Below, piece after piece: positions 1 to 64,000 of a stretch of DNA of 64,000 bases. The position numbers and the translations under genes are program-made. The stretch is from Blastocatellia bacterium (lineage in GTDB: Bacteria; Acidobacteriota; Blastocatellia; HR10; J050). Where the stretch lies: contig JALSQX010000087.1 in assembly GCA_026985075.1 (NCBI GenBank), forward strand, positions 45,813 through 109,812, read 5' to 3'. The notes under the pieces were generated by a model that saw nothing but the letters and a program-made list of their open reading frames with translations, was not told where the DNA came from and did no database searches. Position 1 is the stretch's first letter; the number at the start of each line of letters is the position of its first letter.

Positions 1-168
1 GATTCCGGTGGAAACGTGACATTTCTTTCGCCGGGCATTCAATTCATTCCCTATAGCACGTTTCTGGTGGAGGCCTCGCTACGGATTCCGGTGATCCAAA
101 ACTTGAATGGGACGCAGTTGAAGTTCCAGCCCGCATTCACCGTCGGATTCCGCTGGCTGATCTTCTGA
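1..168 (+). CDS. C-terminal end of an outer-membrane beta-barrel protein (partial)
   Basis: Frame 1 is open from the first base to a TGA at 166-168 and encodes 55 residues; the start lies outside the window. The segment alternates hydrophobic and polar residues and ends in a hydrophobic strand closing with Leu-Ile-Phe. A terminal phenylalanine after an amphipathic strand is the usual signature recognised by the outer-membrane barrel assembly machinery. The protein may belong to the MetA-pathway or 'transporter' type barrel proteins often found beside metal efflux genes, but 55 residues are too few to name a family. It is followed by a 127-base gap before the metal-binding protein genes. Confidence 0.6.
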   Translation, partial: DSGGNVTFLSPGIQFIPYSTFLVEASLRIPVIQNLNGTQLKFQPAFTVGFRWLIF

Positions 169-295
169 GGCCGAAGCGATGATCATTATCTTTCGCTCGG
201 GAATCGCTCATGTGCAAAGGCACGCCACGAAGGATAGAAGAAGTCGCGCAAGCCGGCGGCTTGCGCCATATCCTGTTTTCGTAGGAGGGACGCAT

Positions 296-874
296 ATGAA
301 CGCGATGAAAAAGTTAGCTGGCGCTTTCGCCCTGGTTATGGTGCTGGCTTCGGGAACCATGGCTCAAATTGATAAAGTGACCGTCAGGATCGACGGATTG
401 GCTTGACCATTTTGCGCTCACGGGTTGCGGAAGGAACTGCAACGCATCCCGGGCGTCGGTGACGCCAAAATTTACATCGACGAGGGACGAGCCGAATTGA
501 GCCTCATTCAAGGCCACTCCATCGATCTCGACGCGATTGAGGAAGCCATCAGAAAAGGTGGATACACGCCGCGCGATATCTGGATTGAGGCCGTGGGCCG
601 AATCGAACGACGGGGTGGTCAACTGATGCTGGTGATTCCCGGACAGGGCATGACATTCCTGCTGGTCGAAAATGATCCCATGCGGAAGTTGAACCGTGCG
701 CTGGCCGGACAGAATGATCGTCCGGTGACCATTGTGGGCAAGCTCCAAAAAGCAGTGTCGGATGGTCAGCCGCATCGGTTGATCATCGAACGATTCGAAA
801 TAAACTCAACAAGCCGTTGGAGAGTGCGCCGAAACCTGATGGGGATCTCCAACAGAGACACGGAGCGACCATGA
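296..874 (+). CDS. Exported HMA-domain metal-binding protein with a UGA (probable selenocysteine) at residue 37
   Basis: Reading from ATG 296 (AGGAGG at 283-288) through the TGA at 404-406 gives 192 residues. Residues 1-23 form a signal peptide ending in Met-Ala. Next comes a heavy-metal-associated (HMA, MerP-like) ferredoxin fold whose metal loop would read Gly-Leu-Ala-U37-Pro-Phe-Cys40. The downstream gene at 1302 is a paralogue of the same design with Cys at exactly position 37, so the UGA replaces the first metal ligand of a C-x-x-C pair. Similarity between the two continues on both sides of the UGA, for example in the GGYTPRDIW segment. The C-terminus is about 20 residues longer than in the paralogue and its stop overlaps the next start (ATGA at 871-874). 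A likely role is periplasmic capture of a soft metal for the neighbouring carriers. A nonsense mutation is possible but unlikely, given three further UGA-for-Cys genes in the window. Confidence 0.85.
404..443 (+). promoter_or_regulatory. UGA codon with candidate bacterial SECIS hairpin (HMA protein)
   Basis: The UGA is 404-406. A 5-bp stem (GTTGC 424-428 with GCAAC 439-443) closes a 10-nt loop that begins with GG. The loop starts 23 nt after the UGA, within the spacing reported for bacterial SECIS elements, which also favour a G at the loop start. Caution: the Cys paralogue can form a similar GTTGC/GCAAC stem (1430-1443) with loop AGAA, so part of this hairpin may come from shared coding sequence. 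Confidence 0.5.
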
Positions 875-1254
875 AAGAGAAGATCGTGAGTGTTCTGGCG
901 CTGTTCACGTCGGTGGGCACGCTATTTTGTTGCGCCTTGCCGGCCTTGTTGGTCACGCTCGGGTTGGGCACAGTTGTCATCTCGGCCGTATCTGCTTTTC
1001 CCTGGTTGATTCCGCTCGCGAAACACGAGGAATGGCTGTTTCTGGGGGCTGGCGCGCTGATCGGGCTGAATTTCTTTCTTGTCTACCGACCGCAGAAGCA
1101 GGTCGCCTGTAATGTGCAGGCTGGAGAACAAGGATGCCAAGTCGCGGGCCGGTGGAACAAACTGGTGTTATGGCTCTCGGTCGGGATTTACGTCATAGGC
1201 CCGTTCATGGCATACCTGGGGCTACCACTATGGAAGCTCCTCGAACGTGCGTGA
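871..1254 (+). CDS. MerT/MerC-like heavy-metal transport membrane protein
   Basis: This 127-residue protein starts at ATG 871 inside the stop of the upstream gene (4-base overlap), which implies translational coupling. The first membrane segment contains a vicinal Cys-Cys (LFCCALPALL, around residues 17-26). Such a pair in the first membrane helix is the hallmark of MerT-type inner-membrane carriers that accept a metal from a periplasmic binding protein. Hydrophobic segments lie at about residues 5-45, 50-70 and 100-122. A loop with two further cysteines (VACNVQAGEQGCQ) lies between them. The pairing with the exported HMA protein mirrors the MerP-MerT relay, with MerP-like delivery of metal to the Cys pair. 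The substrate is not determined by sequence; mercury is the family precedent. Confidence 0.75.
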   Translation: MKEKIVSVLALFTSVGTLFCCALPALLVTLGLGTVVISAVSAFPWLIPLAKHEEWLFLGAGALIGLNFFLVYRPQKQVACNVQAGEQGCQVAGRWNKLVLWLSVGIYVIGPFMAYLGLPLWKLLERA

Positions 1255-1301
1255 TGTTGTCCTTGGTTTGGGCATTATCAATTTCATGAGATGGAGGAAA
1301 T

Positions 1302-1826
1302 ATGAATAGCATGAAGAAAATCACCGTAGCTCTGCTGCTGGTCGTGACAGCAGCACCAGTGGTTTTGGCTCAGATCGACAAAGTCACGGTCAGAGTCGAT
1401 GGGTTGAGTTGCCCGTTTTGCGCGTATGGGTTGCAGAAGCAACTGAAGCGCGTCCCGGGCGTTAAGGGCGTCAAAATTTACGTTGATCGGGGTCGAGCGG
1501 AGCTGACCGTGGCCGAAGGAGAGTCCGTCGATTTCAGCGCTATCGAGGATGCCATCAAGAAAGGGGGATATACGCCGCGCGACATCTGGATGGAGGCGAC
1601 GGGTCGCATCGAGCAATGGAATGGTCAACCGGCGCTCGTCATTCCCGAAAATGATGTGAAATTTTTACTGGCCGAGAATGATCATTTGCGCAAGTTGAAC
1701 GATGCCCTGAGCGGTCAGAAAGACCGTTCTGTGTTCATTGCCGGAAAGCTCGAGAAGCAGAATCCGAGGGGACATCACGGACATCCTTATACGCTCATCA
1801 TCGAGCGCTTCGAGTTGGTGAACTGA
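1302..1826 (+). CDS. Exported HMA-domain metal-binding protein (cysteine paralogue)
   Basis: This 174-residue protein starts at ATG 1302 behind GGAGGAAAT. It has a signal peptide (residues 1-23), then an HMA fold with metal loop Leu-Ser-Cys37-Pro-Phe-Cys40, followed by a roughly 100-residue C-terminal domain. That domain ends with a His-rich turn (HHGHP, about residues 157-161) that could add metal ligands. It is closely related to the protein at 296-874, shares its residue numbering through the metal loop, and differs most informatively in having Cys where the other has UGA. The two therefore form a natural Sec/Cys pair within 2 kb. The C-terminal domain is not one I recognise. The likely location is the periplasm. 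Confidence 0.85.
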   Translation: MNSMKKITVALLLVVTAAPVVLAQIDKVTVRVDGLSCPFCAYGLQKQLKRVPGVKGVKIYVDRGRAELTVAEGESVDFSAIEDAIKKGGYTPRDIWMEATGRIEQWNGQPALVIPENDVKFLLAENDHLRKLNDALSGQKDRSVFIAGKLEKQNPRGHHGHPYTLIIERFELVN

Positions 1827-1904
1827 AAAAGAGGAGAGCGAACGCAGAGCCTGAGTTCACCGCAAGGACGCAAAGGGCGCAATGGGGTGAATGAGGAATG
1901 TCAA

Positions 1905-2969
1905 ATGAGGAACTCCAGTGACGTGAAAAGGGGATGGGCGACTTCACGGCGCCTTCCGATCGTTCTGGGAACTCTCGTTCTCATTGCAGGTATGACCTTC
2001 GGCGTGCTGGTTCGCTGGGGAACGAGATGGACGATTCCGCTGAGCCCGGCGAGTGGGGACAGGTATGAGTTGCTCGCTCAGTGGGGCGGTGTTGGTCTCC
2101 CATCGGGACCGTTCGAACGTCCCATCGGCATAGCCGTGACGCCGGGAGGAGATCTCTATGTGACTGATGCGCGGAGGCGCGTCATCCACCTGAGTGCGGC
2201 GGGCGACATCATCGGCGAGTGGGGGCGCGAGGGCGATGGGCCCGGGGAGTTCAGTAATCCCGTGGGCGTGGCCGTGGCTCCTGACGGCTCGGTGTTTGTC
2301 TCGGACTATGATCAGGATCGCATTCAAAAGTTCACATCAGATGGTCGATTTCTCCTCGCGTTCGGGAGTTCGGGTTCCCAGCCGGGTCAATTCGACGCTC
2401 CGGCGGGATTGGCGGTGGACGCCGCGGGATTCGTATACGTGGCCGATTTCTATAATCATCGCGTGCAGAAATTCCGGCCTGATGGGACGTTTCAGGGCAT
2501 CGTCGGTCATCCGGGCCGCATCGGTGATGGCGCTCTTCATTATCCCACGGGCGTGCATGTCACGTCGGATGGACAACTGCTCGTTGCCGACGCTTACAAC
2601 TATCAGCTTCAGTGGTTCGACCGAGAAGGCCGTCCCATCAGGCGAATCGGCTATCATCTCTTCTGGTTGTGGCCGCGGCCGGTGTCATCAAGGAGGGGAT
2701 TCAACGTGCCAACCGGTGCGGCCGTCGGCCCGGGCGGCTTCGTCCACGTGGCCGATAGCGGGAATCACCGCCTGGTGATGCTCTCGGAGAAGGGAGAATA
2801 CCTCGCCGACTGGACGATTCCGGATGCACATCCCAGCGTGTATTCTCCAGAGAAGGTGGCCGTGTCGCCCGATGGATCAACCGTCTATGCGACCGATCTG
2901 GCCGCCAATCGCATCCTGGTTCTGAACGTCATACGCCCGCACCGATCACCCGGAAGGAGGGGAAGGTGA
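1905..2969 (+). CDS. Membrane-anchored NHL-repeat protein
   Basis: From ATG 1905 (GAGGA 7 bases upstream) the protein has 354 residues; an in-frame GTG at 1887 is the alternative start. One N-terminal membrane segment lies at about residues 15-37. It is followed by about six NHL-type repeats, recognisable by recurring G(V/I)AV.PDG..(F/Y)V(S/A)D and N.R.Q.F patterns such as GDLYVTDARRRVI, GSVFVSDYDQDRIQKF and GFVYVADFYNHRVQKF. NHL repeats fold as a beta-propeller used for protein or ligand binding. The stop overlaps the ATG of the MerT-like gene (ATGA at 2969), so it belongs to the same transcription unit. It could act as a scaffold for the exported metal proteins, but this is only positional inference. 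Confidence 0.8.
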   Translation: MRNSSDVKRGWATSRRLPIVLGTLVLIAGMTFGVLVRWGTRWTIPLSPASGDRYELLAQWGGVGLPSGPFERPIGIAVTPGGDLYVTDARRRVIHLSAAGDIIGEWGREGDGPGEFSNPVGVAVAPDGSVFVSDYDQDRIQKFTSDGRFLLAFGSSGSQPGQFDAPAGLAVDAAGFVYVADFYNHRVQKFRPDGTFQGIVGHPGRIGDGALHYPTGVHVTSDGQLLVADAYNYQLQWFDREGRPIRRIGYHLFWLWPRPVSSRRGFNVPTGAAVGPGGFVHVADSGNHRLVMLSEKGEYLADWTIPDAHPSVYSPEKVAVSPDGSTVYATDLAANRILVLNVIRPHRSPGRRGR

Positions 2970-3244
2970 TGAATGAGAAGCGATCCAGCCTGATCGCCAG
3001 CCTGTTATCGGCGCCCTGGTGTTGAGTGGCTCCGGCGGTCCTTTCCCTGCTCGGGTTAGCAGGGGTCGGCACGGCACGCCTCATCGCCGCGAAATTGGCG
3101 CCCATTTTTCTCGTCCTGGCAGTGCTGTTACTCGGGCGCGCACATTATCTCATCTACGTGAAAAAGCATGGGACGCCAGTGAGCCGCTTCATCGTTTGGG
3201 CGGCCACTATAGCGACCGCCGGATTGTGGATTTGGAGGTTATAG
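2969..3244 (+). CDS. MerT-like membrane protein with Cys-UGA (probable Cys-Sec) pair
   Basis: Translation from ATG 2969 reads 18 residues to Trp17-Cys18, meets TGA at 3023-3025, and continues as Val-Ala-Pro-Ala-Val-Leu to a TAG at 3242-3244 (91 residues). In MerT-type carriers the first membrane helix has two adjacent cysteines followed by small residues and proline. Here the second is the UGA, giving Cys18-U19. Three membrane segments are visible (about residues 7-31, 36-56 and 70-88). Without readthrough the first ORF would be an 18-residue peptide and the remainder would lack its metal site. Selenocysteine forms of MerT-type proteins have been reported in bacterial selenoproteome surveys, which supports the reading. 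The gene overlaps the NHL gene by one base. Confidence 0.82.
3023..3064 (+). promoter_or_regulatory. UGA codon with strong candidate SECIS hairpin (MerT-like)
   Basis: The UGA is 3023-3025. A perfect 6-bp GC-rich stem (CCCTGC 3045-3050 with GCAGGG 3059-3064) closes the 8-nt loop TCGGGTTA. The loop starts 26 nt after the UGA and carries GGG, as expected for a SelB-binding apical loop. This is the best-looking of the four hairpins. Confidence 0.65.
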
Positions 3245-3385
3245 TCTCCGGTTACAGCCATACCCTACGGATTGATCCTTGTCAATGGCTCGAGTTGCCC
3301 AGTCCGCCTGCGGCTGGGCTTTGTATGGCTCGACGGGAAGAGAGAAAGCGGGTCCTACGCTGGCATCAATCACCCATACCTTCAC
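3239..3385 (-). pseudogene. Truncated PIN-domain (VapC-like) toxin remnant
   Basis: On the minus strand a GTG at 3385-3383, overlapping the stop of the antitoxin-like frame, opens a 48-residue frame beginning VKVWVIDASVGPAF. The beginning matches the start of PIN-domain toxins (hydrophobic strand, then Asp-Ala-Ser with the first catalytic Asp). After about 25 residues it loses resemblance and ends at TAA 3241-3239, far short of the usual 130 or so residues. The end overlaps the 3' end of the Sec-MerT-like gene. It is probably a relic of a vapBC pair into which the metal genes were inserted. Confidence 0.5.
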
Positions 3386-3639
3386 GTTCGCTTCTCCAAC
3401 TCCTGGCGAGCCTCACGTGCCGACTTCGCGGCGCTCACCGCCAGGTCGGCAAGCTCCTGAGAGAGTTGCAAGGCTTCGAAATAGGCTTGCAGTCGCTCTA
3501 ATCGCTCGTACTCTTCCGGAGGAAGAAGGGCTCCTGCCAGCTCACCGCGCCGAAAAATCAGGATCGTTGTCTGATCTTGCTCGGCCTCCCGGAGTTGTCG
3601 GGTGAGAGCTTTCTTTTTGGTGACCGGATCGAGATGCGA
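3382..3639 (-). pseudogene. Phd/AbrB-like antitoxin remnant
   Basis: The minus-strand frame is open from 3639 to a TGA at 3384-3382 (about 85 residues) but has no clear start codon or RBS. It encodes a short basic N-terminus, a strand FRRGELAGALLPPEEYERLE typical of Phd/YefM-type antitoxins, and a long charged helix. Its stop overlaps the start of the PIN-like fragment, the usual order of a type II toxin-antitoxin operon. The missing start and the truncated partner suggest that the pair is dead. Confidence 0.4.
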
Positions 3640-3696
3640 TCAACGGGAGCATCGCTTTGACACTCGACCCATCTATGTGATAGCTTCGTTATTCTA

Positions 3697-4128
3697 ATGC
3701 TCACGAGTCTCAGGAAAATCTGGTTGGCGCTCGCTCTGGTTGGCATGATCTTCCCCATTACCTTCGGATACGTTCAAGCCGAGCAGTGTCCGATGAGGCG
3801 GCAAGGGCAAATGTGCGCCGCGCGCGAGTGTGCCGGATGTTGCAGCCTGGCGCGTCGGCCCATCAATCATCTGGGCGCCCGCCTCTGCTGCGCCTTCCAC
3901 TGCGATGAGCCGCCGTTGGATGCCGATGGTGGAACGGATATCGAAGCGTGTTTCACCACGACGAGCATCGAACTGCTTCCCCAGCCGGTCAGCATCATCG
4001 ATCTTTTCCCCCAGGTGCTTCGATCTCTGCATGAGGCGGCTCGCTCATTTCGCTCCTATAAAGGATTGAAAAACTTCCTTCCCGATCAATCCGGCGTTTA
4101 TCTCATCCACAGTTCATTTCTCATCTAA
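3697..4128 (+). CDS. Small exported cysteine-rich protein of unknown function
   Basis: This 143-residue protein begins at ATG 3697. Residues 1-28 look like a signal peptide ending Val-Gln-Ala. The mature N-terminal half has nine cysteines within about 50 residues, in the pattern C-x8-C-x4-C-x2-CC followed later by CC-x3-C, while the C-terminal half has almost none. I do not recognise the family. The Cys pattern, export signal and position between metal genes suggest an extracytoplasmic metal-binding or redox-sensing protein. A TTGACA box lies at 3657-3662 with a weak ATAGCT at 3680-3685 (17-bp spacer), which would give a very short leader. Confidence 0.65.
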   Translation: MLTSLRKIWLALALVGMIFPITFGYVQAEQCPMRRQGQMCAARECAGCCSLARRPINHLGARLCCAFHCDEPPLDADGGTDIEACFTTTSIELLPQPVSIIDLFPQVLRSLHEAARSFRSYKGLKNFLPDQSGVYLIHSSFLI

Positions 4129-4212
4129 TCGTTCGCCCCTCTTTCGCTCGTGAGGCTCGGCGAGCGGGAAGGTTTCTCTACAATCAAACTCCCCAGGTAA
4201 CAGTCGCTCACA

Positions 4213-4384
4213 CTGGAAGCGGACCGTGGCGAGTTATCAGGTCGGCAAGATCGAATTTCTATCGGTGCTCGATAGCCTGACGAAGTTGCTCAATGACGAG
4301 TTGAGTTACTGGGAGAACTTCGCCAGCTACCAGAAGGCACTCGCTGAGCTTGAACCGCTCGTGGGCGTCGAGTTGACCAAATGA
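4213..4384 (+). pseudogene. C-terminal remnant of a TolC/CusC-type outer-membrane efflux protein
   Basis: The frame ending at TGA 4382-4384 encodes about 57 residues beginning near WKRTVASYQVGKIEFLSVLD and continuing with a long amphipathic helix. This is the typical last coiled-coil helix of TolC-family factors, where the SYQVGKxxFLxxLDxxxxL pattern is characteristic. No matching upstream part exists: the frame is closed by TGA at 4151-4153 and the preceding residues are unrelated. The gene is therefore 5'-truncated by a deletion or replacement. It sits where the outer-membrane component of the CusCBA-type system would be expected, 51 bases before the adaptor gene. Confidence 0.65.
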
Positions 4385-4435
4385 CGCTGATTCATTTTCG
4401 GCGTTGGGAGATTCACAGCGAGGAGGTTATCGGCT

Positions 4436-5989
4436 ATGGATGAGAAGCAACCTGTAAATCCTGACAGTATGACCCCCGACTCCCGGCCCTCCGGATCGCA
4501 CGAAGATCCGCTGAGCGTCTTGCGTGAAGCGCTGGAGGGATCAGAAACGAGTAGCCAGGCTGACGATGCCGCTACGGGAGGTGAGAGAGCGCATCTCCCG
4601 AAGGAAGCCAGAGCCCGGCCTGAAGTCGAGCATTTGCGCCGCTGGATACCGGCGATAGTGCTGATCAGTGCCCTGGTGGTCGGACTTGGCCTGGCGACTT
4701 ATGCCTCCCGCCATCATCTTGCCGAGACCCGGCTGGGTCAATGGCTTGGATGGGAACAAGAGCATCAACACGAACTGGTGCCGGTCAAGGATGAACAGGG
4801 CAACATCAAATACTGGACCTGTACCATGCATCCCTCGGTGCGATCCAAAGATCCGGGCACGTGCCCCATATGAGGCATGGATCTGGTCCCCGTGCGGGAA
4901 CAGGCGGCGGAAACCGCAGCGGCTGAATCAGAGGTGAGGCCCAGCCCTTCAGCCGCTCTCTTCACGGTCAGCCCCGAGCGCCAACAACTGATCGGCGTGC
5001 AATTCACCGAGGTCGCGTGTCGAGCCATGGAGAAAGTCATCCGCACCGTCGGGCGCGTGGATCTCGACGAAACGCGCATCGCCCACGTCAATACCAAGAT
5101 CGAGGGCTGGATTGAGCGAGTCTTCGTCAATTACACCGGACAACATGTCGAGCGCGGCGAACCGCTGTTCACCATTTACAGTCCGGAACTGGTGGCTACG
5201 CAACGAGAGTATCTCTTGGCCCTCAAAGCGCAAGACATGCTCGGCAAAAATCCCTTCCCCAAGGTAGCTGCGGGAGCCGTCTCGCTGTTGGACGCGACCC
5301 GCGAGCGACTCCGGCTATGGGACATCACCGACGAGCAAATCCAGGAACTCGAGCGGACCGGCCGGGTGAAACGCGCGTTGACGATCTATTCGCCCGTTTC
5401 CGGTTACGTCATCGAGAGAAACGCTTTCCCTCAGATGCGCGTCACGCCGAATACGCGCCTCTACACCATCGCCGATTACAGTCGCGTCTGGGTGCATGCC
5501 GATATTTATGAGGACGAGATCGCCTTCGTCAAACTCGGCCAAAAGGCGGAGATGACCGTTCCTTCGTATCCTGGCGAGGTGTTCGAGGGCGTCGTCACTT
5601 ACATCTGGCCTCACCTGGAGGAAGAGACCCGCACGCTGAAGATCCGCATGGAATTTGCCAACCCCGATCTCGCGTTGAAGCCGCAGATGTACGCTGACGT
5701 GAAGCTGCGTGTCCCCCTGGAGCGAAAGCTGGCCGTGCCCAAGAGTGCCGTCCTGCGCACCGGCGAGCGCGACATCGTCTTTGTCGATCGTGGTCATGGC
5801 CGCATGGAGATCCGAACCGTTCGCCTCGGCCACGAAGTCGATGAGTACTACGAAGTGTTGGATGGACTCAATCTGGGGGAGCGCGTCGTCACGGCGGCCA
5901 ATTTCCTCATCAGCGCCGAGAGCCAGGTTCAGGGCGCCATCGCCACCTGGCAGGCCTCACCATCACAAGGAGGGGAAAACCGTGATTGA
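4436..5989 (+). CDS. cusB: CusB-type RND efflux adaptor with UGA (probable selenocysteine) in its heavy-metal-binding domain
   Basis: ATG 4436 follows GAGGAGG. Reading through the TGA at 4871-4873 yields 517 residues. Residues 68-88 are a membrane anchor. A heavy-metal-binding domain follows at about residues 118-152 with YWTCTMHPSVRS and then Cys-Pro-Ile-U146-Gly-Met-Asp-Leu-Val-Pro. In this domain family the motif is C-P-x-C-G-M-D-L, so the UGA replaces the last Cys. From about residue 180 on it has the periplasmic adaptor architecture of CusB: beta-barrel, lipoyl and hairpin segments with IYSPVSGYVIERN. The stop overlaps the cusA start (8 bases), so adaptor and pump are co-translated. Adaptors pass metal from periplasm to the RND pump; the modified site probably captures it. 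Termination at the UGA would leave a 145-residue membrane-anchored stub. Confidence 0.88.
4871..4903 (+). promoter_or_regulatory. UGA codon with candidate SECIS hairpin (CusB)
   Basis: The UGA is 4871-4873. CTGGTCCC (4883-4890) can pair with GGGAACAG (4896-4903) through seven base pairs and one G-A mismatch, closing the 5-nt loop CGTGC whose second base is G. The loop starts 18 nt after the UGA, near the lower end of the usual range. Confidence 0.5.
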
Positions 5990-8900
5990 GAGGGTGATCG
6001 ACTATTGCGCGCGACATAAGTTCATCGTTTTTTTCATGGTGGTGTTTGCTACCGCCACCGGCATCTGGTCGGTGCGAAACATCGCGCTGGATGCCATTCC
6101 CGATCTGTCCGATGTGCAGGTGATCATCTTCACCGAATGGCCGGGGCGCAGTCCCGATCTCGTGGAGGATCAAATCACGTATCCCATCGTGACTCGTATG
6201 ATTGCCGCACCTCGCGTGCAATTCGTGCGCGGCCAATCGTTCTTTGGGCTCTCGTTCGTCTACGTCATCTTCAAAGACGGCACCGATATGTATTGGGCGC
6301 GCAGTCGGGTGTTGGAATACCTGCAGGGTCTTCAGGGAAATCTCCCCGAGGGCGTCACCCCCGTTCTCGGTCCCGATGCGACCGGGGTCGGGTGGGTCTA
6401 CGAATATGCCCTGGTCGATGAGACGGGAAAGTATGATCTGCAACAGTTACGAAGCTTCCAGGACTGGTATCTACGCTATTGGTTGGAGTCCGTTGAGGGC
6501 GTAGCCGAGGTGGCCAGCGTCGGTGGATTCGTCAAACAATATCAAATCAATCTCGATCCCGATAAGCTGCTGGCCTATAACATCCCTCTGAGACAGGTCA
6601 TCGATGCCGTGCGCCGCTCCAACAACGACGTCGGCGGTCGCCTGGTGGAAGTGGCGACCACCGAGTACTTCGTGCGCGGACGCGGTTATGTCAAGTCGAT
6701 CGCCGACATCGAGCATATCGTCGTGGGAACCGATGGTCGGGGGACGCCCATCACCATCAAAGATCTCGGCAACGTTGAGCTGGGACCGGACATCCGGCGC
6801 GGACTGGCCGAACTCAATGGCGAAGGCGAAGTCGTCGGCGGTATCGTGGTGATGCGATATGGACAGAACGCGCTCCAGGTCATCGAACGCGTGAAACGAA
6901 AACTCAAGGAGATCGAGCCATCTCTCCCGCCGGGCGTGAAAATCGTCACCACCTACGATCGCTCTGACCTCATCCTGCGGGCCATTGGTACGCTCAAAGA
7001 GAAATTGTTCGAGGAGATGATCGTGGTCAGCGCCATCATCCTCATCTTTCTGCTTCATGTGCGCAGCGCGATGATTCCCATTCTCACGCTGCCCATCGCC
7101 GTGCTCATCTCGTTCATTCCCATGTATGCCATGGGGCTGACGGCCAACATCATGTCTCTGGGCGGTATCGCCATCGCCATCGGCGCGATGGTGGATGCCG
7201 CCATCATTCTCATCGAAAACGCGCACAAGAAACTCGAACAATGGGAGGCCGGTGGACGCCGAGGAAGCCGAATCGACGTCCTCATCCAGTCCTTTCAGGA
7301 AGTGGGTAAATCGCTCTTTTTCTCACTGCTCATCATCACCGTGTCATTTTTGCCCGTGTTCACCCTCCAGGCTCAGGAAGGACGATTATTCAAGCCATTG
7401 GCTTACACCAAGACGTTCTCCATGTTCTTCGCAGCATTGCTGTCAATCACATTGGCGCCAGCGCTGGGTGTGATGCTCATTCGCGGGCGGATCTGGTCCG
7501 AAGAGAGACATCCCATCAGTCGCCTTCTCCAGCGGCTGTACACGCCGATTCTGTATGTCGCGGTGCGATTTCGCAAGACGGTGATCCTGGTGGCGCTGCT
7601 GTTGGTCGTCTCCACCGTGCCCGTTTTCTTGAAACTCGGCTCGGAGTTCATGCCGCCACTCAATGAGGGCTCGATTCTGTATATGCCCACGGCCGTCCCG
7701 GGCATGTCCATCACCGAGGGGGCGAAGATTCTTCAGATTCAAGACAGGATCTTGCGACAGTTTCCAGAAGTGATCAGTGTGTTCGGCAAGATCGGGCGTT
7801 CGCGCACGGCCACGGACCCCGCTCCCTTGAGCATGGTCGAGACCACCGTGTTGCTCAAGCCTCAGGAAGAGTGGCGCAAAGTACGCCAGGAGCGATGGTA
7901 CTCGAGTTGGGCGCCAGACTGGTTGAAATCATGGCTCAGAAAGATCTGGCCCGAAGAGCGACCGATGACCTGGAATGAACTGATCGACGAGATGCACCCC
8001 AAGCTGAATTTTCCCGGCATGCCGCCGGTCTGGTGGATGCCGGTGCAGACGCGCACCGAGATGCTGGCCACCGGTATTCGCAGCAACCTGGGCATCAAAG
8101 TCTTTGGACCTGATCTCAGCACCATTCAACAGATCGCCGTTCAAATCGAGCGCGCGCTTCAGGATGTGCCCGGGACGCGCTCGGTGTTCGCCGAACGAGT
8201 CACCGGAGGGTATTTTCTCGATTTCCATATCGATCGTCGCCGGGCCGCTCGCTATGGGCTCACGGTGGGCGACGTTGAAGACATCATTGAGAGCGCCATC
8301 GGCGGCAAGAATATTGCGCAGACCGTGGAGGGACGCGAACGATATCCGATCAACGTGCGGTATCTGCGCGAGCTGCGCGATGATGTGACCAAGCTCGGTC
8401 GCGTGCTCATCCCTACGCCAACCGGCGCTCAGATTCCACTCTCGCTGGTGGCCGACATTTCCTATACCATGGGCCCTCCATTGATTCGAGATGAGAATGG
8501 TCAACTGGTCGGTTACGTGTTCGTGGATGTGACGGCCAAGGATTATCAGGGATATGTCGAGCGGGCGCAGCAACTCATCCGCCAGCGCGTGACATTACCG
8601 CCGGGATATACCCTTCAATGGGCCGGGCAGTATCAGTACCTGCTCAGAATGAAAGAGCGGTTGAAATACGTCATCCCCCTGACGCTCGTCATCATCTTCA
8701 TGCTCCTGTACATGAATTTCAATTCCTGGAAAGAGCCGCTCATCGTCTTCCTGGCCGTACCGTTTTCGCTGGTGGGAGCGATCTGGCTCCTCTACCTCCT
8801 CGATTACAATTTGAGCATCGCCGTCTGGGTGGGGATGATTGCACTGGCCGGATTGGATGCTGAGACGGGAGTGATTATGCTCCTCTATCTGGATCTCGCC

Positions 8901-9230
8901 TATAACCGGTGGCGACGAGAGGGCCGGATGCGAAATTTGGGAGACCTGACCGAAGCGATTCACGAGGGCGCGGTCAAGCGCGTTCGTCCCAAGATGATGA
9001 CCGTCTGCGCGCTGATTGGCGGACTTCTTCCCATCATGTGGGCGGGGATGTATGAGACGGGGGCCGATGTGATGAAACGCATTGCCGCGCCCATGGTGGG
9101 CGGATTGATCACCTCGTTCATCCTGGAGCTGACTGTCTATCCAGCCATCTTTGCCTTATGGAAAAAGGGTGAAATCGAGGGATGGCGAGCCGTGGCCAGG
9201 GAATTCATTCCCTTCGCCCGGAAGAAGTGA
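5982..9230 (+). CDS. cusA: CusA/SilA-type heavy-metal RND efflux pump
   Basis: GTG 5982, preceded by AAGGAGG, gives 1082 residues, the expected size for the HME subfamily of RND transporters. The protein starts IERVIDYCARHKFIV with the first membrane helix, followed by the family pattern ALDAIPDLSDVQV. The typical pore-domain WPGRSPDLVEDQITYPI and RND helices with GGIAIAIGAMVDAAIILIENAHK (acidic residue in helix 4) follow. The C-terminal half carries KVRPKMMT-type and IAAPMVGG motifs. It uses the proton gradient to export Cu(I), Ag(I) or another soft metal through the adaptor and an outer-membrane channel. The channel gene next door is broken, so a channel encoded elsewhere must be used. Its start overlaps the adaptor stop. 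I see no frame damage. Confidence 0.95.
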   Translation: MIERVIDYCARHKFIVFFMVVFATATGIWSVRNIALDAIPDLSDVQVIIFTEWPGRSPDLVEDQITYPIVTRMIAAPRVQFVRGQSFFGLSFVYVIFKDGTDMYWARSRVLEYLQGLQGNLPEGVTPVLGPDATGVGWVYEYALVDETGKYDLQQLRSFQDWYLRYWLESVEGVAEVASVGGFVKQYQINLDPDKLLAYNIPLRQVIDAVRRSNNDVGGRLVEVATTEYFVRGRGYVKSIADIEHIVVGTDGRGTPITIKDLGNVELGPDIRRGLAELNGEGEVVGGIVVMRYGQNALQVIERVKRKLKEIEPSLPPGVKIVTTYDRSDLILRAIGTLKEKLFEEMIVVSAIILIFLLHVRSAMIPILTLPIAVLISFIPMYAMGLTANIMSLGGIAIAIGAMVDAAIILIENAHKKLEQWEAGGRRGSRIDVLIQSFQEVGKSLFFSLLIITVSFLPVFTLQAQEGRLFKPLAYTKTFSMFFAALLSITLAPALGVMLIRGRIWSEERHPISRLLQRLYTPILYVAVRFRKTVILVALLLVVSTVPVFLKLGSEFMPPLNEGSILYMPTAVPGMSITEGAKILQIQDRILRQFPEVISVFGKIGRSRTATDPAPLSMVETTVLLKPQEEWRKVRQERWYSSWAPDWLKSWLRKIWPEERPMTWNELIDEMHPKLNFPGMPPVWWMPVQTRTEMLATGIRSNLGIKVFGPDLSTIQQIAVQIERALQDVPGTRSVFAERVTGGYFLDFHIDRRRAARYGLTVGDVEDIIESAIGGKNIAQTVEGRERYPINVRYLRELRDDVTKLGRVLIPTPTGAQIPLSLVADISYTMGPPLIRDENGQLVGYVFVDVTAKDYQGYVERAQQLIRQRVTLPPGYTLQWAGQYQYLLRMKERLKYVIPLTLVIIFMLLYMNFNSWKEPLIVFLAVPFSLVGAIWLLYLLDYNLSIAVWVGMIALAGLDAETGVIMLLYLDLAYNRWRREGRMRNLGDLTEAIHEGAVKRVRPKMMTVCALIGGLLPIMWAGMYETGADVMKRIAAPMVGGLITSFILELTVYPAIFALWKKGEIEGWRAVAREFIPFARKK

Positions 9231-9347
9231 ACGTCCTAATGACCTCACCACGGCTGGTGAAACCCATATGCGAATTCGGCGCTCGCCTCTCAAAAAACTA
9301 GAGGGAAAGCGAAACAGGACGGCCGGTGAACACTCCGGAAAAAGAGC

Positions 9348-9379
9348 TTGACTCTGGAGTCAACTCCAGGGTTTATAAT
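9348..9379 (+). promoter_or_regulatory. MerR-type promoter/operator with 20-bp spacer
   Basis: A -35 TTGACT (9348-9353) and a perfect -10 TATAAT (9374-9379) are separated by 20 bp, the over-long spacing that MerR-family activators correct by twisting DNA. The spacer holds a perfect dyad, CTGGAGT (9354-9360) and ACTCCAG (9363-9369). The -10 ends only 6 bases before the merR ATG at 9386, so the transcript should be leaderless or nearly so. The promoter reads into merR and the genes behind it, implying autoregulation. Confidence 0.85.
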
Positions 9380-9385
9380 GTGAGT

Positions 9386-9862
9386 ATGGCATTAGAGAGA
9401 GCAAGCCCATCCAGGCTCAGGATTGGTCAAGTGGCCGCGCAAAGTGGCGTGAGCGTTGACACGCTTCGCTACTATGAGCGACTGGGGCTCTTGCCCGTGT
9501 CGGCGCGGACCGACGGTGGCTATCGGCTCTACGATCCGTGGGTTCTGGATCGGCTCGCCTTCATCAAGCGGGCGCAAAGTTTCGGGTTCACGCTCGATGA
9601 GATCAAGCAAATGCTACAACTGGAGACGGCCGAGCCGGAGGCCTGCTCGCGCGTCCTGGAGATGATCGAGCAGAAGCTCGAAGATCTCGATCGACGGTAC
9701 GAAGAAATCAAACGGCTCCGGCGCGAACTCGCTGCATACAAAATTGAGTGCGAGCGTGCCTTGGCCAGTCATCAGTGCTGCCCGGTAATTGAGGATTTTC
9801 TTCACCCTCGGTCGCGCCGCGAAAGGAGTGGCACGAGGGAGAAACGGCGTGGCCGGAAGTGA
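9386..9862 (+). CDS. merR: MerR-family metal-responsive transcriptional regulator
   Basis: From ATG 9386 the protein has 158 residues. I prefer this start over the upstream in-frame start (9326) because the latter would lie upstream of the promoter boxes. Residues 11-55 are the MerR winged helix (RIGQVAAQSGVSVDTLRYYERLGLL), followed by a dimerisation helix of about residues 80-120. Cysteines at the helix start (Glu-Ala-Cys), in the helix end (Glu-Cys-Glu) and a C-terminal Cys-Cys (SHQCCPVIEDF) are candidate metal ligands; MerR itself binds Hg(II) with three cysteines from the two subunits. It controls the operator just upstream and the transporter and reductase genes behind it. Confidence 0.9.
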   Translation: MALERASPSRLRIGQVAAQSGVSVDTLRYYERLGLLPVSARTDGGYRLYDPWVLDRLAFIKRAQSFGFTLDEIKQMLQLETAEPEACSRVLEMIEQKLEDLDRRYEEIKRLRRELAAYKIECERALASHQCCPVIEDFLHPRSRRERSGTREKRRGRK

Positions 9863-9908
9863 ACGGACGACGCTCACGTCGTCTCAACTCTTTTGAGGAG
9901 ATCCGACG

Positions 9909-10769
9909 ATGAAAGAGAACATGACATTAGGAGCATCCATCCTGACGGCGATCACGGCGTCACTGTGTTGTATTGGGCCGCTGGCGGCGACACTGCTCGG
10001 CATCGGCAGTTTTGGTGCGGCGGCCGCGTTCGAGGCGTGGCGGCCTTATCTGCTGGGAGTGACCGTTGCCCTTCTGGGCGCGGCCTTCTATCTCACCTAT
10101 CGCAAGCGGGAAGTCGTGTGCGCCGATGGCACGTGCCAGATGAGCAGCGCCCCACGGTGGAATAAAATCATGCTGTGGGTGGCTACGGTAATGGTCATAT
10201 TGTTTGCCGCTTTTCCGTATTATTCGGGACCGCTGTTGGCGGCGCTGAGCCGAAGTGCCAATCAGTCATCACAAGAGTCGGCGCCAGCCGCCACTCAACA
10301 GCAGACCCGAGCGCGCATCGCCATTAGTGGTATGACCTGTGAGGGTTGCGCCGCCAGCGTGAAAGTAGCGTTGGAGGAGCTCGCCGGGGTCACATCGGCG
10401 ACGGTGAGTTATGAGAAGGGTGAGGCGATCGTCACGTATGATGCGGCGCGGGTGACGACTGAGCAATTGAAGAAAGCGATCAATGGCATCGGATTCAAAG
10501 CCGAAGCGGTGAAGATCCTCTCGCCGGAGAAGGCGGAAACGACGGCCTCGGAGGCCAAACTCGCGACGGCGACCATTCGGGTCGAGGGCATGACCTGTGG
10601 GGCGTGCGCGACGTCGGTTCGCCTGGCCTTGACCCGACAGGACGGCGTCGCATCGGCCGAAGTCAGTCTGGAGAAGAAACAAGCCGTAGTGACTTACGAT
10701 CCAACCAAAGTCACCCGTCAACAACTGGTCGAAGCCATCAATGAGACGGGCTTCAAAGCCAAACTGTGA
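9909..10769 (+). CDS. merTP: MerT-like carrier fused to two HMA domains
   Basis: This 286-residue protein has three parts. Residues 1-100 are MerT-like, with three membrane segments and a Cys-Cys pair in the first (SLCCIGPLAA, about residues 18-27). Residues about 135-200 and 215-286 are HMA domains with metal motifs GMTCEGCAASV and GMTCGACATSV, respectively. Fusions of MerT with one MerP-like domain are known; two tandem HMA domains after the carrier are less usual. All metal sites here are Cys, in contrast to the UGA-bearing proteins upstream. The gene follows merR by 46 bases with an AGGAG element, and is followed by the thioredoxin-like gene after 9 bases. Confidence 0.88.
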   Translation: MKENMTLGASILTAITASLCCIGPLAATLLGIGSFGAAAAFEAWRPYLLGVTVALLGAAFYLTYRKREVVCADGTCQMSSAPRWNKIMLWVATVMVILFAAFPYYSGPLLAALSRSANQSSQESAPAATQQQTRARIAISGMTCEGCAASVKVALEELAGVTSATVSYEKGEAIVTYDAARVTTEQLKKAINGIGFKAEAVKILSPEKAETTASEAKLATATIRVEGMTCGACATSVRLALTRQDGVASAEVSLEKKQAVVTYDPTKVTRQQLVEAINETGFKAKL

Positions 10770-10778
10770 GGTGAAACG

Positions 10779-11147
10779 ATGAAGATCGAGTTGCTCTATT
10801 TCGAAGGATGTCCATCATACCAGCGGGCGCTCCAAAACCTGAAAGAGGTTCTGGCCGAAGAAGGGATTGACGCTACTGTTGAGTTGATAGAAATTCGCTC
10901 GCCTGAAGAGGCCGAAGCGCGTCGCTTTCTCGGATCGCCGACGATTCAGATTGATGGCGTGGACCTGGAAGGACCTGAGGCGGTGGGCTCTGGTGTAGGC
11001 TTTGGGTGTCGCGTCTATGTTCATGATGGTCAGACAGCGGGATGGCCGTCCAAAGAGCAGATTCGCGCCGCGCTCACCGGGCGACAGCTGACGGTGACCT
11101 CGACGGCGTCAGAGCACGCCTGCTGCCGTCCGTCGGCGGGAGATTGA
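10779..11147 (+). CDS. Small thioredoxin-like protein of the mer-type operon
   Basis: ATG 10779 gives 122 residues. It begins MKIELLYFEGCPSYQ, the strand-loop-helix of a reduced thioredoxin fold in which the usual CxxC is cut to a single Cys plus a tyrosine. It continues with the cis-proline strand FLGSPTIQIDGVDL and a conserved GCRVY segment that supplies a second Cys. The last residues contain Ala-Cys-Cys-Arg-Pro. Proteins of this type are often encoded beside mercury or arsenic genes and are presumed to handle the metal-thiol adduct. The stop is directly followed by the start of the reductase gene with no gap, so the two are probably translated together. Confidence 0.75.
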   Translation: MKIELLYFEGCPSYQRALQNLKEVLAEEGIDATVELIEIRSPEEAEARRFLGSPTIQIDGVDLEGPEAVGSGVGFGCRVYVHDGQTAGWPSKEQIRAALTGRQLTVTSTASEHACCRPSAGD

Positions 11148-12503
11148 ATGAACACCCATACGTTCGATCTCATCGTCATTGGCACTGGTGCCGCCGCGTC
11201 CACCGTCGCCACGAAGTGTCGCCAGGCGGGTTGGCGCGTGGCCATCATTGATGCGCGACCGTTCGGTGGGACATGCGCGTTGCGCGGGTGCGATCCGAAG
11301 AAAGTGCTGGTGGGAGCTGCTGATCTCATCGATGGGCACCGTCGGATGGAAGGACGTGGCCTTGTATCTGAGGGCGCGCGCATCGATTGGGCGACACTCA
11401 TGCAGTTCAAACGCACGTTCACCGAACCCGTCCCCGAGAGCCGAGAGCGGGCTTTCGCTCGAGCGGGCATTCAGACATTTCATGGATGGGCGCGATGCGT
11501 TGATCGAACCAGTGTTCAGGTAGGCGAGGAGACGCTGATCGGGCGATACCTCCTCATCGCCACCGGGGCCAAGCCGGTCACGCTCGATATTCCCGGCGAG
11601 GAATATCTCATCACCAGCGACAAATTTCTCGAGCTCCAGGAGCTTCCTCGACGCATCACGTTCATCGGCGGTGGATATATTTCTTTCGAATTCGCGCACG
11701 TAGCCGCGCGCGCTGGCGCCGAGGCCCGGATTCTCCATCGGAGTCGGCGCCCGCTCAAAGGCTTCGATCCCGATTTAGTCGATCAACTGGTGCGTGCTAC
11801 GCAGGATATCGGCATCGATGTTCAATTGAACGCGCAGGTGACGGCGATTGAGCGAGGGACGGGAGAATACATCACTCGTGCATCGGTGGATGGGAGCGAA
11901 TGCTCCTTCGAAGCCGATATGGTCGTTCATGGTGCCGGGCGCGCGCCGGAGATCGATGAGTTGGAGCTGGACAGAGCGGGCGTCGCGCATGACCGCCGTG
12001 GCGTCGTGGTCAACGAATATCTCCAGAGCATCTCCAATCCGGCGGTCTATGCTGCCGGCGATGCCGCGGCCAGCGGCGGGCCACCACTGACGCCCGTCGC
12101 CAGCCTGGAAGGGCACGTGGTGGCCAGCAATATGCTCAGCGGGAATCATCGCACGCCGGACTATACGGGCGTGCCGACGGTCGTGTTCACCATTCCGCCG
12201 CTGGCGTCGGTCGGACTGCGGGAGGAGGAGGCCGAGAGGCGAGGCCTCAAGTTCAGAGTCCATCATCGGGATACGTCGGGGTGGTATTCGTCGCGGCGGG
12301 TGAATGCGAGGACTTCGGGCTTCAAAGTGCTCATCCAGGAAGGGACAGATCGCATTCTGGGCGCGCATCTGTTGGGACCTCACGCTGAAGAAGTCATCAA
12401 TCTATTTGCTCTGGCCATTCGCGAGGGCCTCACGGCCCGCGACCTCAAACGCATGCCGTACGCTTACCCCACCAGTTGCTCCGACGTGGCCTATATGGTT
12501 TGA
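11148..12503 (+). CDS. FAD-dependent pyridine nucleotide-disulfide oxidoreductase (MerA/glutathione-reductase-like)
   Basis: The 451-residue protein has the FAD-binding start FDLIVIGTGAAASTVATKC, the redox disulfide GGTCALRGCDPKK (C-x4-C) at about residues 42-55, an NAD(P) Rossmann motif ITFIGGGYISFEFAH near residue 170, the second FAD motif AVYAAGDAA near residue 305, and a C-terminal dimerisation domain. It lacks the N-terminal HMA domain and the C-terminal vicinal Cys pair of classical mercuric reductase; its C-terminus ends TSCSDVAYMV. It is therefore a close relative of MerA whose substrate (metal ion, or a disulfide/selenenylsulfide partner) cannot be fixed. Its location behind merR-merTP implies metal induction. 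Confidence 0.85.
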   Translation: MNTHTFDLIVIGTGAAASTVATKCRQAGWRVAIIDARPFGGTCALRGCDPKKVLVGAADLIDGHRRMEGRGLVSEGARIDWATLMQFKRTFTEPVPESRERAFARAGIQTFHGWARCVDRTSVQVGEETLIGRYLLIATGAKPVTLDIPGEEYLITSDKFLELQELPRRITFIGGGYISFEFAHVAARAGAEARILHRSRRPLKGFDPDLVDQLVRATQDIGIDVQLNAQVTAIERGTGEYITRASVDGSECSFEADMVVHGAGRAPEIDELELDRAGVAHDRRGVVVNEYLQSISNPAVYAAGDAAASGGPPLTPVASLEGHVVASNMLSGNHRTPDYTGVPTVVFTIPPLASVGLREEEAERRGLKFRVHHRDTSGWYSSRRVNARTSGFKVLIQEGTDRILGAHLLGPHAEEVINLFALAIREGLTARDLKRMPYAYPTSCSDVAYMV

Positions 12504-12758
12504 GTCGAGGGTGATGTCGCTCTACCGAACGCCCCAGGGGAGATGTTGGATAAAGGTGAGATTCTTTCGAGGAAAGTGTGTACCCGCGCCGCCGTGACCT
12601 GGGTAATGCGTGCGTTCTCGTCGGCGCTCTTGCGGTCGAGCAGGCCGAGGCCGGTGAATGTCACGCCGTGCAGGATCTCGAAGGCGGGCTTGTCCCGGAA
12701 TGTGCCACCCTCGCACTTGCGCCGGTGGGTGATTTCCTTCAGCCGTGCAGGTCGTTTG
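12504..12758. other. Intergenic DNA with unidentified coding-like remnant
   Basis: No intact gene is supported. The minus strand frame through about 12504-12830 is open and encodes a hydrophilic segment (for example FEILHGVTFTGLGLLDRKS) that I cannot assign. It joins the integrase-like fragment only after a frame change, so it may be the damaged downstream part of that gene or unrelated phage-like DNA. Confidence 0.35.
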
Positions 12759-13085
12759 TCATCGCTGACGGCTGTTCCCAGTTTCAATTTCGTTTCTCCG
12801 GTTTCTTTGGCATCCACTCGATATTGAGACCGTGTAGATACGGACAGCATCCGCTGCCCGCCGGGTTTGCCACGGCCTGATGCCGGCTCGCTCTCCTGAG
12901 GCAGTGAGAAACAGGTCCAGCGTTTGTTCAAAGGTGTCGTCGCGGTGCTCCGCAGCAAAGTTCGGGAACTCTCGTACCCACCGCACCAGATGGGATTGGT
13001 GCCTGGGCGGTGTCAGCCGACGTTTCCGCAGAAAATCAGCATAACCACCCAGCTCACGCTCTGGTTCTCGCTCAGCCCCATTCAC
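12759..13085 (-). pseudogene. N-terminal fragment of a tyrosine recombinase (integron-integrase-like)
   Basis: The minus frame from ATG 13085 encodes 108 residues. The first 80 contain YADFLRKRRLTPPRHQSHLVRWVREF and then GIRPWQ and AADAVRIY. This resembles the SAM-like N-terminal domain of tyrosine recombinases, especially integron integrases (helix, R-T-P-x-Y/H, WVRxF, then W-Q-x-x-x-A-x-x-A-V/L-R-x-Y). No catalytic domain (R...H-x-x-R...Y) follows: the frame drifts after AVRIY and ends at TAG/TGA. Its orientation, away from the cassette-like array starting at 13261, is the layout of an integron. I recognise this from pattern only, so the call is tentative. Confidence 0.45.
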
Positions 13086-13104
13086 AATCTACCATCCTGG
13101 TTTA

Positions 13105-13251
13105 TACCCAATCTCCATACTCATACCGTGTCAGGGTAGTCGATCGTTTGATGCCGATCAGGGGTTTCCTTGACGCAGAGAAATTCGGCAGTATATTAAA
13201 AACTGTGGTCGGTTCCATGAATCGACATCGCGGACAAATGGAGATTGGGTA
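13105..13251. repeat. 147-bp element with perfect 14-bp terminal inverted repeats
   Basis: TACCCAATCTCCAT (13105-13118) and its exact complement ATGGAGATTGGGTA (13238-13251) bound 147 bp. The interior encodes no convincing protein but contains a good promoter (13170-13197) pointing toward nhaA. No target-site duplication is evident. It could be a MITE-like element or a structured part of the recombination platform. Confidence 0.7.
13170..13197 (+). promoter_or_regulatory. Candidate sigma-70 promoter driving the nhaA cassette
   Basis: TTGACG (13170-13175) and TATATT (13192-13197) are 16 bp apart. The promoter lies inside the inverted-repeat element and points into the cassette array, as a Pc-type promoter of an integron would. 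The inferred leader to nhaA is about 90 nt. Confidence 0.55.
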
Positions 13252-13260
13252 GAATAAGGA

Positions 13261-13267
13261 GTTAGGT
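13261..13267 (+). other. Cassette boundary core site (GTTAGGT) before nhaA
   Basis: GTTAGGT fits the GTTRRRY core at which integron cassettes join. The same kind of core recurs after nhaA (14610-14616) and after the next gene (15520-15526). The left flank does not show a full attC, so this could be the attI end. Confidence 0.45.
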
Positions 13268-13295
13268 GGCAGACGAAAGGCTTGGCTGATTCCCC

Positions 13296-14522
13296 ATGCA
13301 AATGAAAACAACGTCCTCGCACGGAAAGTTGCTGCAACCGCTCTACGATTTCCTGCGCTTGGAAGCTGCGGGCGGCTTGGTCCTGATGACGGCCGCCGTG
13401 CTGGCGTTGATCGTCGCCAACTCGCCTCTCGCGGTCTACTACACAGTGTTGCTTGATCTCCCGCTTGCGATCAATTTCGGCGCCTTTGGAATCGCCAAAC
13501 CCTTGCTACTATGGATCAATGACGGCCTAATGGCAGTGTTCTTCTTCCTCGTTGGCATGGAACTGAAGCGCGAGGTACTCGATGGCCACCTGTCAAGCCT
13601 GCGCCAAGCAAGCCTGCCGGCGTTCGCCGCCGTAGGAGGAATGCTGGTGCCTGCGGCCTTCTACGCGACATTCAACTGGACTGACTCTGTTGCGGTGAAG
13701 GGGTGGGCGATACCGACCGCGACCGACATTGCCTTTGCTTTGGGCGTTCTCTCACTTCTTGGAAAACGGGTTCCAACGGCGCTGAAAGCCTTTCTCCTGA
13801 GCGTCGCCATCTTCGATGATCTTGGGGCCATCGTCGTGATTGCGTTATTCTACACGGCTGCTCTGTCCTCGCTTTCGCTGGCTGTCGCCGCTGGTCTGAT
13901 CCTGGCCCTCGCTGCCCTCAATCGCGTAGGAGTGATGAGGCCGGCCCCCTATTTCCTGATCGGCATTCTACTGTGGGTGGCGGTATTGAAGTCGGGCATC
14001 CACGCGACGCTGGCGGGCGTTGTGTTAGCGATGTTCATTCCGCTGCGCGGGCCGGACAAGCTCCAGTCACAAACACCCGAGTCGCCGCTGCGACACCTGG
14101 AACACACGCTGCATCCATGGGTGGCGTTTGGGGTTCTGCCCATCTTTGCGTTCGCCAACGCCGGTGTCTCGCTCGGGGAACTCTCAATTAGCGACATGTT
14201 TCATCCAGTTCCGCTTGGCATCGTAACCGGACTGTTTTTTGGAAAACAGATCGGGGTACTGGCACTATGCTGGATTGCTACGCGCGTTCGAATCGCTTCG
14301 CTTCCCGAAGGCGTCAGTTGGCGGCAACTTCACGGTACGGCTCTGCTGTGCGGCATTGGATTCACCATGAGCCTGTTTATCGCATCCCTGGCCTTCGAGC
14401 AAGGCAACACGGCCTATCTGGGGCTGGAGCGGCTCGGCATCTTGATCGGCTCACTGGTTTCCGGGTTGTCGGGTTACATTGTGCTTCGCGTTGCTTCGGT
14501 CAATGGAGCCGAGGCCGTATAA
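13296..14522 (+). CDS. nhaA: Na+/H+ antiporter NhaA
   Basis: 408 residues from ATG 13296. The sequence follows the NhaA family throughout: [19 protein letters not shown] at the start, [39 protein letters not shown], the essential aspartate pair in [54 protein letters not shown] and [18 protein letters not shown]. It exchanges cytoplasmic Na+ or Li+ for protons at the inner membrane. The gene lies between integron-type core sites, its TAA sits within the attC-like site, and it has almost no intergenic space, so it looks like a captured gene cassette. Its codon choice is less uniform than that of the chromosomal neighbours. NhaA is an unusual cassette cargo. Confidence 0.95.
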
Positions 14523-14616
14523 CAAGCCGATGAAGTAGACGGTCGCTTCCGTCACGGCCCTTGAAAAGCGAGGCCCGCGCCGTGCGCGTCTGCGGCTTAT
14601 CGCCAGGTCGTTAGGC
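14517..14616 (+). other. attC-like recombination site after nhaA
   Basis: About 100 bp beginning with GTATAAC/TAACAAG, which contains the nhaA stop, and ending in the core GTTAGGC (14610-14616). The ends are imperfectly complementary: AAGCCG with CGGCTT and GTAGACG with CGTCTGC, separated by unpaired bases, around a GC-rich centre. This is the general structure of integron attC sites. Confidence 0.65.
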
Positions 14617-14626
14617 GGATAGCGCC

Positions 14627-15367
14627 ATGGACACAAATGAAGTGATACAACATTTGCTGAACAACATGCTTATGGCAGCTAACCTCCATAGAGTGCCAAG
14701 TCCAGCATGGCTAGTTGAGAGCGGTCTGCACCGGCCTCTGCCTATCATCGAGCTACTGCACGACTCCGTGTATTATCCAGCGTCAGGTACGGACAGCGAC
14801 CCGATCACGCACATTGGACACTACTTCTGGAGCTTCATTTATGCGGACTACGGCTATACGCCTGAGGCTGTTACACAAACTCTAAGTGCGGAGAGGTTCG
14901 GCGACCACAAATTGCTCGGACGCAGGACAGTAACAGAGGAGGAGCTGCCGTTGAACCAATGGAACTCGGAGACCGATGGGGGGTTGGCTTATGGGCTACC
15001 TATCGAAAACAGTGCACCACCATTCTTTAGGAGGGGTCAGTGTCCGTTTGCAGAATGGGCGCTGTTAGAACGACACTGTATTCCGGACAAGTCTCAAGAG
15101 TGGATAAGCTTATTGTACATAGGAGCAGACGGGGTCACCCTGCTGGAAAAGCTCTATGTTGAGAACGGCATCACGCCTGCCTGCATTTGTGTGATCCAAG
15201 CTCCGCCGGCACGGGGAGGCTTTCACTGGACAGATTTTGAAGACGAACATAAATATTTTGCACAACTGCTGCAGCGCAATCCAGCAGGCCTACTGCGCTT
15301 CTCACCTTACGGTGGCAGTGGCAACCCTGAGCGGTACAAGAAACCTTGCTGGACAGCACTACGATAG
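14627..15367 (+). CDS. Orphan protein in a gene-cassette position
   Basis: ATG 14627 opens a 246-residue frame 11 bases after the cassette core GTTAGGC. The protein has no membrane segment or recognisable motif. Acidic and aromatic residues dominate (for example HIGHYFWSFIYADYGYTPE near residue 65), and a Trp- and Phe-rich C-terminal half may form a compact fold. Six cysteines are scattered rather than paired. Cassettes commonly carry such orphan genes with the start close to the boundary and an attC directly behind, as here. It has a lower G+C content than the surrounding genes. No function is claimed. Confidence 0.7.
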   Translation: MDTNEVIQHLLNNMLMAANLHRVPSPAWLVESGLHRPLPIIELLHDSVYYPASGTDSDPITHIGHYFWSFIYADYGYTPEAVTQTLSAERFGDHKLLGRRTVTEEELPLNQWNSETDGGLAYGLPIENSAPPFFRRGQCPFAEWALLERHCIPDKSQEWISLLYIGADGVTLLEKLYVENGITPACICVIQAPPARGGFHWTDFEDEHKYFAQLLQRNPAGLLRFSPYGGSGNPERYKKPCWTALR

Positions 15368-15440
15368 GTGTCTTGCCTGGCCACTAGAGAGAAGGCAAGG
15401 TGAACCCCCTGGAGGCGCACTGAGCTTATGGGAGCGAACC

Positions 15441-15526
15441 GCCTGACAAGCGCTTGCCCCTGACGCCACTTCGCTGCGCTTCTCGGCGCTGCGGATGGAC
15501 ATTCGCTTGTTGTGGCCACGTTATGC
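15441..15526 (+). other. Second attC-like recombination site
   Basis: 86 bp from GCCTGAC (15441-15447) to GTTATGC (15520-15526). ACAAGCG near the left end is perfectly complementary to CGCTTGT near the right end, and the centre can fold further (GACGCC against GGCG-type pairs). This is a typical short attC organisation and ends the cassette of the orphan gene. Confidence 0.65.
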
Positions 15527-15659
15527 GCGCCCCCGAACAAGCCAATGAAGGGTATCTTCCTTCGGGGAAGCAAGCTTTCCCTCTGAATCAGCCCTCATCC
15601 GCAGCGCCGTTATGTCACCATGTACCCATTTCGGGTGACGTTTGGCATGAGGCCAGCCA

Positions 15660-15907
15660 ATGTATTTTGAGATCATTGGTGAAATTGAAAACAGCGAACT
15701 ATCGCCGTGGGTAAATCCATAGGGGACCTCGAGCACCTCCACCAGCCGTATGGTCCCGGGCGTTGGAGAAAGCTCGAAGGGATTGCCACAGTGCGTCTCC
15801 TTGATGGTAGGACTAAGAGGGCTGAAGTCCATGGGTACGGGGCGCATGGCATCGGGAAGAGGAAGATGAAAATAAAATTTCGTCCACCGTTTTGTTCTCA
15901 CCCATGA
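15660..15907 (+). pseudogene. Frameshifted small conserved protein (mobile-associated family)
   Basis: The frame starts MYFEIIGEIENSE at 15660. After a one-base loss in a run of A it continues in another frame as AVGKSIGDLEHLHQPYG, GRWRKLEGIATVRL, then RAEVHGYGAHGIGKRKMKIK. Together these match a family of about 80-90 residues common in cyanobacteria and thermophiles, usually scattered among mobile genes. The C-terminus is replaced from about 15877 by DNA belonging to a truncated transposase. It is therefore doubly broken: one frameshift and a lost end. Confidence 0.6.
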
Positions 15908-16010
15908 TCCGCCCACTCAGGTAGCGTTGGAACTGCACCAGCGCTCGATGGGGAAAGCCGCTCTCAAACCAGGATGCATAGTGCTGCACGGTGAGGGGAA
16001 ACTCCACCAA
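15878..16010 (-). mobile_element. N-terminal fragment of a DDE transposase (IS701/IS4-like)
   Basis: On the minus strand ATG 16010 starts MVEFPLTVQHYASWFESGFPHRALVQFQRYLSGRIMGENKTVDEI. This pattern (FQRYLSGL..xENKTV) begins many IS701-type transposases. After about 44 residues it stops matching, where it abuts the end of the small conserved gene at about 15877. No other part of the transposase and no terminal inverted repeats are visible. Confidence 0.55.
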
Positions 16011-16048
16011 TGGTAATCTGACTCGGCCTCCTTTCCACTCCCCTTATG

Positions 16049-16276
16049 TTACCATCGTTCCCTCATACTCCCACTGCCTTGAGTATCCGGTTGTTCAGGC
16101 GCCGCAGGACCAGATGAGGTCACTGCAAAAGTCGCGTTTTCCCGATCGAAGAACGTGATTGATCCCTTTTGTTGTTTGATGAGCATGCCAGCCAGTGTGG
16201 TCTTGCCCACCTGTCCGGCTCCCACCATGCCCACAGTCGATGGAACTCTCGAACCCGCTCGATCATGCGGGTACAT
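16049..16276 (-). pseudogene. Fragment of an AAA-type ATPase (AAA_14/DUF4143-like)
   Basis: The minus frame (75 residues) contains a Walker A motif, GMVGAGQVGKTTLAGMLIKQ, followed by ITFFDRENATF. In DUF4143-type ATPases the nucleotide-binding loop V-x-G-x-R-Q-V-G-K-T-T-L-A is followed by a strand and F-D-L-E, as here. Nothing downstream continues the domain (full proteins have about 400 residues), so only the P-loop end survives. Confidence 0.55.
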
Positions 16277-16410
16277 GATACCTTGAACATTCAGCGCTCA
16301 TAACCGAAATTTCAAGGTTGCTCGATTGGACTCGGTGATGAGAGCCAACCAGATGAGGAGTACATTGCCAGTGGCAAACTCATCTCTCCCTCCTTCATTG
16401 GCCGGACTCG

Positions 16411-16656
16411 GTGATGAGAACCAGCCAGATGGAGGATACAGAGAGAGTCTCTCGCGTGGGGCCAAATGAGACTGTGCTCACCATCCACCTCCTTCGCCTG
16501 CTGCTGTTGGGTGGTGTCCTCATAGGGTTGGCCGCGAGTCACCTGACTCCTGGTTGGGCTCAGGCAGCGCGCGTCTTCATTCCTCCGGCGTTGATCATGG
16601 TCCTCTATGGCGTGATGGTGCGCATCCCCCTCGATGAAGGAGGCAGAGGCATTTGA
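16411..16656 (+). pseudogene. 5' fragment of an arsenite/bile-acid-symporter-type transporter gene
   Basis: The frame from ATG 16411 (or ATG 16429) encodes 81 residues: an N-terminus, then LLLLGGVLIGLAASHLTPGW and [20 protein letters not shown], ending soon after IPLDE in unrelated residues. From 16498 to 16637 it is nearly identical to the 5' part of the intact transporter gene at 17666-18661. It is the left copy of a duplicated segment that flanks the mntA-hepT module. Its upstream part may preserve the original N-terminus of the transporter. Confidence 0.75.
16498..16637 (+). repeat. 140-bp direct repeat, left copy
   Basis: Matches 17714-17853 with about two differences (A/G in CTCATAGG versus CTCGTAGG, C/T in CCCTCGA versus CCCTTGA). 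The unit encodes the first membrane segments of the SBF-type transporter. The two copies enclose about 1.1 kb containing mntA and hepT. Confidence 0.9.
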
Positions 16657-16678
16657 CTCTTTCCGCGCCGGATTCTCT

Positions 16679-16707
16679 TTGAAGAAAAATCGAGTGTGGA
16701 GTATATT
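16679..16707 (+). promoter_or_regulatory. Candidate promoter upstream of mntA-hepT
   Basis: TTGAAG (16679-16684) and TATATT (16702-16707) are 17 bp apart, giving a leader of about 205 nt before mntA. No gene is visible in that leader. The assignment to the toxin-antitoxin pair rests on position. Confidence 0.45.
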
Positions 16708-16918
16708 TTGCTTGGAATCCCGGTCATGGTTGAGGGGAAAAAGTGAAAAGCACGACGACGAGTTCCCGCCGAGTCATTGCGTGGTCTATCGCCCGATGGA
16801 GAGGACGACGAGTTTTTCGCGGGAAAGAGAGTTCGTCTGTGATCCGGGCTACATGGGAACACAGCAGCAGCGGCCGAATCGAACGCGGCTCTTTGAGAAA
16901 TCCGGGAGCGCAGGGAAT

Positions 16919-17209
16919 ATGAGACGTGAGGAACTGCTGAGGGAAAAACGGGATGAGATCTTACGCATTGCAACCAGACACGGAGCGCGAAACGTGCGCG
17001 TATTCGGGTCTGTAGCTCGGGGAGAGGCCGACGAGGAGAGCGATATCGACCTCCTTGTCCAGTTCGAGCCGGGTCGCAGCTTGCTCGATCATGCCGCATT
17101 ATGGTTGGAATTACGAGAACTCCTGGGCTGCAGGGTGGATGTGGTCAGTGAGCGAGGGCTCAAACCGCGCATCAAGGAACGAGTGCTGAGAGAAGCGATT
17201 CCGCTATGA
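16919..17209 (+). CDS. mntA: MntA-type nucleotidyltransferase antitoxin
   Basis: From ATG 16919 the protein has 96 residues and is a minimal nucleotidyltransferase: [24 protein letters not shown] carries the G-S-x10-D-x-D active-site signature. It ends with [13 protein letters not shown]. Antitoxins of this family AMPylate or oligo-adenylylate the partner HEPN toxin on a tyrosine near its active site. The stop overlaps the hepT start by four bases (ATGA), so the two are made in a fixed ratio. The longer upstream frame to 16634 has no family similarity and no RBS, so I exclude it. Confidence 0.88.
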
Positions 17210-17550
17210 GAGATCCCTCAGAGCGACTCCAAGATATTCTGGAGGCTATCGAGCGTATCGAGCGCTACGCCGTGAAGGGGCGTGATGCCTTTGAAGAGGA
17301 CGAACTCCTGCAAGTCTGGATCGTGCATCACCTCCAGATCATTGGTGAAGCAGCGGCGGGGCTCGGGCGAGATTTCCACAAGGCTCATCCTGTTGTACCG
17401 TGGCCGGAGATAGTTGCGATGCGGAACATCCTCGTTCATGAATACTTCGGTGTGGATTTGGAGGAGATCTGGCGCGTCGTTGAACGTGACCTGCCTGAAA
17501 TCAAGGAGTCCATCAGGAAGTTGCTTCAGAACCTGGGTCATCAGGGATGA
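17206..17550 (+). CDS. hepT: HepT-type HEPN ribonuclease toxin
   Basis: 114 residues, helical. The HEPN ribonuclease motif is seen as R-N-I-L-V-H-E-Y (R-x4-H-x-Y) at about residues 73-80 after VPWPEIVAM. Its tyrosine is the residue modified by MntA-type antitoxins. The preceding [10 protein letters not shown] segment is typical of the DUF86/HepT family. It pairs with mntA directly upstream (type VII toxin-antitoxin). The module is embedded between two copies of a transporter-gene segment, suggesting that it arrived by insertion with duplication. The predicted toxic activity is RNA cleavage. Confidence 0.88.
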
Positions 17551-17665
17551 GAACCTCGCGGGCACAATCGCGCCGGTAGATCACCGAGTGCAGCGGCCGA
17601 AAAGATCCATCGAACCAAACAGTCGCCTTGACTTCTCCGGTGAGTGAGGGCATGGTGTAGGGTTT

Positions 17666-18661
17666 GTGGAGAGAACGGCTGCTTCGCTCAGTGCATGGGA
17701 TCGCGCTCAACCGCTGCTGCTGTTGGGTGGTGTCCTCGTAGGGTTGGCCGCGAGTCACCTGACTCCTGGTTGGGCTCAGGCAGCGCGCGTCTTCATTCCT
17801 CCGGCGTTGATCATGGTCCTCTATGGCGTGATGGTGCGCATCCCCCTTGATGAGATTCGGGCGGCTCTCAGCAAAATCAAGCCCATGGCTCTGGCTCTGG
17901 CCATCAACTTCATCTTCAATCCGGCGCTGGCTTGGGCGTTGGGCGCGCTCTTTTTGCGCCACCATCCGGAACTATGGGTCGGATTGGTCATGTACCTGGT
18001 GACGCCGTGCACCGATTGGTACTTGATCTTCACGCATCTGGCTCGCGGCGATACGGCGCTGGGAGTTGCTCTCTTACCCTGGAACCTGATTCTGCAAATC
18101 ACACTTCTGCCCGTATACTTGCTGATGCTGACTGGCCGATTGATTCCCATTGACATGAGGGCATTGGGTGAAAGCGTCGCACTCTACTTTTTGTTGCCGC
18201 TCCTGCTGGCTCTCTTGACGCGTCCCTGGTTGATTCGCTGGAAGGGGCGGGCATTTTTTGAACGGATTCTTCAGAATCGGCTCAATCTCTGGCAGCTCGG
18301 CGCGTTGGTCACGGTCATCGTGTTGATGTTTGGTTCACAGGGGGCGGTGATCGCAGCGCGGCTGCCAGCGTTGGCGCGGTTGATCGTGCCGCTTCTGCTG
18401 TTTTTCGCCATCGTCGGCGGAGTGGCCTGGAGAATAGGGCGGGTGGCGAGATGCTCGTATGGGGAGCGGGCGCTTCTCATCTGCACGGCGGCGGCTCGCA
18501 ACTCGCCGGTGGCTCTGGCCTTGGCTATCGGAGCGTTCCCCGAGCATCCGATGATCGCCACCGTCATCGTGATCGGTCCGATGATCGAGTTGCCCGTTCT
18601 GATCATCATGTCCCGGTGGGTGCTCTTCGAGCGAGCGCGAGGAGCTGCGTCGGGAAGGTGA
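17666..18661 (+). CDS. Arsenite-efflux/bile-acid-sodium-symporter family membrane transporter
   Basis: 331 residues from a GTG at 17666; about ten membrane segments. The segment TPCTDWYLIFTHLARGDTALG followed by ALLPWNLILQ is characteristic of ArsB/ACR3-like and other SBF-fold carriers, as is TAAARNSPVALALAIGAF near residue 275. The first 16 residues differ from those of the truncated left copy at 16411, so its present start may have been created by the rearrangement and expression may be altered. Substrate is uncertain: arsenite is the family precedent. Confidence 0.8.
   Translation: MERTAASLSAWDRAQPLLLLGGVLVGLAASHLTPGWAQAARVFIPPALIMVLYGVMVRIPLDEIRAALSKIKPMALALAINFIFNPALAWALGALFLRHHPELWVGLVMYLVTPCTDWYLIFTHLARGDTALGVALLPWNLILQITLLPVYLLMLTGRLIPIDMRALGESVALYFLLPLLLALLTRPWLIRWKGRAFFERILQNRLNLWQLGALVTVIVLMFGSQGAVIAARLPALARLIVPLLLFFAIVGGVAWRIGRVARCSYGERALLICTAAARNSPVALALAIGAFPEHPMIATVIVIGPMIELPVLIIMSRWVLFERARGAASGR
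17714..17853 (+). repeat. 140-bp direct repeat, right copy
   Basis: Right copy of the segment at 16498-16637, offset 1216 bp, and part of the intact transporter gene. The near identity implies a recent duplication. Confidence 0.9.
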
Positions 18662-18768
18662 CGAGTGCGAGGGAGAATATTCCCCGGAGGGCTCAACATC
18701 GGCTGGCGCACCGGGCCGAACCGGACATCTTGCTCGGGGGCGAGCGGCTCCGTATCATTGATCCTCTC

Positions 18769-19707
18769 ATGGTCAGGGGAGCGCAAAACATCGGGATCGC
18801 CGAGAAGAACGCGCATCTGTGGGCTCTTCCAACGCTCTCCGTTCCCGCGGGCGAATTCGATCTCGTGCGCACGCTGGAAAGTGGTCAGTGCTTTCGCTGG
18901 TGGCGATGGGCTCGGGACGCTTATTGGGGCATCGTGGGCTCGTCGGTATTGGTCATTCGCCAGAGCCGGAATGACCTTCGCGTCTCCGTCTGCGGGGGAG
19001 CGCCGCCGGCCGATATCGCCACATTCATCAATCGCTATTTCGACCTCTCGCGCGATTACCGGGCCATCCTCCGCCATCTGCGGCGCGATGAGGTGTTCGC
19101 TCGCCTGGCCCCGCGACGGGCTGGCTTGCACATCCTGCGGCAAGACCCTTTCGAGGTCATCATCTCATTCATCATCTCGGCGAATAATCACATTCCGCGC
19201 ATACGCTCGATCATCGAGCGCATATGCCGAGTCTATGGCGCGCCGATCGATACGCCATTTGGTCGAGCCTATAGCTTCCCTTCGCCGGAGAGTCTGGCCG
19301 AAGCGCGATTGTCGGACCTGCGCGTGAAATGTGGCCTCGGCTATCGTGATGTGTACGTGAAGCGAACGGCCCGCGCCATCGCCGATCACCTCGCGCTCGC
19401 CGAGTGGGCGACGTGGCCGACGCCCGTTCTTCGCCGACGACTCCTGCAACTGGATGGCGTTGGTGAGAAGGTCGCCGATTGCATTCTCCTGTTTGGGTTT
19501 CATCGGTTAGAGGCGTTTCCCATAGATACCTGGATTCGCCGGGCGATGAAAGAGCTCTACTTTGCCGATCGGTCGCCGTCGCTCGGTCAGATACGCGCCT
19601 TGGCTATCGAGCGCTTCGGCCCTTATGCCGGAGTCGCTCAGCAATATTTGTTCGCCACATATCGAACGACCGACGAGAGGAATGGAAAACGATCGCCTTC
19701 CGAATGA
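18769..19707 (+). CDS. ogg: 8-oxoguanine DNA glycosylase (OGG1 type)
   Basis: From ATG 18769 the protein has 312 residues. The N-terminal domain shows LVRTLESGQCFRWW, the OGG1 pattern for the base-recognition region. The helix-hairpin-helix glycosylase domain follows: DPFEVIISFIISANNHIPRI, then LQLDGVGEKVADCILLFGF with the catalytic lysine, and FPIDTWIRR with the catalytic aspartate. It excises 8-oxoguanine opposite cytosine and nicks the strand. The gene end overlaps mutY by 26 bases, so both arms of 8-oxoguanine defence are made together. A longer frame upstream crosses the transporter gene and is not used. Confidence 0.9.
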   Translation: MVRGAQNIGIAEKNAHLWALPTLSVPAGEFDLVRTLESGQCFRWWRWARDAYWGIVGSSVLVIRQSRNDLRVSVCGGAPPADIATFINRYFDLSRDYRAILRHLRRDEVFARLAPRRAGLHILRQDPFEVIISFIISANNHIPRIRSIIERICRVYGAPIDTPFGRAYSFPSPESLAEARLSDLRVKCGLGYRDVYVKRTARAIADHLALAEWATWPTPVLRRRLLQLDGVGEKVADCILLFGFHRLEAFPIDTWIRRAMKELYFADRSPSLGQIRALAIERFGPYAGVAQQYLFATYRTTDERNGKRSPSE

Positions 19708-20809
19708 CGCCGCCTCTCCGCCGACGCATTTGCCGCGGGGATCGATCACACGCCTGCGCCGGGCACTGCTGCAGTGGTATGCCGAGACGAAGCGCGATCT
19801 CCCCTGGCGGCGAACGGACGATCCGTATCACATCCTGGTCGTCGAGTACATGTCCCAGCAAACGCAAGTGGATCGCGTGCTCCAGTATTACGATCAGTTC
19901 GTGCGTCGCTTTCCCAACGTTCGCGCGCTCGCCCGCGCGTCTCCCGAGCGCGTCCTCAAGGCGTGGGAAGGTATGGGGTATTATGCGCGGGCGCGCCACC
20001 TGCAGGCGGCGGCGCGTCAGATCGTGCGCCAATTCGATGGGCGCATTCCCGATGATCCCGATCTGCTGATGACATTGCCCGGTTGCGGTCCCTACACGGC
20101 CGCCGCCATCGCCAGTATCGCTTTCAATAAGCCCGTGCCCGTGCTCGATGGAAACGTCATCCGCGTCCTCTGCCGACTCTGGGCGGTGAGAGAGAATCCG
20201 CGGCAACAGGCGGTCCGACGGCGCCTCCGGACGTTGGCCGAGCAGCTCGTTCCTCAGCGGAATGCGCGCCAATTCAATCAAGCGTTGATGGAACTCGGCG
20301 CCCTCATCTGCACGCCGCGATCGCCGCGGTGTGAGGAGTGTTGCTGGAATTTCGCGTGCCAGGCGCGAAAGCTCTCATCACCTGCGCAATTCCCCGTGAG
20401 AGCGCCGAGGCGAACGCCGCCTCATTATCAGATCGCCGTGGGCATCGTGTGGAAAGATGGTCGCCTTCTCATCGGTCGGCGTCCCACCGGAGGATTATTG
20501 GGTGGGATGTGGGAGTTCCCCGGCGGCAAGCGTCAGTCGGGTGAGAGCTTCCGGCGCTGTTGTGCCCGCGAGATCGAGGAGGAAACCGGCGTCCGAGTGC
20601 GCGTCGGTCGCCAGGTGATGACCATTCGTCATGCTTATTCGCATTTTCGCATTACCATGCACGTCTTCGAGTGCCAGTACCTCGACGGTGAACCTCGACC
20701 GCTGGGTTGTGATCGAGTGAAGTGGGTTTCGCCACGCGCTCTCCATCGCTACCCCTTTCCGGCGGCCAACAGAAAGCTCATCGAAAAATTACAGCGGGAA
20801 TGGCGATGA
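19682..20809 (+). CDS. mutY: A/G-specific adenine glycosylase MutY
   Basis: 375 residues from ATG 19682. The helix-hairpin-helix core is LPGCGPYTAAAIASIAF followed by the catalytic aspartate in VPVLDGNVIRVLCRLW. The four Fe-S ligands are C-x6-C-x2-C-x5-C (CTPRSPRCEECCWNFAC). The C-terminal third is a NUDIX-like domain with GGKRQSGESF and REIEEETGV, which in MutY reads the 8-oxoguanine. It removes adenine misinserted opposite 8-oxoguanine. The start lies inside the ogg gene. Early catalytic Glu is in YMSQQTQVDRV. This version keeps an unusually complete Nudix box, so hydrolase activity is conceivable. Confidence 0.95.
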   Translation: MENDRLPNDAASPPTHLPRGSITRLRRALLQWYAETKRDLPWRRTDDPYHILVVEYMSQQTQVDRVLQYYDQFVRRFPNVRALARASPERVLKAWEGMGYYARARHLQAAARQIVRQFDGRIPDDPDLLMTLPGCGPYTAAAIASIAFNKPVPVLDGNVIRVLCRLWAVRENPRQQAVRRRLRTLAEQLVPQRNARQFNQALMELGALICTPRSPRCEECCWNFACQARKLSSPAQFPVRAPRRTPPHYQIAVGIVWKDGRLLIGRRPTGGLLGGMWEFPGGKRQSGESFRRCCAREIEEETGVRVRVGRQVMTIRHAYSHFRITMHVFECQYLDGEPRPLGCDRVKWVSPRALHRYPFPAANRKLIEKLQREWR

Positions 20810-21205
20810 TCTCGCCCGAGATGTGAGTGCGGTGGCCCGTTACCCAGGAGAGGATACCCTCCATCCTCGGCGGGAGTGCGCATTCTCTTCGGAATCCGTG
20901 CCGGACTCCACGAACGTGAGGGTTGTCGCGGTGAACGGCCTTCCATCCCTCTCGTTGAGCGTATCGTGTGCTCCTTTCATCCACTTCAAAAATGGCCTAT
21001 CATATAACGATGGTGACCGAGCGCAGATGGGGACGTTCTATTGAGAATACGGCCATCAAAAGCTGGTCGACATTTCCCGGCTCTCAGAGATTGCGCCGAT
21101 GTTCTCCCGATTTCTGGTCGAGCCACATGGCATTGAGCGAGTCGTCCTCTCGAGCTCGGTGACCAGGTGAGAGGAGATGATGATCCTCTGTGGATCGCCG
21201 TGTTC
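20810..21205. other. Intergenic region between mutY and the ADP-ribosylglycohydrolase gene
   Basis: 396 bp without a supportable gene. It contains an AT-rich stretch near 20995-21012 (TCATATAAC) and a hairpin CCTCTC/GAGAGG (21146-21151 with 21169-21174) just before the next gene. I see no clear promoter pair. Confidence 0.5.
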
Positions 21206-22219
21206 ATGCCTCGGAAAGAACAATTCAGCGGATGCCTGATCGGCCAATGCCTGGGCGATGCTCTGGGCTTCCCGGTGGAGGGCTATCCGCCAACGATGTG
21301 CGAGCAGTATGTCAACGACGTTCTCCGAACCGGACGCATCGGCGAGCGCGGTCGTGGTCCATTCCCCTTCGGTCAGTATACGGACGATTCGCAACTGGCG
21401 CGGGAGCTCATGCGTAGCTATCTGGCCTGCGAGCGATTCGATCCTGACGATTACGCCCATCGTATCGCCATGTTGTTCGCCGAAGGTCGTATTGTCGGTC
21501 ATGGGCGAACGACGGCCAAAGCCGCGTGGCGCCTGGTACAAGGCGCACCATGGGAAGAAGCGGGCATTCCGCCACCGGCGGCAGGCAATGGGAGCGCCAT
21601 GCGAGCCGGTCCCATCGGATTAATCTTTTACGATGATCCTGAAGGCCTCATCCGGGCCGCTCATGATCAGGGGCGCATCACGCATCGGGATGCTCGATGT
21701 TCGGCCGGGGCCGTCGCCATTGCCGGGGCCGTCGCCTTGGCCCTGCAACCGGGTTCCATTGACCCCTCCGCGTTTCTCCATCAGCTCGGTCAATGGGTCG
21801 AACGCATCGACGTCTCGGTGGCCACTTACCTGCGCCGCCTGATCGATTGGGTGCCGTTCGATCCTCGCCGCGCGGTGAAATTCATCGCTCGAGCGGGCTT
21901 GGCGCCCGAGGCCTGGAGTGAAGATCGTGGCATCACGCCCTTTGTGACGAGCAGCGTGTTGTGGAGCCTTTACGCCTTCTTGCGGACGTCCGAGGACTAT
22001 TGGGAGACCATCTGCACGGCCATCGCCGTCGGCGGGGACGTGGACACGACGGCGGCTATGGCCGGAGCTATCAGCGGAGCCCGTCTGGGATTGGATGCCA
22101 TCCCCATCGATTGGGCCCATCTGTTGAGCGATCAAGGAACCTGGGGATTCGCCGAGCTTGTCGAGTTGGCTCATCGATGCTATGAATTGAAGATGCGTCG
22201 GCGATCGCGCTCTTCATAG
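21206..22219 (+). CDS. ADP-ribosylglycohydrolase family protein
   Basis: From ATG 21206 the protein has 337 residues (GTG 21167 is the alternative start). It has the DraG/ARH pattern: GCLIGQCLGDALGFPVEGYP, then QYTDDSQLAREL with the metal-binding T-D-D, a middle GNGSAMRAGPIGL with HRDARCSAGA, and near the end AIAVGGDVDTTAAMAGAISGARLG, which holds the second metal Asp-x-Asp-Thr. These enzymes remove ADP-ribose from proteins or small molecules using two Mg2+ ions. No ADP-ribosyltransferase is adjacent, so the target is unknown. The next gene starts 73 bases later. Confidence 0.88.
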   Translation: MPRKEQFSGCLIGQCLGDALGFPVEGYPPTMCEQYVNDVLRTGRIGERGRGPFPFGQYTDDSQLARELMRSYLACERFDPDDYAHRIAMLFAEGRIVGHGRTTAKAAWRLVQGAPWEEAGIPPPAAGNGSAMRAGPIGLIFYDDPEGLIRAAHDQGRITHRDARCSAGAVAIAGAVALALQPGSIDPSAFLHQLGQWVERIDVSVATYLRRLIDWVPFDPRRAVKFIARAGLAPEAWSEDRGITPFVTSSVLWSLYAFLRTSEDYWETICTAIAVGGDVDTTAAMAGAISGARLGLDAIPIDWAHLLSDQGTWGFAELVELAHRCYELKMRRRSRSS

Positions 22220-22291
22220 CCGATCGTGAAGAGTGCCCGGATGGATAACGGAGGGAGCGTCGGCAGCTCGGTTTTCTCACCACCAACGTCA

Positions 22292-23008
22292 ATGGCAGAG
22301 AGGAAAGAAAAAATCGTGCTCTCCTGGAGTGGCGGCAAAGATAGCGTCATGGCGCTTTATGAGCTGTTGAAGGCCGGGAGCTATGAGATCGTCGCCCTGT
22401 TGACCACTGTCACGGAAACTGTCGATCGGATCAGCATGCATGGTGTTCGCCGATCCTTGCTTCGGCGGCAGGCCGAGGCGCTCGGGTTTCCGTTGCATAT
22501 CGTCTCTATCCCGCCGCGAGCGAATAACGCTATCTATGAAGCGCGAATGGAAGAAAGACTCCGCCACTATCAACGGCAGGGAATTCGCCAGGTGGCCTTC
22601 GGCGATATCTTTCTGGAGGATATCCGAACATATCGAGAGGAGCATTTGGCCAGAGTGGGCTTGCAGGCCGTATTTCCTTTGTGGAAGCGTGAGACGCATC
22701 AACTGGCCAGGGCCTTCATTGAGTCAGGGTTTCGCGCCGTCGTGACCTGCGTCGATCCCAACGCCCTCGACCCCTCATTCCTCGGTCGACTGATCGACGA
22801 TGCGTTCCTCCGCGCGCTCCCATCGAACGTCGATCCCTGCGGCGAGAATGGAGAGTTTCATTCTTTCGTTTTCGATGGTCCAATCTTTCGTGAGCCGATC
22901 GCCTTCTCTCTGGGCGGGAAAGTCGAGCGCGATGGATTCTGGTTTTGCGACCTTTTGCCGGGAGATGGGAGGGGCGCGCTCGGGCGGCGATCGGATTCGG
23001 CTTGTTGA
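22292..23008 (+). CDS. Dph6-like ATP-binding (adenine nucleotide alpha hydrolase) protein
   Basis: 238 residues from ATG 22292; a longer start at 22226 adds residues with no family similarity. The PP-loop is VLSWSGGKDSVMALYELL (SGGKDS). Further family features are RQAEALGFPLHIVSIP, VAFGDIFLEDIRTYREE, FPLWKRETHQL and CGENGEFHSFVFDGP. This is the family of diphthamide synthetase Dph6 (ATP_bind_4). Bacteria have no diphthamide, so the bacterial members probably adenylate another carboxyl group and form an amide. The upstream ADP-ribosylglycohydrolase may be functionally linked but this is only position. Confidence 0.85.
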   Translation: MAERKEKIVLSWSGGKDSVMALYELLKAGSYEIVALLTTVTETVDRISMHGVRRSLLRRQAEALGFPLHIVSIPPRANNAIYEARMEERLRHYQRQGIRQVAFGDIFLEDIRTYREEHLARVGLQAVFPLWKRETHQLARAFIESGFRAVVTCVDPNALDPSFLGRLIDDAFLRALPSNVDPCGENGEFHSFVFDGPIFREPIAFSLGGKVERDGFWFCDLLPGDGRGALGRRSDSAC

Positions 23009-23062
23009 TGAATTGATGAGCGACCCGCCCGCGATCGTTGACACTCCGAGAAGGAGTCGGCG

Positions 23063-24364
23063 ATGAATAGTGGCAGAGGGCTCACCCTCATATGGAATGA
23101 CAGAGGAACGGGCACTTATGCCATAAATGTGCTCACCGGCGCTTTGGAGGCCGCTTTGAGCGGATGCGATGTTGAGATTCGGTTTGTGAGCAAACCGGCG
23201 GCCATCGTCTCGGCCATCCGCGCGGCCCTCAAGCGTGATCGTCGTGTTCTCGTGGGGTGGTCGTTTTATTCGCCCGAATTCCGTACGTGCTCGACCGAAC
23301 TCGAGTGGATCAAGCGCCACATCGCCGATCCTCGCGTTCTCCATCTCGCAGGAGGCGCGCATGCCACGGCCGAGCCCGAACAGACATTGCGAGCGGGATT
23401 CGATCTGGTCGCCCTCGGCGAAGGCGAGAAGACGCTCATCGAGTTCGTCCATCGCCTCCTCGATGGCGATGATGATCGGCGTCTGCGAGGCCTCGCCTCG
23501 CTCGATCGTGGTCGTTATGTGTCCCATGGTCCCGGCGCGCGCATCGGGTTGGATGAATTCCCACCCTTCGCCATCGCCCATCGGAGGTTCAATCCCATTG
23601 AGATCACCCGGGGATGCATATACGCCTGCCGATTTTGTCAAACGCCGTTCATGTTCAAAGCCCGATTTCGCCATCGCTCGGTGGAGAACATTTGTCATTA
23701 TGTGCGAGTGATGAAAGAGCACGGGCTCACCGACGTGCGATTCATCTCGCCCACGGCTCTCTCCTACGGTTCGACCGATGAGTCGGTGAATCTGGACAAG
23801 GTTGAAGAATTACTCGCTTCGGTACGCCGCGTTCTGGGACGTGAGGGGCGCATCTTTTTCGGCACGTTTCCATCGGAAGTGCGCCCTGAACATGTGACGC
23901 GCGAAGCGTTGATGGTGCTGAAAAAATATGTGGCCAACGATAATCTGGTCATTGGCGGACAAACGGGATCGTCGCGCCTGCTCGATCTCAGCCGGCGGGG
24001 GCATACCGTCGAAGACATCATGACGGCTGTTGACATCTCGCTGGAAGTGGGATTCCTCCCCAACGTTGACTTCATTTTCGGATTACCGGGCGAGACGCCG
24101 GGGGACGTAGAAGCGTCGCTCAAACTCGCCGAGCGGCTCGCCGACATGGGCGCGCGCATTCACGGTCACACCTTCATGCCCCTTCCGGGAACGCCGTTTC
24201 AGAACGCCCCGCCCGGTACCATACATCCAGAAACGCAACGTCGCCTCGATCGATTGGCCACGAGCAGAAAGTTATATGGTCAATGGAGGCGGCAGATGGC
24301 CATTGCCCGGGATCTCGCCGAGATGCGCGCGGCGTCCAACAGCCGGCGTCGCTCGGCGAGATGA
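23063..24364 (+). CDS. B12-binding-domain radical SAM protein
   Basis: 433 residues from ATG 23063 behind AAGGAG. The first 150 residues resemble a cobalamin-binding Rossmann domain (VGWSFYSPEF, HLAGGAHATAEPEQTL, LVALGEGEKTLIEFV). The radical SAM core follows with ITRGCIYACRFCQTPFMF (C-x3-C-x2-C) at about residues 180-197, and GFLPNVDFIFGLPGETPGDVE in the second half. It is most like the archaeal/bacterial MJ_1487-type B12-radical SAM family of unknown reaction. The Fe-S cluster makes a 5'-deoxyadenosyl radical from SAM. Substrate is unknown and no partner gene is evident. Confidence 0.85.
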   Translation: MNSGRGLTLIWNDRGTGTYAINVLTGALEAALSGCDVEIRFVSKPAAIVSAIRAALKRDRRVLVGWSFYSPEFRTCSTELEWIKRHIADPRVLHLAGGAHATAEPEQTLRAGFDLVALGEGEKTLIEFVHRLLDGDDDRRLRGLASLDRGRYVSHGPGARIGLDEFPPFAIAHRRFNPIEITRGCIYACRFCQTPFMFKARFRHRSVENICHYVRVMKEHGLTDVRFISPTALSYGSTDESVNLDKVEELLASVRRVLGREGRIFFGTFPSEVRPEHVTREALMVLKKYVANDNLVIGGQTGSSRLLDLSRRGHTVEDIMTAVDISLEVGFLPNVDFIFGLPGETPGDVEASLKLAERLADMGARIHGHTFMPLPGTPFQNAPPGTIHPETQRRLDRLATSRKLYGQWRRQMAIARDLAEMRAASNSRRRSAR

Positions 24365-24423
24365 TCGAGCGCTCCACGCCCGAAGAGCGGAAGCATTCCA
24401 TCGAAGCGCGTCGATGAGCCTGC

Positions 24424-25782
24424 TCAACGAGGCGGCGATCGCCTCCCGAATAATTTCTTCAGTCCCTTCTCCAGGAATTGCTTGGCCGTGCCGGTGATGA
24501 GACGGCGTTGAATGTCCGTCTTGGGCGCATCATACGGACCCCAGACGCGAAAATCCAGAGCGAGATAACCATCCTCCCGCTCGCGAAAGGCGGTGAGAAT
24601 ATGCCGCGGGATCGCCGTCAACATCTCCTTTTTCAGCGCCAACGTCATCTGATGATTGAGCGTTCGCCTGGCGAGCGAAACCGTGCCCTGCCCCGTCATC
24701 CGCATTTCCGGTGACGTGAGCCGAACTACGGGCGTGCGCATCACAGTGTTGGCCAGCGAGAACTCGACCACACATTCATCGAAAGCGATGTGGCGAAGCC
24801 GAGGTACTTGAAACAGAGTGGCCAGTATCCGTTGCAGGGGCATCTCGGCCAATTTGCCGTTAACGATCTTGATGCGTCCTTCGCCTTTCATCGTCGGAAG
24901 TCCGCCAGTTCCTCTGAGCGTCGTTGTGGCCTGCAATCGCCCATTGATGACCGGCCTGGCATGGGCGTGCTCGAGGAGCACATCTACGCGAGCATTCGCA
25001 ACTTGCAGATTCATCGCGTAGGCGAACCGCGGCTGAAGGATGAGGGTCACATCGCCCGAGAGGCGTCCGCCGGCCAGCGCACCGGTCACGGGATCGAAGA
25101 TCACGTTCTCGCTGGATATGCTGAGCGGAGCCGCCGCTTTCTGGACGAGGAGCGCATCGCGTACATTGATCGATTCCGCTTTCACCCGCCCGTGACCCTT
25201 CAGGCTTCCCTCGGCCATATCCAGCGAGGCCGTCAGATCGATTCCCTCCACTCGCGCTAACGGTCGACGACCGCTGAAGAAGATGACGTCTCCATCGCTC
25301 GCCGATATGTTGGAGAGCGTGATGTCCAGAGTCATATCCGCCGGTGCGGGCTCGTACGCCACGGCGCGCGCCAGCGAAGCCCGCCGGGCCATTCGATTTC
25401 TGAACTTCTCATAGTTCCAGACATTCTTCGGTCCTTGGATGAGCCGGAGCGTGGGTCGCTTGACGATCAGTTGATCGATCTCGATCCGCCTTGACAGGAG
25501 CGGCCAGAGGCGATGGCGAAGCACGACTTCCTCGGCAGTGAAGAAATTGCCCGCGAACCCGCGAGGATTGGCAATGGTCAATCCATGAAGCGTGACGCCG
25601 CTGAGGAGAGCCACGTCGAGCTCATCGATGGTGACGTCCGTGCCCACAGCTTCGCGCACGCGCTCGAGGACGCGTTCCTTGAACGCGGGCGTCTGGACAT
25701 AGCTATTGAGGTACAGCGCGCCACCGCCCAGCAGGGCGCCGAAGAGGAGGATGATGACAAAGAGTATCTTGATGCGTTTCAT
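24424..25782 (-). CDS. AsmA-family membrane-anchored protein
   Basis: 452 residues from ATG 25782 (GGAGGCGG upstream). One N-terminal membrane helix (about residues 5-27) is followed by an AsmA/DUF748-type beta-rich body: VTIDELDVALLSGVTLHGLTI, VVLRHRLWPLLSRRIEIDQL, KNVWNYEKF, and a C-terminal region with MPLQRILATLF and TGQGTVSLARRTL. AsmA-like proteins are long beta-groove proteins that bridge the periplasm and are linked to lipid traffic to the outer membrane. This one is on the short side. A promoter lies at 25842-25870 on the minus strand. It is divergent from the Sec-peroxiredoxin gene. Confidence 0.82.
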   Translation of the reverse strand: MKRIKILFVIILLFGALLGGGALYLNSYVQTPAFKERVLERVREAVGTDVTIDELDVALLSGVTLHGLTIANPRGFAGNFFTAEEVVLRHRLWPLLSRRIEIDQLIVKRPTLRLIQGPKNVWNYEKFRNRMARRASLARAVAYEPAPADMTLDITLSNISASDGDVIFFSGRRPLARVEGIDLTASLDMAEGSLKGHGRVKAESINVRDALLVQKAAAPLSISSENVIFDPVTGALAGGRLSGDVTLILQPRFAYAMNLQVANARVDVLLEHAHARPVINGRLQATTTLRGTGGLPTMKGEGRIKIVNGKLAEMPLQRILATLFQVPRLRHIAFDECVVEFSLANTVMRTPVVRLTSPEMRMTGQGTVSLARRTLNHQMTLALKKEMLTAIPRHILTAFREREDGYLALDFRVWGPYDAPKTDIQRRLITGTAKQFLEKGLKKLFGRRSPPR

Positions 25783-25841
25783 GCGTTCCGCCTCCGAGGA
25801 CCGATTGGTGTTCTGGCTTCTCGCTCAATGGGTCCACAGCG

Positions 25842-25870
25842 ATAGTACTCTGCCGCGGTCGGGGCGTCAA
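25842..25870 (-). promoter_or_regulatory. Promoter of the AsmA-like gene within the 332-bp divergent spacer
   Basis: On the minus strand TTGACG (25870-25865) and TACTAT (25847-25842) are 17 bp apart and 60 bp upstream of the start. The rest of 25783-26114 holds no gene that I can support; I found no convincing promoter for the plus-strand peroxiredoxin gene. Confidence 0.7.
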
Positions 25871-26114
25871 GCGAGGTTGTTTGTCGAGCTTCTGACGTCG
25901 CTTGCCATCCTCTGGAACGAGGATGATCGAAACGCTCGATGGCGCGGACGAATGCCTCTCGCCTTTCGGTGAGAGTTTCCGATCGCTCGTAGCTGTCAGC
26001 CCGACTTTGCGCTATCATTTGGCATTGCCAATCCATCGGTGATCGGGCGAATGAGCTATTCGGACGACAGACGGGATGACTGATCCTGTCGACGAATGCG
26101 CGAGGTGAGAAAAG

Positions 26115-26891
26115 ATGACATTCATTGTGCTCTCGTGGGTGTTCTTCGTCGTCGGCTGGGCCGTGTACATTCGGCGGTTCCGGCGGGAGATTTATCGGAG
26201 TTACCCGATGGCGACCTTCTTCTTTTTGCTCTTGGCCCTGGCTTTGGCCGTCTATCAGGTCATCAGCGCGGGAGGCTTCTGGGGTTGGGTGACATTAGGC
26301 ATCGAGGGAGCGATCATCGCCGTCTTCGCCTGGTACATGTTCGTCTATTCGTTCACGCCCAGGAAACGCGTGGCCCTGCGGGAGGGCGATATGATGCCAG
26401 ACATCAGGCTTCCCACATCCGATGGAACGACGTTTTCACCGCGAGATATGATAGGCCGTCGCGCCGTTCTTTATGACTTTTATCGCGGTGACTGGTGAAA
26501 ATTCTGCGTCGTCGAGCTCGGGCAGCTCCAGGCACAGATGAGCGAGTTTCAAAAGCGTGGGGTAGACCTCGTTGCCGTGAGCGTCGATCCGCCAGAGGTG
26601 TCGGCCCGATTGAAACGAAAGTTGAAAGCGGACGCCGTCACCTTTGTGTCCGATCGCGCGTTGCAGCTCATCGACGCCCTCAATTTGAGGCATGAAGGGG
26701 CGATGCCGCGTATGTTTCGACATGAGCGAGGCCGCGACACGGCGTTGCCCACGCTGGTGTTGGTGGATCGACAGGGGATCATCCGTTGGGTGTATCGTCC
26801 GGAGAATTATCGGCTCCGCGCTCAGCCCGAGAAGATCCTGGCCGAGATTGATCGAATGAACGCATCGGCGAGCGTGAATCCCGATCAGTGA
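26115..26891 (+). CDS. Membrane-anchored peroxiredoxin-like protein with UGA (probable selenocysteine) at residue 128
   Basis: ATG 26115 starts a 258-residue protein when the TGA at 26496-26498 is read through. The N-terminal 85 residues have three membrane segments (about 3-20, 33-50 and 56-79). A thioredoxin-fold domain of the AhpC/TSA type follows: MMPDIRLPTSDGTTFSPRDM, then YDFYRGDW-U128-Lys-Phe-Cys131. Homologues read F-x-R-G-x-W-C-P-x-C here, so the UGA replaces the first, redox-active Cys of W-C-x-x-C. The fold continues with ELGQLQAQMSEFQKRGVDLV, AVSVDPPEV and LPTLVLVDRQGIIRWVY. It probably reduces peroxides or protein disulfides at the membrane. Sec at this site would lower the pKa and speed reaction. 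It is about 20 kb from the metal island. Confidence 0.9.
26496..26528 (+). promoter_or_regulatory. UGA codon with candidate SECIS hairpin (peroxiredoxin-like)
   Basis: The UGA is 26496-26498. A perfect 5-bp stem, GAGCT (26514-26518) with AGCTC (26524-26528), closes the loop CGGGC. The loop begins 21 nt after the UGA and has G at its second position. Spacing and loop match the bacterial SECIS rules well. Confidence 0.6.
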
Positions 26892-27035
26892 TGCTCCTCT
26901 TCTTGCGCGCCGATTGGCGGGACCGATCGCCGCGTGGAGAGGGAGAGCGCCTGCCGGATCGCCCTCCTTAATCCGGGGGCCCGGTGGGCCGAGAGGGTGA
27001 CTCATTGGCGGTGACGTGGCGTCGAGTGAACCTCC

Positions 27036-27065
27036 TTGACCCTCGGTCGGATCACAGCGTATAGT
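27036..27065 (+). promoter_or_regulatory. Promoter of the MsbA-like ABC exporter gene
   Basis: TTGACC (27036-27041) and TATAGT (27060-27065) with an 18-bp spacer. The ATG follows 16 bases after the -10 box, so the mRNA leader is only about 10 nt and has no Shine-Dalgarno sequence. Confidence 0.65.
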
Positions 27066-27081
27066 CTCTGTCTGTTGAGCC

Positions 27082-28902
27082 ATGGAGGAATTGCGCCGGC
27101 TGCTCACATATCTCAAACCGTATGTTGGCTCTTTCGTCCTCGCGCTCTTTTTGATGGCCTTGGTCGCGCTGTCGGAGGGGGCGATCCGAGCCATGTTGGT
27201 GCCGATCACCGATCGGCTCTCGGTGGCCGGTCGGGCGGTCGAAGAGCTCCCGCGGGCATCGAACCTCATCGACTTCAACCGCTACCTCCCCTCGGATATC
27301 GAACGGGCGATGATCGTCATCGCGCTGCTGCTCATCGGGCTCACGGTGATCAAAGGCATTGCCGAATTCGGTTCCAATTACCTCATGGCTCGCATCGGTC
27401 AGCGCGCCGTTTTCGATCTGCGTTCGGCGTTGTACGATCACATCATTCGACAATCGGCTCGGTTCTTCTCGCGCCATCACACCAATCTCCTGACCTCGCA
27501 TCTGGTCAATGATGTAGAGAAAATCGATCAAGCTGTCTCGCGCACGCTCACCGATGCATTACGCGAGTCGTTCACTCTGATCGTCTTCCTGTTCGCTGTA
27601 TTCAAGCTCAACTGGAAACTCGCCTCCTACGCGCTCATTCTCGGTCCGTTTGTCTATACGACGACGATCTACTTCAGTCGGCGGCTTCGTCGAACGTGGA
27701 CGCAGGTGCAGGAGGGATATCAAGACGTCCTCAATCTGGCGCAGGAGACGATCTCGGGCAATCGCGTGGTGAAGGCATTTGGTATGGAGCGCTTCGAGTC
27801 GGGCCGGTTTCGCCGAGCGGCGCGGCAGTTGATGGGGTCACAACTGCGCTCGGCTCGATTCGCTGCCCTTTCGCCGCCGGTGATCGAGTTGATGGGCATG
27901 GTGGGCGCTGCCGGATTCATCCTTTACGCTCAGCGCATCATCGCCGCTCAGCAAATGACGCTGGGCGAGTTCCTGGGATTCTTATTCTTCCTGTTCAGCA
28001 TCTACGATCCGGTGCGAAAACTGAGTCGGATTCACAATGCCATGCAACATGCCTTGGCCGCCGCCCATCGCGTCTTCGCCCTCATGGATCAGCATACGGA
28101 AATTGTGGATAAGCCCGACGCCGTCCCCCTGGAGACGTTCCGGGACAAGATCGAGTTCCGGCACGTCTCGTTTCGCTATCCCGATGCCTCCGATTACGTG
28201 CTCCGCGATGTGAGCTTTGAGGTGAGAGCGGGCGAAATCGTGGCCATCGTCGGTTCGAGCGGGGTGGGGAAAACGACGTTGACCAATCTCTTGCTTCGCT
28301 TCTATGAGGTCACCGATGGAGCTATTCTCATCGACGGTCGGGATATTCGCGACGTTCGATTGAAATCACTGCAGGATCAGATGGCTTTGGTCACTCAGGA
28401 CATCATTTTGTTCAATGATACGGTGCGCAATAACATCGCTTATGGTCGCGCCGATGTGAGCGAGCCGGAGTTGATCGCAGCGGCGCAGGCGGCGCTCGCC
28501 CATGAATTCATCATGGACCTTCCCGATGGCTACGATACATTCATCGGCGAGCGGGGGATTCGACTTTCCGGTGGGCAACGTCAGCGATTGGCCATCGCTC
28601 GAGCGCTGCTCAAGAATGCCCCTATTCTCATTCTCGACGAAGCGACTTCGGCTCTGGATACCGAGTCCGAGTTGTACGTCCAGCGGGCGTTGGCCAATTT
28701 GATGAAAGATCGAACGACGATCGTCATCGCTCACCGGCTCTCCACAGTGCGCAAGGCCGACCGTATCATCGTGCTGGAAGAGGGACGCGTGGCTGAGATG
28801 GGCACGCACGAAGAATTGATGCAGCGGGGCGGTATCTATCAGCGACTGTACGAACTGCAGTTCGCCGATGAAGAGACCGAGGCGATCGTACCGGGACATT
28901 AA
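27082..28902 (+). CDS. msbA: MsbA-type ABC exporter (fused membrane and ATPase domains)
   Basis: 606 residues. The membrane domain (about residues 1-315) has six helices, with coupling-helix features such as TTNLLTSHLVNDVEKID-like HHTNLLTSHLVNDVEK and ETISGNRVVKAFGME. The ATPase domain has Walker A GSSGVGKTTL, signature LSGGQRQRLAIARALL, Walker B ILILDEATSALD and H-loop IVIAHRLSTV. It closely follows the MsbA/lipid A flippase family and may move lipid A or other lipids across the inner membrane; multidrug export is the alternative. It functions as a homodimer. The gene stands alone with its own near-leaderless promoter. Confidence 0.88.
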   Translation: MEELRRLLTYLKPYVGSFVLALFLMALVALSEGAIRAMLVPITDRLSVAGRAVEELPRASNLIDFNRYLPSDIERAMIVIALLLIGLTVIKGIAEFGSNYLMARIGQRAVFDLRSALYDHIIRQSARFFSRHHTNLLTSHLVNDVEKIDQAVSRTLTDALRESFTLIVFLFAVFKLNWKLASYALILGPFVYTTTIYFSRRLRRTWTQVQEGYQDVLNLAQETISGNRVVKAFGMERFESGRFRRAARQLMGSQLRSARFAALSPPVIELMGMVGAAGFILYAQRIIAAQQMTLGEFLGFLFFLFSIYDPVRKLSRIHNAMQHALAAAHRVFALMDQHTEIVDKPDAVPLETFRDKIEFRHVSFRYPDASDYVLRDVSFEVRAGEIVAIVGSSGVGKTTLTNLLLRFYEVTDGAILIDGRDIRDVRLKSLQDQMALVTQDIILFNDTVRNNIAYGRADVSEPELIAAAQAALAHEFIMDLPDGYDTFIGERGIRLSGGQRQRLAIARALLKNAPILILDEATSALDTESELYVQRALANLMKDRTTIVIAHRLSTVRKADRIIVLEEGRVAEMGTHEELMQRGGIYQRLYELQFADEETEAIVPGH

Positions 28903-28980
28903 CCTGGGCGCCTGGCGGTCTTCCGCCATCAATGGAGCATCATGGTGATGGTGACCGGCTGGCGGCCCGATTGAAGAGCG

Positions 28981-29856
28981 ATGATCAAAAGCATGACCGG
29001 TTTCGGCCGGGGAATCTACCAGAGCGAAGACGTCGTCATCCGAGCGACGATCTCAACGGTCAATCATCGATTCATCGATATTCAGCTTCGGATGCCCGAG
29101 GAGCTGATCGGTCTGGAACTTCGCGTGCGCGGGCTGATCCAGAAATTCTGCAAGCGCGGGCGCATCAATGTGACCATCCTGATCGAGCAGATGCGAGAGA
29201 TTCCCTATCGATTGAATCGCCCGATGATTCGCGGCTACCTGGCGGCGCTGGAGATGATGAGGAAGGAGTTTTCCATCGGCGGCGAGATCGACATCAATAC
29301 GCTGGCGGCGCTTCCCGGCGTCATCCAACCGGCTACTGATCTCGGCGATCTCGAAGAGACATTGGCCGCCGGACTGGAAGCGGCTCTCGGGCAGGCTCTG
29401 GAATCCGTCGTTCACATGCGTGCCGTTGAGGGCCGCGAGATGGCCAAGGAGATGCGAGAGCGACTGGCCACCATCGAACGGCATCTGGAAGTCATCGAAC
29501 GCCATGCTCATGGCGTGCTGGAACTGGCCCGCGAGCGGTTGCAAAGGCGCCTGCAGGAGTTGGCCGCCGATGTTAACATCGATGAGACCCGGTTCGCTCA
29601 AGAAGTCGTTATGCTCGCTCAGCGCGGCGATATCAGCGAGGAGATCAGCCGGTTGAAGAGTCATATCGAACAATATCGATCGCTGTTGGAGAGCGAAGAA
29701 CCCGTCGGTCGCAAACTGGAGTTCTTGCTTCAGGAAATGAATCGCGAGGCGACCACCATTCAGTCGAAATCTTCGGGCTTGCCCGTGTCCCAGGCGGCGA
29801 TCGAGATTCGCAGCGAGATCGAAAAACTGCGGGAACAGGTCCAGAATGTCGAATAG
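28981..29856 (+). CDS. yicC: YicC-family endoribonuclease
   Basis: 291 residues. The N-terminus MIKSMTGFGRG and VNHRFIDIQLRMPEEL are diagnostic of YicC, as is the C-terminal DUF1732 segment DISEEISRLKSHIEQY with GRKLEFLLQEMNREATTIQSKS. YicC proteins cut RNA and have been linked to turnover of small RNAs. The gene overlaps gmk by 11 bases, a widespread yicC-gmk arrangement. I used the start ATG 28981, which begins the conserved N-terminus. Confidence 0.93.
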   Translation: MIKSMTGFGRGIYQSEDVVIRATISTVNHRFIDIQLRMPEELIGLELRVRGLIQKFCKRGRINVTILIEQMREIPYRLNRPMIRGYLAALEMMRKEFSIGGEIDINTLAALPGVIQPATDLGDLEETLAAGLEAALGQALESVVHMRAVEGREMAKEMRERLATIERHLEVIERHAHGVLELARERLQRRLQELAADVNIDETRFAQEVVMLAQRGDISEEISRLKSHIEQYRSLLESEEPVGRKLEFLLQEMNREATTIQSKSSGLPVSQAAIEIRSEIEKLREQVQNVE

Positions 29857-30487
29857 GAAGCACTTTCTCATCGTCATCTCTTCACCTTCAGGAGCCGGCA
29901 AGACGACGTTGGTCTCGGCGCTGCTGAGCCGCGTCCCGCAGACCCGACTCTCGGTATCGTACACGACGCGCCCGCCGCGGCCACATGAGATCGACGGCAA
30001 AGATTACCGGTTCATCAGCCAGGATGAATTCGAACGGATGCGCCAGCGTGGCGAGTTTCTGGAGTGGGCAGAGGTTCACGGGCATCTCTATGGAACCTCG
30101 CGGCGGATGATCGAAGAGATTCTGACCGCCGAGTGCGACGCCGTTCTCGATATCGATGTCCAGGGGGCCGCTCAAGTCAGAAAGCAATTTCCCGATGCGG
30201 TCACCATTTTCATTCTCCCCCCCTCGTTTGCCGAGCTCAAACGGCGATTATCTTCTCGAGGAACGGAGACGCCGGAATCGCTGGAACGCCGTTTGCACGT
30301 CGCTCGCCAGGAAGTCTTGCGCTATACTGAATTCCAATACTTGGTGGTCAACGATCAATTGGATGCCGCGATCGCGGCCGTGGAAGCCATCGTGCGAGCC
30401 GAGCGCCAGAAGCGCCAGCGGCGCGAAGACGAGGCGCGGGCGATTCTTCGAACATTTGATGAGCAACCGGCGGCCGGAAGGAAGTGA
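29846..30487 (+). CDS. gmk: Guanylate kinase
   Basis: 213 residues. P-loop SSPSGAGKTTLV at about residues 12-23, guanine-binding region with SVSYTTRPPRPHEIDGKDYRF and EFLEWAEVHGHLYGT, and the lid SRGTETPESLERRL. It phosphorylates GMP to GDP with ATP. The last 15 residues form a charged tail beyond the kinase. In many genomes rpoZ, encoding RNA polymerase omega, follows gmk; here coaBC comes next, 48 bases downstream, with no omega gene between. Confidence 0.95.
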   Translation: MSNRKHFLIVISSPSGAGKTTLVSALLSRVPQTRLSVSYTTRPPRPHEIDGKDYRFISQDEFERMRQRGEFLEWAEVHGHLYGTSRRMIEEILTAECDAVLDIDVQGAAQVRKQFPDAVTIFILPPSFAELKRRLSSRGTETPESLERRLHVARQEVLRYTEFQYLVVNDQLDAAIAAVEAIVRAERQKRQRREDEARAILRTFDEQPAAGRK

Positions 30488-30535
30488 TGTCCTCCTCCGG
30501 GCGCGAACTATGGGTGCGGCGAGGTCCGAGCGACG

Positions 30536-31759
30536 ATGAACATCATCCTGGGAGTCACCGGCTGTATCGGCGCTTATAAGGCGGCCGAAGTGTTGCGTCA
30601 GCTTCAGGAGCAGGGGGCGACCGTGCGCGTCGTGATGACGCCGAGCGCGCGCCAGTTCATCGCTCCACTCACTTTCGAGGCCCTCTCCGGACAGCCGGTG
30701 TTGACGGACCTCTTCCAACCGGGATTGAACACGCGGATCAAACATATCGAGATGGCCCGCTGGGCGGATCTCCTGCTGGTCGCTCCGGCCACGGCTCACA
30801 TCATCGCCAAATTCGCTCATGGGCTGGCCGATGATCCGTTGACCACCGTGTACATCTCGGCCACCTGCCCGACGGTCATCGCCCCGGCCATGAATGTGGA
30901 GATGTGGCGACACGCGGCCACGCAAGAGAATATCGCCGTCCTCCGCGCACGCGGCGTGGAGGTCATCGAGCCGGAGAGCGGCTTTCTGGCCTGCGGGGAA
31001 GTCGGCCCAGGACGATTGGCCGAGCCGGCCCGAATCGTCGCGCGAGTCATGGCCATCCTCCAACGCGCTCCATCCCAGCGTCGGGATCTCGCCGGAGAAC
31101 ATGTCCTGGTCACCGCCGGTCCTACCTGCGAAGATATCGATCCCGTTCGATTCATCACCAATCGCTCTTCGGGCAAGATGGGCTATGCGTTGGCCGAGGC
31201 CGCCTTGGCCCGTGGCGCCGACGTGACGCTCATCAGCGGGCCGACCCATCTGACTCCTCCCCGAGAGGCGCGATTCATCCCCGTGTGGTCCACCGAGGAG
31301 ATGTACGAGGCGGTGATGCGCCATTTGAATGAGGCAACTATCATCGTCAAGGCGGCGGCAGTGGCCGATTTCCGGCCTCGGGAGAGGCCGTCGAACAAGA
31401 TCAAAAAATCGGCCGAGCCTCTGCACATCGAACTGGAGCCGACGCCAGATATTCTCGCCGAGGTGGGGCGGCGAAAGGGCCATCGACTGGTCGTCGGCTT
31501 CGCGGCAGAGACGGACCATCCCATCGAGCATGGCCGCGAGAAACTCGCGCAGAAGAATCTCGATGTGATCGTCGTCAATGACGTCACGGCCGAGGGAGCG
31601 GGCTTCGACGTGGACACCAATCGGGGGACGCTCCTCGATCGGCACGGTGGTCTCATCGAACTTCCCCTGATGTCTAAACGCGAGATGGCCGAGCGCATTT
31701 TTGATCACCTGGTGGAGACCTTCTTGAAGCCGAAGCGCGCCGGGTCAGATGAAGAGTGA
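30536..31759 (+). CDS. coaBC: Bifunctional phosphopantothenoylcysteine decarboxylase/synthetase CoaBC
   Basis: 407 residues. The CoaC flavoprotein half (residues 1-180) starts ILGVTGCIGAYKAAEVLRQL with the active-site His in RIKHIEMARWADL and the PAMNVEMW motif. The CoaB half begins near LAGEHVLVTAGPTCEDIDPVRFITNRSSGKMG and carries KAAAVADFRP and KIKKS. Together they make 4'-phosphopantetheine for coenzyme A. It follows gmk and precedes the uracil-DNA glycosylase gene (3-base gap), probably one operon. Confidence 0.95.
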   Translation: MNIILGVTGCIGAYKAAEVLRQLQEQGATVRVVMTPSARQFIAPLTFEALSGQPVLTDLFQPGLNTRIKHIEMARWADLLLVAPATAHIIAKFAHGLADDPLTTVYISATCPTVIAPAMNVEMWRHAATQENIAVLRARGVEVIEPESGFLACGEVGPGRLAEPARIVARVMAILQRAPSQRRDLAGEHVLVTAGPTCEDIDPVRFITNRSSGKMGYALAEAALARGADVTLISGPTHLTPPREARFIPVWSTEEMYEAVMRHLNEATIIVKAAAVADFRPRERPSNKIKKSAEPLHIELEPTPDILAEVGRRKGHRLVVGFAAETDHPIEHGREKLAQKNLDVIVVNDVTAEGAGFDVDTNRGTLLDRHGGLIELPLMSKREMAERIFDHLVETFLKPKRAGSDEE

Positions 31760-31762
31760 GCG

Positions 31763-32680
31763 ATGATGAGGGACGATCGTCATTGGCGTCAAGCCTGGTT
31801 GGAGCTGATCGATGAGATCACCCGATACGTGAAATACCTCCGGGAGATGGGCATCGAAGAATATGAGGTGACGATGCCGATGGGCGCCGATCGGCTACCA
31901 CCTCCGCCTCTGGCGAGCGCGGCGCGTCTCGCCGAATCCGGATCCTCGGATGAGGTCAGGACTGCGGCGCTGTCCGAGCCGCGCTCCGGAGAACCCATCG
32001 CTGTGAAGGGAGAATCACCCATGGCGCAGAAAAAGAAACGCGTTATCAGTCAAACCCAGGCGTCGCTGTTTGGTGATCTCGCGCCCGCCGAGTCCCCGGG
32101 CGAATCTTCGTTGCCCGCCGATGAAACGCTGGAAGATATTCGTGCGGACATCGGCGAGTGCACGCGATGTAAATTGCACGAGCACCGGACGCATATCGTC
32201 TTTGGCGAAGGGAATCCCCACGCCGATCTCATGTTCGTTGGTGAAGGGCCGGGCGCCGATGAAGATGCCACCGGTCGCCCATTTGTCGGTCGTGCTGGAC
32301 AGCTTCTCGATCGTATGATCGAGGCTATCGGCATGAAGCGCGAGCAGGTGTACATCGCCAATATCGTCAAGTGCCGTCCTCCGGGCAATCGCGAACCGGA
32401 GCCCGATGAAGTGGCCACCTGCGAACCGTTCCTCTATCGTCAGATCAACGTCATCAAACCCAGGCTGGTGGTGGCGCTGGGCGGTGTGGCCACAAAGACG
32501 TTGCTCCGCACCAAAGCGCCGATCTCCAAACTTCGGGGGCGATTCTTCGATTTTCGCGGCACGAAATTACTGCCTACTTTCCACCCAGCATTTCTCCTCC
32601 GCTCGCCGAACAAGAAGCGCGATGCCTGGGAAGATCTGAAAAAAGTCCGCGATTTCCTGCAGGGGAAGATCGTGGAGTGA
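31763..32680 (+). CDS. Family 4 uracil-DNA glycosylase (Fe-S type)
   Basis: 305 residues from ATG 31763; an internal ATG at 32021 with a good RBS could give a shorter product of about 220 residues. The glycosylase core has GECTRCKL at about residue 131 and a second pair [18 protein letters not shown], supplying the four Fe-S ligands. The active-site motif is [20 protein letters not shown] and the C-terminal motif HPAFLLR. It removes uracil from deaminated DNA, a function common in thermophiles. The N-terminal 100 residues are a helix followed by a low-complexity linker. Confidence 0.92.
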
Positions 32681-32752
32681 CGGCGATAGGAAAGGCGTTG
32701 CCATGACCGCCGCCAGTTCGCCCGTCTGAGTGGATCGAGGTGGCCATGGGAT

Positions 32753-33874
32753 TCATCTCGCCAACCTCGCTCTGGCCTCTTCCCGCACGAAAGGATGCTC
32801 GTCTTTGAGCGCCCGCTCGATGTGGGCGTGGGCTCGTCGACCGGCGAGTTCTCCGAGCGCCCACACGGCATGACCGCGAATGATAGGGTCGGGATCGGTT
32901 TCGATCAACCGTTGGAGCAGAGGGATGGCCGGCTCATACCTCTGATTGGCAGCGACGATAGCCGCATTGCGCAGCAGACCACGACGTTTGGCGCGTCGTA
33001 AGGCTGTATGTCGAAAACGGTGGCGGAACGCCTCGTCAGACTCTATGGATAAAACCTCATTGAGGGCGAGCGTCTTACCCACGCCCGATTGAGGATGAAA
33101 TTCTCTCCAGGTCGTCTTGGGAAGTTGTCGATTGTGCGGACATACGTGTTGGCAAACGTCACAACCGAACAGCCAGTCGCCGATGAGAGGGCGGAGCGCG
33201 CGGTCGATGATGCCGCGATTCTCGATCGTCAGATAGGAGATGCATCGTCGGGCATCCACCACGTACTGTTCGGTGATCGCGCCCGTCGGACAATCATCGA
33301 TGCAGTCGAGCGCGCGAAGACAGGTGCGCGCGTCTTCTTGGTCAGGCGTCAGGTCGACATCGAGGAGAATCTCGGCGAGGAATACCCAGGAACCGAAGCG
33401 ATCGGTGATGAGGCAGGAATTGAACCCGATCCGGCCGAGACCGGCGCGCCGCGCCACAGCGCGTTCCAGGAGAGGAACGGCGTCGACAAAACAGCGCGCC
33501 TGCACCTTTCGTCCAATCCACTCTTCGATCCTGGCTACCAGCGTCCAGAGTCGAGGAGGAATCACCTCATGATAATCGCGTCCCCACGCATAACGGGCGA
33601 TGCGCCCTTCGCCAGGACCAACCTCGTCGAATTCGCCACTATAGTAGTTCACGGCCAGCGAAATGATCGATCGTGCTCCAGGCACCAGCTCATTTGGCCG
33701 CGCGCGCAACGTTGGCCGTCGTTGCAAGTACGCCATATCGGCGGACCTGCCTGCGCGAAGCCAGTCGAGATAGCGCTCTTCTTCTTCGACGAGCGGCTCG
33801 ATGCGCATCACACCGACGAGATCGAATCCCAACCGATGGGCTTCCTCTTTGACGCGCGCTGTGAGTTGCTTCAT
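32753..33874 (-). CDS. queG: Epoxyqueuosine reductase-like protein (QueG) with HEAT repeats
   Basis: 373 residues from ATG 33874. The N-terminal half follows QueG: LGFDLVGVMRIEP, SIISLAVNYYS, CFVDAVPLLERAVARRAGLG. The two-cluster ferredoxin domain follows and then HEAT-like repeats (VWALGELAGRRAHAHIERAL). QueG reduces epoxyqueuosine in tRNA to queuosine using cobalamin. Two deviations are visible. The first cluster motif, normally C-x2-C-x2-C-x3-C-P, reads TCLRALDCIDDCPTG, so the second Cys is Ala. The usual G-W-I-G-K-N-T is GRIGFNS. The second cluster motif CDVCQHVCP is intact. The enzyme may be altered or use a different ligand set. Confidence 0.82.
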   Translation of the reverse strand: MKQLTARVKEEAHRLGFDLVGVMRIEPLVEEEERYLDWLRAGRSADMAYLQRRPTLRARPNELVPGARSIISLAVNYYSGEFDEVGPGEGRIARYAWGRDYHEVIPPRLWTLVARIEEWIGRKVQARCFVDAVPLLERAVARRAGLGRIGFNSCLITDRFGSWVFLAEILLDVDLTPDQEDARTCLRALDCIDDCPTGAITEQYVVDARRCISYLTIENRGIIDRALRPLIGDWLFGCDVCQHVCPHNRQLPKTTWREFHPQSGVGKTLALNEVLSIESDEAFRHRFRHTALRRAKRRGLLRNAAIVAANQRYEPAIPLLQRLIETDPDPIIRGHAVWALGELAGRRAHAHIERALKDEHPFVREEARARLAR

Positions 33875-34023
33875 CGCCGCTAGTGATAAACTTTACCAGT
33901 CTCCGAAAGAGCGGGCAATGGGGTCCTCATGTCTCAGTGGGAGGAATGGGCCACCACCGACTTTCGTCGGGCGCCTCCGAGCCGTGAGCTGATGGTCGTT
34001 ATGAGCGCCAGAGAGTCGGCGCA

Positions 34024-34053
34024 TTGAGCTTTCCCCGTCGAACTCGTTATAAT
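34024..34053 (+). promoter_or_regulatory. Promoter of fabD
   Basis: TTGAGC (34024-34029) and TATAAT (34048-34053), 18 bp apart. The leader of about 30 nt carries GGAGGGA (34081-34087) directly before the ATG at 34090. The spacer between queG (minus) and fabD is 215 bp. Confidence 0.75.
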
Positions 34054-34089
34054 TCGAAACCGCGCATCCTTGAACATTATGGAGGGACG

Positions 34090-35040
34090 ATGAACATCGC
34101 CTTTGTATTCCCCGGTCAAGGCTCACAAGCGGTGGGCATGGGGAAGGATCTCTATGACGCGTACCCTGTGGCTCGAGAGGTCTTCGAACAGGCCAACGAG
34201 GCTCTGGGATTTGATATCACCCGGTTGTGCTTCGAAGGTCCAGAACAAGAGCTCATGCTCACCACCAATACTCAGCCGGCTATGCTGTTGGTCAGCTATG
34301 CGGCTTACTGCGCTTTGGGGCATACGCCGGCAGTGGCGGCCGGACACAGCCTGGGCGAATATTCGGCTCTGGTGGCCGCCGGCAGTGTGCCGTTCGCCGA
34401 TGCCCTCAAGCTCGTTCGTGCGCGCGGACAGTTCATGCAGGAAGCCGTTCCCGTCGGAGAAGGAGCGATGGCGGCCATAATGGGGGCGAGTTTGGAGGAA
34501 GTGACGCGATACCTCGATGAGCGCGCGCCGGGCGGCGACCGCGTCCTGGAGATCGCCAATTATAACAGTCCGCAGCAAATCGTCATCTCGGGACATCGAG
34601 ACGCTGTGGAACGGGCTGTGCGGGAGATGCGAGCGGCCCGCGCCGTGATGTTGCCCGTGAGCGCGCCCTTCCATTGTCGGTTGATGAAACCGGCCGAACA
34701 GCGATTGGCGCCGGAGATCGAGAAGATCGCATTCGCCGACCTGCGGTTTCCCATTTACACCAACGTGGATGCCTGCCGCATCACGTCGGGCGAGCAGGCC
34801 AAGCGGGCGCTCCAGCGCCAGGTGAGTCGGCCCGTTCGCTGGACGGACATCATCCAGAAGATGTTGCGCGATGACGGAATCACGCACTTCGTTGAAATCG
34901 GGCCGGGGAAAGTCCTCTCGGGATTGATCAGACGGATTGCCAGGGCAGAAGGTGTCCCGGTGGTCCTCCTCAACGTCGAAGATCGTCAGAGTCTGGAGAA
35001 AACCCGAACGGCGATTCAGGCGGCGGCATCGAGCGCCTGA
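34090..35040 (+). CDS. fabD: Malonyl-CoA-ACP transacylase FabD
   Basis: 316 residues from ATG 34090; the longer upstream frame would include the promoter. Features: IAFVFPGQGSQAVGMGKDLY, catalytic serine in AAGHSLGEYSALVAAG, Arg in LVRARGQFMQ, and His in SAPFHCRLM. It loads malonate onto acyl carrier protein for fatty acid synthesis. The usual fabH, fabG and acpP neighbours are absent, so this copy stands apart; NAD kinase follows 83 bases later. Confidence 0.95.
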   Translation: MNIAFVFPGQGSQAVGMGKDLYDAYPVAREVFEQANEALGFDITRLCFEGPEQELMLTTNTQPAMLLVSYAAYCALGHTPAVAAGHSLGEYSALVAAGSVPFADALKLVRARGQFMQEAVPVGEGAMAAIMGASLEEVTRYLDERAPGGDRVLEIANYNSPQQIVISGHRDAVERAVREMRAARAVMLPVSAPFHCRLMKPAEQRLAPEIEKIAFADLRFPIYTNVDACRITSGEQAKRALQRQVSRPVRWTDIIQKMLRDDGITHFVEIGPGKVLSGLIRRIARAEGVPVVLLNVEDRQSLEKTRTAIQAAASSA

Positions 35041-35123
35041 TTCCGGGCGCCGGTCGTCATCGAGTCGTCTCTCGACGAGGCGTCGGCCATCAGATGCGCG
35101 CCGCAGAGGTACGGAGGGGTCAT

Positions 35124-36005
35124 ATGTACAGTATGCGATCCATCCCCTTGAAACGCGTGGGCGTCATCATCAAGCCGAAACTGAAACAAGCTCAGGAGGT
35201 TCTCCACCAACTGGCTCGATGGCTCGCCGATCACGACATCGAGTTCGTGGCCGAGCCTCCGGTGAAGGAAATCGCTCCCCGTTGTCAAGCTCAGATTGTG
35301 CCGCGCGATGCAATCTCGCGGCAGGTCGATGTGATCATCGTCTTCGGTGGGGACGGGACGATGATCGCCACGGCGCGCAGTTTGAACGATTTCCCCGTGC
35401 CCGTTCTGGGCGTCAACTTCGGTGGGTTAGGTTATCTGACCGAATTCACGCTCGAGGAGCTATTCCCGGCGCTGGAGCAAATGCTCTGCGGCGCCATCGG
35501 CGTGGAACGACGAATGATGCTCGATGCGATGGTCTGGCGGCGAGGCCAACCGGTTGCCGCACAGACGGTGCTCAATGATGCCGTGGTCAATAAGAGCGCG
35601 TTGGCTCGCATCATCGAGATCGAATGCTTGGTCAACGATCAGTACGTGACGTCTTTCCGCGCCGACGGTATCATCGTGGCCACGCCGACGGGCTCGACGG
35701 CCTATTCGCTTTCGGCGGGAGGGCCCATCGTCTATCCCACGATGGAGGCTCTCCTCATCACACCCATCTGTCCTCACATGCTGACCAATCGACCTCTGGT
35801 CATTCCCCCTACTTCGACGGTGAAACTCATTCTGCGCACCGCTCGCGAAGAGGTCACCCTCACCCTGGATGGGCAGACCGGCGTCGACCTCCAGAGCGAT
35901 GACGAGGTCACCGTTCGTCGCAGCGAGCGGTATCTGGAACTCATTCGTCCTCTCCATAAAAACTACTTCCAGGTGCTCCGCGACAAACTCCACTGGGGGA
36001 GGTAG
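35124..36005 (+). CDS. nadK: NAD kinase
   Basis: 293 residues from ATG 35124 with GGAGGGG upstream. The nucleotide motif VFGGDGTMIATAR, LGVNFGGLGYLTE, and the second motif RADGIIVATPTGSTAYSLSAGGPI are diagnostic. It phosphorylates NAD to NADP. An in-frame start at 35094 is not needed. The 231 bases after the stop, before the convergent cytochrome gene, hold no gene I can support. Confidence 0.95.
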   Translation: MYSMRSIPLKRVGVIIKPKLKQAQEVLHQLARWLADHDIEFVAEPPVKEIAPRCQAQIVPRDAISRQVDVIIVFGGDGTMIATARSLNDFPVPVLGVNFGGLGYLTEFTLEELFPALEQMLCGAIGVERRMMLDAMVWRRGQPVAAQTVLNDAVVNKSALARIIEIECLVNDQYVTSFRADGIIVATPTGSTAYSLSAGGPIVYPTMEALLITPICPHMLTNRPLVIPPTSTVKLILRTAREEVTLTLDGQTGVDLQSDDEVTVRRSERYLELIRPLHKNYFQVLRDKLHWGR

Positions 36006-36236
36006 CGCTTTCCGATGATGGCGATGCCATAGGCCACGAAGGCTCATTCCGTATTCGCCGCTGGTCGATGGTGAAGCATACAGTGCGCACACATCGATTG
36101 ACGGTCCATAGAGAGAACGTCGTTTGACCGACTGCCGGTCTCGTTGATGGTTTCCCGCCGTCTCCTCGCTCGTCTGGTGCGTGAGATCCTCGATATGGAA
36201 AAGCCCAAAATGAAATCGGGCCGGCCAGAAGACCGC

Positions 36237-36947
36237 TCACTGCAGCTTCCGCCGATACTCCCACACCTGCCGGGGAGTGAGCGATTCACTTCTGGCCTTG
36301 GCCGCGTCTTCCGGAGAGAGAGAGACGAAGTCTGCAGGCCGATGTTTATCGTTGCCCCAGGCGGTGAGAATATAATTGATGATGGCCGCCACCTGTTCAT
36401 CCCTCAGGTGAGCCGTCGGCGGCATCTGACCATCGAAGGAGCGATCGCCGACTTTGATCTCTCCCTCTAACCCGTGAAGGACGACCAGCAGTGCGTAGCG
36501 CCGGTCTTTGAACAGTATCTCGTTTCCGGCCAGCGGGGGAGCCAGTCGGCCCATTCCTTCTCCTTGAGCTCGATGACAAGCGGCACAGGACTGGCGATAC
36601 AGTTCGGCCGCGTCGATTGTCCCGTCCCGGGATTCTGACGAGCGAGGCGAGGAGTCAGCTTCAGAGGGGGGATGGGGCCCCAGGTAGGTCGCCAGGTAGT
36701 TCAACAACGTTTCGCGCTCCTCGGGCTCGATCTCCATGCCATATTCTTCCATCTCACTGATCGTCTCGGCCCACATCTCCCGACTGATGCCCGCCGAATC
36801 AGTGACATATTCAAGACCATGACACGTCTGGCACTTGGTCATCACCAGTTCGACTCCTGGTCCTTTGGGCAGAGGCGACTGGGTTAATGCCAGAACGATG
36901 AGCACGACCGTCGCGGTAATGAACACATAGGCGAAGATCTTACGCAC
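36237..36947 (-). CDS. Diheme cytochrome c, probable electron acceptor of the sulfite dehydrogenase
   Basis: 236 residues, with an N-terminal membrane or signal segment (residues 4-24). Two heme motifs are visible: KCQTCH at about residues 38-43 and SCAACH at about residues 121-126. Candidate Met ligands are in DGQMPPTAHL and in the first domain. It follows the molybdoenzyme gene by 71 bases on the same strand. Sulfite dehydrogenases of the SorAB type pair a Moco subunit with a cytochrome c, which this arrangement resembles. A second heme domain is unusual for SorB, so it may pass electrons directly toward an oxidase. Confidence 0.85.
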   Translation of the reverse strand: MRKIFAYVFITATVVLIVLALTQSPLPKGPGVELVMTKCQTCHGLEYVTDSAGISREMWAETISEMEEYGMEIEPEERETLLNYLATYLGPHPPSEADSSPRSSESRDGTIDAAELYRQSCAACHRAQGEGMGRLAPPLAGNEILFKDRRYALLVVLHGLEGEIKVGDRSFDGQMPPTAHLRDEQVAAIINYILTAWGNDKHRPADFVSLSPEDAAKARSESLTPRQVWEYRRKLQ

Positions 36948-37018
36948 GATCCGACCTCCCCAGTGATGATCTCTGACGAATCACTGTTATCGAACCAGAG
37001 GACGCATCCATCTCTTCA

Positions 37019-38311
37019 TCACCTCACCGTGATCCTGACCTTATCCACGCCATACCACTCGTAACCGGAAGGATTCCAGTGAATGCTGCCATCGAGCGGC
37101 TGACTCCGGCCGAGGGCATCGACGGCGCGCGCCCAGATCTCATGTTGACCGGGACCCATGGGCACGGTGATCGTCCAGAGGTACCAGGCATAGCGACTGG
37201 CAGGCACCTGCAGGTGCGCGCGCTGCCAGGTCTCCCCCCGGTCGGTGGAGACATACACCGCCTCGATCCCCACCATCCCGTCATTCCAGGCGACGCCACT
37301 GATGGCGACCGGGCCGGCGGCGACGCTGTCATCCTCCAGTGGCGACCAGATGATGCTCTTGACGCGCTGGCGCCAATTGGGCGCACTGTTGTCAAACGTT
37401 CGCTTCAGTCTGGTACCGGGCTTGACGGGGCGGATATATGTCCGATAGCGAGGGATCTGGTTGTGATTGAACGTCTCATGGGCCTCCAATCGCAGACGGT
37501 GAAGCCACTTGATATTCATGGTGCCGTAGTAACCGGGGATGATGAGTCGCACCGGTCCACCGTGAACGGCCGGAATGGGCTCACCATTCATTTCCAGGGC
37601 GAGAATAGCCTTGTCTATGACATCGTGGAGGGGAACGCTGTGCTCGAAATCGGGCGCCGTGGGGACGAGCGGCGCGTCCTTGCCCTCGGCCGTGAGGAAT
37701 CGGGCGCCGGGATGAGTGGTGACGCCGGCTCGCTCGAAGACCGTTTTGAGGAGTACGCCGCGCCAGCGCACGTTGCCCATCCCACCTTTTTTCCACTGCG
37801 TGCCGCGCGTCTTCACCGTCTGGGCATAATAGCTCCGACCATTGCCCGAACACTGCAGGACCATTTCGACTTCCGTTTGCTCCATCCGGGTCAGCTCGGT
37901 GGCGCTGATGATCCGAGGCGCTTTGACTAACCCGATGATCTCAATTGTCCAGCCATCGAGCGGGAGAGGGTCGAGGGTGAGCGAGCCAGGGAGAAACTGA
38001 TTATTGCGCACAAACAGAATCTCCTTCGGCGTCACTCGATGCTGACGCAACAGTTCGATGGGCGTTTCCAGGACGCCCGTTTTGCTGTTATGGACGATGA
38101 GTCGCCGATCCTTACCGGCGATGAGGCGTGAAGGATCGATCGGCTCTTGAGCCTGCGCGGCATAGAGGTTGGCGGGCGAAACGCCCCAGCCGATGGCCGC
38201 CGTCCCCGCTAATTGGACGAATGTGCGCCGGTCAAGCGACGCCGCTGGGAGAGCAGAAATTGAAGGAGTCCGGCGATCTCGGTCGGAGGAGCGAGGGTAT
38301 TTGGTTGGCAT
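37019..38311 (-). CDS. Tat-exported sulfite oxidase/dehydrogenase family molybdoenzyme
   Basis: 430 residues. The N-terminus has a twin-arginine signal (DRRTFVQLAG, about residues 27-36). The Moco-binding domain has the conserved cysteine in VLQCSGNGRSYY (Cys154) and the phosphate-binding region HGGPVRLIIPGYYG. The C-terminal dimerisation domain has ISGVAWNDG and GRSQPLDGSIHWNP. The family oxidises sulfite, or reduces sulfoxides in relatives, in the periplasm. A cytochrome c gene follows on the same strand, favouring sulfite dehydrogenase. XdhC-family genes at 61.5 kb are unrelated to this Moco type. Confidence 0.88.
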   Translation of the reverse strand: MPTKYPRSSDRDRRTPSISALPAASLDRRTFVQLAGTAAIGWGVSPANLYAAQAQEPIDPSRLIAGKDRRLIVHNSKTGVLETPIELLRQHRVTPKEILFVRNNQFLPGSLTLDPLPLDGWTIEIIGLVKAPRIISATELTRMEQTEVEMVLQCSGNGRSYYAQTVKTRGTQWKKGGMGNVRWRGVLLKTVFERAGVTTHPGARFLTAEGKDAPLVPTAPDFEHSVPLHDVIDKAILALEMNGEPIPAVHGGPVRLIIPGYYGTMNIKWLHRLRLEAHETFNHNQIPRYRTYIRPVKPGTRLKRTFDNSAPNWRQRVKSIIWSPLEDDSVAAGPVAISGVAWNDGMVGIEAVYVSTDRGETWQRAHLQVPASRYAWYLWTITVPMGPGQHEIWARAVDALGRSQPLDGSIHWNPSGYEWYGVDKVRITVR

Positions 38312-38688
38312 TCTGTCATCCTCCCCGATTGTGAATTCATGAAGCTCGGTCGATGAAGCCGTCCATCAAGCGGCGATGCGCTCAACGTCGCGCTTCACTC
38401 GCCTCGCTCGTCATACGTCCGTGCCGACCTCAGATGATATTGAAGCGGTGATGATGGCCTCTTGTCGACCGCGTGTCAAGGGCGACGGAGAAGGAATGCG
38501 CGCCGATGGCATTTCCGCGGGAGCGTGAATCCCACGGTTGCATTGTGTCAAGCGCGAGGGAGAAAGCATACGCACCGACTGCCGGCGTGAAGACGCTCGA
38601 ACGTGCTGCATCCGGTCTTCATCGAGGATCGACGAGTTTCATTTTCACGCCCGGCGTCCTGTTCAGAGGAATCGTCGATTGTCCAGCT
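38312..38688. other. Intergenic region with a degenerate 38-bp direct repeat
   Basis: 377 bp without a gene. Units at 38473-38510 and 38545-38582 are about 75-80% identical and 72 bp apart. On the minus strand each unit ends in TTGACAC, a -35-like hexamer, 160-230 bp upstream of the molybdoenzyme gene; matching -10 boxes are weak. They may be operator repeats or tandem promoters. Confidence 0.55.
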
Positions 38689-39462
38689 TCACCAATTGAG
38701 AAGGCGACGGAGCGTTCTCATGTGACTCCGACTGACGTCCACCTGATGACCACAACTCAACGTCAATCGCGCCGTGTTATTGTCGAACGCGGTGATTTCT
38801 CGGATGTGATTGATGTTGACAATACTCTGACGGTGCACGCGAATGAAGACGTCCGGGTCGAGTCGATCTTCCAGTTGCGCCATGGTTGTGTATTTGGTCC
38901 AGAACTCACCCTCGGCCGTGGTCACATACACCAGGCCTCGATCGATGCGCAAAGAGGTGATTTCATCAATGGGGAGGATGCGGATGCGGCGGTGAGCGCG
39001 GACCGGCAGGCGTTGCAGATACTGTTCGGGTCGGCCAATGGCCGTCTGCAAGAATTCGGCCAATCGGGCGCTGGCCCACTCGCGCGCCGTCAGCTTCTCT
39101 CGCACCTTGGCGATGGCCTGCTCCAGGCGCTGACGGCGAATGGGCTTCAACAGGTAATCGACGGCATTGACTTCGAAAGCCTCGACCGCGTACCGATCAT
39201 AGGCGGTGACGAAAATGACCAGCGGCAGCCGGTCCAGATCGAGCATGCGGAGCACGCCGAAGCCATCCAGATCGGGCATCTGCACATCGAGCAGAAGCAA
39301 GTCGGGCCGGTGCGTTTCGATCTTCAGCACGGCCTCCGAACCGCTCTCAGCTTCGGCGACGATCTGGATATCGGCGAATTCCCTGAGTAGCCGACGCAAC
39401 CGCTTTCGCGCCAGCTCCTCGTCATCGATGATGAGCGTGCGGATGATAGACATCGCTTTCAT
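38689..39462 (-). CDS. LytTR-family response regulator
   Basis: 257 residues from ATG 39462, which overlaps the TAA of the preceding gene by one base (TAATG), showing coupling; ATG 39453 is the alternative. Residues 5-120 are a receiver domain (IIDDEELARKRLRRLLREF, phosphoacceptor in LLLLDVQMPDLDG, Lys in YLLKPI). Residues 150-255 are a LytTR DNA-binding domain (IDEITSLRIDRGLVYV, FIRVHRQSIVNINHI). It is the output partner of the LytS-type kinase at 40461-42812. Confidence 0.93.
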   Translation of the reverse strand: MKAMSIIRTLIIDDEELARKRLRRLLREFADIQIVAEAESGSEAVLKIETHRPDLLLLDVQMPDLDGFGVLRMLDLDRLPLVIFVTAYDRYAVEAFEVNAVDYLLKPIRRQRLEQAIAKVREKLTAREWASARLAEFLQTAIGRPEQYLQRLPVRAHRRIRILPIDEITSLRIDRGLVYVTTAEGEFWTKYTTMAQLEDRLDPDVFIRVHRQSIVNINHIREITAFDNNTARLTLSCGHQVDVSRSHMRTLRRLLNW

Positions 39463-40385
39463 TATTCCAGATCCCAACGCCCCGGGCAACGAGCAGCAGA
39501 ACCCAGAGGCGAGGACGTCGAGGGCTCTCTCGGAAGGAGGATCTCCATGCCCGAGGTGAATCGCTGATAGTGAGAGAACTCCCTGATGATGCGAAGCCGG
39601 TAGCTGAACAGGCCCAGCATCTTGGCCTGGATGGCGAGTTGGCTGCGCTCGGGGAAGACGACCTGACGATCGATTTGCTCTTGCCACAACTCAAAGCTGA
39701 ACTCTCTGCTGCTCGTGATCAACCACCGGCGGACGGTGCCAATGCTCCGCATCGACACCCGCATGATGTAGAAAGACGCCTCATCAATCCAGGCCGTGCC
39801 GGCCATCTTGAGCATCGCTTTTTCGACGAAGGAGCGAGGCGTGGCTTCGGGATTGGGCGTGAGAGCGACTTTGATGGTGGGGCGCCCATTGAGCTGCTCT
39901 CGCCCGATGACGGTCATACCATAGAGTTCCAATACGCGACTGAGAGGTGGCGATTTCGCTTCTTCTCCGCTTCGTGCCTCGGCTGAAGCGTGCCGGTGTT
40001 GCTCTCGCTGTCGCAGGTCCCGCTCGATCTGCTTTCGTCGTTGCTCCGCCGTGGTCTGCTTCCCATCCTTGGCGAGCAGGTTGGCGCTGGGAGGACCGTA
40101 TGGATTGGGGAAAATCTGAAAGATTTTGACGCGTCGGCTTTTCACCGGGCCACCCGCCCGCAGGACCTCACGGATGCGCGTCTCTCGGAAGGTATAATTC
40201 TCTCTCAGGGCTTCTTGATGTCTGGCTCTGGCCAGCACGCGCTCGCGCAAGGTCGCCGCTGTCGGCAGCGGCCGGTCTTGCCCAGCGCTGGGATTCACGC
40301 CGACATATCCCACAAAAAGGAGAGCGAGGATGATCGGCGATCTGCATCTGTGCACGGTTTTGTTCACCTCCCTGAGTGCGGCCAT
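39462..40385 (-). CDS. Exported protein of unknown function in the LytS/LytTR operon
   Basis: 307 residues from ATG 40385. A signal peptide or anchor lies at about residues 15-33 (PIILALLFVGYVGVNPSAGQ). The body has charged helices, then a beta-rich region: YTFRETRIREV, LELYGMTVIGREQLNGRPTIKVAL, WIDEASFYIMRVSM, and LLGLFSYRLRIIREFSHYQRF. The second half resembles LolA/LppX-like lipoprotein-sorting folds seen in acidobacterial exported proteins, but I cannot prove this. Its place between kinase and regulator, with coupled translation, suggests an envelope signal or target of the system. Confidence 0.75.
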   Translation of the reverse strand: MAALREVNKTVHRCRSPIILALLFVGYVGVNPSAGQDRPLPTAATLRERVLARARHQEALRENYTFRETRIREVLRAGGPVKSRRVKIFQIFPNPYGPPSANLLAKDGKQTTAEQRRKQIERDLRQREQHRHASAEARSGEEAKSPPLSRVLELYGMTVIGREQLNGRPTIKVALTPNPEATPRSFVEKAMLKMAGTAWIDEASFYIMRVSMRSIGTVRRWLITSSREFSFELWQEQIDRQVVFPERSQLAIQAKMLGLFSYRLRIIREFSHYQRFTSGMEILLPREPSTSSPLGSAARCPGRWDLE

Positions 40386-40460
40386 ATACTTCACAGCACA
40401 CAATACGCGACGTCTCCCACCGCGAGCTCTCTCTGGCACGGGAGCCATAGAAAATCTTCG

Positions 40461-42812
40461 TTAATGGGTTGCTGGTTCAACCCCAACCGGAATGGCAAAC
40501 GATACCGTCGTGCCCTGTCCGGGCAGGCTGTCAATGTGTAGTGCCGCTTCTTCTCCATACAGGCGAACCAGGCGATCGTTCACATTGGCCAGTCCAACGC
40601 CGCGCGAGAGAATGTGAGAGAGCTCCGAACGCGAGATGCCCACGCCGGTATCGGCCACCGAGATGCGCAGATATCCTGCCGTCACCGTCGCCGAGAAGGT
40701 GATATCGCCACCGCCGGGAGCCGGTTCGATGCCATGTTTGACGGCGTTTTCGATGAGCGGTTGAATGGTGAGGGCGGGAATCTGGACCGCTTGTGCTGTC
40801 GGAGCGATCTCCGTCCGGAATCGTAGCTTGTCGCCCAAGCGCATTTTTTCCACCTTCACATACGTTTTCACCAGATCGAGTTCCTGCTCCAGCGTGACGA
40901 AGGCACGATTGGTTTTGAAGGCGTGACGGAAGAGATCGGCCAGGTCGATGATGAGTTCCTCGGCGGCGGCTGGATCTTCCCCGATGAGCGCGGCGACCGA
41001 ATTGAGGGCATTGAAGAAAAAGTGCGGATCGATTTGCGCCCGGAGCGCGCGGAGTTCGGCTTCGGCGGCCAGCTTCCGCAGTTCCTGTTCAGCGATGGCC
41101 TGCCGGCGCCGTGCTTCATGAAGACGCAGATTCTCCAAAGTGCGTTCAATTTGTGCGGCGGCCGTCCGGAGAACGCTCAACTCCTCGCTCAAATAATCTT
41201 GTCCATAAGCCCGTGGCCCGACCAGAATGACGCCCATTGGCGCCTCCAGCGATCCAATAGTCAACGCGAGTTCGATGCGCCGTCGGTCCAATTCCGCGTA
41301 CAGAGCGTCATCGCTGATAGCCCGCTTGAGCAGCACCTGAGAGCGCCGTTCGCTGAGCGCCTCGGAGAGTCGAACGGCGAGGGCGTCCGAGGGAGGCAAG
41401 AAATGAGCAGTCTGAGTGGCGAATGCCTCTTTCAGTGTCTCGGAAACGGTGTTCATCAGTGATTCTTCATCGGTCACCGCGCGCAGCCGATCGTTGAACC
41501 AATCGAGCAACTGGGAATAATCGCGACGCTTGAAGAGATGCCGATCGACCAACCGATAGATGCGATCGCGCAGTGGTGGATAGAAGGCCAGAACGCCGAG
41601 CCAGAGTCCGGTGAACAAGATCAACTGAAGCGTTCGGTCAGGAACCAGAATGAGAGTCGCGCTCAGGGGCGCTTCCACCAGTTCGGCGTAAGCCAGCGTG
41701 ATGAGGAAAATGGCGAGTAACGCCGCCCCGCGCTTCAAGACGATGTCCATGAACGTCGCTTTGTAGAACCGATAGGCGATGATCAATCCGGCGGGAATCG
41801 GCGAGAGCGCCCATATCAAAGAGAATCCCGACCACGTCCCGATGCTCTCGCCGCCCGGTGGGCGCGCGGTGTCTCCCCCTACAGCGTGGAGGACGATCAT
41901 CATCATGTTCGCTCCATTCCACAAGAACGCTGCCAAAGATACGAGAAGGGAAGCGAGCATCCCCTTCCGTCGCCGACGTACCCGAGTGAGATCGCGTCCC
42001 ACCAGGAAGCTCAAGACGGCGAATATGAACGTGCCGATGAGAAAACCGAAGAGAGCCACCAATTGCTCGACTTCGACGACGTCTGCGTTCTTGCGTAGCT
42101 CATCGCTTCGCAGTCGCGCCGCTGCCGCCAAGGCCAGGCGCGAGTGAGGAGCTAACTGTCGAGCGCGCCGCCAATTGGCTTGCGCTCGAGCGCGATCACC
42201 CATCTTGCTGTAGGTGTCGCCCAGAATGAGGTGGATCTCGGCTCGCTGCTCTTCGCTCCCGGGATGTTGTTCCAACAGACGAAGGATTTCGGCGAAGTCT
42301 TCCACTGCCAGGCGATCGCGACCGAGAAAGGACGGGGTATAAAAACAGGAATATCCCCGCAGTTCACGGACCTCGATGGAGTCTGGAGCGAGTGTGACGG
42401 CGCGATCCAGTTCGGCGAAGGCTCGTTGACCCAGGGTGGCGGCTTGTTCCGGCGGTGCGAGATTATAACCGATCTTCAAGCCGAGTAACGATCCGTGATA
42501 GGCCAAAGCGATGGCGTTATCCGGGTCGCGAGCCAGAATCTGTTCGAAGATTTTTTCCGCCTCGAACTGGGCTGCCGCTTCGCGCTCCACGGCCAACCAG
42601 TAGTAGGCGCGCCCCAAATCCAGTTGTCGCGCCAGATTGTCCGGATCGGCGGCCAGTTGCGCCTTCAAGTGGTCGATGTATTCTAACTGCATCTGCCGGT
42701 ACCGCTGCATCACGGACCACGGGGTCTCATTCCGATAGACATCTTGTGCGAGCGACGGAGTGCTCGCCATGAACACGATCATCATGCTGAGAAGGTGCCG
42801 CATCGGTGACAT
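40461..42812 (-). CDS. LytS-type sensor histidine kinase with exported TPR region
   Basis: 783 residues from ATG 42812 (a GTG and a longer frame extend to 42887). A signal peptide (about residues 5-22) is followed by a TPR-rich region (LARQLDLGRAYYWLAVEREAAAQ, IHLILGDTYSKMGDRARAQANW), then about six or seven membrane helices (residues 240-450). A GAF-like region follows (500-580) and then the His-kinase domain with AQIDPHFFFNALNSVAAL (phosphorylated His), and ATP-binding motifs NAVKHGIEP and DTGVGISR. It belongs to the PF06580 family and should phosphorylate the LytTR regulator two genes downstream. Confidence 0.92.
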   Translation of the reverse strand: MSPMRHLLSMMIVFMASTPSLAQDVYRNETPWSVMQRYRQMQLEYIDHLKAQLAADPDNLARQLDLGRAYYWLAVEREAAAQFEAEKIFEQILARDPDNAIALAYHGSLLGLKIGYNLAPPEQAATLGQRAFAELDRAVTLAPDSIEVRELRGYSCFYTPSFLGRDRLAVEDFAEILRLLEQHPGSEEQRAEIHLILGDTYSKMGDRARAQANWRRARQLAPHSRLALAAAARLRSDELRKNADVVEVEQLVALFGFLIGTFIFAVLSFLVGRDLTRVRRRRKGMLASLLVSLAAFLWNGANMMMIVLHAVGGDTARPPGGESIGTWSGFSLIWALSPIPAGLIIAYRFYKATFMDIVLKRGAALLAIFLITLAYAELVEAPLSATLILVPDRTLQLILFTGLWLGVLAFYPPLRDRIYRLVDRHLFKRRDYSQLLDWFNDRLRAVTDEESLMNTVSETLKEAFATQTAHFLPPSDALAVRLSEALSERRSQVLLKRAISDDALYAELDRRRIELALTIGSLEAPMGVILVGPRAYGQDYLSEELSVLRTAAAQIERTLENLRLHEARRRQAIAEQELRKLAAEAELRALRAQIDPHFFFNALNSVAALIGEDPAAAEELIIDLADLFRHAFKTNRAFVTLEQELDLVKTYVKVEKMRLGDKLRFRTEIAPTAQAVQIPALTIQPLIENAVKHGIEPAPGGGDITFSATVTAGYLRISVADTGVGISRSELSHILSRGVGLANVNDRLVRLYGEEAALHIDSLPGQGTTVSFAIPVGVEPATH

Positions 42813-42935
42813 GACACGATACCTCGTTTTTGTCTCTCGTGAATTCGCCGAGCGGGTCTCCCCGACGATTTGCCTGCCGACGGCCACTCCGGAAGATGTC
42901 GACGATCCCGCTCGGAGGAGCCACTTCCCGCTCGG

Positions 42936-45653
42936 CTATTTGTAGAAGGCGATGTCATCAAGATACAGCTCGAACGCTTCATGAGGCGCGCCGCTAGTGA
43001 AGAATGCGATGCTCTTCACCTGCCGCGCATTCCATTCCACTCGCCTTCCGAACCCTTGTTGCCGGAGTTCGGAGAAAGGGATGCGCACCAGCCTCCACTC
43101 GTTTCCGGCGGTGAACGAAGCGAAGAAGGCGTCATAATCCTTGACGGCAGCGATGTGCACGAGCATCCGGTATGTTTTGCCATCGCCTCGAACGTAGAAT
43201 TGGATGCCTCGGTAAGCGCTCACGTCGACCGTCGATTGAGGATCTCGGCTGAGTGACAGCGCGGCGCCGGCAAAAGGTCCCCAGGTGAATCGAGTCGTCA
43301 CCCGTCCGCTGATCTTGAGGGCGTGTCGCGATCCATGGGCGCCGGCAGGAACGATGTCGATCTGTGCGTGGGATGAGCCTCCGGCCACGCGATCATCGAC
43401 GGCTGTCCATCGACCGCCCCAGCGGCTGATCGTGTCCCCGTCTTCGAAGTCCTCGACTAAGGGGCCCGAGGGTGGCGCCGTAGGGCTCGCTTCGGCGACC
43501 GCATGTTCGGCGAACAATCGCTGGCGGTCGATCACCCGGCCACCTCGGATGACTTTCCAGATCCTCTCCGTCGCCGAGATGTCCTTGAGCGGATCGCCAT
43601 CGAGGATCACGATGTCGGCCAGTTTCCCCGGCTCGATCGTGCCCAGGCGATCGCCGGCGCCGAGGTAATCGGCCGCTTGTCGCGTGGCGGCGATGATGGT
43701 TTCCAGCGGGGTGAGTCCGGCTTCGACGAGCAGAGCGAGTTCCCGGTGCAGGGCCGGACCGTGAAACGTCCCCGGATTTCCGGCGTCCGTTCCCGTCACG
43801 ATTTTCACGCCCGCCGCTCGCGCGCGGCGCACGTTCATCTTGGCCGCCTGCAATCGATGTTCGAGCTGAATGACCGCGCGCGGGTGCTCTCTCAGCCTTC
43901 GAAGCATGGGGGATGACGATGCGGTCAGACCGGTCAAAATGGTCGGCAGGACGCAGGCGCGCACCAAGGGATCATCGGCCGGGCGAAGCCCTTTGGCCAG
44001 ATTCAGGAGCGCTTCGAAGACGGCGAGCGTCGGCGAGTAGAATACGCCTCGCTCGGCCATGAGCGCGATGGTCTCATCGTCGAGATCTTCTTGATCGGCA
44101 TGTTCAATCCCATCAGCCCCGGCCAGCACAGCTTCCCGCACGTCCTGGCCGGTCCCGCAGTGTACCGAGACGCGCAACCCGGTCTTATGGGCTTCATCGA
44201 TGATGGCGGCCAGGAGCGACCGATCGAGCTTGGGGAGCGGTCGTTCGGGCGTTCCCCCATCGTAAATGGCTTTAATGCCGTCAACCCCATCGGCGGCCAG
44301 CGCGCGGACGCCGGCGCGAGCCTGCTCCTCGGTCTTCACTTGAAAAACGGCGGCATCCACGACGAAGTCCGGCGCGCCGGCGAAAATCGTGCTCACCGGA
44401 TGGCCACCCGGTGCCGTGAAAACCTTACCGACAGCGAAAAGGCGCGGGGCGAGGAGATCGCCGGCCCATTCTCGGGCCCGGAGATCGAGGATGCGCTCTT
44501 CCATATCCCCCAGACTCTTGATCGTCGTCACGCCAGAGAAGAGATAAGCCTTCAGATCATGGAGTTCGCGCGCGGGCGTATATTCCTCGGGCGAGGTGGC
44601 GGCTCCGGCGCTGCCGCCGAGGTGGACGTGCACGTCGATCAATCCGGGCAGGATGGTTTTACCCCTGGCAGCGATGGCTCGGGCACCGTCGGGAATGGTC
44701 GCTTCGCGCTCGCCGAGGACGGCTTTGATCTTCTCCCCTTCGATGATCACCACGGCATTGTCTATTGGCGCGCGCCCCGTCCCATCGATCACCCGGCCAC
44801 CTCGAATGACCAGAACCGGCGAGCGCTCGGCCGAGATCTCTCCACCTCTCCATAGAGCGGCGAGGGCGAACACCAGAATGACGGTCGTCGCCAACGCTTT
44901 CTTGCTCCAGGGGAGGGGCTCAGCCGGTTCCCAGCGGAAGAGTTGAGTGGCAATGATGAGAGCCACGCCGAAGGTGAGACCCAGAACGATCAGATTCCCA
45001 AGATTCGCTGACAACCCGACGCCATCGACGATGATCCGTCGGAGCCCATCGACCAGGTAGGTTGATGGCAGCCAGCGAGATATCTTTTGCATCAATGGGG
45101 GGAGCATCTCCAACGGAATCGCTGCGCCGCCGAGAAACATCAATGGGAAGAATAGAAGATTGGCCATCACCGGCGCCACTTTGGTATTCTCGGCCACGCT
45201 GGCGATGATCAACCCCAGCGCGAGGAAGGCGAGCACACCGACACTCAGCATCACCAGCAATGCCCAGAGACTCCCGGCGATCTTCAATCGGTACACTGTC
45301 TTGGCCAGCATGAGCTGAATGATCAATGACGAAAGCGCGGTCAGAAAGTTGGTGGCTACTTCGCTGCTCAGGATGAGCCAGGGATGAATGGGTGCTAAGC
45401 GGTATCGTCGCAGGATGTTTCGTTCCCGGGCGGTGACCAGGCCGATATTCAATCCGAAGAACCCAACGGCCATGGTGCTGATGCAAAGCAGACCAGCGGT
45501 CATGATCCCCGTCGATCGCGGTCCGCCGCGGCCGAAGATGCTGAGAAACACGAAAAGAAAGAAAAGCGGGAAGAGATAGTTCCAGAAGAGCGCCTGCCGA
45601 TCGCGCAGGGTGAGCTTCAGGTGTATGGTGGTCAAGGTCAGCCAGGCGTTCAT
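42936..45653 (-). CDS. ABC-2 permease fused to amidohydrolase and CIA30-like domains
   Basis: A continuous 905-residue frame from ATG 45653. Residues 1-245 are an ABC-2 type permease with six membrane helices (LTLRDRQALFWNYLFPLFFLF at the start, then PLMFLGGAAIPLEMLPP and YLVDGLRRII). Residues 253-268 are a seventh hydrophobic helix. Residues about 278-715 are an imidazolonepropionase-like amidohydrolase with LPGLIDVHVHLGGS (His342, His344), Lys near 461, VSVHCGTG (His498), IEHADQED (His518) and TGTDAGNPG (Asp623). The end (about 732-905) is a CIA30/CBM11-like beta-sandwich (LVEDFEDGD...LDDIAFYK). The seventh helix would put the hydrolase outside the membrane. The adjoining gene encodes the ATPase. 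I know of no described protein with this order. Confidence 0.92.
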   Translation of the reverse strand: MNAWLTLTTIHLKLTLRDRQALFWNYLFPLFFLFVFLSIFGRGGPRSTGIMTAGLLCISTMAVGFFGLNIGLVTARERNILRRYRLAPIHPWLILSSEVATNFLTALSSLIIQLMLAKTVYRLKIAGSLWALLVMLSVGVLAFLALGLIIASVAENTKVAPVMANLLFFPLMFLGGAAIPLEMLPPLMQKISRWLPSTYLVDGLRRIIVDGVGLSANLGNLIVLGLTFGVALIIATQLFRWEPAEPLPWSKKALATTVILVFALAALWRGGEISAERSPVLVIRGGRVIDGTGRAPIDNAVVIIEGEKIKAVLGEREATIPDGARAIAARGKTILPGLIDVHVHLGGSAGAATSPEEYTPARELHDLKAYLFSGVTTIKSLGDMEERILDLRAREWAGDLLAPRLFAVGKVFTAPGGHPVSTIFAGAPDFVVDAAVFQVKTEEQARAGVRALAADGVDGIKAIYDGGTPERPLPKLDRSLLAAIIDEAHKTGLRVSVHCGTGQDVREAVLAGADGIEHADQEDLDDETIALMAERGVFYSPTLAVFEALLNLAKGLRPADDPLVRACVLPTILTGLTASSSPMLRRLREHPRAVIQLEHRLQAAKMNVRRARAAGVKIVTGTDAGNPGTFHGPALHRELALLVEAGLTPLETIIAATRQAADYLGAGDRLGTIEPGKLADIVILDGDPLKDISATERIWKVIRGGRVIDRQRLFAEHAVAEASPTAPPSGPLVEDFEDGDTISRWGGRWTAVDDRVAGGSSHAQIDIVPAGAHGSRHALKISGRVTTRFTWGPFAGAALSLSRDPQSTVDVSAYRGIQFYVRGDGKTYRMLVHIAAVKDYDAFFASFTAGNEWRLVRIPFSELRQQGFGRRVEWNARQVKSIAFFTSGAPHEAFELYLDDIAFYK

Positions 45654-46642
45654 CGATCAATACTCCTTCCAGTGAGTTCGATGAAGACATCCTCCAACGT
45701 GGGGCGCATGACATGCAGATCGAGTAACTCGTGATTCCCGGACTCCAACCACTTGATGAGCTCCACCACGGTGCGTGGAACATCAACTGTCCACACCGTG
45801 TATCCTTCCTCGTTCCGGGCGACCTTCTGGACGAAGGGAATTCGACGCAGAGCGTTCACCTCGATGGGAGTCGCCGTCCGGAACGCGATCCGCGATTGAC
45901 CGCGCGAGCGCGCGACCAACCGACGCGGCGTATCCAGAGCGATGATCCTCCCGCGATCGATGATGGCCACTCGATCGCACAATTTTTCGGCCTCTTCGAT
46001 GTAGTGAGTGGTGAGGATGATCGTCTTGCCCCCGGCGCGCATCCGTTCGATGACTCCATGGAGTTCGCGCCGCGCCTGCGGGTCGAGGCCAGCCGTCGGC
46101 TCGTCGAGGATGATGACGTCCGGATCGTTCACCAGTGCCAGCGCCACGGCCAGCCGCTGCTGCTGACCACCCGAGAGGGTATCGAATACGCTCTCGGCTT
46201 TCTCCTGGAGCGCGACGAGCTGGAGGAGTTCTCCCACCGGGATTCGACGCGGATAGAAACTGGCAAACAGCTTTAGCGCTTCGCGCACCTTGATCTTGTC
46301 CGGCAGGGCTGTCGATTGGAGCGCCACGCCGATACGTCGCTTCACCTGATCGGCCTGAGTGATGGGATCATAGCCCCCCACGCGCACCTGGCCGCCATCG
46401 GGGCGGCGCATGCCCTCGATGATCTCTACCGTCGTCGTCTTTCCCGCCCCATTGGGTCCGAGCAGACCGAAAATCTCGCCCCGACGAACATGGAAGCTGA
46501 TGCCGCGCACGGCCTCCACGTCTCCATAGCGCTTCCAGAGATCCTGCACGAGGACGGCAGGTGGACCCTCTTCAATGCTCGACATGGACGTTTCCATCAT
46601 CTCTATGGTGCTCATCGATTCATCGCTCGATGAAACGCTCAT
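45650..46642 (-). CDS. ABC transporter ATP-binding protein
   Basis: 330 residues from ATG 46642; several in-frame ATGs up to 46585 make the start uncertain. Walker A GLLGPNGAGKTTTVEIIEG, signature LSGGQQQRLAVALAL, Walker B VIILDEPTAGLDPQ, H-loop ILTTHYIEEAEKL. The C-terminal 90 residues match the DrrA/CcmA-type regulatory region with RPTLEDVFIELTGR. Its stop overlaps the permease-fusion start by four bases (ATGA). The pair forms an ABC-2 exporter whose membrane part carries the hydrolase. Confidence 0.92.
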   Translation of the reverse strand: MSVSSSDESMSTIEMMETSMSSIEEGPPAVLVQDLWKRYGDVEAVRGISFHVRRGEIFGLLGPNGAGKTTTVEIIEGMRRPDGGQVRVGGYDPITQADQVKRRIGVALQSTALPDKIKVREALKLFASFYPRRIPVGELLQLVALQEKAESVFDTLSGGQQQRLAVALALVNDPDVIILDEPTAGLDPQARRELHGVIERMRAGGKTIILTTHYIEEAEKLCDRVAIIDRGRIIALDTPRRLVARSRGQSRIAFRTATPIEVNALRRIPFVQKVARNEEGYTVWTVDVPRTVVELIKWLESGNHELLDLHVMRPTLEDVFIELTGRSIDR

Positions 46643-46966
46643 ATGCCACTCTTGCCTTCGAATGCATCCACTCTGAATCTTACGCGGGCCAGCGGCCGTA
46701 TCTCAACCTCTTTCTGGTGAGCGGTCGGAATGACCTCGCGATCGGTCGGAAAAGCGACCCGACGGGTATCCGGGCGCGTCGCCGAAAGCGGATACGAGAG
46801 GGCATCACCTCTCTTCAGCGGATCGGCGATGTCCTCATCGTCATCGACCTCCCCGGTCGGCCACCATCCCGCTTCGAGGACTCTTTGACATCGCTCCCGA
46901 GTCGATTATAATTAGTGCTTATAGGCCAGTAAATTGAATTTATTGATCGGGAGGTTGGGAGGGACG
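46643..46966. promoter_or_regulatory. Divergent spacer with promoter of the acyl-CoA dehydrogenase gene
   Basis: 324 bp without a convincing gene. A strong promoter reads right: TTGACA (46885-46890), 16-bp spacer, TATAAT (46907-46912), then a GGGAGGG ribosome site before ATG 46967. No equally clear promoter was found for the ABC genes on the minus strand. Confidence 0.8.
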
Positions 46967-48121
46967 ATGGATTTCGAGTTGAGCGAAGAGCAGTGGCACA
47001 TCAAGCGCCTGGTCCGTGAGTTTGCCGAGAGTGAGATTCGCCCGCACATCATGGAGTGGGATGAAGCACAGCATTTTCCCCGGGAGCTTCTCCTCAAGCT
47101 CGGGGAGTTGGGATTGCTGGGCGTCATTTTCTCGGAAGAATATGGGGGCGCGGGGATGGGACCGGTCGAGTTTGCTCTGGTGATCGAAGAATTGGCGCGG
47201 GTGGACCCGTCGGTGGCACTCTCGGTCGCGGCCCATGTGGGATTGTGTGCCAAGCACATTGATCTGGCGGGCAATGAGGGGCAGAAGCGGAAGTATCTCA
47301 TGCCGCTGGCCAGAGGGGAGAAGCTCGGTGCCTGGGGACTCACCGAATCAACGAGCGGGAGCGATGCCGCTCACATGAGCACTACGGCGGTCAAGCGGGA
47401 TGGCCAATGGGTGCTCAATGGATCGAAGAACTTCACCACTCACGGCAGTTATGCCGACATCTATGTCATCCTGGCTAGCACGGACAAGGCGCGGGGAGCT
47501 AAGGGCGTCTCGGCGTTCATCGTCGAACGGGGAACGCCGGGATTGACGCCCGGGCGGAAGGAGAACAAACTCGGCATGCGGGCCAGCGATACGGCGTCGG
47601 TCATTATGGAAGATTGCCGCCTGCCGGAGGAGAATCTGCTGGGCGAATTGAACCGAGGGTTCATCGATGCTCTGCAGGTTCTCGATGGGGGACGTATCAC
47701 GATCGGCGCGTTGGCCGTGGGATTGGCTCAGGGCGCGTTGGAGGTTGCGGCGCGATATGCCAGAGAGCGCGTCGCCTTCGGCAAGCCCATTGCCGAGTTT
47801 CAAGCTATTCAATGGAAGCTGGCCGACATGGCCACTCAGGTTGAAGCGGCGCGGCTTCTCACCTTACGGGCCGCTCATCTGGCCGGCGAAGGGAAGCCGG
47901 TGAAGAAGGCGGCGTCCATGGCCAAGCTATTCGCTTCGGAGATGGCCGTGCGCGTGGCCGAGGAAGCCATTCAGATTCACGGCGGATATGGATATGTCAA
48001 GGATTATCCGCCGGAGAAGTACTGGCGGGATGCCAAATTGCTGACCATCGGAGAAGGGACGAGCGAAATCCAGCGCTTGATCATTGCTCGCGAGCTGCTC
48101 AAAGAGGTGGAGGGATATTAG
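46967..48121 (+). CDS. Acyl-CoA dehydrogenase
   Basis: 384 residues from ATG 46967; TTG 46934 upstream is unlikely. Family features: [57 protein letters not shown]-like [13 protein letters not shown], and at the end [22 protein letters not shown] with [10 protein letters not shown], which carries the catalytic Glu of short-chain type enzymes. It introduces a trans double bond into an acyl-CoA, passing electrons to ETF. MeaB and methylmalonyl-CoA epimerase follow after 388 bases, suggesting a branched-chain or odd-chain acyl-CoA pathway feeding propionyl-CoA. Confidence 0.92.
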
Positions 48122-48509
48122 GACTCATCTTCCGGCGCGCATGGGCTGGCACATGGCATTCGCTGCCTTGTGTTCCTCCCGTTCGTCGGAGATCGCCGAG
48201 GGACGCGTCCCATCGCGGAAGATGAAAAGGCGGCATCCGGAGTTGTACTCTGCAGGGCGCGGAGTGATGGCGATGAGTAATCCATTCGCCCGGGAGCGTC
48301 ATCACGTCGATTCCGCTTACCGGTCGCATTGGGAGGTGTTTTGACTTCGGCGCCAGAAAATCTCTGGCGCGATATCTCGCCCTCGGTAATCCGCAAACGG
48401 GTCGGTCGCGTGTGTCCCGAAATGAGTGCCGCCATCTTCGAAACGATCACCATCATTCCAGTTCCTTGACTGTTCCCCGTTTACCAATTAAGTTTTTGAC
48501 TTTGCTCGT
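48122..48509. other. Intergenic region with an 8-bp perfect hairpin
   Basis: 388 bp without a supportable gene. GCGCCAGA (48350-48357) and TCTGGCGC (48363-48370) form a perfect stem with loop AAATC, but no run of T follows, so an intrinsic terminator is uncertain. Weak promoter-like boxes TTGACT (48466-48471) and TAAGTT (48489-48494), spaced by 17 bp, precede meaB. Confidence 0.5.
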
Positions 48510-49460
48510 ATGGGTCGAGATATCACAGCGATTATTGAAGGCGTGCTCTCCCGCGATACATTGGCCATCGCCCGCGCCATCTCCCTGGTCGAGAATCGGG
48601 ACGAGGACGCGCCGAAACTCCTCAAAGCGCTTTTCCCGCATACGGGGAAGGCGTTGATCATTGGCGTCACCGGATCGCCGGGCGTGGGCAAGAGTACGCT
48701 GGTCGATCGACTGGCTCTCCATTATCGAGGGGAGGGTGAGTTGATAGGGATCATAGCCGTCGACCCTTCCAGTCCGTTTTCGGGAGGGGCGATCCTGGGC
48801 GACCGCATTCGCATGCAGGCGTTGGGCACTGATCCTGGCGTGTTCATTCGCAGCATGGCCACGCGCGGGAATTTGGGCGGATTGGCGGCGACCACGGCCG
48901 ATGTCGTGAGCATCTTGGATGCCGCCGGATTTCAGAAAATCATCGTCGAGACGGTGGGCGTCGGCCAGGATGAGATCGATATCGTGAAAACGGCCGATGT
49001 CATCGTCGTCGTGCTCGTTCCGGGGATGGGCGATGAGATCCAAACGATCAAGGCCGGCATCATGGAGATCGGCGATGTGTTCGTCATCAACAAAGCCGAT
49101 CGCGAAGGTGTGGAGCGTATGGAGCAAGGTATACGCGCTCTGCTGGAATTGACCGAGCGCACCGATGGCTGGCATCCGCCAGTCGTCAAGACCGTGGCCA
49201 CACAGAATCAAGGGATCGATGAATTGGCTCGAGCCATCGCGACCTATCGCCAGTTCCGCCGGTCGCCCGATCGACCCGACGAGCGGCGGCGACAAATTGC
49301 CGAATACCGGCTGATCGAACTCCTGCGGGATCGGTTGCTCTTCATCGCCCTGGAGCGAGGGTTGCGGAATGGAGAACTGAAAGAGCTGGCGCGCCAGGTG
49401 GCCGAGAAGGAGCGCGATCCTTACTCTATCGTCGAGGAAATCGCGTCGCGGGTATTATGA
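48510..49460 (+). CDS. meaB: Methylmalonyl-CoA mutase-associated GTPase MeaB
   Basis: 316 residues. P-loop GVTGSPGVGKSTLVDRLA, switch region AVDPSSPFSGGAILGDRIRM, MATRGNLGGLA, ETVGVGQDEIDI, and the base motif NKADREG. MeaB gates cobalamin delivery to methylmalonyl-CoA mutase and protects it. The gene overlaps the epimerase start (ATGA at 49457-49460). The mutase itself is not in the window. The start at 48510 is nearly leaderless if the weak promoter at 48466-48494 is real. Confidence 0.94.
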   Translation: MGRDITAIIEGVLSRDTLAIARAISLVENRDEDAPKLLKALFPHTGKALIIGVTGSPGVGKSTLVDRLALHYRGEGELIGIIAVDPSSPFSGGAILGDRIRMQALGTDPGVFIRSMATRGNLGGLAATTADVVSILDAAGFQKIIVETVGVGQDEIDIVKTADVIVVVLVPGMGDEIQTIKAGIMEIGDVFVINKADREGVERMEQGIRALLELTERTDGWHPPVVKTVATQNQGIDELARAIATYRQFRRSPDRPDERRRQIAEYRLIELLRDRLLFIALERGLRNGELKELARQVAEKERDPYSIVEEIASRVL

Positions 49461-49903
49461 GCAAAATCGATCATTTGGGCATCGCGGTTCGTTCTATCAG
49501 TGAAGCGTTGAAGTTTTTTCAGGACACACTCGGACTCTCCATGAGAGGAGAGGAGATCGTCCCCGATCAGCGCGTCCGCGTGGCCCTGCTCCCCATCGGC
49601 GATTCGCGCATCGAGTTGCTGGAAGCGACCGATGAACACTCGCCGATCGCCCGATTCATCGCCAAGCGAGGTGAGGGACTGCATCACGTGTGCATCGCCG
49701 TTGAGGACATCCGGGCCACGCTCGATCGACTCCAGGCCGCGGGCGTGCGCCTGGTAGATGAGGTCCCGCGATGTGGCGCCGGTGGGCATAAGATCGCCTT
49801 TCTCCATCCATCGAGCACCCACGGTGTGCTCATCGAGCTGGTCGAGGAACGCGCATCACCATCTGATGAGGACGATTCATCGATGAATGGTGAAGCCTCG
49901 TGA
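49457..49903 (+). CDS. mce: Methylmalonyl-CoA epimerase
   Basis: 148 residues of the glyoxalase/VOC fold. KIDHLGIAVRSISEALKFF (metal His), RIELLEATDEHSPIARFI, EGLHHVCIAVEDI (metal His) and the last strand GVLIELVEE (Glu ligand). It racemises (2R)- and (2S)-methylmalonyl-CoA. Four-base overlap with meaB places both in the propionate/methylmalonyl pathway. The last 15 residues are an acidic tail beyond the fold. Confidence 0.93.
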   Translation: MSKIDHLGIAVRSISEALKFFQDTLGLSMRGEEIVPDQRVRVALLPIGDSRIELLEATDEHSPIARFIAKRGEGLHHVCIAVEDIRATLDRLQAAGVRLVDEVPRCGAGGHKIAFLHPSSTHGVLIELVEERASPSDEDDSSMNGEAS

Positions 49904-49973
49904 AGAGGGTGTTCTGATCGGGGGAGCGAGGCATCATGGGGTCGGTCAAGACGACCATAACGGGAGCTGCGGA

Positions 49974-51101
49974 ATGAAGCTATCGAGGAAAGTCATCCTC
50001 AGCATCGTGGTCATGGCTCTGCTGGTGGCCGGAGCGTTGTTCGTGCAGTATCGAGCGATGAACCCTCGTCCGCCCATTCACATCACTGCCGAGCAAGTGG
50101 AGTTGTTGATTGACGCCATGCCCGATCGGCAACGCGCCGCCTATGCCGATCCCGATTTTCGCCGACAATATCTCACCCAACTCCAGGAAGCATTGATCCT
50201 GGGAGCAGAGGCCCGACGACTGGGATACACCAGTCGTCCGGATGTCGCCTACAACATGAACCTGCAACGCGACCTCTCGCTGGCTGAGGCGTACAGGAAA
50301 AAACATCCCCAGGTGAGCGTCTCGGACGAAGAACTGGACGCCTATTTTCGCGAGCATCCCTGGGCGCTGGATGAGTTTCTTCGCTATAACCCACAATTCG
50401 CCGGCCGTGGCGGACGCTTTCGGCGGCGCCTGAGACGGCAACTCGGCGAGACGCGTATCCTGGCCGAACGCGCGCGCCAGGAGGGATTGGATCGGGATCC
50501 GGGCGTTGCGTTGCAACTCCGATACCTTCCTCAAGATGTCCTGCGAAAGGCGTTCATCCGCGATCTCCAGAAACGCACGCGGGTGAGCGAGGCGGAGATC
50601 GAGACGTTTTACCGTCGTCATCTGGAGGAATTCACCGAAGTGCGCGTGCGGCATATTCTATTCAGTACGCGTCCATCGCAGAATGGTCATGCCGCGCCGC
50701 CGGATCGTGAGGCCGTGCGCCGTCGGGCATTAGAGGTGCTCCGCCGCGCCCGCGCCGGCGAAGACTTCGCCACACTGGCCAGAGAGTATTCTGATGATGC
50801 CAGTACGCGGGATAAGGGCGGCGATCTCGGGTATTTGAAGCACGAGCAGATGACACCCCAGTATGAAGAGGTCGCCTTCAAACTCAAGCCGGGCCAGATC
50901 AGCGATCTGGTGGAAACGCCGTTCGGCTTCTATATCATCAAAGTGGAAGGCCGGCGCACGATACCGCTCGATCGTTCACTGCGTGGCGTGATCGAGAATC
51001 GACTCCGGCAACGGAAGCTCCGTCAATTGATCTGCGACATCGCCCGGCGGTATCCGGCCGTGGTAGATGGCGCGCGGCGGATGACTGAGTGCGAGCGGTG
51101 A
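49974..51101 (+). CDS. Membrane-anchored parvulin-type peptidyl-prolyl isomerase (PpiC/SurA-like)
   Basis: 375 residues from ATG 49974. A membrane anchor or signal lies at residues 7-24. A SurA-like helical chaperone region follows (about 40-210), then a parvulin domain (about 225-340) with VRVRHILFSTRP, REYSDDASTRDKGGDLGY and VETPFGFYIIKVEGR. It helps fold exported proteins in the periplasm. The C-terminal helix is basic and ends in a Cys-containing tail. It is preceded by 70 bases with no clear promoter. Confidence 0.9.
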   Translation: MKLSRKVILSIVVMALLVAGALFVQYRAMNPRPPIHITAEQVELLIDAMPDRQRAAYADPDFRRQYLTQLQEALILGAEARRLGYTSRPDVAYNMNLQRDLSLAEAYRKKHPQVSVSDEELDAYFREHPWALDEFLRYNPQFAGRGGRFRRRLRRQLGETRILAERARQEGLDRDPGVALQLRYLPQDVLRKAFIRDLQKRTRVSEAEIETFYRRHLEEFTEVRVRHILFSTRPSQNGHAAPPDREAVRRRALEVLRRARAGEDFATLAREYSDDASTRDKGGDLGYLKHEQMTPQYEEVAFKLKPGQISDLVETPFGFYIIKVEGRRTIPLDRSLRGVIENRLRQRKLRQLICDIARRYPAVVDGARRMTECER

Positions 51102-51120
51102 GCCGCGCGCTCGACGATGA

Positions 51121-51990
51121 ATGCCGATGGAGACGAGGCGAGCAACCGGGGAATATCGGCTGGGCGATTTTCGGCTCAGCGTGATCTCCGATGGCGTCTT
51201 CTGGTTGGATGGAGGAGCGGTCTTTGGCGTCGTCCCGCGCGTCTTATGGGAGCGCGTGGCTCCTCCCGACGAGAAGAACCGCGTACGGTTGGGGTTGAAT
51301 ACGTTGCTCGTTCAGACGGGTCGAGAGAATGTGTTGATTGATACGGGAGTCGGCGACAAATGGGATGAAAAGCGCCGCCGGATCTACGGTCTCACGCAGC
51401 CGCCGACGCTGATCGCATCGCTGGCCGAGCGGGGCCTCGAACCCGAGGATATCGACGTGGTCATCAATACCCATCTTCACTTCGATCACTGCGGATGGAA
51501 TACGCGATATCTGGATGGTTCCTTGCGGCCGACGTTTCCTCGCGCTCGCTATATCGTTCAACGCGGCGAATATGAGCACGCTCAACATCCCCACGAGCGC
51601 GATCGGGCCAGTTATGATCCCGAGAACTGGGCGGGCTTAGAAGAACGGGGGCAGTTGGAGTTGATCGAGGGCGACCAGTCCATCGTGCCCGGCATCGAGG
51701 TGGTCAAGCTCTGCGGGCATAATCGCGATTTCCAGTGCGTCTTCGTGCGATCGCGGGGAGAGACGGCGGTGTTCTGGAGCGATCTGGTCCCCATGACGCC
51801 GCACGTGCAGTTCCCTTGGATCATGGCCTTCGATCTTTATCCCGAGCAGACGCTCATGCACAAGAAACGTCTCATTCCCCAGGCGGCGCGCGAAGGGTGG
51901 CTCTGTGTGTTTCACCATGATCCGGAGATCCCGGTGGGGAGAATCATTGAGGTGGATGAGCAGTATAAGGTCGACCGGTGGACGCGGTAG
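51121..51990 (+). CDS. Metallo-beta-lactamase-fold hydrolase
   Basis: 289 residues from ATG 51121 (ATG 51127 is possible). Zinc motif INTHLHFDHCGW (H-x-H-x-D-H) at about residues 116-127, further ligands His in CGHNRDFQ, Asp in VFWSDLVP and His in CVFHHDPE. This set is found in quorum-quenching-lactonase-like and other MBL hydrolases with a solvent-exposed pocket. The substrate is unknown. The protein has no signal peptide, so it is probably cytoplasmic. The MTAP gene follows after 112 bases. Confidence 0.9.
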   Translation: MPMETRRATGEYRLGDFRLSVISDGVFWLDGGAVFGVVPRVLWERVAPPDEKNRVRLGLNTLLVQTGRENVLIDTGVGDKWDEKRRRIYGLTQPPTLIASLAERGLEPEDIDVVINTHLHFDHCGWNTRYLDGSLRPTFPRARYIVQRGEYEHAQHPHERDRASYDPENWAGLEERGQLELIEGDQSIVPGIEVVKLCGHNRDFQCVFVRSRGETAVFWSDLVPMTPHVQFPWIMAFDLYPEQTLMHKKRLIPQAAREGWLCVFHHDPEIPVGRIIEVDEQYKVDRWTR

Positions 51991-52102
51991 CAGGGGGCAG
52001 AGCCCCAAAGGAGAGAGCGAGTATATCGATCGATGAGCGCGCCATCCCTGCTCGGATGGGGAGCCTCACGTGGCGCGCTTGGCGGTTGAGGAGGTATGGA
52101 GG

Positions 52103-52981
52103 ATGCGAGCAGAAATAGGTGTCATTGGTGGCAGTGGATTTTATCACATGGAGGGCCTCCAGGATGTCGAGGAGGTCCGCGTGGAGACGCCGTTCGGATG
52201 GCCGTCGGATGATTTCGTCATCGGCACATTAGAGGGCGTGCGCGTCGCTTTCCTGGCGCGGCATGGGCGCGGACATCGATTGATGCCCTCGGAATTGCCT
52301 TTCCGGGCCAATATTTATGCCATGAAACTCCTGGGGGTGAAGCGCATCATCTCGGCTAGCGCCGTGGGATCGCTTCAAGAGAAGTACGCGCCCATGGACA
52401 TCGTCATTCCCGATCAGTTCTTTGACCGGACGCGCCAGCGGGTCTCCACTTTTTTTGGCGAAGGCCTCGTCGCTCATATCGCCTTTGCTGATCCCGTCTG
52501 TCCGGTAGTGAGCGATGTCTTGGAGAGAAGCGCCCGACAGGTGGAGGGGATTAACGTGCATCGTGGCGGAACCTATCTGTGCATCGAAGGTCCGGCTTTC
52601 TCCACCAAAGCCGAATCCCACACCTATCGGGCGTGGGGGATGGATGTCATCGGCATGACCAATCTGCAGGAAGCCAAGCTGGCGCGGGAGGCTGAGATCT
52701 GCTATGCGACCTTGGCGCTGGTCACCGACTATGATTGCTGGCATCCCGATCATGATGCCGTGACGGTGGAGATGGTCATCGACTACCTGAATCGGAATAC
52801 GGCCAACGCTCAGTCCATCATCAGACACGCGGTGCGTCATCTGAAAGAAGAAAAACGCCCTTGCCGTTGTCAGACGGCGTTAGAGCATGCTATTTTGACT
52901 CAACGGGAAAAGATACCGGCCGAAGCCATTGAACGATTATCGGCCATCTTGGGGAAATATTTTGAAGCGGGAACGGGATGA
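52103..52981 (+). CDS. mtnP: S-methyl-5'-thioadenosine phosphorylase
   Basis: 292 residues from ATG 52103 with GGAGG upstream; GTG 52070 is less likely. Features: [72 protein letters not shown] and [18 protein letters not shown]. It splits methylthioadenosine to adenine and methylthioribose-1-phosphate, starting methionine salvage. The next gene starts inside its stop (ATGATGG at 52978). A PfkB-family kinase lies two genes downstream. Confidence 0.93.
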
Positions 52982-53457
52982 TGGATCGGTTGAAGTGGAG
53001 GGTCATGCTCGTTCTTTTTCTCCTGGTCGCGGTGGCCCCTTTGGTGTTGGCGTGGCAGGGCAATGTGCCTCGGGGACCAGTTGTTGAGCCGCGCGATCGG
53101 GAGTTGGAACGGGTCTCGCTTCACAATCTGAAAGTGGCGCGCTTCTATATCAAGAAAAAGAAATGGATGGCGGCGCGCGATCGGTTGCAGGAGATCGTCG
53201 CCGAGAATCCCAATTTCTCTCATATCGCGGAGGTCTACTTTTTACTCGGCGAGGTCTATCGGAAGACGAATGAGTCGGAGCTGGCGGTCGAGCTCTACAC
53301 GCGCGTGGTCGAAGAATTCCCACAGAGCGAATTTGCGTCCAAAGCGCGGGCGCGGCTCCAGAAACTGAAGAAGCCGGATGCCACCCGTGGATCTCATGCT
53401 CGCTCGGAGAAGGAGGCTCGCTATGTCCATACTCGTGGTGGGATCAGTGGCCTTTGA
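52978..53457 (+). CDS. Exported TPR protein (YbgF/BamD-like)
   Basis: 159 residues. A signal peptide (residues 8-25) ends at LAWQG. Residues 45-130 form TPR helices: [45 protein letters not shown] and [17 protein letters not shown], the pattern of outer-membrane assembly lipoproteins such as BamD, but no lipobox cysteine is present. The last 35 bases overlap the PfkB-kinase start. It probably binds another envelope protein. Confidence 0.85.
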
Positions 53458-54382
53458 TTCCATTGAAACGCCTTTCGGGAAACGAGATCGCATTCTGGGG
53501 GGGTCGGCGACCTATTCATCGCTGGCCGCCAGCTATTTCACCGAAGTGAAAGTCGTCGCCGTGGTCGGGGGAGACTTCGGCCGGGAAGACGAAGCCGTGT
53601 TCATCGAGCGAGGGATAGATATCTCCGGCGTGGAGCGAATCCCGGAAGGGAAGACATTCTATTACAGCGGCGTGTATGGGTATGATTTGAATGATCGGCA
53701 GACGCGGGCGACGGAACTGAACGTGTTCGCTCACTTCACGCCCAAGCTCGATGGCGCGGCGCGGCGCACGCCTTATCTTTTCCTGGGCAACATTGATCCC
53801 GTCCTGCAACTGGACGTGAAGCGCCAGATGGCCAATCCCCGGCTGGTGGCGTTGGATACGATGAACTATTGGATCGAAGGGTCTCGTCAGGCCCTTCAGC
53901 GGGTGCTTCGCGAGATCGACATTCTGATCATCAACGATGCGGAGGCGCGAGAATTGGCCGAGGAGCCGAATCTGGTCAAAGCGGCCCAGCGCATTCGCCA
54001 GATGGGACCGAAGACGCTCATCATCAAGCGCGGCGAATACGGGGCGATTATGTTCGATCGTGACACGATCTTCGCCATCCCGGGACTCCCTTTGGAGAAT
54101 GTATTCGATCCAACTGGCGCGGGCGATGCGTTCGCCGGAGGCTTCTTAGGATATCTGGCGGCGACTCATAATTTCAGCTCGGCAGCGCTGCGTCAGGCCG
54201 TCATCTATGGCTCGGTCATGGCATCGTTCACGGTGGAAGAGTTCGGCTGTGATCAGCTTCGCCGACTCCGTTATGAGGATATTAACGCGCGCTTTCGCGA
54301 GTTCAAGCGACTCGTTCACTTCGATGACATAGAATTCATGCGCTCGGACCACTCAACGGCCGGCATGACCAAGACGGGGTGA
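53423..54382 (+). CDS. PfkB-family sugar/nucleoside kinase
   Basis: 319 residues from ATG 53423 (AGGAGG at 53411-53416). Features: [34 protein letters not shown] at the start, then KTLIIKRGEYGAIMF and the catalytic motif FDPTGAGDAFAGGFLGYL, whose Asp is the base. It phosphorylates a carbohydrate-like hydroxyl with ATP. The MTAP gene two genes upstream makes a methylthioribose compound a possible substrate, but adenosine or ribose are equally likely. It overlaps the TPR gene by 35 bases. Confidence 0.9.
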   Translation: MSILVVGSVAFDSIETPFGKRDRILGGSATYSSLAASYFTEVKVVAVVGGDFGREDEAVFIERGIDISGVERIPEGKTFYYSGVYGYDLNDRQTRATELNVFAHFTPKLDGAARRTPYLFLGNIDPVLQLDVKRQMANPRLVALDTMNYWIEGSRQALQRVLREIDILIINDAEARELAEEPNLVKAAQRIRQMGPKTLIIKRGEYGAIMFDRDTIFAIPGLPLENVFDPTGAGDAFAGGFLGYLAATHNFSSAALRQAVIYGSVMASFTVEEFGCDQLRRLRYEDINARFREFKRLVHFDDIEFMRSDHSTAGMTKTG

Positions 54383-54589
54383 GAGCCTCGGCTCGCGAAC
54401 ACCGACTGTATTGCCAATCGGACATGAGAGTGCCCACCGCCTGTTTCGAGGAGGGTGGGCGAGGCGTCTGGAGACGAGCCTCAGGGAGGCGAAAGAAGTG
54501 TCGGCGTGCTTGGCGATGCACATCGCGTGGATGGCGCATCCGAGCGCGCGCCGGGCTTCCATCGCACTGTGGGGCCGGGGGGCGAGGAG

Positions 54590-55450
54590 ATGATGCATTT
54601 TTACAAATTTCAAGCTTCGGGCAACGATTTTCTCGTCGTGGACGAAGAGAGCATTCCGACCGATGTCTCACTCGATCTATTGGCCGAGCGAATGTGCGAT
54701 CGCCGTTACGGGGCGGGCGCCGATGGATTGCTGGTCCTTCGGATGGTTCGACCAGCCGATGAGAGCGACGTTCAGATGCGCGTCTTCAATCCTGACGGGA
54801 GCGAAGCAGAGATCTCCGGCAATGGCATCCGTTGTGCCGCGGCTTATGTGTATCATCTCGGTCGATGGACGGAACCGGAGATTCGTATCGCAACCAAGGC
54901 CGGCGTCAAACGATTGCGCCATCTGGGAGAGCGGGGGAAGACGCGTTATTTCGAAGTCGAGATGGGCCGGCCCAAGTTGGCCAGCGACGAGATTCCCATG
55001 GCGCTGGAACCACCCTTATCCCGCGTCGTGAAACATCCTTTGCGGGTGGGCGAGGACGTCTTTTACATCACGGCGTGTTCCATGGGGAATCCCCATTGCA
55101 GTCTGCTCATGCGAGATCTGGATCGCATCGATTTCACCGACGTGGGGGCCCGCATCGAAAATCATGCCATCTTTCCCGAACGAACCAACGTTGAATTCGT
55201 TAAGGTGCTCGGTCGGAAGCGGCTCATGGTCCTTTTCTGGGAGCGTGGCGTCGGAGAAACGCTCTCTTCGGGATCGGGAGCATGCGCGGCGACGGTGGCT
55301 GCTGTGCTCAATGGCCGAGTGGATCGCCGGGTGAAAGTTCTCACTCGGGCGGGAGAACTCTCCGTCCATTGGCGCGACGATGACGTCGTGGTGTTGGTCG
55401 GGCCGGTGGAGCTGGTTTACCGGGGAGAGTGGCTCACCGACATCTCTTGA
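54590..55450 (+). CDS. dapF: Diaminopimelate epimerase
   Basis: 286 residues from ATG 54590 (a second ATG at 54593). GAGGAG directly precedes it. Features: FYKFQASGNDFLVVDE, FNPDGSEAEISGNGIRCAAAYVY with one catalytic Cys, MGNPHCSLLM, NVEFVKVL, WERGVGETLSSGSGACAATVAAV with the other catalytic Cys. It interconverts LL- and meso-diaminopimelate for lysine and peptidoglycan. The 207 bases upstream hold no gene I can support. Confidence 0.95.
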   Translation: MMHFYKFQASGNDFLVVDEESIPTDVSLDLLAERMCDRRYGAGADGLLVLRMVRPADESDVQMRVFNPDGSEAEISGNGIRCAAAYVYHLGRWTEPEIRIATKAGVKRLRHLGERGKTRYFEVEMGRPKLASDEIPMALEPPLSRVVKHPLRVGEDVFYITACSMGNPHCSLLMRDLDRIDFTDVGARIENHAIFPERTNVEFVKVLGRKRLMVLFWERGVGETLSSGSGACAATVAAVLNGRVDRRVKVLTRAGELSVHWRDDDVVVLVGPVELVYRGEWLTDIS

Positions 55451-55475
55451 CTCCAAAGGATCGAAGGGGGACTCC

Positions 55476-55835
55476 ATGCCATTCTGTCCGCGTTGCCGAA
55501 TTGAGTATCGACCCGGTTTCACCCGGTGTAGCGATTGCGGCGTCGCGCTCGTCGCCGAATTACCGGAGGAGGATGTGGAATCGACTCCAGGGAGTCGCGT
55601 GGTGAAATTGGCCGTATTTCCCACGGTCGCCGAAGCCGCCATGCTCAAAGATGTATTGGAAGAGCATCACATTCCCGCTTTCGTCCGTGGCCAAACCGAT
55701 CCCATCGGCATCGTCAGCGGAGCTGAGCACGTGGCCGTGTTAGTAGATGAGCGAGATCTGGAACGAGCCACGAAGATTTATCAATCGTACTTCGGCCGCT
55801 CGGGGGAGACAGAAGAGTCCGCGGAAGGATCTTGA
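55476..55835 (+). CDS. Zinc-ribbon protein with DUF2007 domain
   Basis: 119 residues from ATG 55476. The N-terminus is a zinc ribbon (MPFCPRCRIEYRPGFTRCSDCGVAL: C-x2-C-x10-C-x2-C). From about residue 45 it is a DUF2007 domain (VVKLAVFPTVAEAAMLKDVLEEHHIPAFVRG, then AVLVDERDLERATKIYQSYF), a small alpha-beta fold called a putative signal-transducing protein. Function is unknown. It sits between dapF and comF. Confidence 0.85.
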   Translation: MPFCPRCRIEYRPGFTRCSDCGVALVAELPEEDVESTPGSRVVKLAVFPTVAEAAMLKDVLEEHHIPAFVRGQTDPIGIVSGAEHVAVLVDERDLERATKIYQSYFGRSGETEESAEGS

Positions 55836-55861
55836 CTTCGACGCGCTCGCCGAGAAATGAC

Positions 55862-56671
55862 ATGCCGCGACGTCCCACGCTCACCACCTGGCTCAAGGCA
55901 CTCGGCGATTCCCTCGCCGGGCTCGTCTTTCCCCAGCTCTGTCGACTGTGTGCCGCACCCGTTGAATCGCTTGACGATGGCGCGACTTGCCATCACTGTT
56001 GGCAGCAGATGCCGGAGATGGGCGCCGAGCAAGGGTGTCCGCGCTGTGGATGGCCTCGGCCTGGATGGACGACGTCCACCTCCCTCCCATCAGGATGCTC
56101 GCACTGTCGCGGTGCGTACTTTGCGCTCCTTCGTTCTGTCGGCCCATACCAGGGAGCATTGCGGGAGAATCTCCTCCTGCTCAAGCGCCGTCCGCATGTG
56201 TGTGGGAGAATATGCACTATGATCGCTCAAACGATTCACCAAGAGTCGGCATTCTCCCGTGTGGAACGCATAGTGCCTGTCCCCCTCCATCCTCTTCGAT
56301 TGAGAGAACGAGGATTCAATCAGGCGGCGGTGATTGCCAAAGTCGTCGCGCGCGAGATGGGCATCCCGCTCGACTCCCGAACGGTGATCCGGATTAAGCA
56401 CACGGACCGACATCGCGCCGGGATGGATGAGGTAGCTCGCATCAAGAGCGTGGCCCGGGCGTTCGCCGTCACCCGCCCGGAGCGCATCCGAGGTGAGACC
56501 ATTTTGCTCGTCGACGATGTCTTCACGACGGGAGCCACCCTCAACGCTTGTAGTCGCGTCCTGGTGGAGGCGGGGGCCAAAGCGGTGTATGGATTCACCG
56601 TGGCTCGGGTGATGACATGGCATTCCGCCACCGACCGAACGAGAGGTGATAAGGCTCCTGATCGATCTTGA
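55862..56671 (+). CDS. comF: ComF-family amidophosphoribosyltransferase-like protein
   Basis: 269 residues from ATG 55862; a TTG at 55832 overlapping the previous stop is the alternative. The N-terminal zinc finger (QLCRLCAAPVES, CHHCWQQMP, CPRCGWPRPGW and CSHC) is followed by a PRTase domain with RIVPVPLHPLRLRERGFNQA, HTDRHRAGMD, and LLVDDVFTTGATLNACSRVL (pyrophosphate-binding loop). ComF proteins take part in DNA uptake; a true phosphoribosyl substrate is unproven. The C-terminal 15 residues are basic and disordered-looking. Confidence 0.9.
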   Translation: MPRRPTLTTWLKALGDSLAGLVFPQLCRLCAAPVESLDDGATCHHCWQQMPEMGAEQGCPRCGWPRPGWTTSTSLPSGCSHCRGAYFALLRSVGPYQGALRENLLLLKRRPHVCGRICTMIAQTIHQESAFSRVERIVPVPLHPLRLRERGFNQAAVIAKVVAREMGIPLDSRTVIRIKHTDRHRAGMDEVARIKSVARAFAVTRPERIRGETILLVDDVFTTGATLNACSRVLVEAGAKAVYGFTVARVMTWHSATDRTRGDKAPDRS

Positions 56672-56696
56672 AGTTCGGTGGGGGAAACCGTACACT
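56668..56696 (+). promoter_or_regulatory. Promoter of the small zinc-binding protein gene
   Basis: TTGAAG (56668-56673) and TACACT (56691-56696), 17 bp apart. The ATG at 56705 is 8 bases after the -10 box, so the transcript is probably leaderless. The -35 overlaps the comF stop. Confidence 0.6.
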
Positions 56697-56704
56697 TTCG
56701 ACTT

Positions 56705-56941
56705 ATGCGGTCAGTAACAAAAACGTGCATCTTCTGTTTGAAGGAGATTCAGATCGTCGTCGAGAAAAAACTCGACCCCATCGACGCCCGGCTATTGGAG
56801 GAGAAAGAGGCGATGTGTCATGATTGCGCCCGCGAACGGGGGTTGGACCCTAATGAGAAGTATTTCGTGTTCGCCGGCGACATCTATCAAAAGTTCCCCA
56901 ATGCTCACCTGAGACTGTGGCCCGTCGGCGCATTCCATTAG
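56705..56941 (+). CDS. Small zinc-binding-type protein of unknown function
   Basis: 78 residues. Cysteines are arranged as two pairs, CIFC near residue 8 and CHDC near residue 38, so a treble-clef or zinc-ribbon-like fold is likely. The C-terminal half is NEKYFVFAGDIYQKFPN, without known motif. I do not recognise the family. An upstream in-frame extension (56678) is excluded because the promoter lies over it. Confidence 0.65.
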   Translation: MRSVTKTCIFCLKEIQIVVEKKLDPIDARLLEEKEAMCHDCARERGLDPNEKYFVFAGDIYQKFPNAHLRLWPVGAFH

Positions 56942-57003
56942 TATGGATCGGTCATCGGATCATGGCGATGGGGCATCGGCTGGTGCATCCCCGGGCTCGG
57001 TGA

Positions 57004-57771
57004 TCATTGTTTCTGCAAGTGAATGATGCCCTTATAAGTGCGAATCATCAAAACGGCCACACCCTCTCCATATGTGCCCTCCAGGTGGTGTGGGGAGCGG
57101 TGCTCCTCGGTCAATTGGAATCCCTCCACGTCGATTCGCCCCTCGCGAGTAGCGGCATCCAGGGTGAAGGAGGCTGTCGCCGGGAAGATGACCCTGACCT
57201 GGCCGGAACCCGAATAGAGGTTATATTTCCCCTCGTGATCGAGAGGGCCAATGAGGGTGATGTTGCCCCGCGTGCTGCTGATGGCATCGATGCTTTCCCC
57301 CGAGATGTCGATGAGCTCGATGTCTCCATCAGTGGTCGAGGCCTTCAATCGAGCCCGCAGTCCCCGCACGGTAATTTTACCGCTCAAACTCGAGAGCTCC
57401 ACCTCACAGTGAGGGGGGAGCCAGACGTGGAAATGGACTGAGTCCACCGAAACGAGGCCCTGGCGGCGCAGTCGCACGTGCACGGATCGATCCGTTGGGG
57501 TCGCTTCAACCAGGATGTGAGGCGAGAGGATCTCGGCCACCACTTTGATCAGCGGTTGATTCCACGCTTTGAGTTCCACATTCCCGTAGACTGAGGTGTT
57601 CTCCAGGATGAGGGTCGCATTCTCCCCGGCGGGAAAGACTTTCTCAAAATGGCGACTGCCCGGCGAGGGCGTCGGGCGTTGCAGGTGCGGGAGAGGAGAG
57701 AAAGACCAGACGAGGAAGAATGCCGTCGAACAAACAACGTATAGCTGCCCCATAAATGCGCTCTCACCCAC
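57004..57771 (-). CDS. DUF4097-type beta-solenoid exported protein
   Basis: 255 residues from ATG 57771; ATG 57753 is also possible. A signal segment (about residues 8-25) precedes a beta-helical region of the DUF4097 kind: VYGNVELKAWNQPLIKVVAE, VELSSLSGKITVRGLRARLKAST, GDIELIDISGESIDAISSTRGNITLIGPL, KYNLYSGSGQVRVIFP and DAATREGRIDVEGF. These are commonly encoded in the operon of ECF sigma factors. Third gene of the operon, 15 bases after the anti-sigma gene. Confidence 0.85.
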   Translation of the reverse strand: MGESAFMGQLYVVCSTAFFLVWSFSPLPHLQRPTPSPGSRHFEKVFPAGENATLILENTSVYGNVELKAWNQPLIKVVAEILSPHILVEATPTDRSVHVRLRRQGLVSVDSVHFHVWLPPHCEVELSSLSGKITVRGLRARLKASTTDGDIELIDISGESIDAISSTRGNITLIGPLDHEGKYNLYSGSGQVRVIFPATASFTLDAATREGRIDVEGFQLTEEHRSPHHLEGTYGEGVAVLMIRTYKGIIHLQKQ

Positions 57772-57786
57772 GGGTCATTGCCGGTT

Positions 57787-58512
57787 TCACATTTCAGCAA
57801 ATTGCTTCAGGAGCTCTAACTTCGCGCGCAAGGTCGCTTCGTACACGTCGCGCACAGCCGGATCCCGACTCTGGCGAGTGAGTTGATTTTGACAGTTATT
57901 GAGACAGTGATTGATCGCGCTCAAATGACGTTCGTAAAGAGCCCGGACTTCGGGACTCCAACGAATCTGAGCGGCCTCGATGCGCTTTTGAAGTTCATCA
58001 ATGCGCTGCTTGACCAGATCCACTTGGATATGCGATTTGTGAACGATGATTCGGTTCGTCCGCCGGATGGTGAGCTGGCGATGCCCATCCGTCCAGTGAA
58101 TCCCGCTCGGCGCGGGTTGTTCGATCAGTTGAATGGGATGGCGAAGGAAGACGGCGGTCACTCCGACGATGACCAACAGAGCCGCGACCGCCCATGCCGG
58201 GTGCCACCGCAGCGAGCGGGACATAGGGGGGAGGAAGCGACGAACGGGCCAGCGAGGGCCGCGGGCTATTGGCGCCCCCGCACCGGACGGGGCGATCTCG
58301 GCGAGGATCCGTTGCCAAACGACTTCGCTTGGTTCGTAATCCGGTAAATTTCGACTCGCCTCGCAAATCATGACCAGATCTTGATAGATGGCGTGGCAGA
58401 CTCGGCAAGTGGACAGGTGCGCTTCCACTTGCTGGCGCTCGGGTATGGGGAGGAGGCCATCAATGTAATCGGAAATTTTTTCCTGATAGGCGAGACATCC
58501 CATAGCGTTCAT
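57787..58512 (-). CDS. Zinc-finger anti-sigma factor with one membrane helix
   Basis: 241 residues. The N-terminus matches the anti-sigma zinc domain: [38 protein letters not shown] (H-x3-C-x2-C). A membrane helix lies at about residues 107-123 ([16 protein letters not shown]). The C-terminal half is a long helix ([18 protein letters not shown]) outside the membrane, which could sense the signal. It overlaps the sigma gene by four bases, the standard arrangement for cognate pairs, and would sequester the ECF sigma factor until activated. Confidence 0.9.
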
Positions 58513-59072
58513 CCCTCCGAACGGAGAATCTTGCGTAATTTCATGCGCGCTTTATGGAGTTGGGACTTGGATGTCCCCACACTACAGCCGAGTAAGTGAG
58601 CAATTTCCTCGTGTTCGTATCCCTCGATATCGTGAAGAACAAACACGGCGCGATAGCCGGGGGGGAGTTGAGCAATAGCTTGTTCGAGCGCCACGCGGTC
58701 AACGACGGACATCGCTTGTGGGCGCTCCGTGCCCGGTTCAATCAGTTCCTTGAGGTCTTCGTCTTCGGTGGGCGCTTCCATGCGCACGTGGCGCTTGCGA
58801 AAGTGCATGAGGATCTGGTTGACGGTGAGGCGATGAAGCCAAGTGGTGAATGCCGCCTCGCCCCGAAAGCTTCCGAGCTTACGGTAGACTTGCATGAATA
58901 CGTCCTGCGTCATATCCTCCGCTTCCGTCGGATTGCCCAGCATCCGGAGGCAGAGCGAGTAGACCCGCCGGCGGTGTTTCTCATAGAGTTTGCCAAATGC
59001 ATCAACATCCCCCGTTGCCGATCGAGCAACTAGCTCTGTATCTGACGCACCTTCTAGGGCCTTTATCGTCAT
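58509..59072 (-). CDS. ECF sigma factor (RpoE-like)
   Basis: 187 residues from ATG 59072. Region 2 features: [43 protein letters not shown] and [18 protein letters not shown]; region 4: [41 protein letters not shown]. It directs RNA polymerase to envelope-type promoters and is held by the membrane anti-sigma factor encoded next. The spacer upstream (59073-59727) contains an AT-rich TATAAT box on the minus strand near 59158, without a convincing partner. Confidence 0.94.
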
Positions 59073-59727
59073 CCGCTCCGGGCGAATGCAAGCACCACAG
59101 CTAGCTGTTCGATCCGCTCACTGCGATGCTTTCATTCCTGTTTCGGTTGTCTTCGGCATTATAATATTTTAATGAAACGAAGGGAAGGAAATCCCGAAGG
59201 TCAAGTTCATCATCCGTCGCCCCGGACCGCCCTTCCCGGACCATGAGGCCATTTTTTTCGCGGCTGCTTTGCTTTTTGAGTCGTTGGCATTCTAGATCCC
59301 CTTTCCTGGATAATCCGGCCAGGCCGGGCTCCCTCGCATCAGCTCTCTGGCCTCCAGGATGTTCATTTGGAGGAAGCCCCCACTGTCGGAATGAGGGTCG
59401 TGCCGTGATGACCGGCGTCGGTTTCGACGTTGCCCGAGGCCCGAATCAGCCGCCTTCCCGCGAGGCATCCCGGCTCCCTGAATGCGTATATGGGTTGTCC
59501 CCGAGCATGGCGAGTTCTTGGCGAAGTCGGTCGGAGTTCTCGAAGCCGAACTCTCCGCTCACCAGCTTCTAGAGGAGATGCTGGCCCGAGGGCCCACCTC
59601 TCCGATGAGAAATGTGTTGCTTTCTGCTCTCAAGGGGCATATAATGTTGAGGTCAATTGTGAAGGATCCTGCTGAGCGGAAACACCTTCTGTAGGGTGGC
59701 ATCTGAGCGGACGCGCGAAGGATCGTT
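59073..59727. promoter_or_regulatory. Divergent spacer with promoter of the RpoD-like sigma gene
   Basis: 655 bp. I see no supportable gene; short open frames here lack starts with RBS and family signals. A good plus-strand promoter lies at 59617-59645: TTGCTT (59617-59622), 17-bp spacer, TATAAT (59640-59645), with GAAGGA (59717-59722) before the ATG at 59728. Confidence 0.7.
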
Positions 59728-61455
59728 ATGGTGAGGAAGAGAAGAGCGGCATGTGTCGATCTCCCCGGCTCCCCTCCCTGGTGGGAAAATAGTGATTCTC
59801 ATGGCGCTTGTGATCCTTGTTTGACATCAGCAGAGGTGCGTCTCACATCCTCAGATCCGTTCGGCGCCACCGAAGCGACTGGCAGGACGGGCCTCTCCGA
59901 CGAGCGGGATCTGTCGAGCGTTCACCGGGAGGTTGTAGACGTCAACCTCTCCCCTGCTGAGGAATCCAGCGTTGATGCCATCCGGGCCTACCTGCGCGAG
60001 ATGAGTGTCGTCCCTTTGCTCACCAAAGCCGATGAAATCGCCCTCGCTCAGCGTATCGAGCGTGGCCGCCGTCGCATTCTCAAGGCGCTATCTCGTTCTC
60101 CCCTCCTCATTCAGGAACTCATCAAAGTGAAGGATCAGTTGTTGAACGGAGCGATCCCTGCGGGCGAGGTCATCACTGTGGCTGAAGGAGAGGGGAGGGA
60201 GGGAGAGCAACTCCGCCCCGCTGTCTCCCGGTTCATCCGTCTGGTGACCGAGGTCGAGTCTCGCGCTCGACGGCTTCAACACCTGATGGCCCCGATATCC
60301 CGGCAAACGACGCGCCCCAATGGGCGGACGCGGCGTCGGTCTTCGTTCCCGCGTGCGAAGAGCGAGTGGGAATTGGCGCGAACGCGGATCGCGCTTTCTC
60401 GACTCATCCGGGGTGTGGGCCAAAATGGGAATCGACATTCTCATGGCTCTATCGCATTCGGAGCTCGCTTTCTGGCCCGGGTGATGGAGAGCGTTCATCG
60501 AGCCGCTGATCAGATCCAAACCACCGAGGGGCGCATCGAGCAATACCGACAGCGCTTGAAACGGGCGCGCTCATCAGCGACCAGGGCCGCGTGGCGGCGG
60601 AAGTGGCGGGAGGCTCGCCGGGAATTGGCCCAATTGGAGAAAAGATATCAGTCATCGGCCATCGAGCTGAAGCGCATCTCGCAGACGGTGCGCCGCGGCG
60701 AAGAGGAGGTCGATCAGGCCCGCCAGGCTATGATCGTGGCCAATCTCCGCCTCGTCGTCGCTATCGCCAAGAAGCATCTCAATCGCGGGCTTCCGTTCCT
60801 CGATCTCGTCCAGGAAGGAAACATTGGATTGATGCGGGCGGTCGAGAAATTCGATTGGCGGCGCGGATACAAGTTCTCTACCTATGCCACCTGGTGGATT
60901 CGTCAAGCCATAACCCGGGCTATCGCCGATCAGGCGCGAACGATCCGCATACCCGTTCACATGATCGAAACCATCAACAGGATGGCAAAGACGTCACGAC
61001 AATTGGTGCAGGAGTTGGGGCGTGAACCGACGCACGAAGAAATCGCCTGCCGGATGGGCGTCTCCGTCGCTCGCGTACGCCAGGTGCTCAAGGTGGCCCA
61101 GGATCCGGTGTCGCTAGAGACGCCGATGGGCTACGATGAAGAGGCGCGATTGGGTCAGTTCATCGAAGATCAACTCACTCTGAGCCCGGTCGATGTGGCC
61201 TTGGCTACTAATCGACGTCAAGTGACCGAGGAGGCTCTGCGCACTTTGACGCCACGGGAAGCGACGATCCTCAGGATGCGCTTTGGCCTGGCTCCGTTTG
61301 AGCGAGAACATACGCTGGAGGAAATCGGACGCAAGTTGCACGTCACTCGCGAACGCATTCGTCAGATCGAAGCCAAAGCCATTCGTAAGTTGCGCCATCC
61401 AGCTCGGAACCGGGCGCTTCGATCATTTATGGAAAAAGGTTCGCTCATCCTCTGA
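59728..61455 (+). CDS. rpoD: RpoD-type primary sigma factor
   Basis: 575 residues. An acidic N-terminus is followed by region 1.2 ([30 protein letters not shown]), a long charged non-conserved region (about residues 160-320), then regions 2.1-2.4 ([53 protein letters not shown]), region 3 ([32 protein letters not shown]) and region 4.2 ([31 protein letters not shown]). It recognises TTGACA/TATAAT promoters. The start lies behind a good promoter and a GAAGGA site. It could be a second group 2 factor rather than the principal one. Confidence 0.93.
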
Positions 61456-61484
61456 AGGATAGAGCAGCGACGCCGAGAGAAGCG

Positions 61485-61829
61485 ATGCGAGCCACAGTTT
61501 CCCCACAGCACCTTTATGAGAGCATCTCCGAGGCTCTGCGCCGCGGCGAGCGCCTCGTCGTCGCCACAGTGGTGGAGACGCGAGGCTCGACGCCACAGCG
61601 CTCAGGCGCTAAATTAATCGTATTCGAAGATGGTCGCATGCTGGGAACGGTGGGTGGCGGGTGTGTAGAGGCCGAGGTCTGGGCTCAGGCCCGCGAGGTC
61701 TTGCGGCGCGGCCAATCGGGCTTGTTCACGTTTCATCTCACCGATGATCCGGAAAAGCCCGATGGCGATGTGTGCGGCGGGACGATGAAGATTTTTCTCG
61801 ATCTCTGGTCATCGCGATCCTCCCGGTGA
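61485..61829 (+). CDS. XdhC/CoxI N-terminal-domain protein
   Basis: 114 residues. It has LRRGERLVVATVVETRGSTPQRSGAKLIVFEDGRMLGTVGGGCVEAEVW and the CGG motif in GDVCGGTMKIFLDL. This is the XdhC_CoxI domain alone; XdhC proteins help insert sulfurated molybdenum cofactor into xanthine dehydrogenase or CO dehydrogenase types. No such enzyme gene is in the window. The next gene, after 128 bases with no gene in it, encodes the other half. Confidence 0.88.
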   Translation: MRATVSPQHLYESISEALRRGERLVVATVVETRGSTPQRSGAKLIVFEDGRMLGTVGGGCVEAEVWAQAREVLRRGQSGLFTFHLTDDPEKPDGDVCGGTMKIFLDLWSSRSSR

Positions 61830-61957
61830 GCATCATCATCTTGGTCGGTCGGGTGCTCTTCATCAACATCGGGTGCCGTCGTGGAGGGAGACTCATCAGC
61901 CCTCGCCCGGAAAAGCCGCTTCGCGTTATCATACATGGTTCTCGAGTCGAGTGAAGG

Positions 61958-62791
61958 ATGATGAACGACGTTGAACTCGCTCGTGCCATAGAGGAGATTT
62001 ATCGTCGACAGGGAACGGCCGTTCTGATCACGGTGATGGAGGCGGGAGCGCCTGGACTCATCGGCACCAAGGCATTGCTGGAGTCGCCCGAACGACCACT
62101 GTTCATGAGCCAGATGCTCTCGGCCTGGCTCGATGCCCGTCCGAGGCTCAAGCGCGAACTCCTGGAAGCGGTGGCGGCTTTCGCTCATGAAGAGCGGACC
62201 TCCATCACTTCGATCCGGTTGGGAGAAGGAGAAGAGGGGATACGCGTCATGCTCGAGGGCGTTCGTCCCGAACCTCAGTTGATCATCTGTGGAGCCGGTC
62301 ATATCGGGCAAGTCCTCGCTCCCATGGCTCGATGGCTCGATTTTCAGGTCGTCGTCGTCGATGATCGCGCCGATTATGCTTCGCGCGAACTCTTTCCTGA
62401 CGAGAGCATTCGACTCATCGTCAAACCATTTGCCGAAGCGCTGGCCGCGCTTCAGATCACGCCGTCGACGAGCATCGTCATCGTGACGCGCGGGCACAAG
62501 TACGATGAGGATTGCCTGCGCGTGCTCATCCATTCGCCAGCTCGCTATATTGGCATGATCGGCAGCCGTCGGCGCGTCATCACTGTATTCCGGCGGTTGC
62601 TCGAAGAGGGCATCCCTCGAGAGGCCATCGAGCGCGTGCATGCTCCTATTGGATTGGATATCGGCGCGCGCACGCCGGCGGAAATCGCCGTGTCCATACT
62701 GGCCGAAATCGTGCTCACGAAATATGGCGGGTCGGGTGCCCCCAAACGGCGGGAGATTGAGCCCGCGTGGAGCAAAATCGCGGATGGGTGA
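61958..62791 (+). CDS. XdhC-family protein with Rossmann domain
   Basis: 277 residues. It begins with a degenerate XdhC_CoxI-like region lacking the CGG motif (VLITVMEAGAPGLIGTKALL) and continues with the XdhC Rossmann domain: PQLIICGAGHIGQVLAPMARWLDF, VVVDDRADYASRELFP, IVIVTRGHKYDEDCLRVL, YIGMIGSRRRVI and HAPIGLDIGARTPAEIAVSILAEIV. With the small protein upstream it makes a split XdhC system for maturation of a Moco enzyme. Confidence 0.9.
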   Translation: MMNDVELARAIEEIYRRQGTAVLITVMEAGAPGLIGTKALLESPERPLFMSQMLSAWLDARPRLKRELLEAVAAFAHEERTSITSIRLGEGEEGIRVMLEGVRPEPQLIICGAGHIGQVLAPMARWLDFQVVVVDDRADYASRELFPDESIRLIVKPFAEALAALQITPSTSIVIVTRGHKYDEDCLRVLIHSPARYIGMIGSRRRVITVFRRLLEEGIPREAIERVHAPIGLDIGARTPAEIAVSILAEIVLTKYGGSGAPKRREIEPAWSKIADG

Positions 62792-62954
62792 CGAGGGAGC
62801 AAGCCATGCTGTCGGTATCACTTGACCATCGTTGGCGGCTGGCGCAGAGGGGCGATTGGCCGCGGATGGAGGTGACGTTCCCGGCAGTGAGAGAAGAGGT
62901 CCGAAATGACGCGCCTCGAATGAGAGCTGAAGAACATACCGATGGGAGGAGCTT

Positions 62955-63746
62955 ATGGATCTGGGATTAAAAGACAGAGTGGCGGTCGTCACGGGATCGA
63001 GTAGAGGATTGGGTCGAGCCATCGCGCTGGAATTGGCCCACGAAGGAGCGAAGCTCGTCATTTGTGCGCGGAATGAAGAGCGGTTGCGACAGGCGGCCAC
63101 TGATATTCGGCAAGCCACGGGCGCCGAGGTGTTCGCTGTGGTCGCTGATGTAACCAATGAACATCAAGTGGAGCGGTTGATCGAGGAGACGGTGAATCGC
63201 TATCAGCGCCTGGACATCCTGGTGAGTAATGCTGGTGGCCCACCCAGCGGGCTCTTTGAGGACTTCACCACAGCCCAATGGCGAGAGGCGCTGGAGCTGA
63301 ATCTCATGAGTAGCATCTCTCTCTCTCTCGCCGCGGTCCCTCATATGCGGCGGCAGCGGTGGGGTCGTATCATCTATCTCACGTCCATCGCCGCCAAGCA
63401 ACCGATCGAGGGACTCATCCTCTCTAATACCGCCCGCGCTGGTGTGCTCGGATTGGCCAAGAGTCTCTCCAACGAACTGGCCCGAGAGAATATCACCGTC
63501 AACTGCGTGTGCCCCGGTTATACCCGGACGGAGCGGGTGGAGGAGTTGGCCCGGTCCATGGCCGAGCAGCAATCTGTCACCCCCGAAGAGATCTTCCGGC
63601 AATGGGAGACGACCATCCCTATGGGCCGATTGGGGGAGCCACGCGAGCTCGCCGCCTTGGTGGCGTTTCTCGCTTCCGAACGTGCCAGTTACCTCACTGG
63701 CGCAGTAATTCAGGTCGATGGGGGAACGATCAAAGGATTGTTCTGA
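62955..63746 (+). CDS. Short-chain dehydrogenase/reductase
   Basis: 263 residues from ATG 62955 with GGGAGGAG upstream. Nucleotide motif VTGSSRGLGRAIALELA, NNAG-equivalent VSNAGGPP, and a catalytic Ser-x-Lys set in IIYLTSIAAKQPIEGLILSNTAR. The usual Tyr-x3-Lys appears as Asn-Thr-Ala-Arg, so the catalytic Tyr and Lys are replaced. This YxxxK loss occurs in a known SDR subgroup with S-N-x-x-R. C-terminal QVDGGTIKGLF fits FabG-like proteins. Substrate is unknown. Confidence 0.88.
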   Translation: MDLGLKDRVAVVTGSSRGLGRAIALELAHEGAKLVICARNEERLRQAATDIRQATGAEVFAVVADVTNEHQVERLIEETVNRYQRLDILVSNAGGPPSGLFEDFTTAQWREALELNLMSSISLSLAAVPHMRRQRWGRIIYLTSIAAKQPIEGLILSNTARAGVLGLAKSLSNELARENITVNCVCPGYTRTERVEELARSMAEQQSVTPEEIFRQWETTIPMGRLGEPRELAALVAFLASERASYLTGAVIQVDGGTIKGLF

Positions 63747-64000
63747 AGTCGGCGAGGGACGAAACCACTCCCGCCGATGGAGGACATATTGCGATCTCCC
63801 GGTGGGTGACCCCAGGATTCTGTCATTCTCCCTATGGAGCGTGCGTCGCTGATTCGCCCAGACAGGGCCTGGCGATCGTTTCGACTTTTGTGGTTGAAAG
63901 ATGCGGTCTTCCCCGGCGGACGATGGACGCGGCGGGGCATCCACTGCCGGAGGACCTTCCTGAGCACCGCTCTGTGATTTCCCCGGTCCGGAGGCGCCAA
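63747..64000. other. Terminal non-coding stretch
   Basis: 254 bases. A short frame starting at ATG 63834 on the plus strand (47 residues) has no RBS or known motif, and the long minus frame is out of phase with any family. I see nothing supportable; a gene beginning beyond the window end is possible. Confidence 0.5.

Follow-up and report, generated by a model that had tools for sequence, protein, structure and literature searches.

At one end of the window (the whole stretch of DNA that was analysed, 64,000 nucleotides), we identified a putative metal-resistance island in which three genes each carry an in-frame UGA at the position of a metal-site cysteine. A fourth UGA-containing gene lies outside the island. 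The genes, the UGAs and two putative hairpins are as follows:

296..874, + strand: exported HMA-domain carrier (PF00403), predicted selenoprotein with selenocysteine (Sec) at codon 37
404..406, + strand: UGA at the first Cys of the C-x-x-C motif of the HMA carrier (GLA-U-PFC)
871..1254, + strand: MerT-like protein with a Cys-Cys pair, its start overlapping the HMA stop (ATGA)
1302..1826, + strand: Cys paralogue of the HMA carrier (GLSCPFC)
1887..2969, + strand: NHL-repeat protein (PF01436)
2969..3244, + strand: MerT-like membrane protein (by hhalign), predicted selenoprotein (PW-C-U-VAP), UGA kept in the related genome J050
3023..3025, + strand: UGA at the second residue of the vicinal Cys pair of the MerT-like protein
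3044..3065, + strand: putative SECIS hairpin of the MerT-like gene, 8-bp stem TCCCTGCT/AGCAGGGG, loop CGGGTT, 26 nt from the UGA
4436..5989, + strand: CusB-type RND adaptor (PF19335, PF16576, TIGR01730), with predicted Sec in the heavy metal binding domain (CP-I-U-GM)
4871..4873, + strand: UGA of the CusB-type adaptor, at the Cys that corresponds to C59 in the metal-binding domain of LpCopA
4887..4899, + strand: putative weak SECIS hairpin of the CusB gene, TCCC/GGGA (4 bp), loop CGTGC, 17 nt from the UGA
5982..9230, + strand: CusA-type RND pump (TIGR00914)
9326..9862, + strand: MerR-family regulator (Pfam MerR over cut-off)
9909..10769, + strand: MerTP-type fusion with two HMA domains, all Cys (NF033556, 214.6 bits, cut-off 180)
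26115..26891, + strand: AhpC/TSA redoxin outside the island, predicted selenoprotein with UGA at 26496-26498 (UxxC, motif W-U-K-F-C)

The pump matches TIGR00914 at 1134 bits (cut-off 701); its nearest solved relative is E. coli CusA, with whose Met triad (M573, M623 and M672) three of its methionines align by eye. The top NCBIfam model for the regulator is MerR, at 109.8 bits (under the cut-off of 150.85), and a disulfide-reductase-like gene is located at 11148-12503. A counterpart of the NHL-repeat protein is present in J050's island, and another was recognized by eye in the more distant genome G290. A short CusC-like remnant, recognized by eye and giving no match in Pfam, sits beside the CusB gene.

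The three island UGAs are where the earlier note had placed them, with homology spanning each, and each is the single internal in-frame stop of its gene. As also noted there, UGA serves as a normal stop in the window: it ends two of these genes themselves, HMA at 872-874 and CusB at 5987-5989. If one evenly placed stop fell in each gene, the chance of hitting a Cys position in all three would be about 1.8e-6, the true chance being somewhat higher, as a single change turns a Cys codon into TGA. TGA accounts for 114 of the 170 single-stop joins between adjacent open segments of the window, so that all three stops being TGA is weak evidence by itself. Aligned with their Cys-containing homologues, the UGAs of all three proteins are in register with cysteines of their relatives.

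In the HMA carrier, PF00403 spans the UGA (33.3 bits, cut-off 24.8), and the protein scores below the equivalog cut-offs of MerP (34.0 vs 92.55) and NF041115 (31.3 vs 95). Its relatives, and the Cys paralogue in the window, have CPFC at the site; the UGA aligns with a TGC codon both in this paralogue and in the J050 match. No orthologue with UGA was found, the lone HMA match in J050 (1e-8) having Cys, and dN/dS downstream of the UGA is laxer (0.26-0.30). The HMA UGA is the weakest of the three Sec cases, and sequencing error or decay is possible for this UGA alone.

The MerT-like protein (2969..3244) matches the NCBIfam MerT models weakly (36.8 bits, cut-off 130), and a Pfam search, PF02411 included, gave no match. 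In hhalign the profile of its family aligns with that of MerT proteins (97.5%), and the Cys pairs coincide; we call the product MerT-like only, its homology to MerT being distant. Among the matches listed, 111 of 120 family members have CC at the UGA site. Called starts of P0001, P0002, P0100 and P0112 fall at VAP, right after the UGA site. The distant relative in G290 has a tandem UGA-UGA at the Cys pair; we dropped a certain Sec-Sec reading of it, since Cys-Arg stands at this place in its relative P0124. AlphaFold modelled the MerT-like protein as all helix (mean pLDDT 72.5, pTM 0.41), and we set this model aside as too poor in quality.

For the CusB-type adaptor, the heavy metal binding domain PF19335 spans the UGA (47.4 bits, cut-off 23.6), and the RND adaptor domains follow it (HlyD_D23, PF16576, 280.4 bits, cut-off 30; TIGR01730, 125.9 bits, cut-off 94.9). 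Its score against the CusB model PRK09783 is 165 bits vs a cut-off of 390, and we therefore name it CusB-type and not CusB proper. The nearest Cys-containing CusBs (58-59% identity) read CPICAMDLVPV at the UGA site. Cys occupies the UGA position in 21 of 22 CusB relatives (the domain of the 22nd fell outside the stretch read) and is the sole Cys of the domain in 11 of the 22. None of the 22 other CusB matches has a UGA (297 genomes of the phylum, with up to five candidates scored in each); TAA codons inside two relatives were discounted as their own gene ends (codons 384 of 392 and 377 of 380). According to passages of PMC11970713, NMR of the LpCopA domain identified M44, C59 and M61 as the Ag(I) ligands, and not C42 or C56. 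The predicted Sec of the adaptor aligns with C59, and M44 and M61 are retained; Sec would therefore replace the equivalent of the LpCopA domain's only cysteine ligand. Because E. coli CusB binds metal via N-terminal methionines, as described in part of PMC6235853, the metal role of the domain in the adaptor is one that we infer.

J050, the sole syntenic genome found, is an independent, separately assembled acidobacterial genome with the same island, and in both the MerT-like and the CusB gene its UGA aligns to the UGA of the window, making sequencing error very unlikely for these two genes. For CusB, dN/dS between the two genomes is 0.38 upstream of the UGA (142 codons) and 0.168 downstream (371 codons), with a dN of 0 across the 20 codons preceding the UGA; for the MerT-like gene the values are 0.138 upstream (18 codons) and 0.18 downstream (72 codons). 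Both genes are under purifying selection on both sides of the UGA, and error or decay for all three genes together is ruled out by this conservation and these dN/dS values.

At the CusB site, scanning 84,980 species genomes for the motif returned three TGA, one TGG, no TAA and no TAG. The lack of TAA and TAG is a weak control, both being two changes from a Cys codon; TGG, one change away, was seen once. The TGA matches are J050, a deltaproteobacterial adaptor fragment and a betaproteobacterium (L030); SelB is over the cut-off in J050 (partial, model positions 1-338) and in the deltaproteobacterium. The betaproteobacterial match, which has a stop 33 codons beyond the UGA, was set aside as likely decay, its best SelB hit being 106.9 bits, below the cut-off, in an assembly of unstated completeness. 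One TGA match is thus in a genome without detected SelB, and UGA can therefore arise here by decay too. No match was found in the viral contigs scanned.

The earlier note had offered the absence of all sel genes as grounds for rejecting selenocysteine; the source genome (98.7% complete) contains SelA (478.7 bits), SelB (370.9 bits), tRNA-Sec (72.8, anticodon UCA) and a SelD gene, which itself contains one TGA, at GAG-U-ACK. Rfam and ARAGORN searches of the window itself found nothing. The fourth UGA/Cys protein announced near 26 kb was recovered as the AhpC/TSA protein listed above. Results were mixed for a bacterial SECIS search, for which we coded the rule published in PMC13188914, as given in part of that source: the rule holds at all four window UGAs, and 54-64% of background sites satisfy it as well. 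The background sets, with 200 as the upper limit for each, comprised 200 codons for Cys, 200 taken at random and 37 segment-ending TGAs of the window, all from six-frame open segments of at least 250 codons, some of which are not real genes. The rule fails to separate UGA sites from background, and we dropped SECIS as proof. Both putative hairpins are identical in J050, that at 3044..3065 lying inside its gene's longest run of identical codons; identity to J050 is unusually high in the hairpin stretches.

The sel genes, the two UGAs kept in J050 and the register with Cys in relatives support the interpretation of the three genes as predicted selenoproteins, as first proposed. We consider it likely that three genes of one soft-metal-resistance island encode selenoproteins in which Sec would serve as a soft-metal ligand, in a relay from carrier to pump. 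SelB would read a hairpin directly after each UGA and insert Sec. In the periplasm, Cu(I), Ag(I) or Hg(II) would be picked up by the exported HMA carrier (Sec-x-x-Cys); the MerT-like protein (Cys-Sec) would carry the metal at the membrane; and the adaptor of CusB type, through a Met-Sec-Met site, would take it over and open the CusA pump, with Sec binding tighter or faster than the neighbouring Cys copies. A bolder version, to which we give slightly less than an even chance, is a selenium-based export line for soft metals with Sec in place of the key thiolate at carrier, membrane protein and adaptor in succession. This version takes in a Met-Sec-Met site of the CusB domain in two phyla, and an adjacent Sec-Sec metal clamp from the UGA-UGA of the relative's MerT-like protein.

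The UGAs may instead be true stops in decayed or truncated duplicates, with intact Cys copies doing the work. Such copies exist in the genome (HMA at 1302-1826, MerT at 871-1254, CusB at C36), the HMA UGA is not conserved, a CusC-like remnant adjoins CusB, UGA occurs in a genome without detected SelB, and no stop codon is commoner in the window than TGA. Two of the UGAs are nevertheless kept in J050 with low dN/dS on either side, every stop coincides with a Cys position, with no further internal stop in its gene, and the genome has the sel genes; we regard decay as very unlikely. Still less probable is that translation stops at the UGA and restarts just beyond, giving two short proteins per gene. 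Past the CusB UGA the second codon is an ATG, GTG immediately follows the MerT UGA, and gene callers begin the four proteins named above at VAP; however, the CusB adaptor would lose its N-terminal hydrophobic segment and metal domain, the MerT-like protein would be split, and neither the unchanged 20 CusB codons before the UGA nor the replacement of Cys by UGA would be explained.

Sec might also be inserted for redox or metalloid chemistry (for example, a selenenylsulfide, or selenium or arsenic handling) and not as a metal ligand, which we think unlikely, if the least so of the three alternatives. Selenoproteins are mostly thought to be redox proteins, according to portions of PMC13188914, and the window holds a predicted Sec redoxin and the disulfide-reductase-like gene. 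Against this, the HMA and CusB UGA sites are within metal-binding domains and the third is in a MerT-like protein, the neighbours are CusA and MerTP, and the predicted CusB Sec is at the LpCopA C59 ligand position. With Sec as a metal ligand, the preferred reading, Sec is predicted at metal-site positions of successive transport proteins, in contrast to the presumed redox role of most known selenoproteins. The Cys copies in the same genome make selenium's contribution to metal binding directly testable, and a 30-residue peptide would be enough for a first test, since the predicted CusB Sec is at the position of the one Ag(I)-binding Cys of the related LpCopA domain. Such genes are overlooked because gene callers start after the UGA.

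Sec forms of MerP-, MerT- and HMA-type proteins as such are already known. Sec mercuric transport proteins (the PF02411 form with C/SxxU; NF045683, MerT_CopZ_Se; MerP in GOS data) are likewise of MerT/MerP type with predicted Sec, whereas the predicted Sec of the window is inside a vicinal pair (C-U, and U-U in a relative) and the protein is from a 91-residue MerT-like family far under the MerT models. The UxxU metal-binding (seleno)protein NF041115 and a Sec ZntA-type ATPase (UxxC) likewise have Sec in a CxxC-type motif; the HMA carrier differs from NF041115 in its U-x-x-C motif, in an export signal recognized by eye and in a long extension at the C-terminus. A Sec form of the CusB-type efflux adaptor is likely undescribed, as the earlier note supposed: the two selenoprotein catalogues examined contain no Sec adaptor of the CusB/HMBD type, some relevant literature being outside this coverage. 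CusB/SilB-type RND adaptors with an N-terminal PF19335 share the domain order, the adaptor domains and the downstream CusA, but the window protein has UGA at the second Cys of C-P-x-C. Finally, the SAO and Tso multi-selenoprotein operons, as presented in part of PMC13188914, likewise consist of adjacent selenoprotein genes; they involve other families, whereas the genes of the window encode a metal carrier, a membrane protein and an efflux adaptor.

Contents of the island at the window's left end, in a source genome of 5.2 Mb (105 contigs, 98.66% complete)
C87:45813-109812, the window, on contig C87
just beyond the window's left edge, MerR-family gene
ends at window position 168, Phenol_MetA_deg-type outer-membrane gene (L073)
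296-874, HMA carrier with UGA
871-1254, MerT-like gene, Cys-Cys
1302-1826, HMA carrier with Cys
1887-2969, NHL-repeat gene
2969-3244, MerT-like gene with UGA
3697-4128, Cys-rich protein, exported (by eye)
4226-4384, short CusC-like remnant (resembles its J050 counterpart by eye)
4436-5989, CusB-type adaptor with UGA
5982-9230, CusA
9326-9862, MerR-family gene
9909-10769, MerTP fusion, over cut-off
11148-12503, disulfide-reductase-like gene

The claim of the earlier note that three island proteins carry an in-frame UGA at a conserved Cys was borne out: the HMA, MerT-like and CusB genes each contain one in-frame stop, TGA each time and on a Cys position each time. The joint chance of three Cys-position stops is about 1.8e-6 if stops are evenly placed, somewhat an underestimate since Cys codons are one change from TGA; that all three are TGA says little, because TGA makes up 114 of the 170 single-stop joins in the window. 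The HMA motif GLA-U-PFC corresponds to GLSCPFC in the window's own second copy, GLACPFC in Acidobacteria bacterium J050 (a second genome with the island) and CPFC in the database proteins P0008, P0009 and P0010. For the MerT-like motif PW-C-U-VAP, 111 of the 120 family members listed (of 184 found) have CC at the site; among the other nine, one Cys is replaced in three and the site is not covered in six. Four of these six (P0001, P0002, P0100, and P0112) start right after the UGA position, where a gene caller would be expected to place the start; P0001 comes from J050, where the UGA was read in the DNA, and the other three are known from their protein starts alone. The CusB motif CTMHPSVRSKDPGTCPI-U-GMDLVPV aligns with CPICAMDLVPV in the loci L036, L037, and L038 (58-59% identity). 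A stop-free paralogue in the same genome (L025, C36:38443-39564; 56% identical) provides a built-in comparison, since its domain (DPMHPSYTSDKPGIAPDCGM) has a single Cys, exactly at the position of the island's UGA. The fourth UGA/Cys protein announced at 26 kb is also there, an AhpC/TSA redoxin (26115-26891) with an N-terminal hydrophobic part and the UGA at 26496 (W-U-K-F-C).

The frame at 4226-4384 (52 codons) resembles by eye the C-terminus of a CusC-type protein and, tested alone, had no Pfam match; in J050 a 460-codon open frame occupies the CusC place, a candidate by position. The Cys-rich protein (no match in Pfam or NCBIfam) has a counterpart in J050, also adjoining Sec genes, and an NHL-repeat protein neighbours HMA/MerT-like genes in both islands (window 1887-2969; L074 11107-12081).

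SelA, SelB, SelD, and tRNA-Sec (anticodon UCA) were all found over cut-offs in the source genome, and its SelD contains a UGA of its own (GAG-U-ACK). As had been noted from the sequence, UGA is also a normal stop here: the HMA and CusB genes themselves terminate in it. The reading of UGA would thus depend on context, a requirement of Sec insertion. The search for bacterial SECIS elements did not discriminate. Our implementation of the rule is satisfied at all four UGAs (energies -12.9, -18.9, -11.8, and -14.2), but background sites satisfy it about as often: the rate is 64% among 200 Cys codons, 62.5% among 200 codons chosen at random, and 54% among 37 TGAs that end segments. The putative hairpin of the MerT-like gene, with 8 bp and a CGGGTT loop 26 nt from the UGA, is a good one, and that of CusB, with 4 bp and a CGTGC loop 17 nt away, is weak; the redoxin has GAGCT/AGCTC with loop CGGGC, 20 nt past the UGA. 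Codon identity with J050 over these stretches, a comparison of two sequences, appears more telling than the rule: of the 372 CusB codons compared, the longest identical run is the 11 that begin with the UGA (of 362 windows of ten codons, 6 match completely), and in the MerT-like gene the longest run, of ten codons, spans the hairpin (1 of 63 windows).

J050 (G298, a 21.4-kb contig) has the island in matching gene order and keeps the MerT-like and CusB UGAs; its one HMA match at 1e-8 has Cys. The shared gene order suggests that the source genome, too, is acidobacterial. Between the two genomes, dN/dS (NG86) for CusB is 0.38 upstream of the UGA (142 codons) and 0.168 downstream (371 codons), with dN 0 and dS 0.448 over the 20 codons preceding it; for the MerT-like gene the values are 0.138 (18 codons) and 0.18 (72 codons). 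Selection thus seems to have acted on both as entire proteins, on either side of the UGA. The same is supported for HMA, but more loosely: the Sec copy against the Cys copies gives 0.304 and 0.261 downstream (134 codons each), and upstream 0.186 against J050, dS being saturated against the window copy.

Such UGAs are rare. Scanning 84,980 species genomes (the window's own perhaps outside the set) for the HMBD motif with its last Cys codon as TRR gave four matches, a lower bound as one exact spacing is required: TGA in a deltaproteobacterium (L028), J050 (L029), and a betaproteobacterium (L030), and TGG in Gallionella (L031). TAA or TAG at this codon occurred in none of the genomes scanned, a weak control because both are two changes from a Cys codon (TGG is one). 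SelB passes its cut-off in the genome that holds L028, in that of L029 (with a partial match), and in that of L031; L028 is a fragment reaching the contig edge, with its HMBD over cut-off (50.5 bits). The L030 UGA (206-208) looks like decay, as no SelB over cut-off was found in that genome and the frame closes 33 codons on. Within the phylum, 21 of 297 genomes have a CusB match at 1e-110 (at most five candidates scored per genome), and among the 23 matches listed only the window's own contains an internal TGA; the TAA listed within two relatives turned out to be their own gene ends. At 1e-25, 3 of the 297 genomes contain HMA relatives, and at 1e-6 the MerT-like profile has matches in 2 of 396.

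G290, a 65% complete genome of the same phylum but a different family, has in order an outer-membrane-like gene, HMA (Cys), MerT-like (CC), a MerT-like gene in which TGA-TGA stands in place of the Cys pair (PW-U-U-LLP; L065:1546-1551, contig C124), and an NHL-like gene (the two end genes identified by eye). The tandem is possibly an adjacent Sec-Sec pair. P0122, which shares 67 of 70 residues with it, has its annotated start beyond the site; P0124 (56 of 91 identical) has Cys-Arg there, which makes the first UGA of the two the surer one. G290's SelB match (219.8 bits, under the cut-off of 242.25) starts at a contig end. The motif column of a 119-family selenoprotein catalogue has no adjacent Sec-Sec (PMC13188914).

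The first Cys is important in HMA domains, and the vicinal Cys pair of MerT serves as ligands. CusA retains three Met that align by eye with the E. coli CusA Met triad; PMC6235853 speaks of a (Met)3 ligand set. Among solved structures, the LpCopA metal-binding domain (8ovl) matches the window's HMBD best. In it Ag(I) is bound by M44, C59, and M61, C42 and C56 are not used, and the shift pattern with Hg(II) is similar (PMC11970713). Sec aligns with C59 in the window and in L028, with M44 and M61 retained. Cys holds the equivalent position in 21 of the 22 other CusB matches (in the last, L044, it lies outside the read frame and was seen separately) and is the domain's sole Cys in 11 of the 21; thus UGA took the single Cys that is never missing from these domains. 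Together with the CusA triad and the MerTP downstream, these residues favour a relay in which the carrier would hand Cu(I)/Ag(I) or Hg(II) to the membrane protein, and that in turn to the pump adaptor.

A Sec form of the CusB HMBD, thought undescribed when first noticed, is absent from the places covered: CusB, RND adaptors, and HMBD are not listed in the tables of PMC9312934 and PMC13188914, the main text of PMC12013277 has no mention of the terms looked for, and no Sec CusB/HMBD adaptor was among the literature matches listed, though one may have been missed. Sec MerT and Sec P-type ATPase, by contrast, are both catalogued (PMC9312934 Table 1; PMC13188914), and MerP is listed (PMC2398784).
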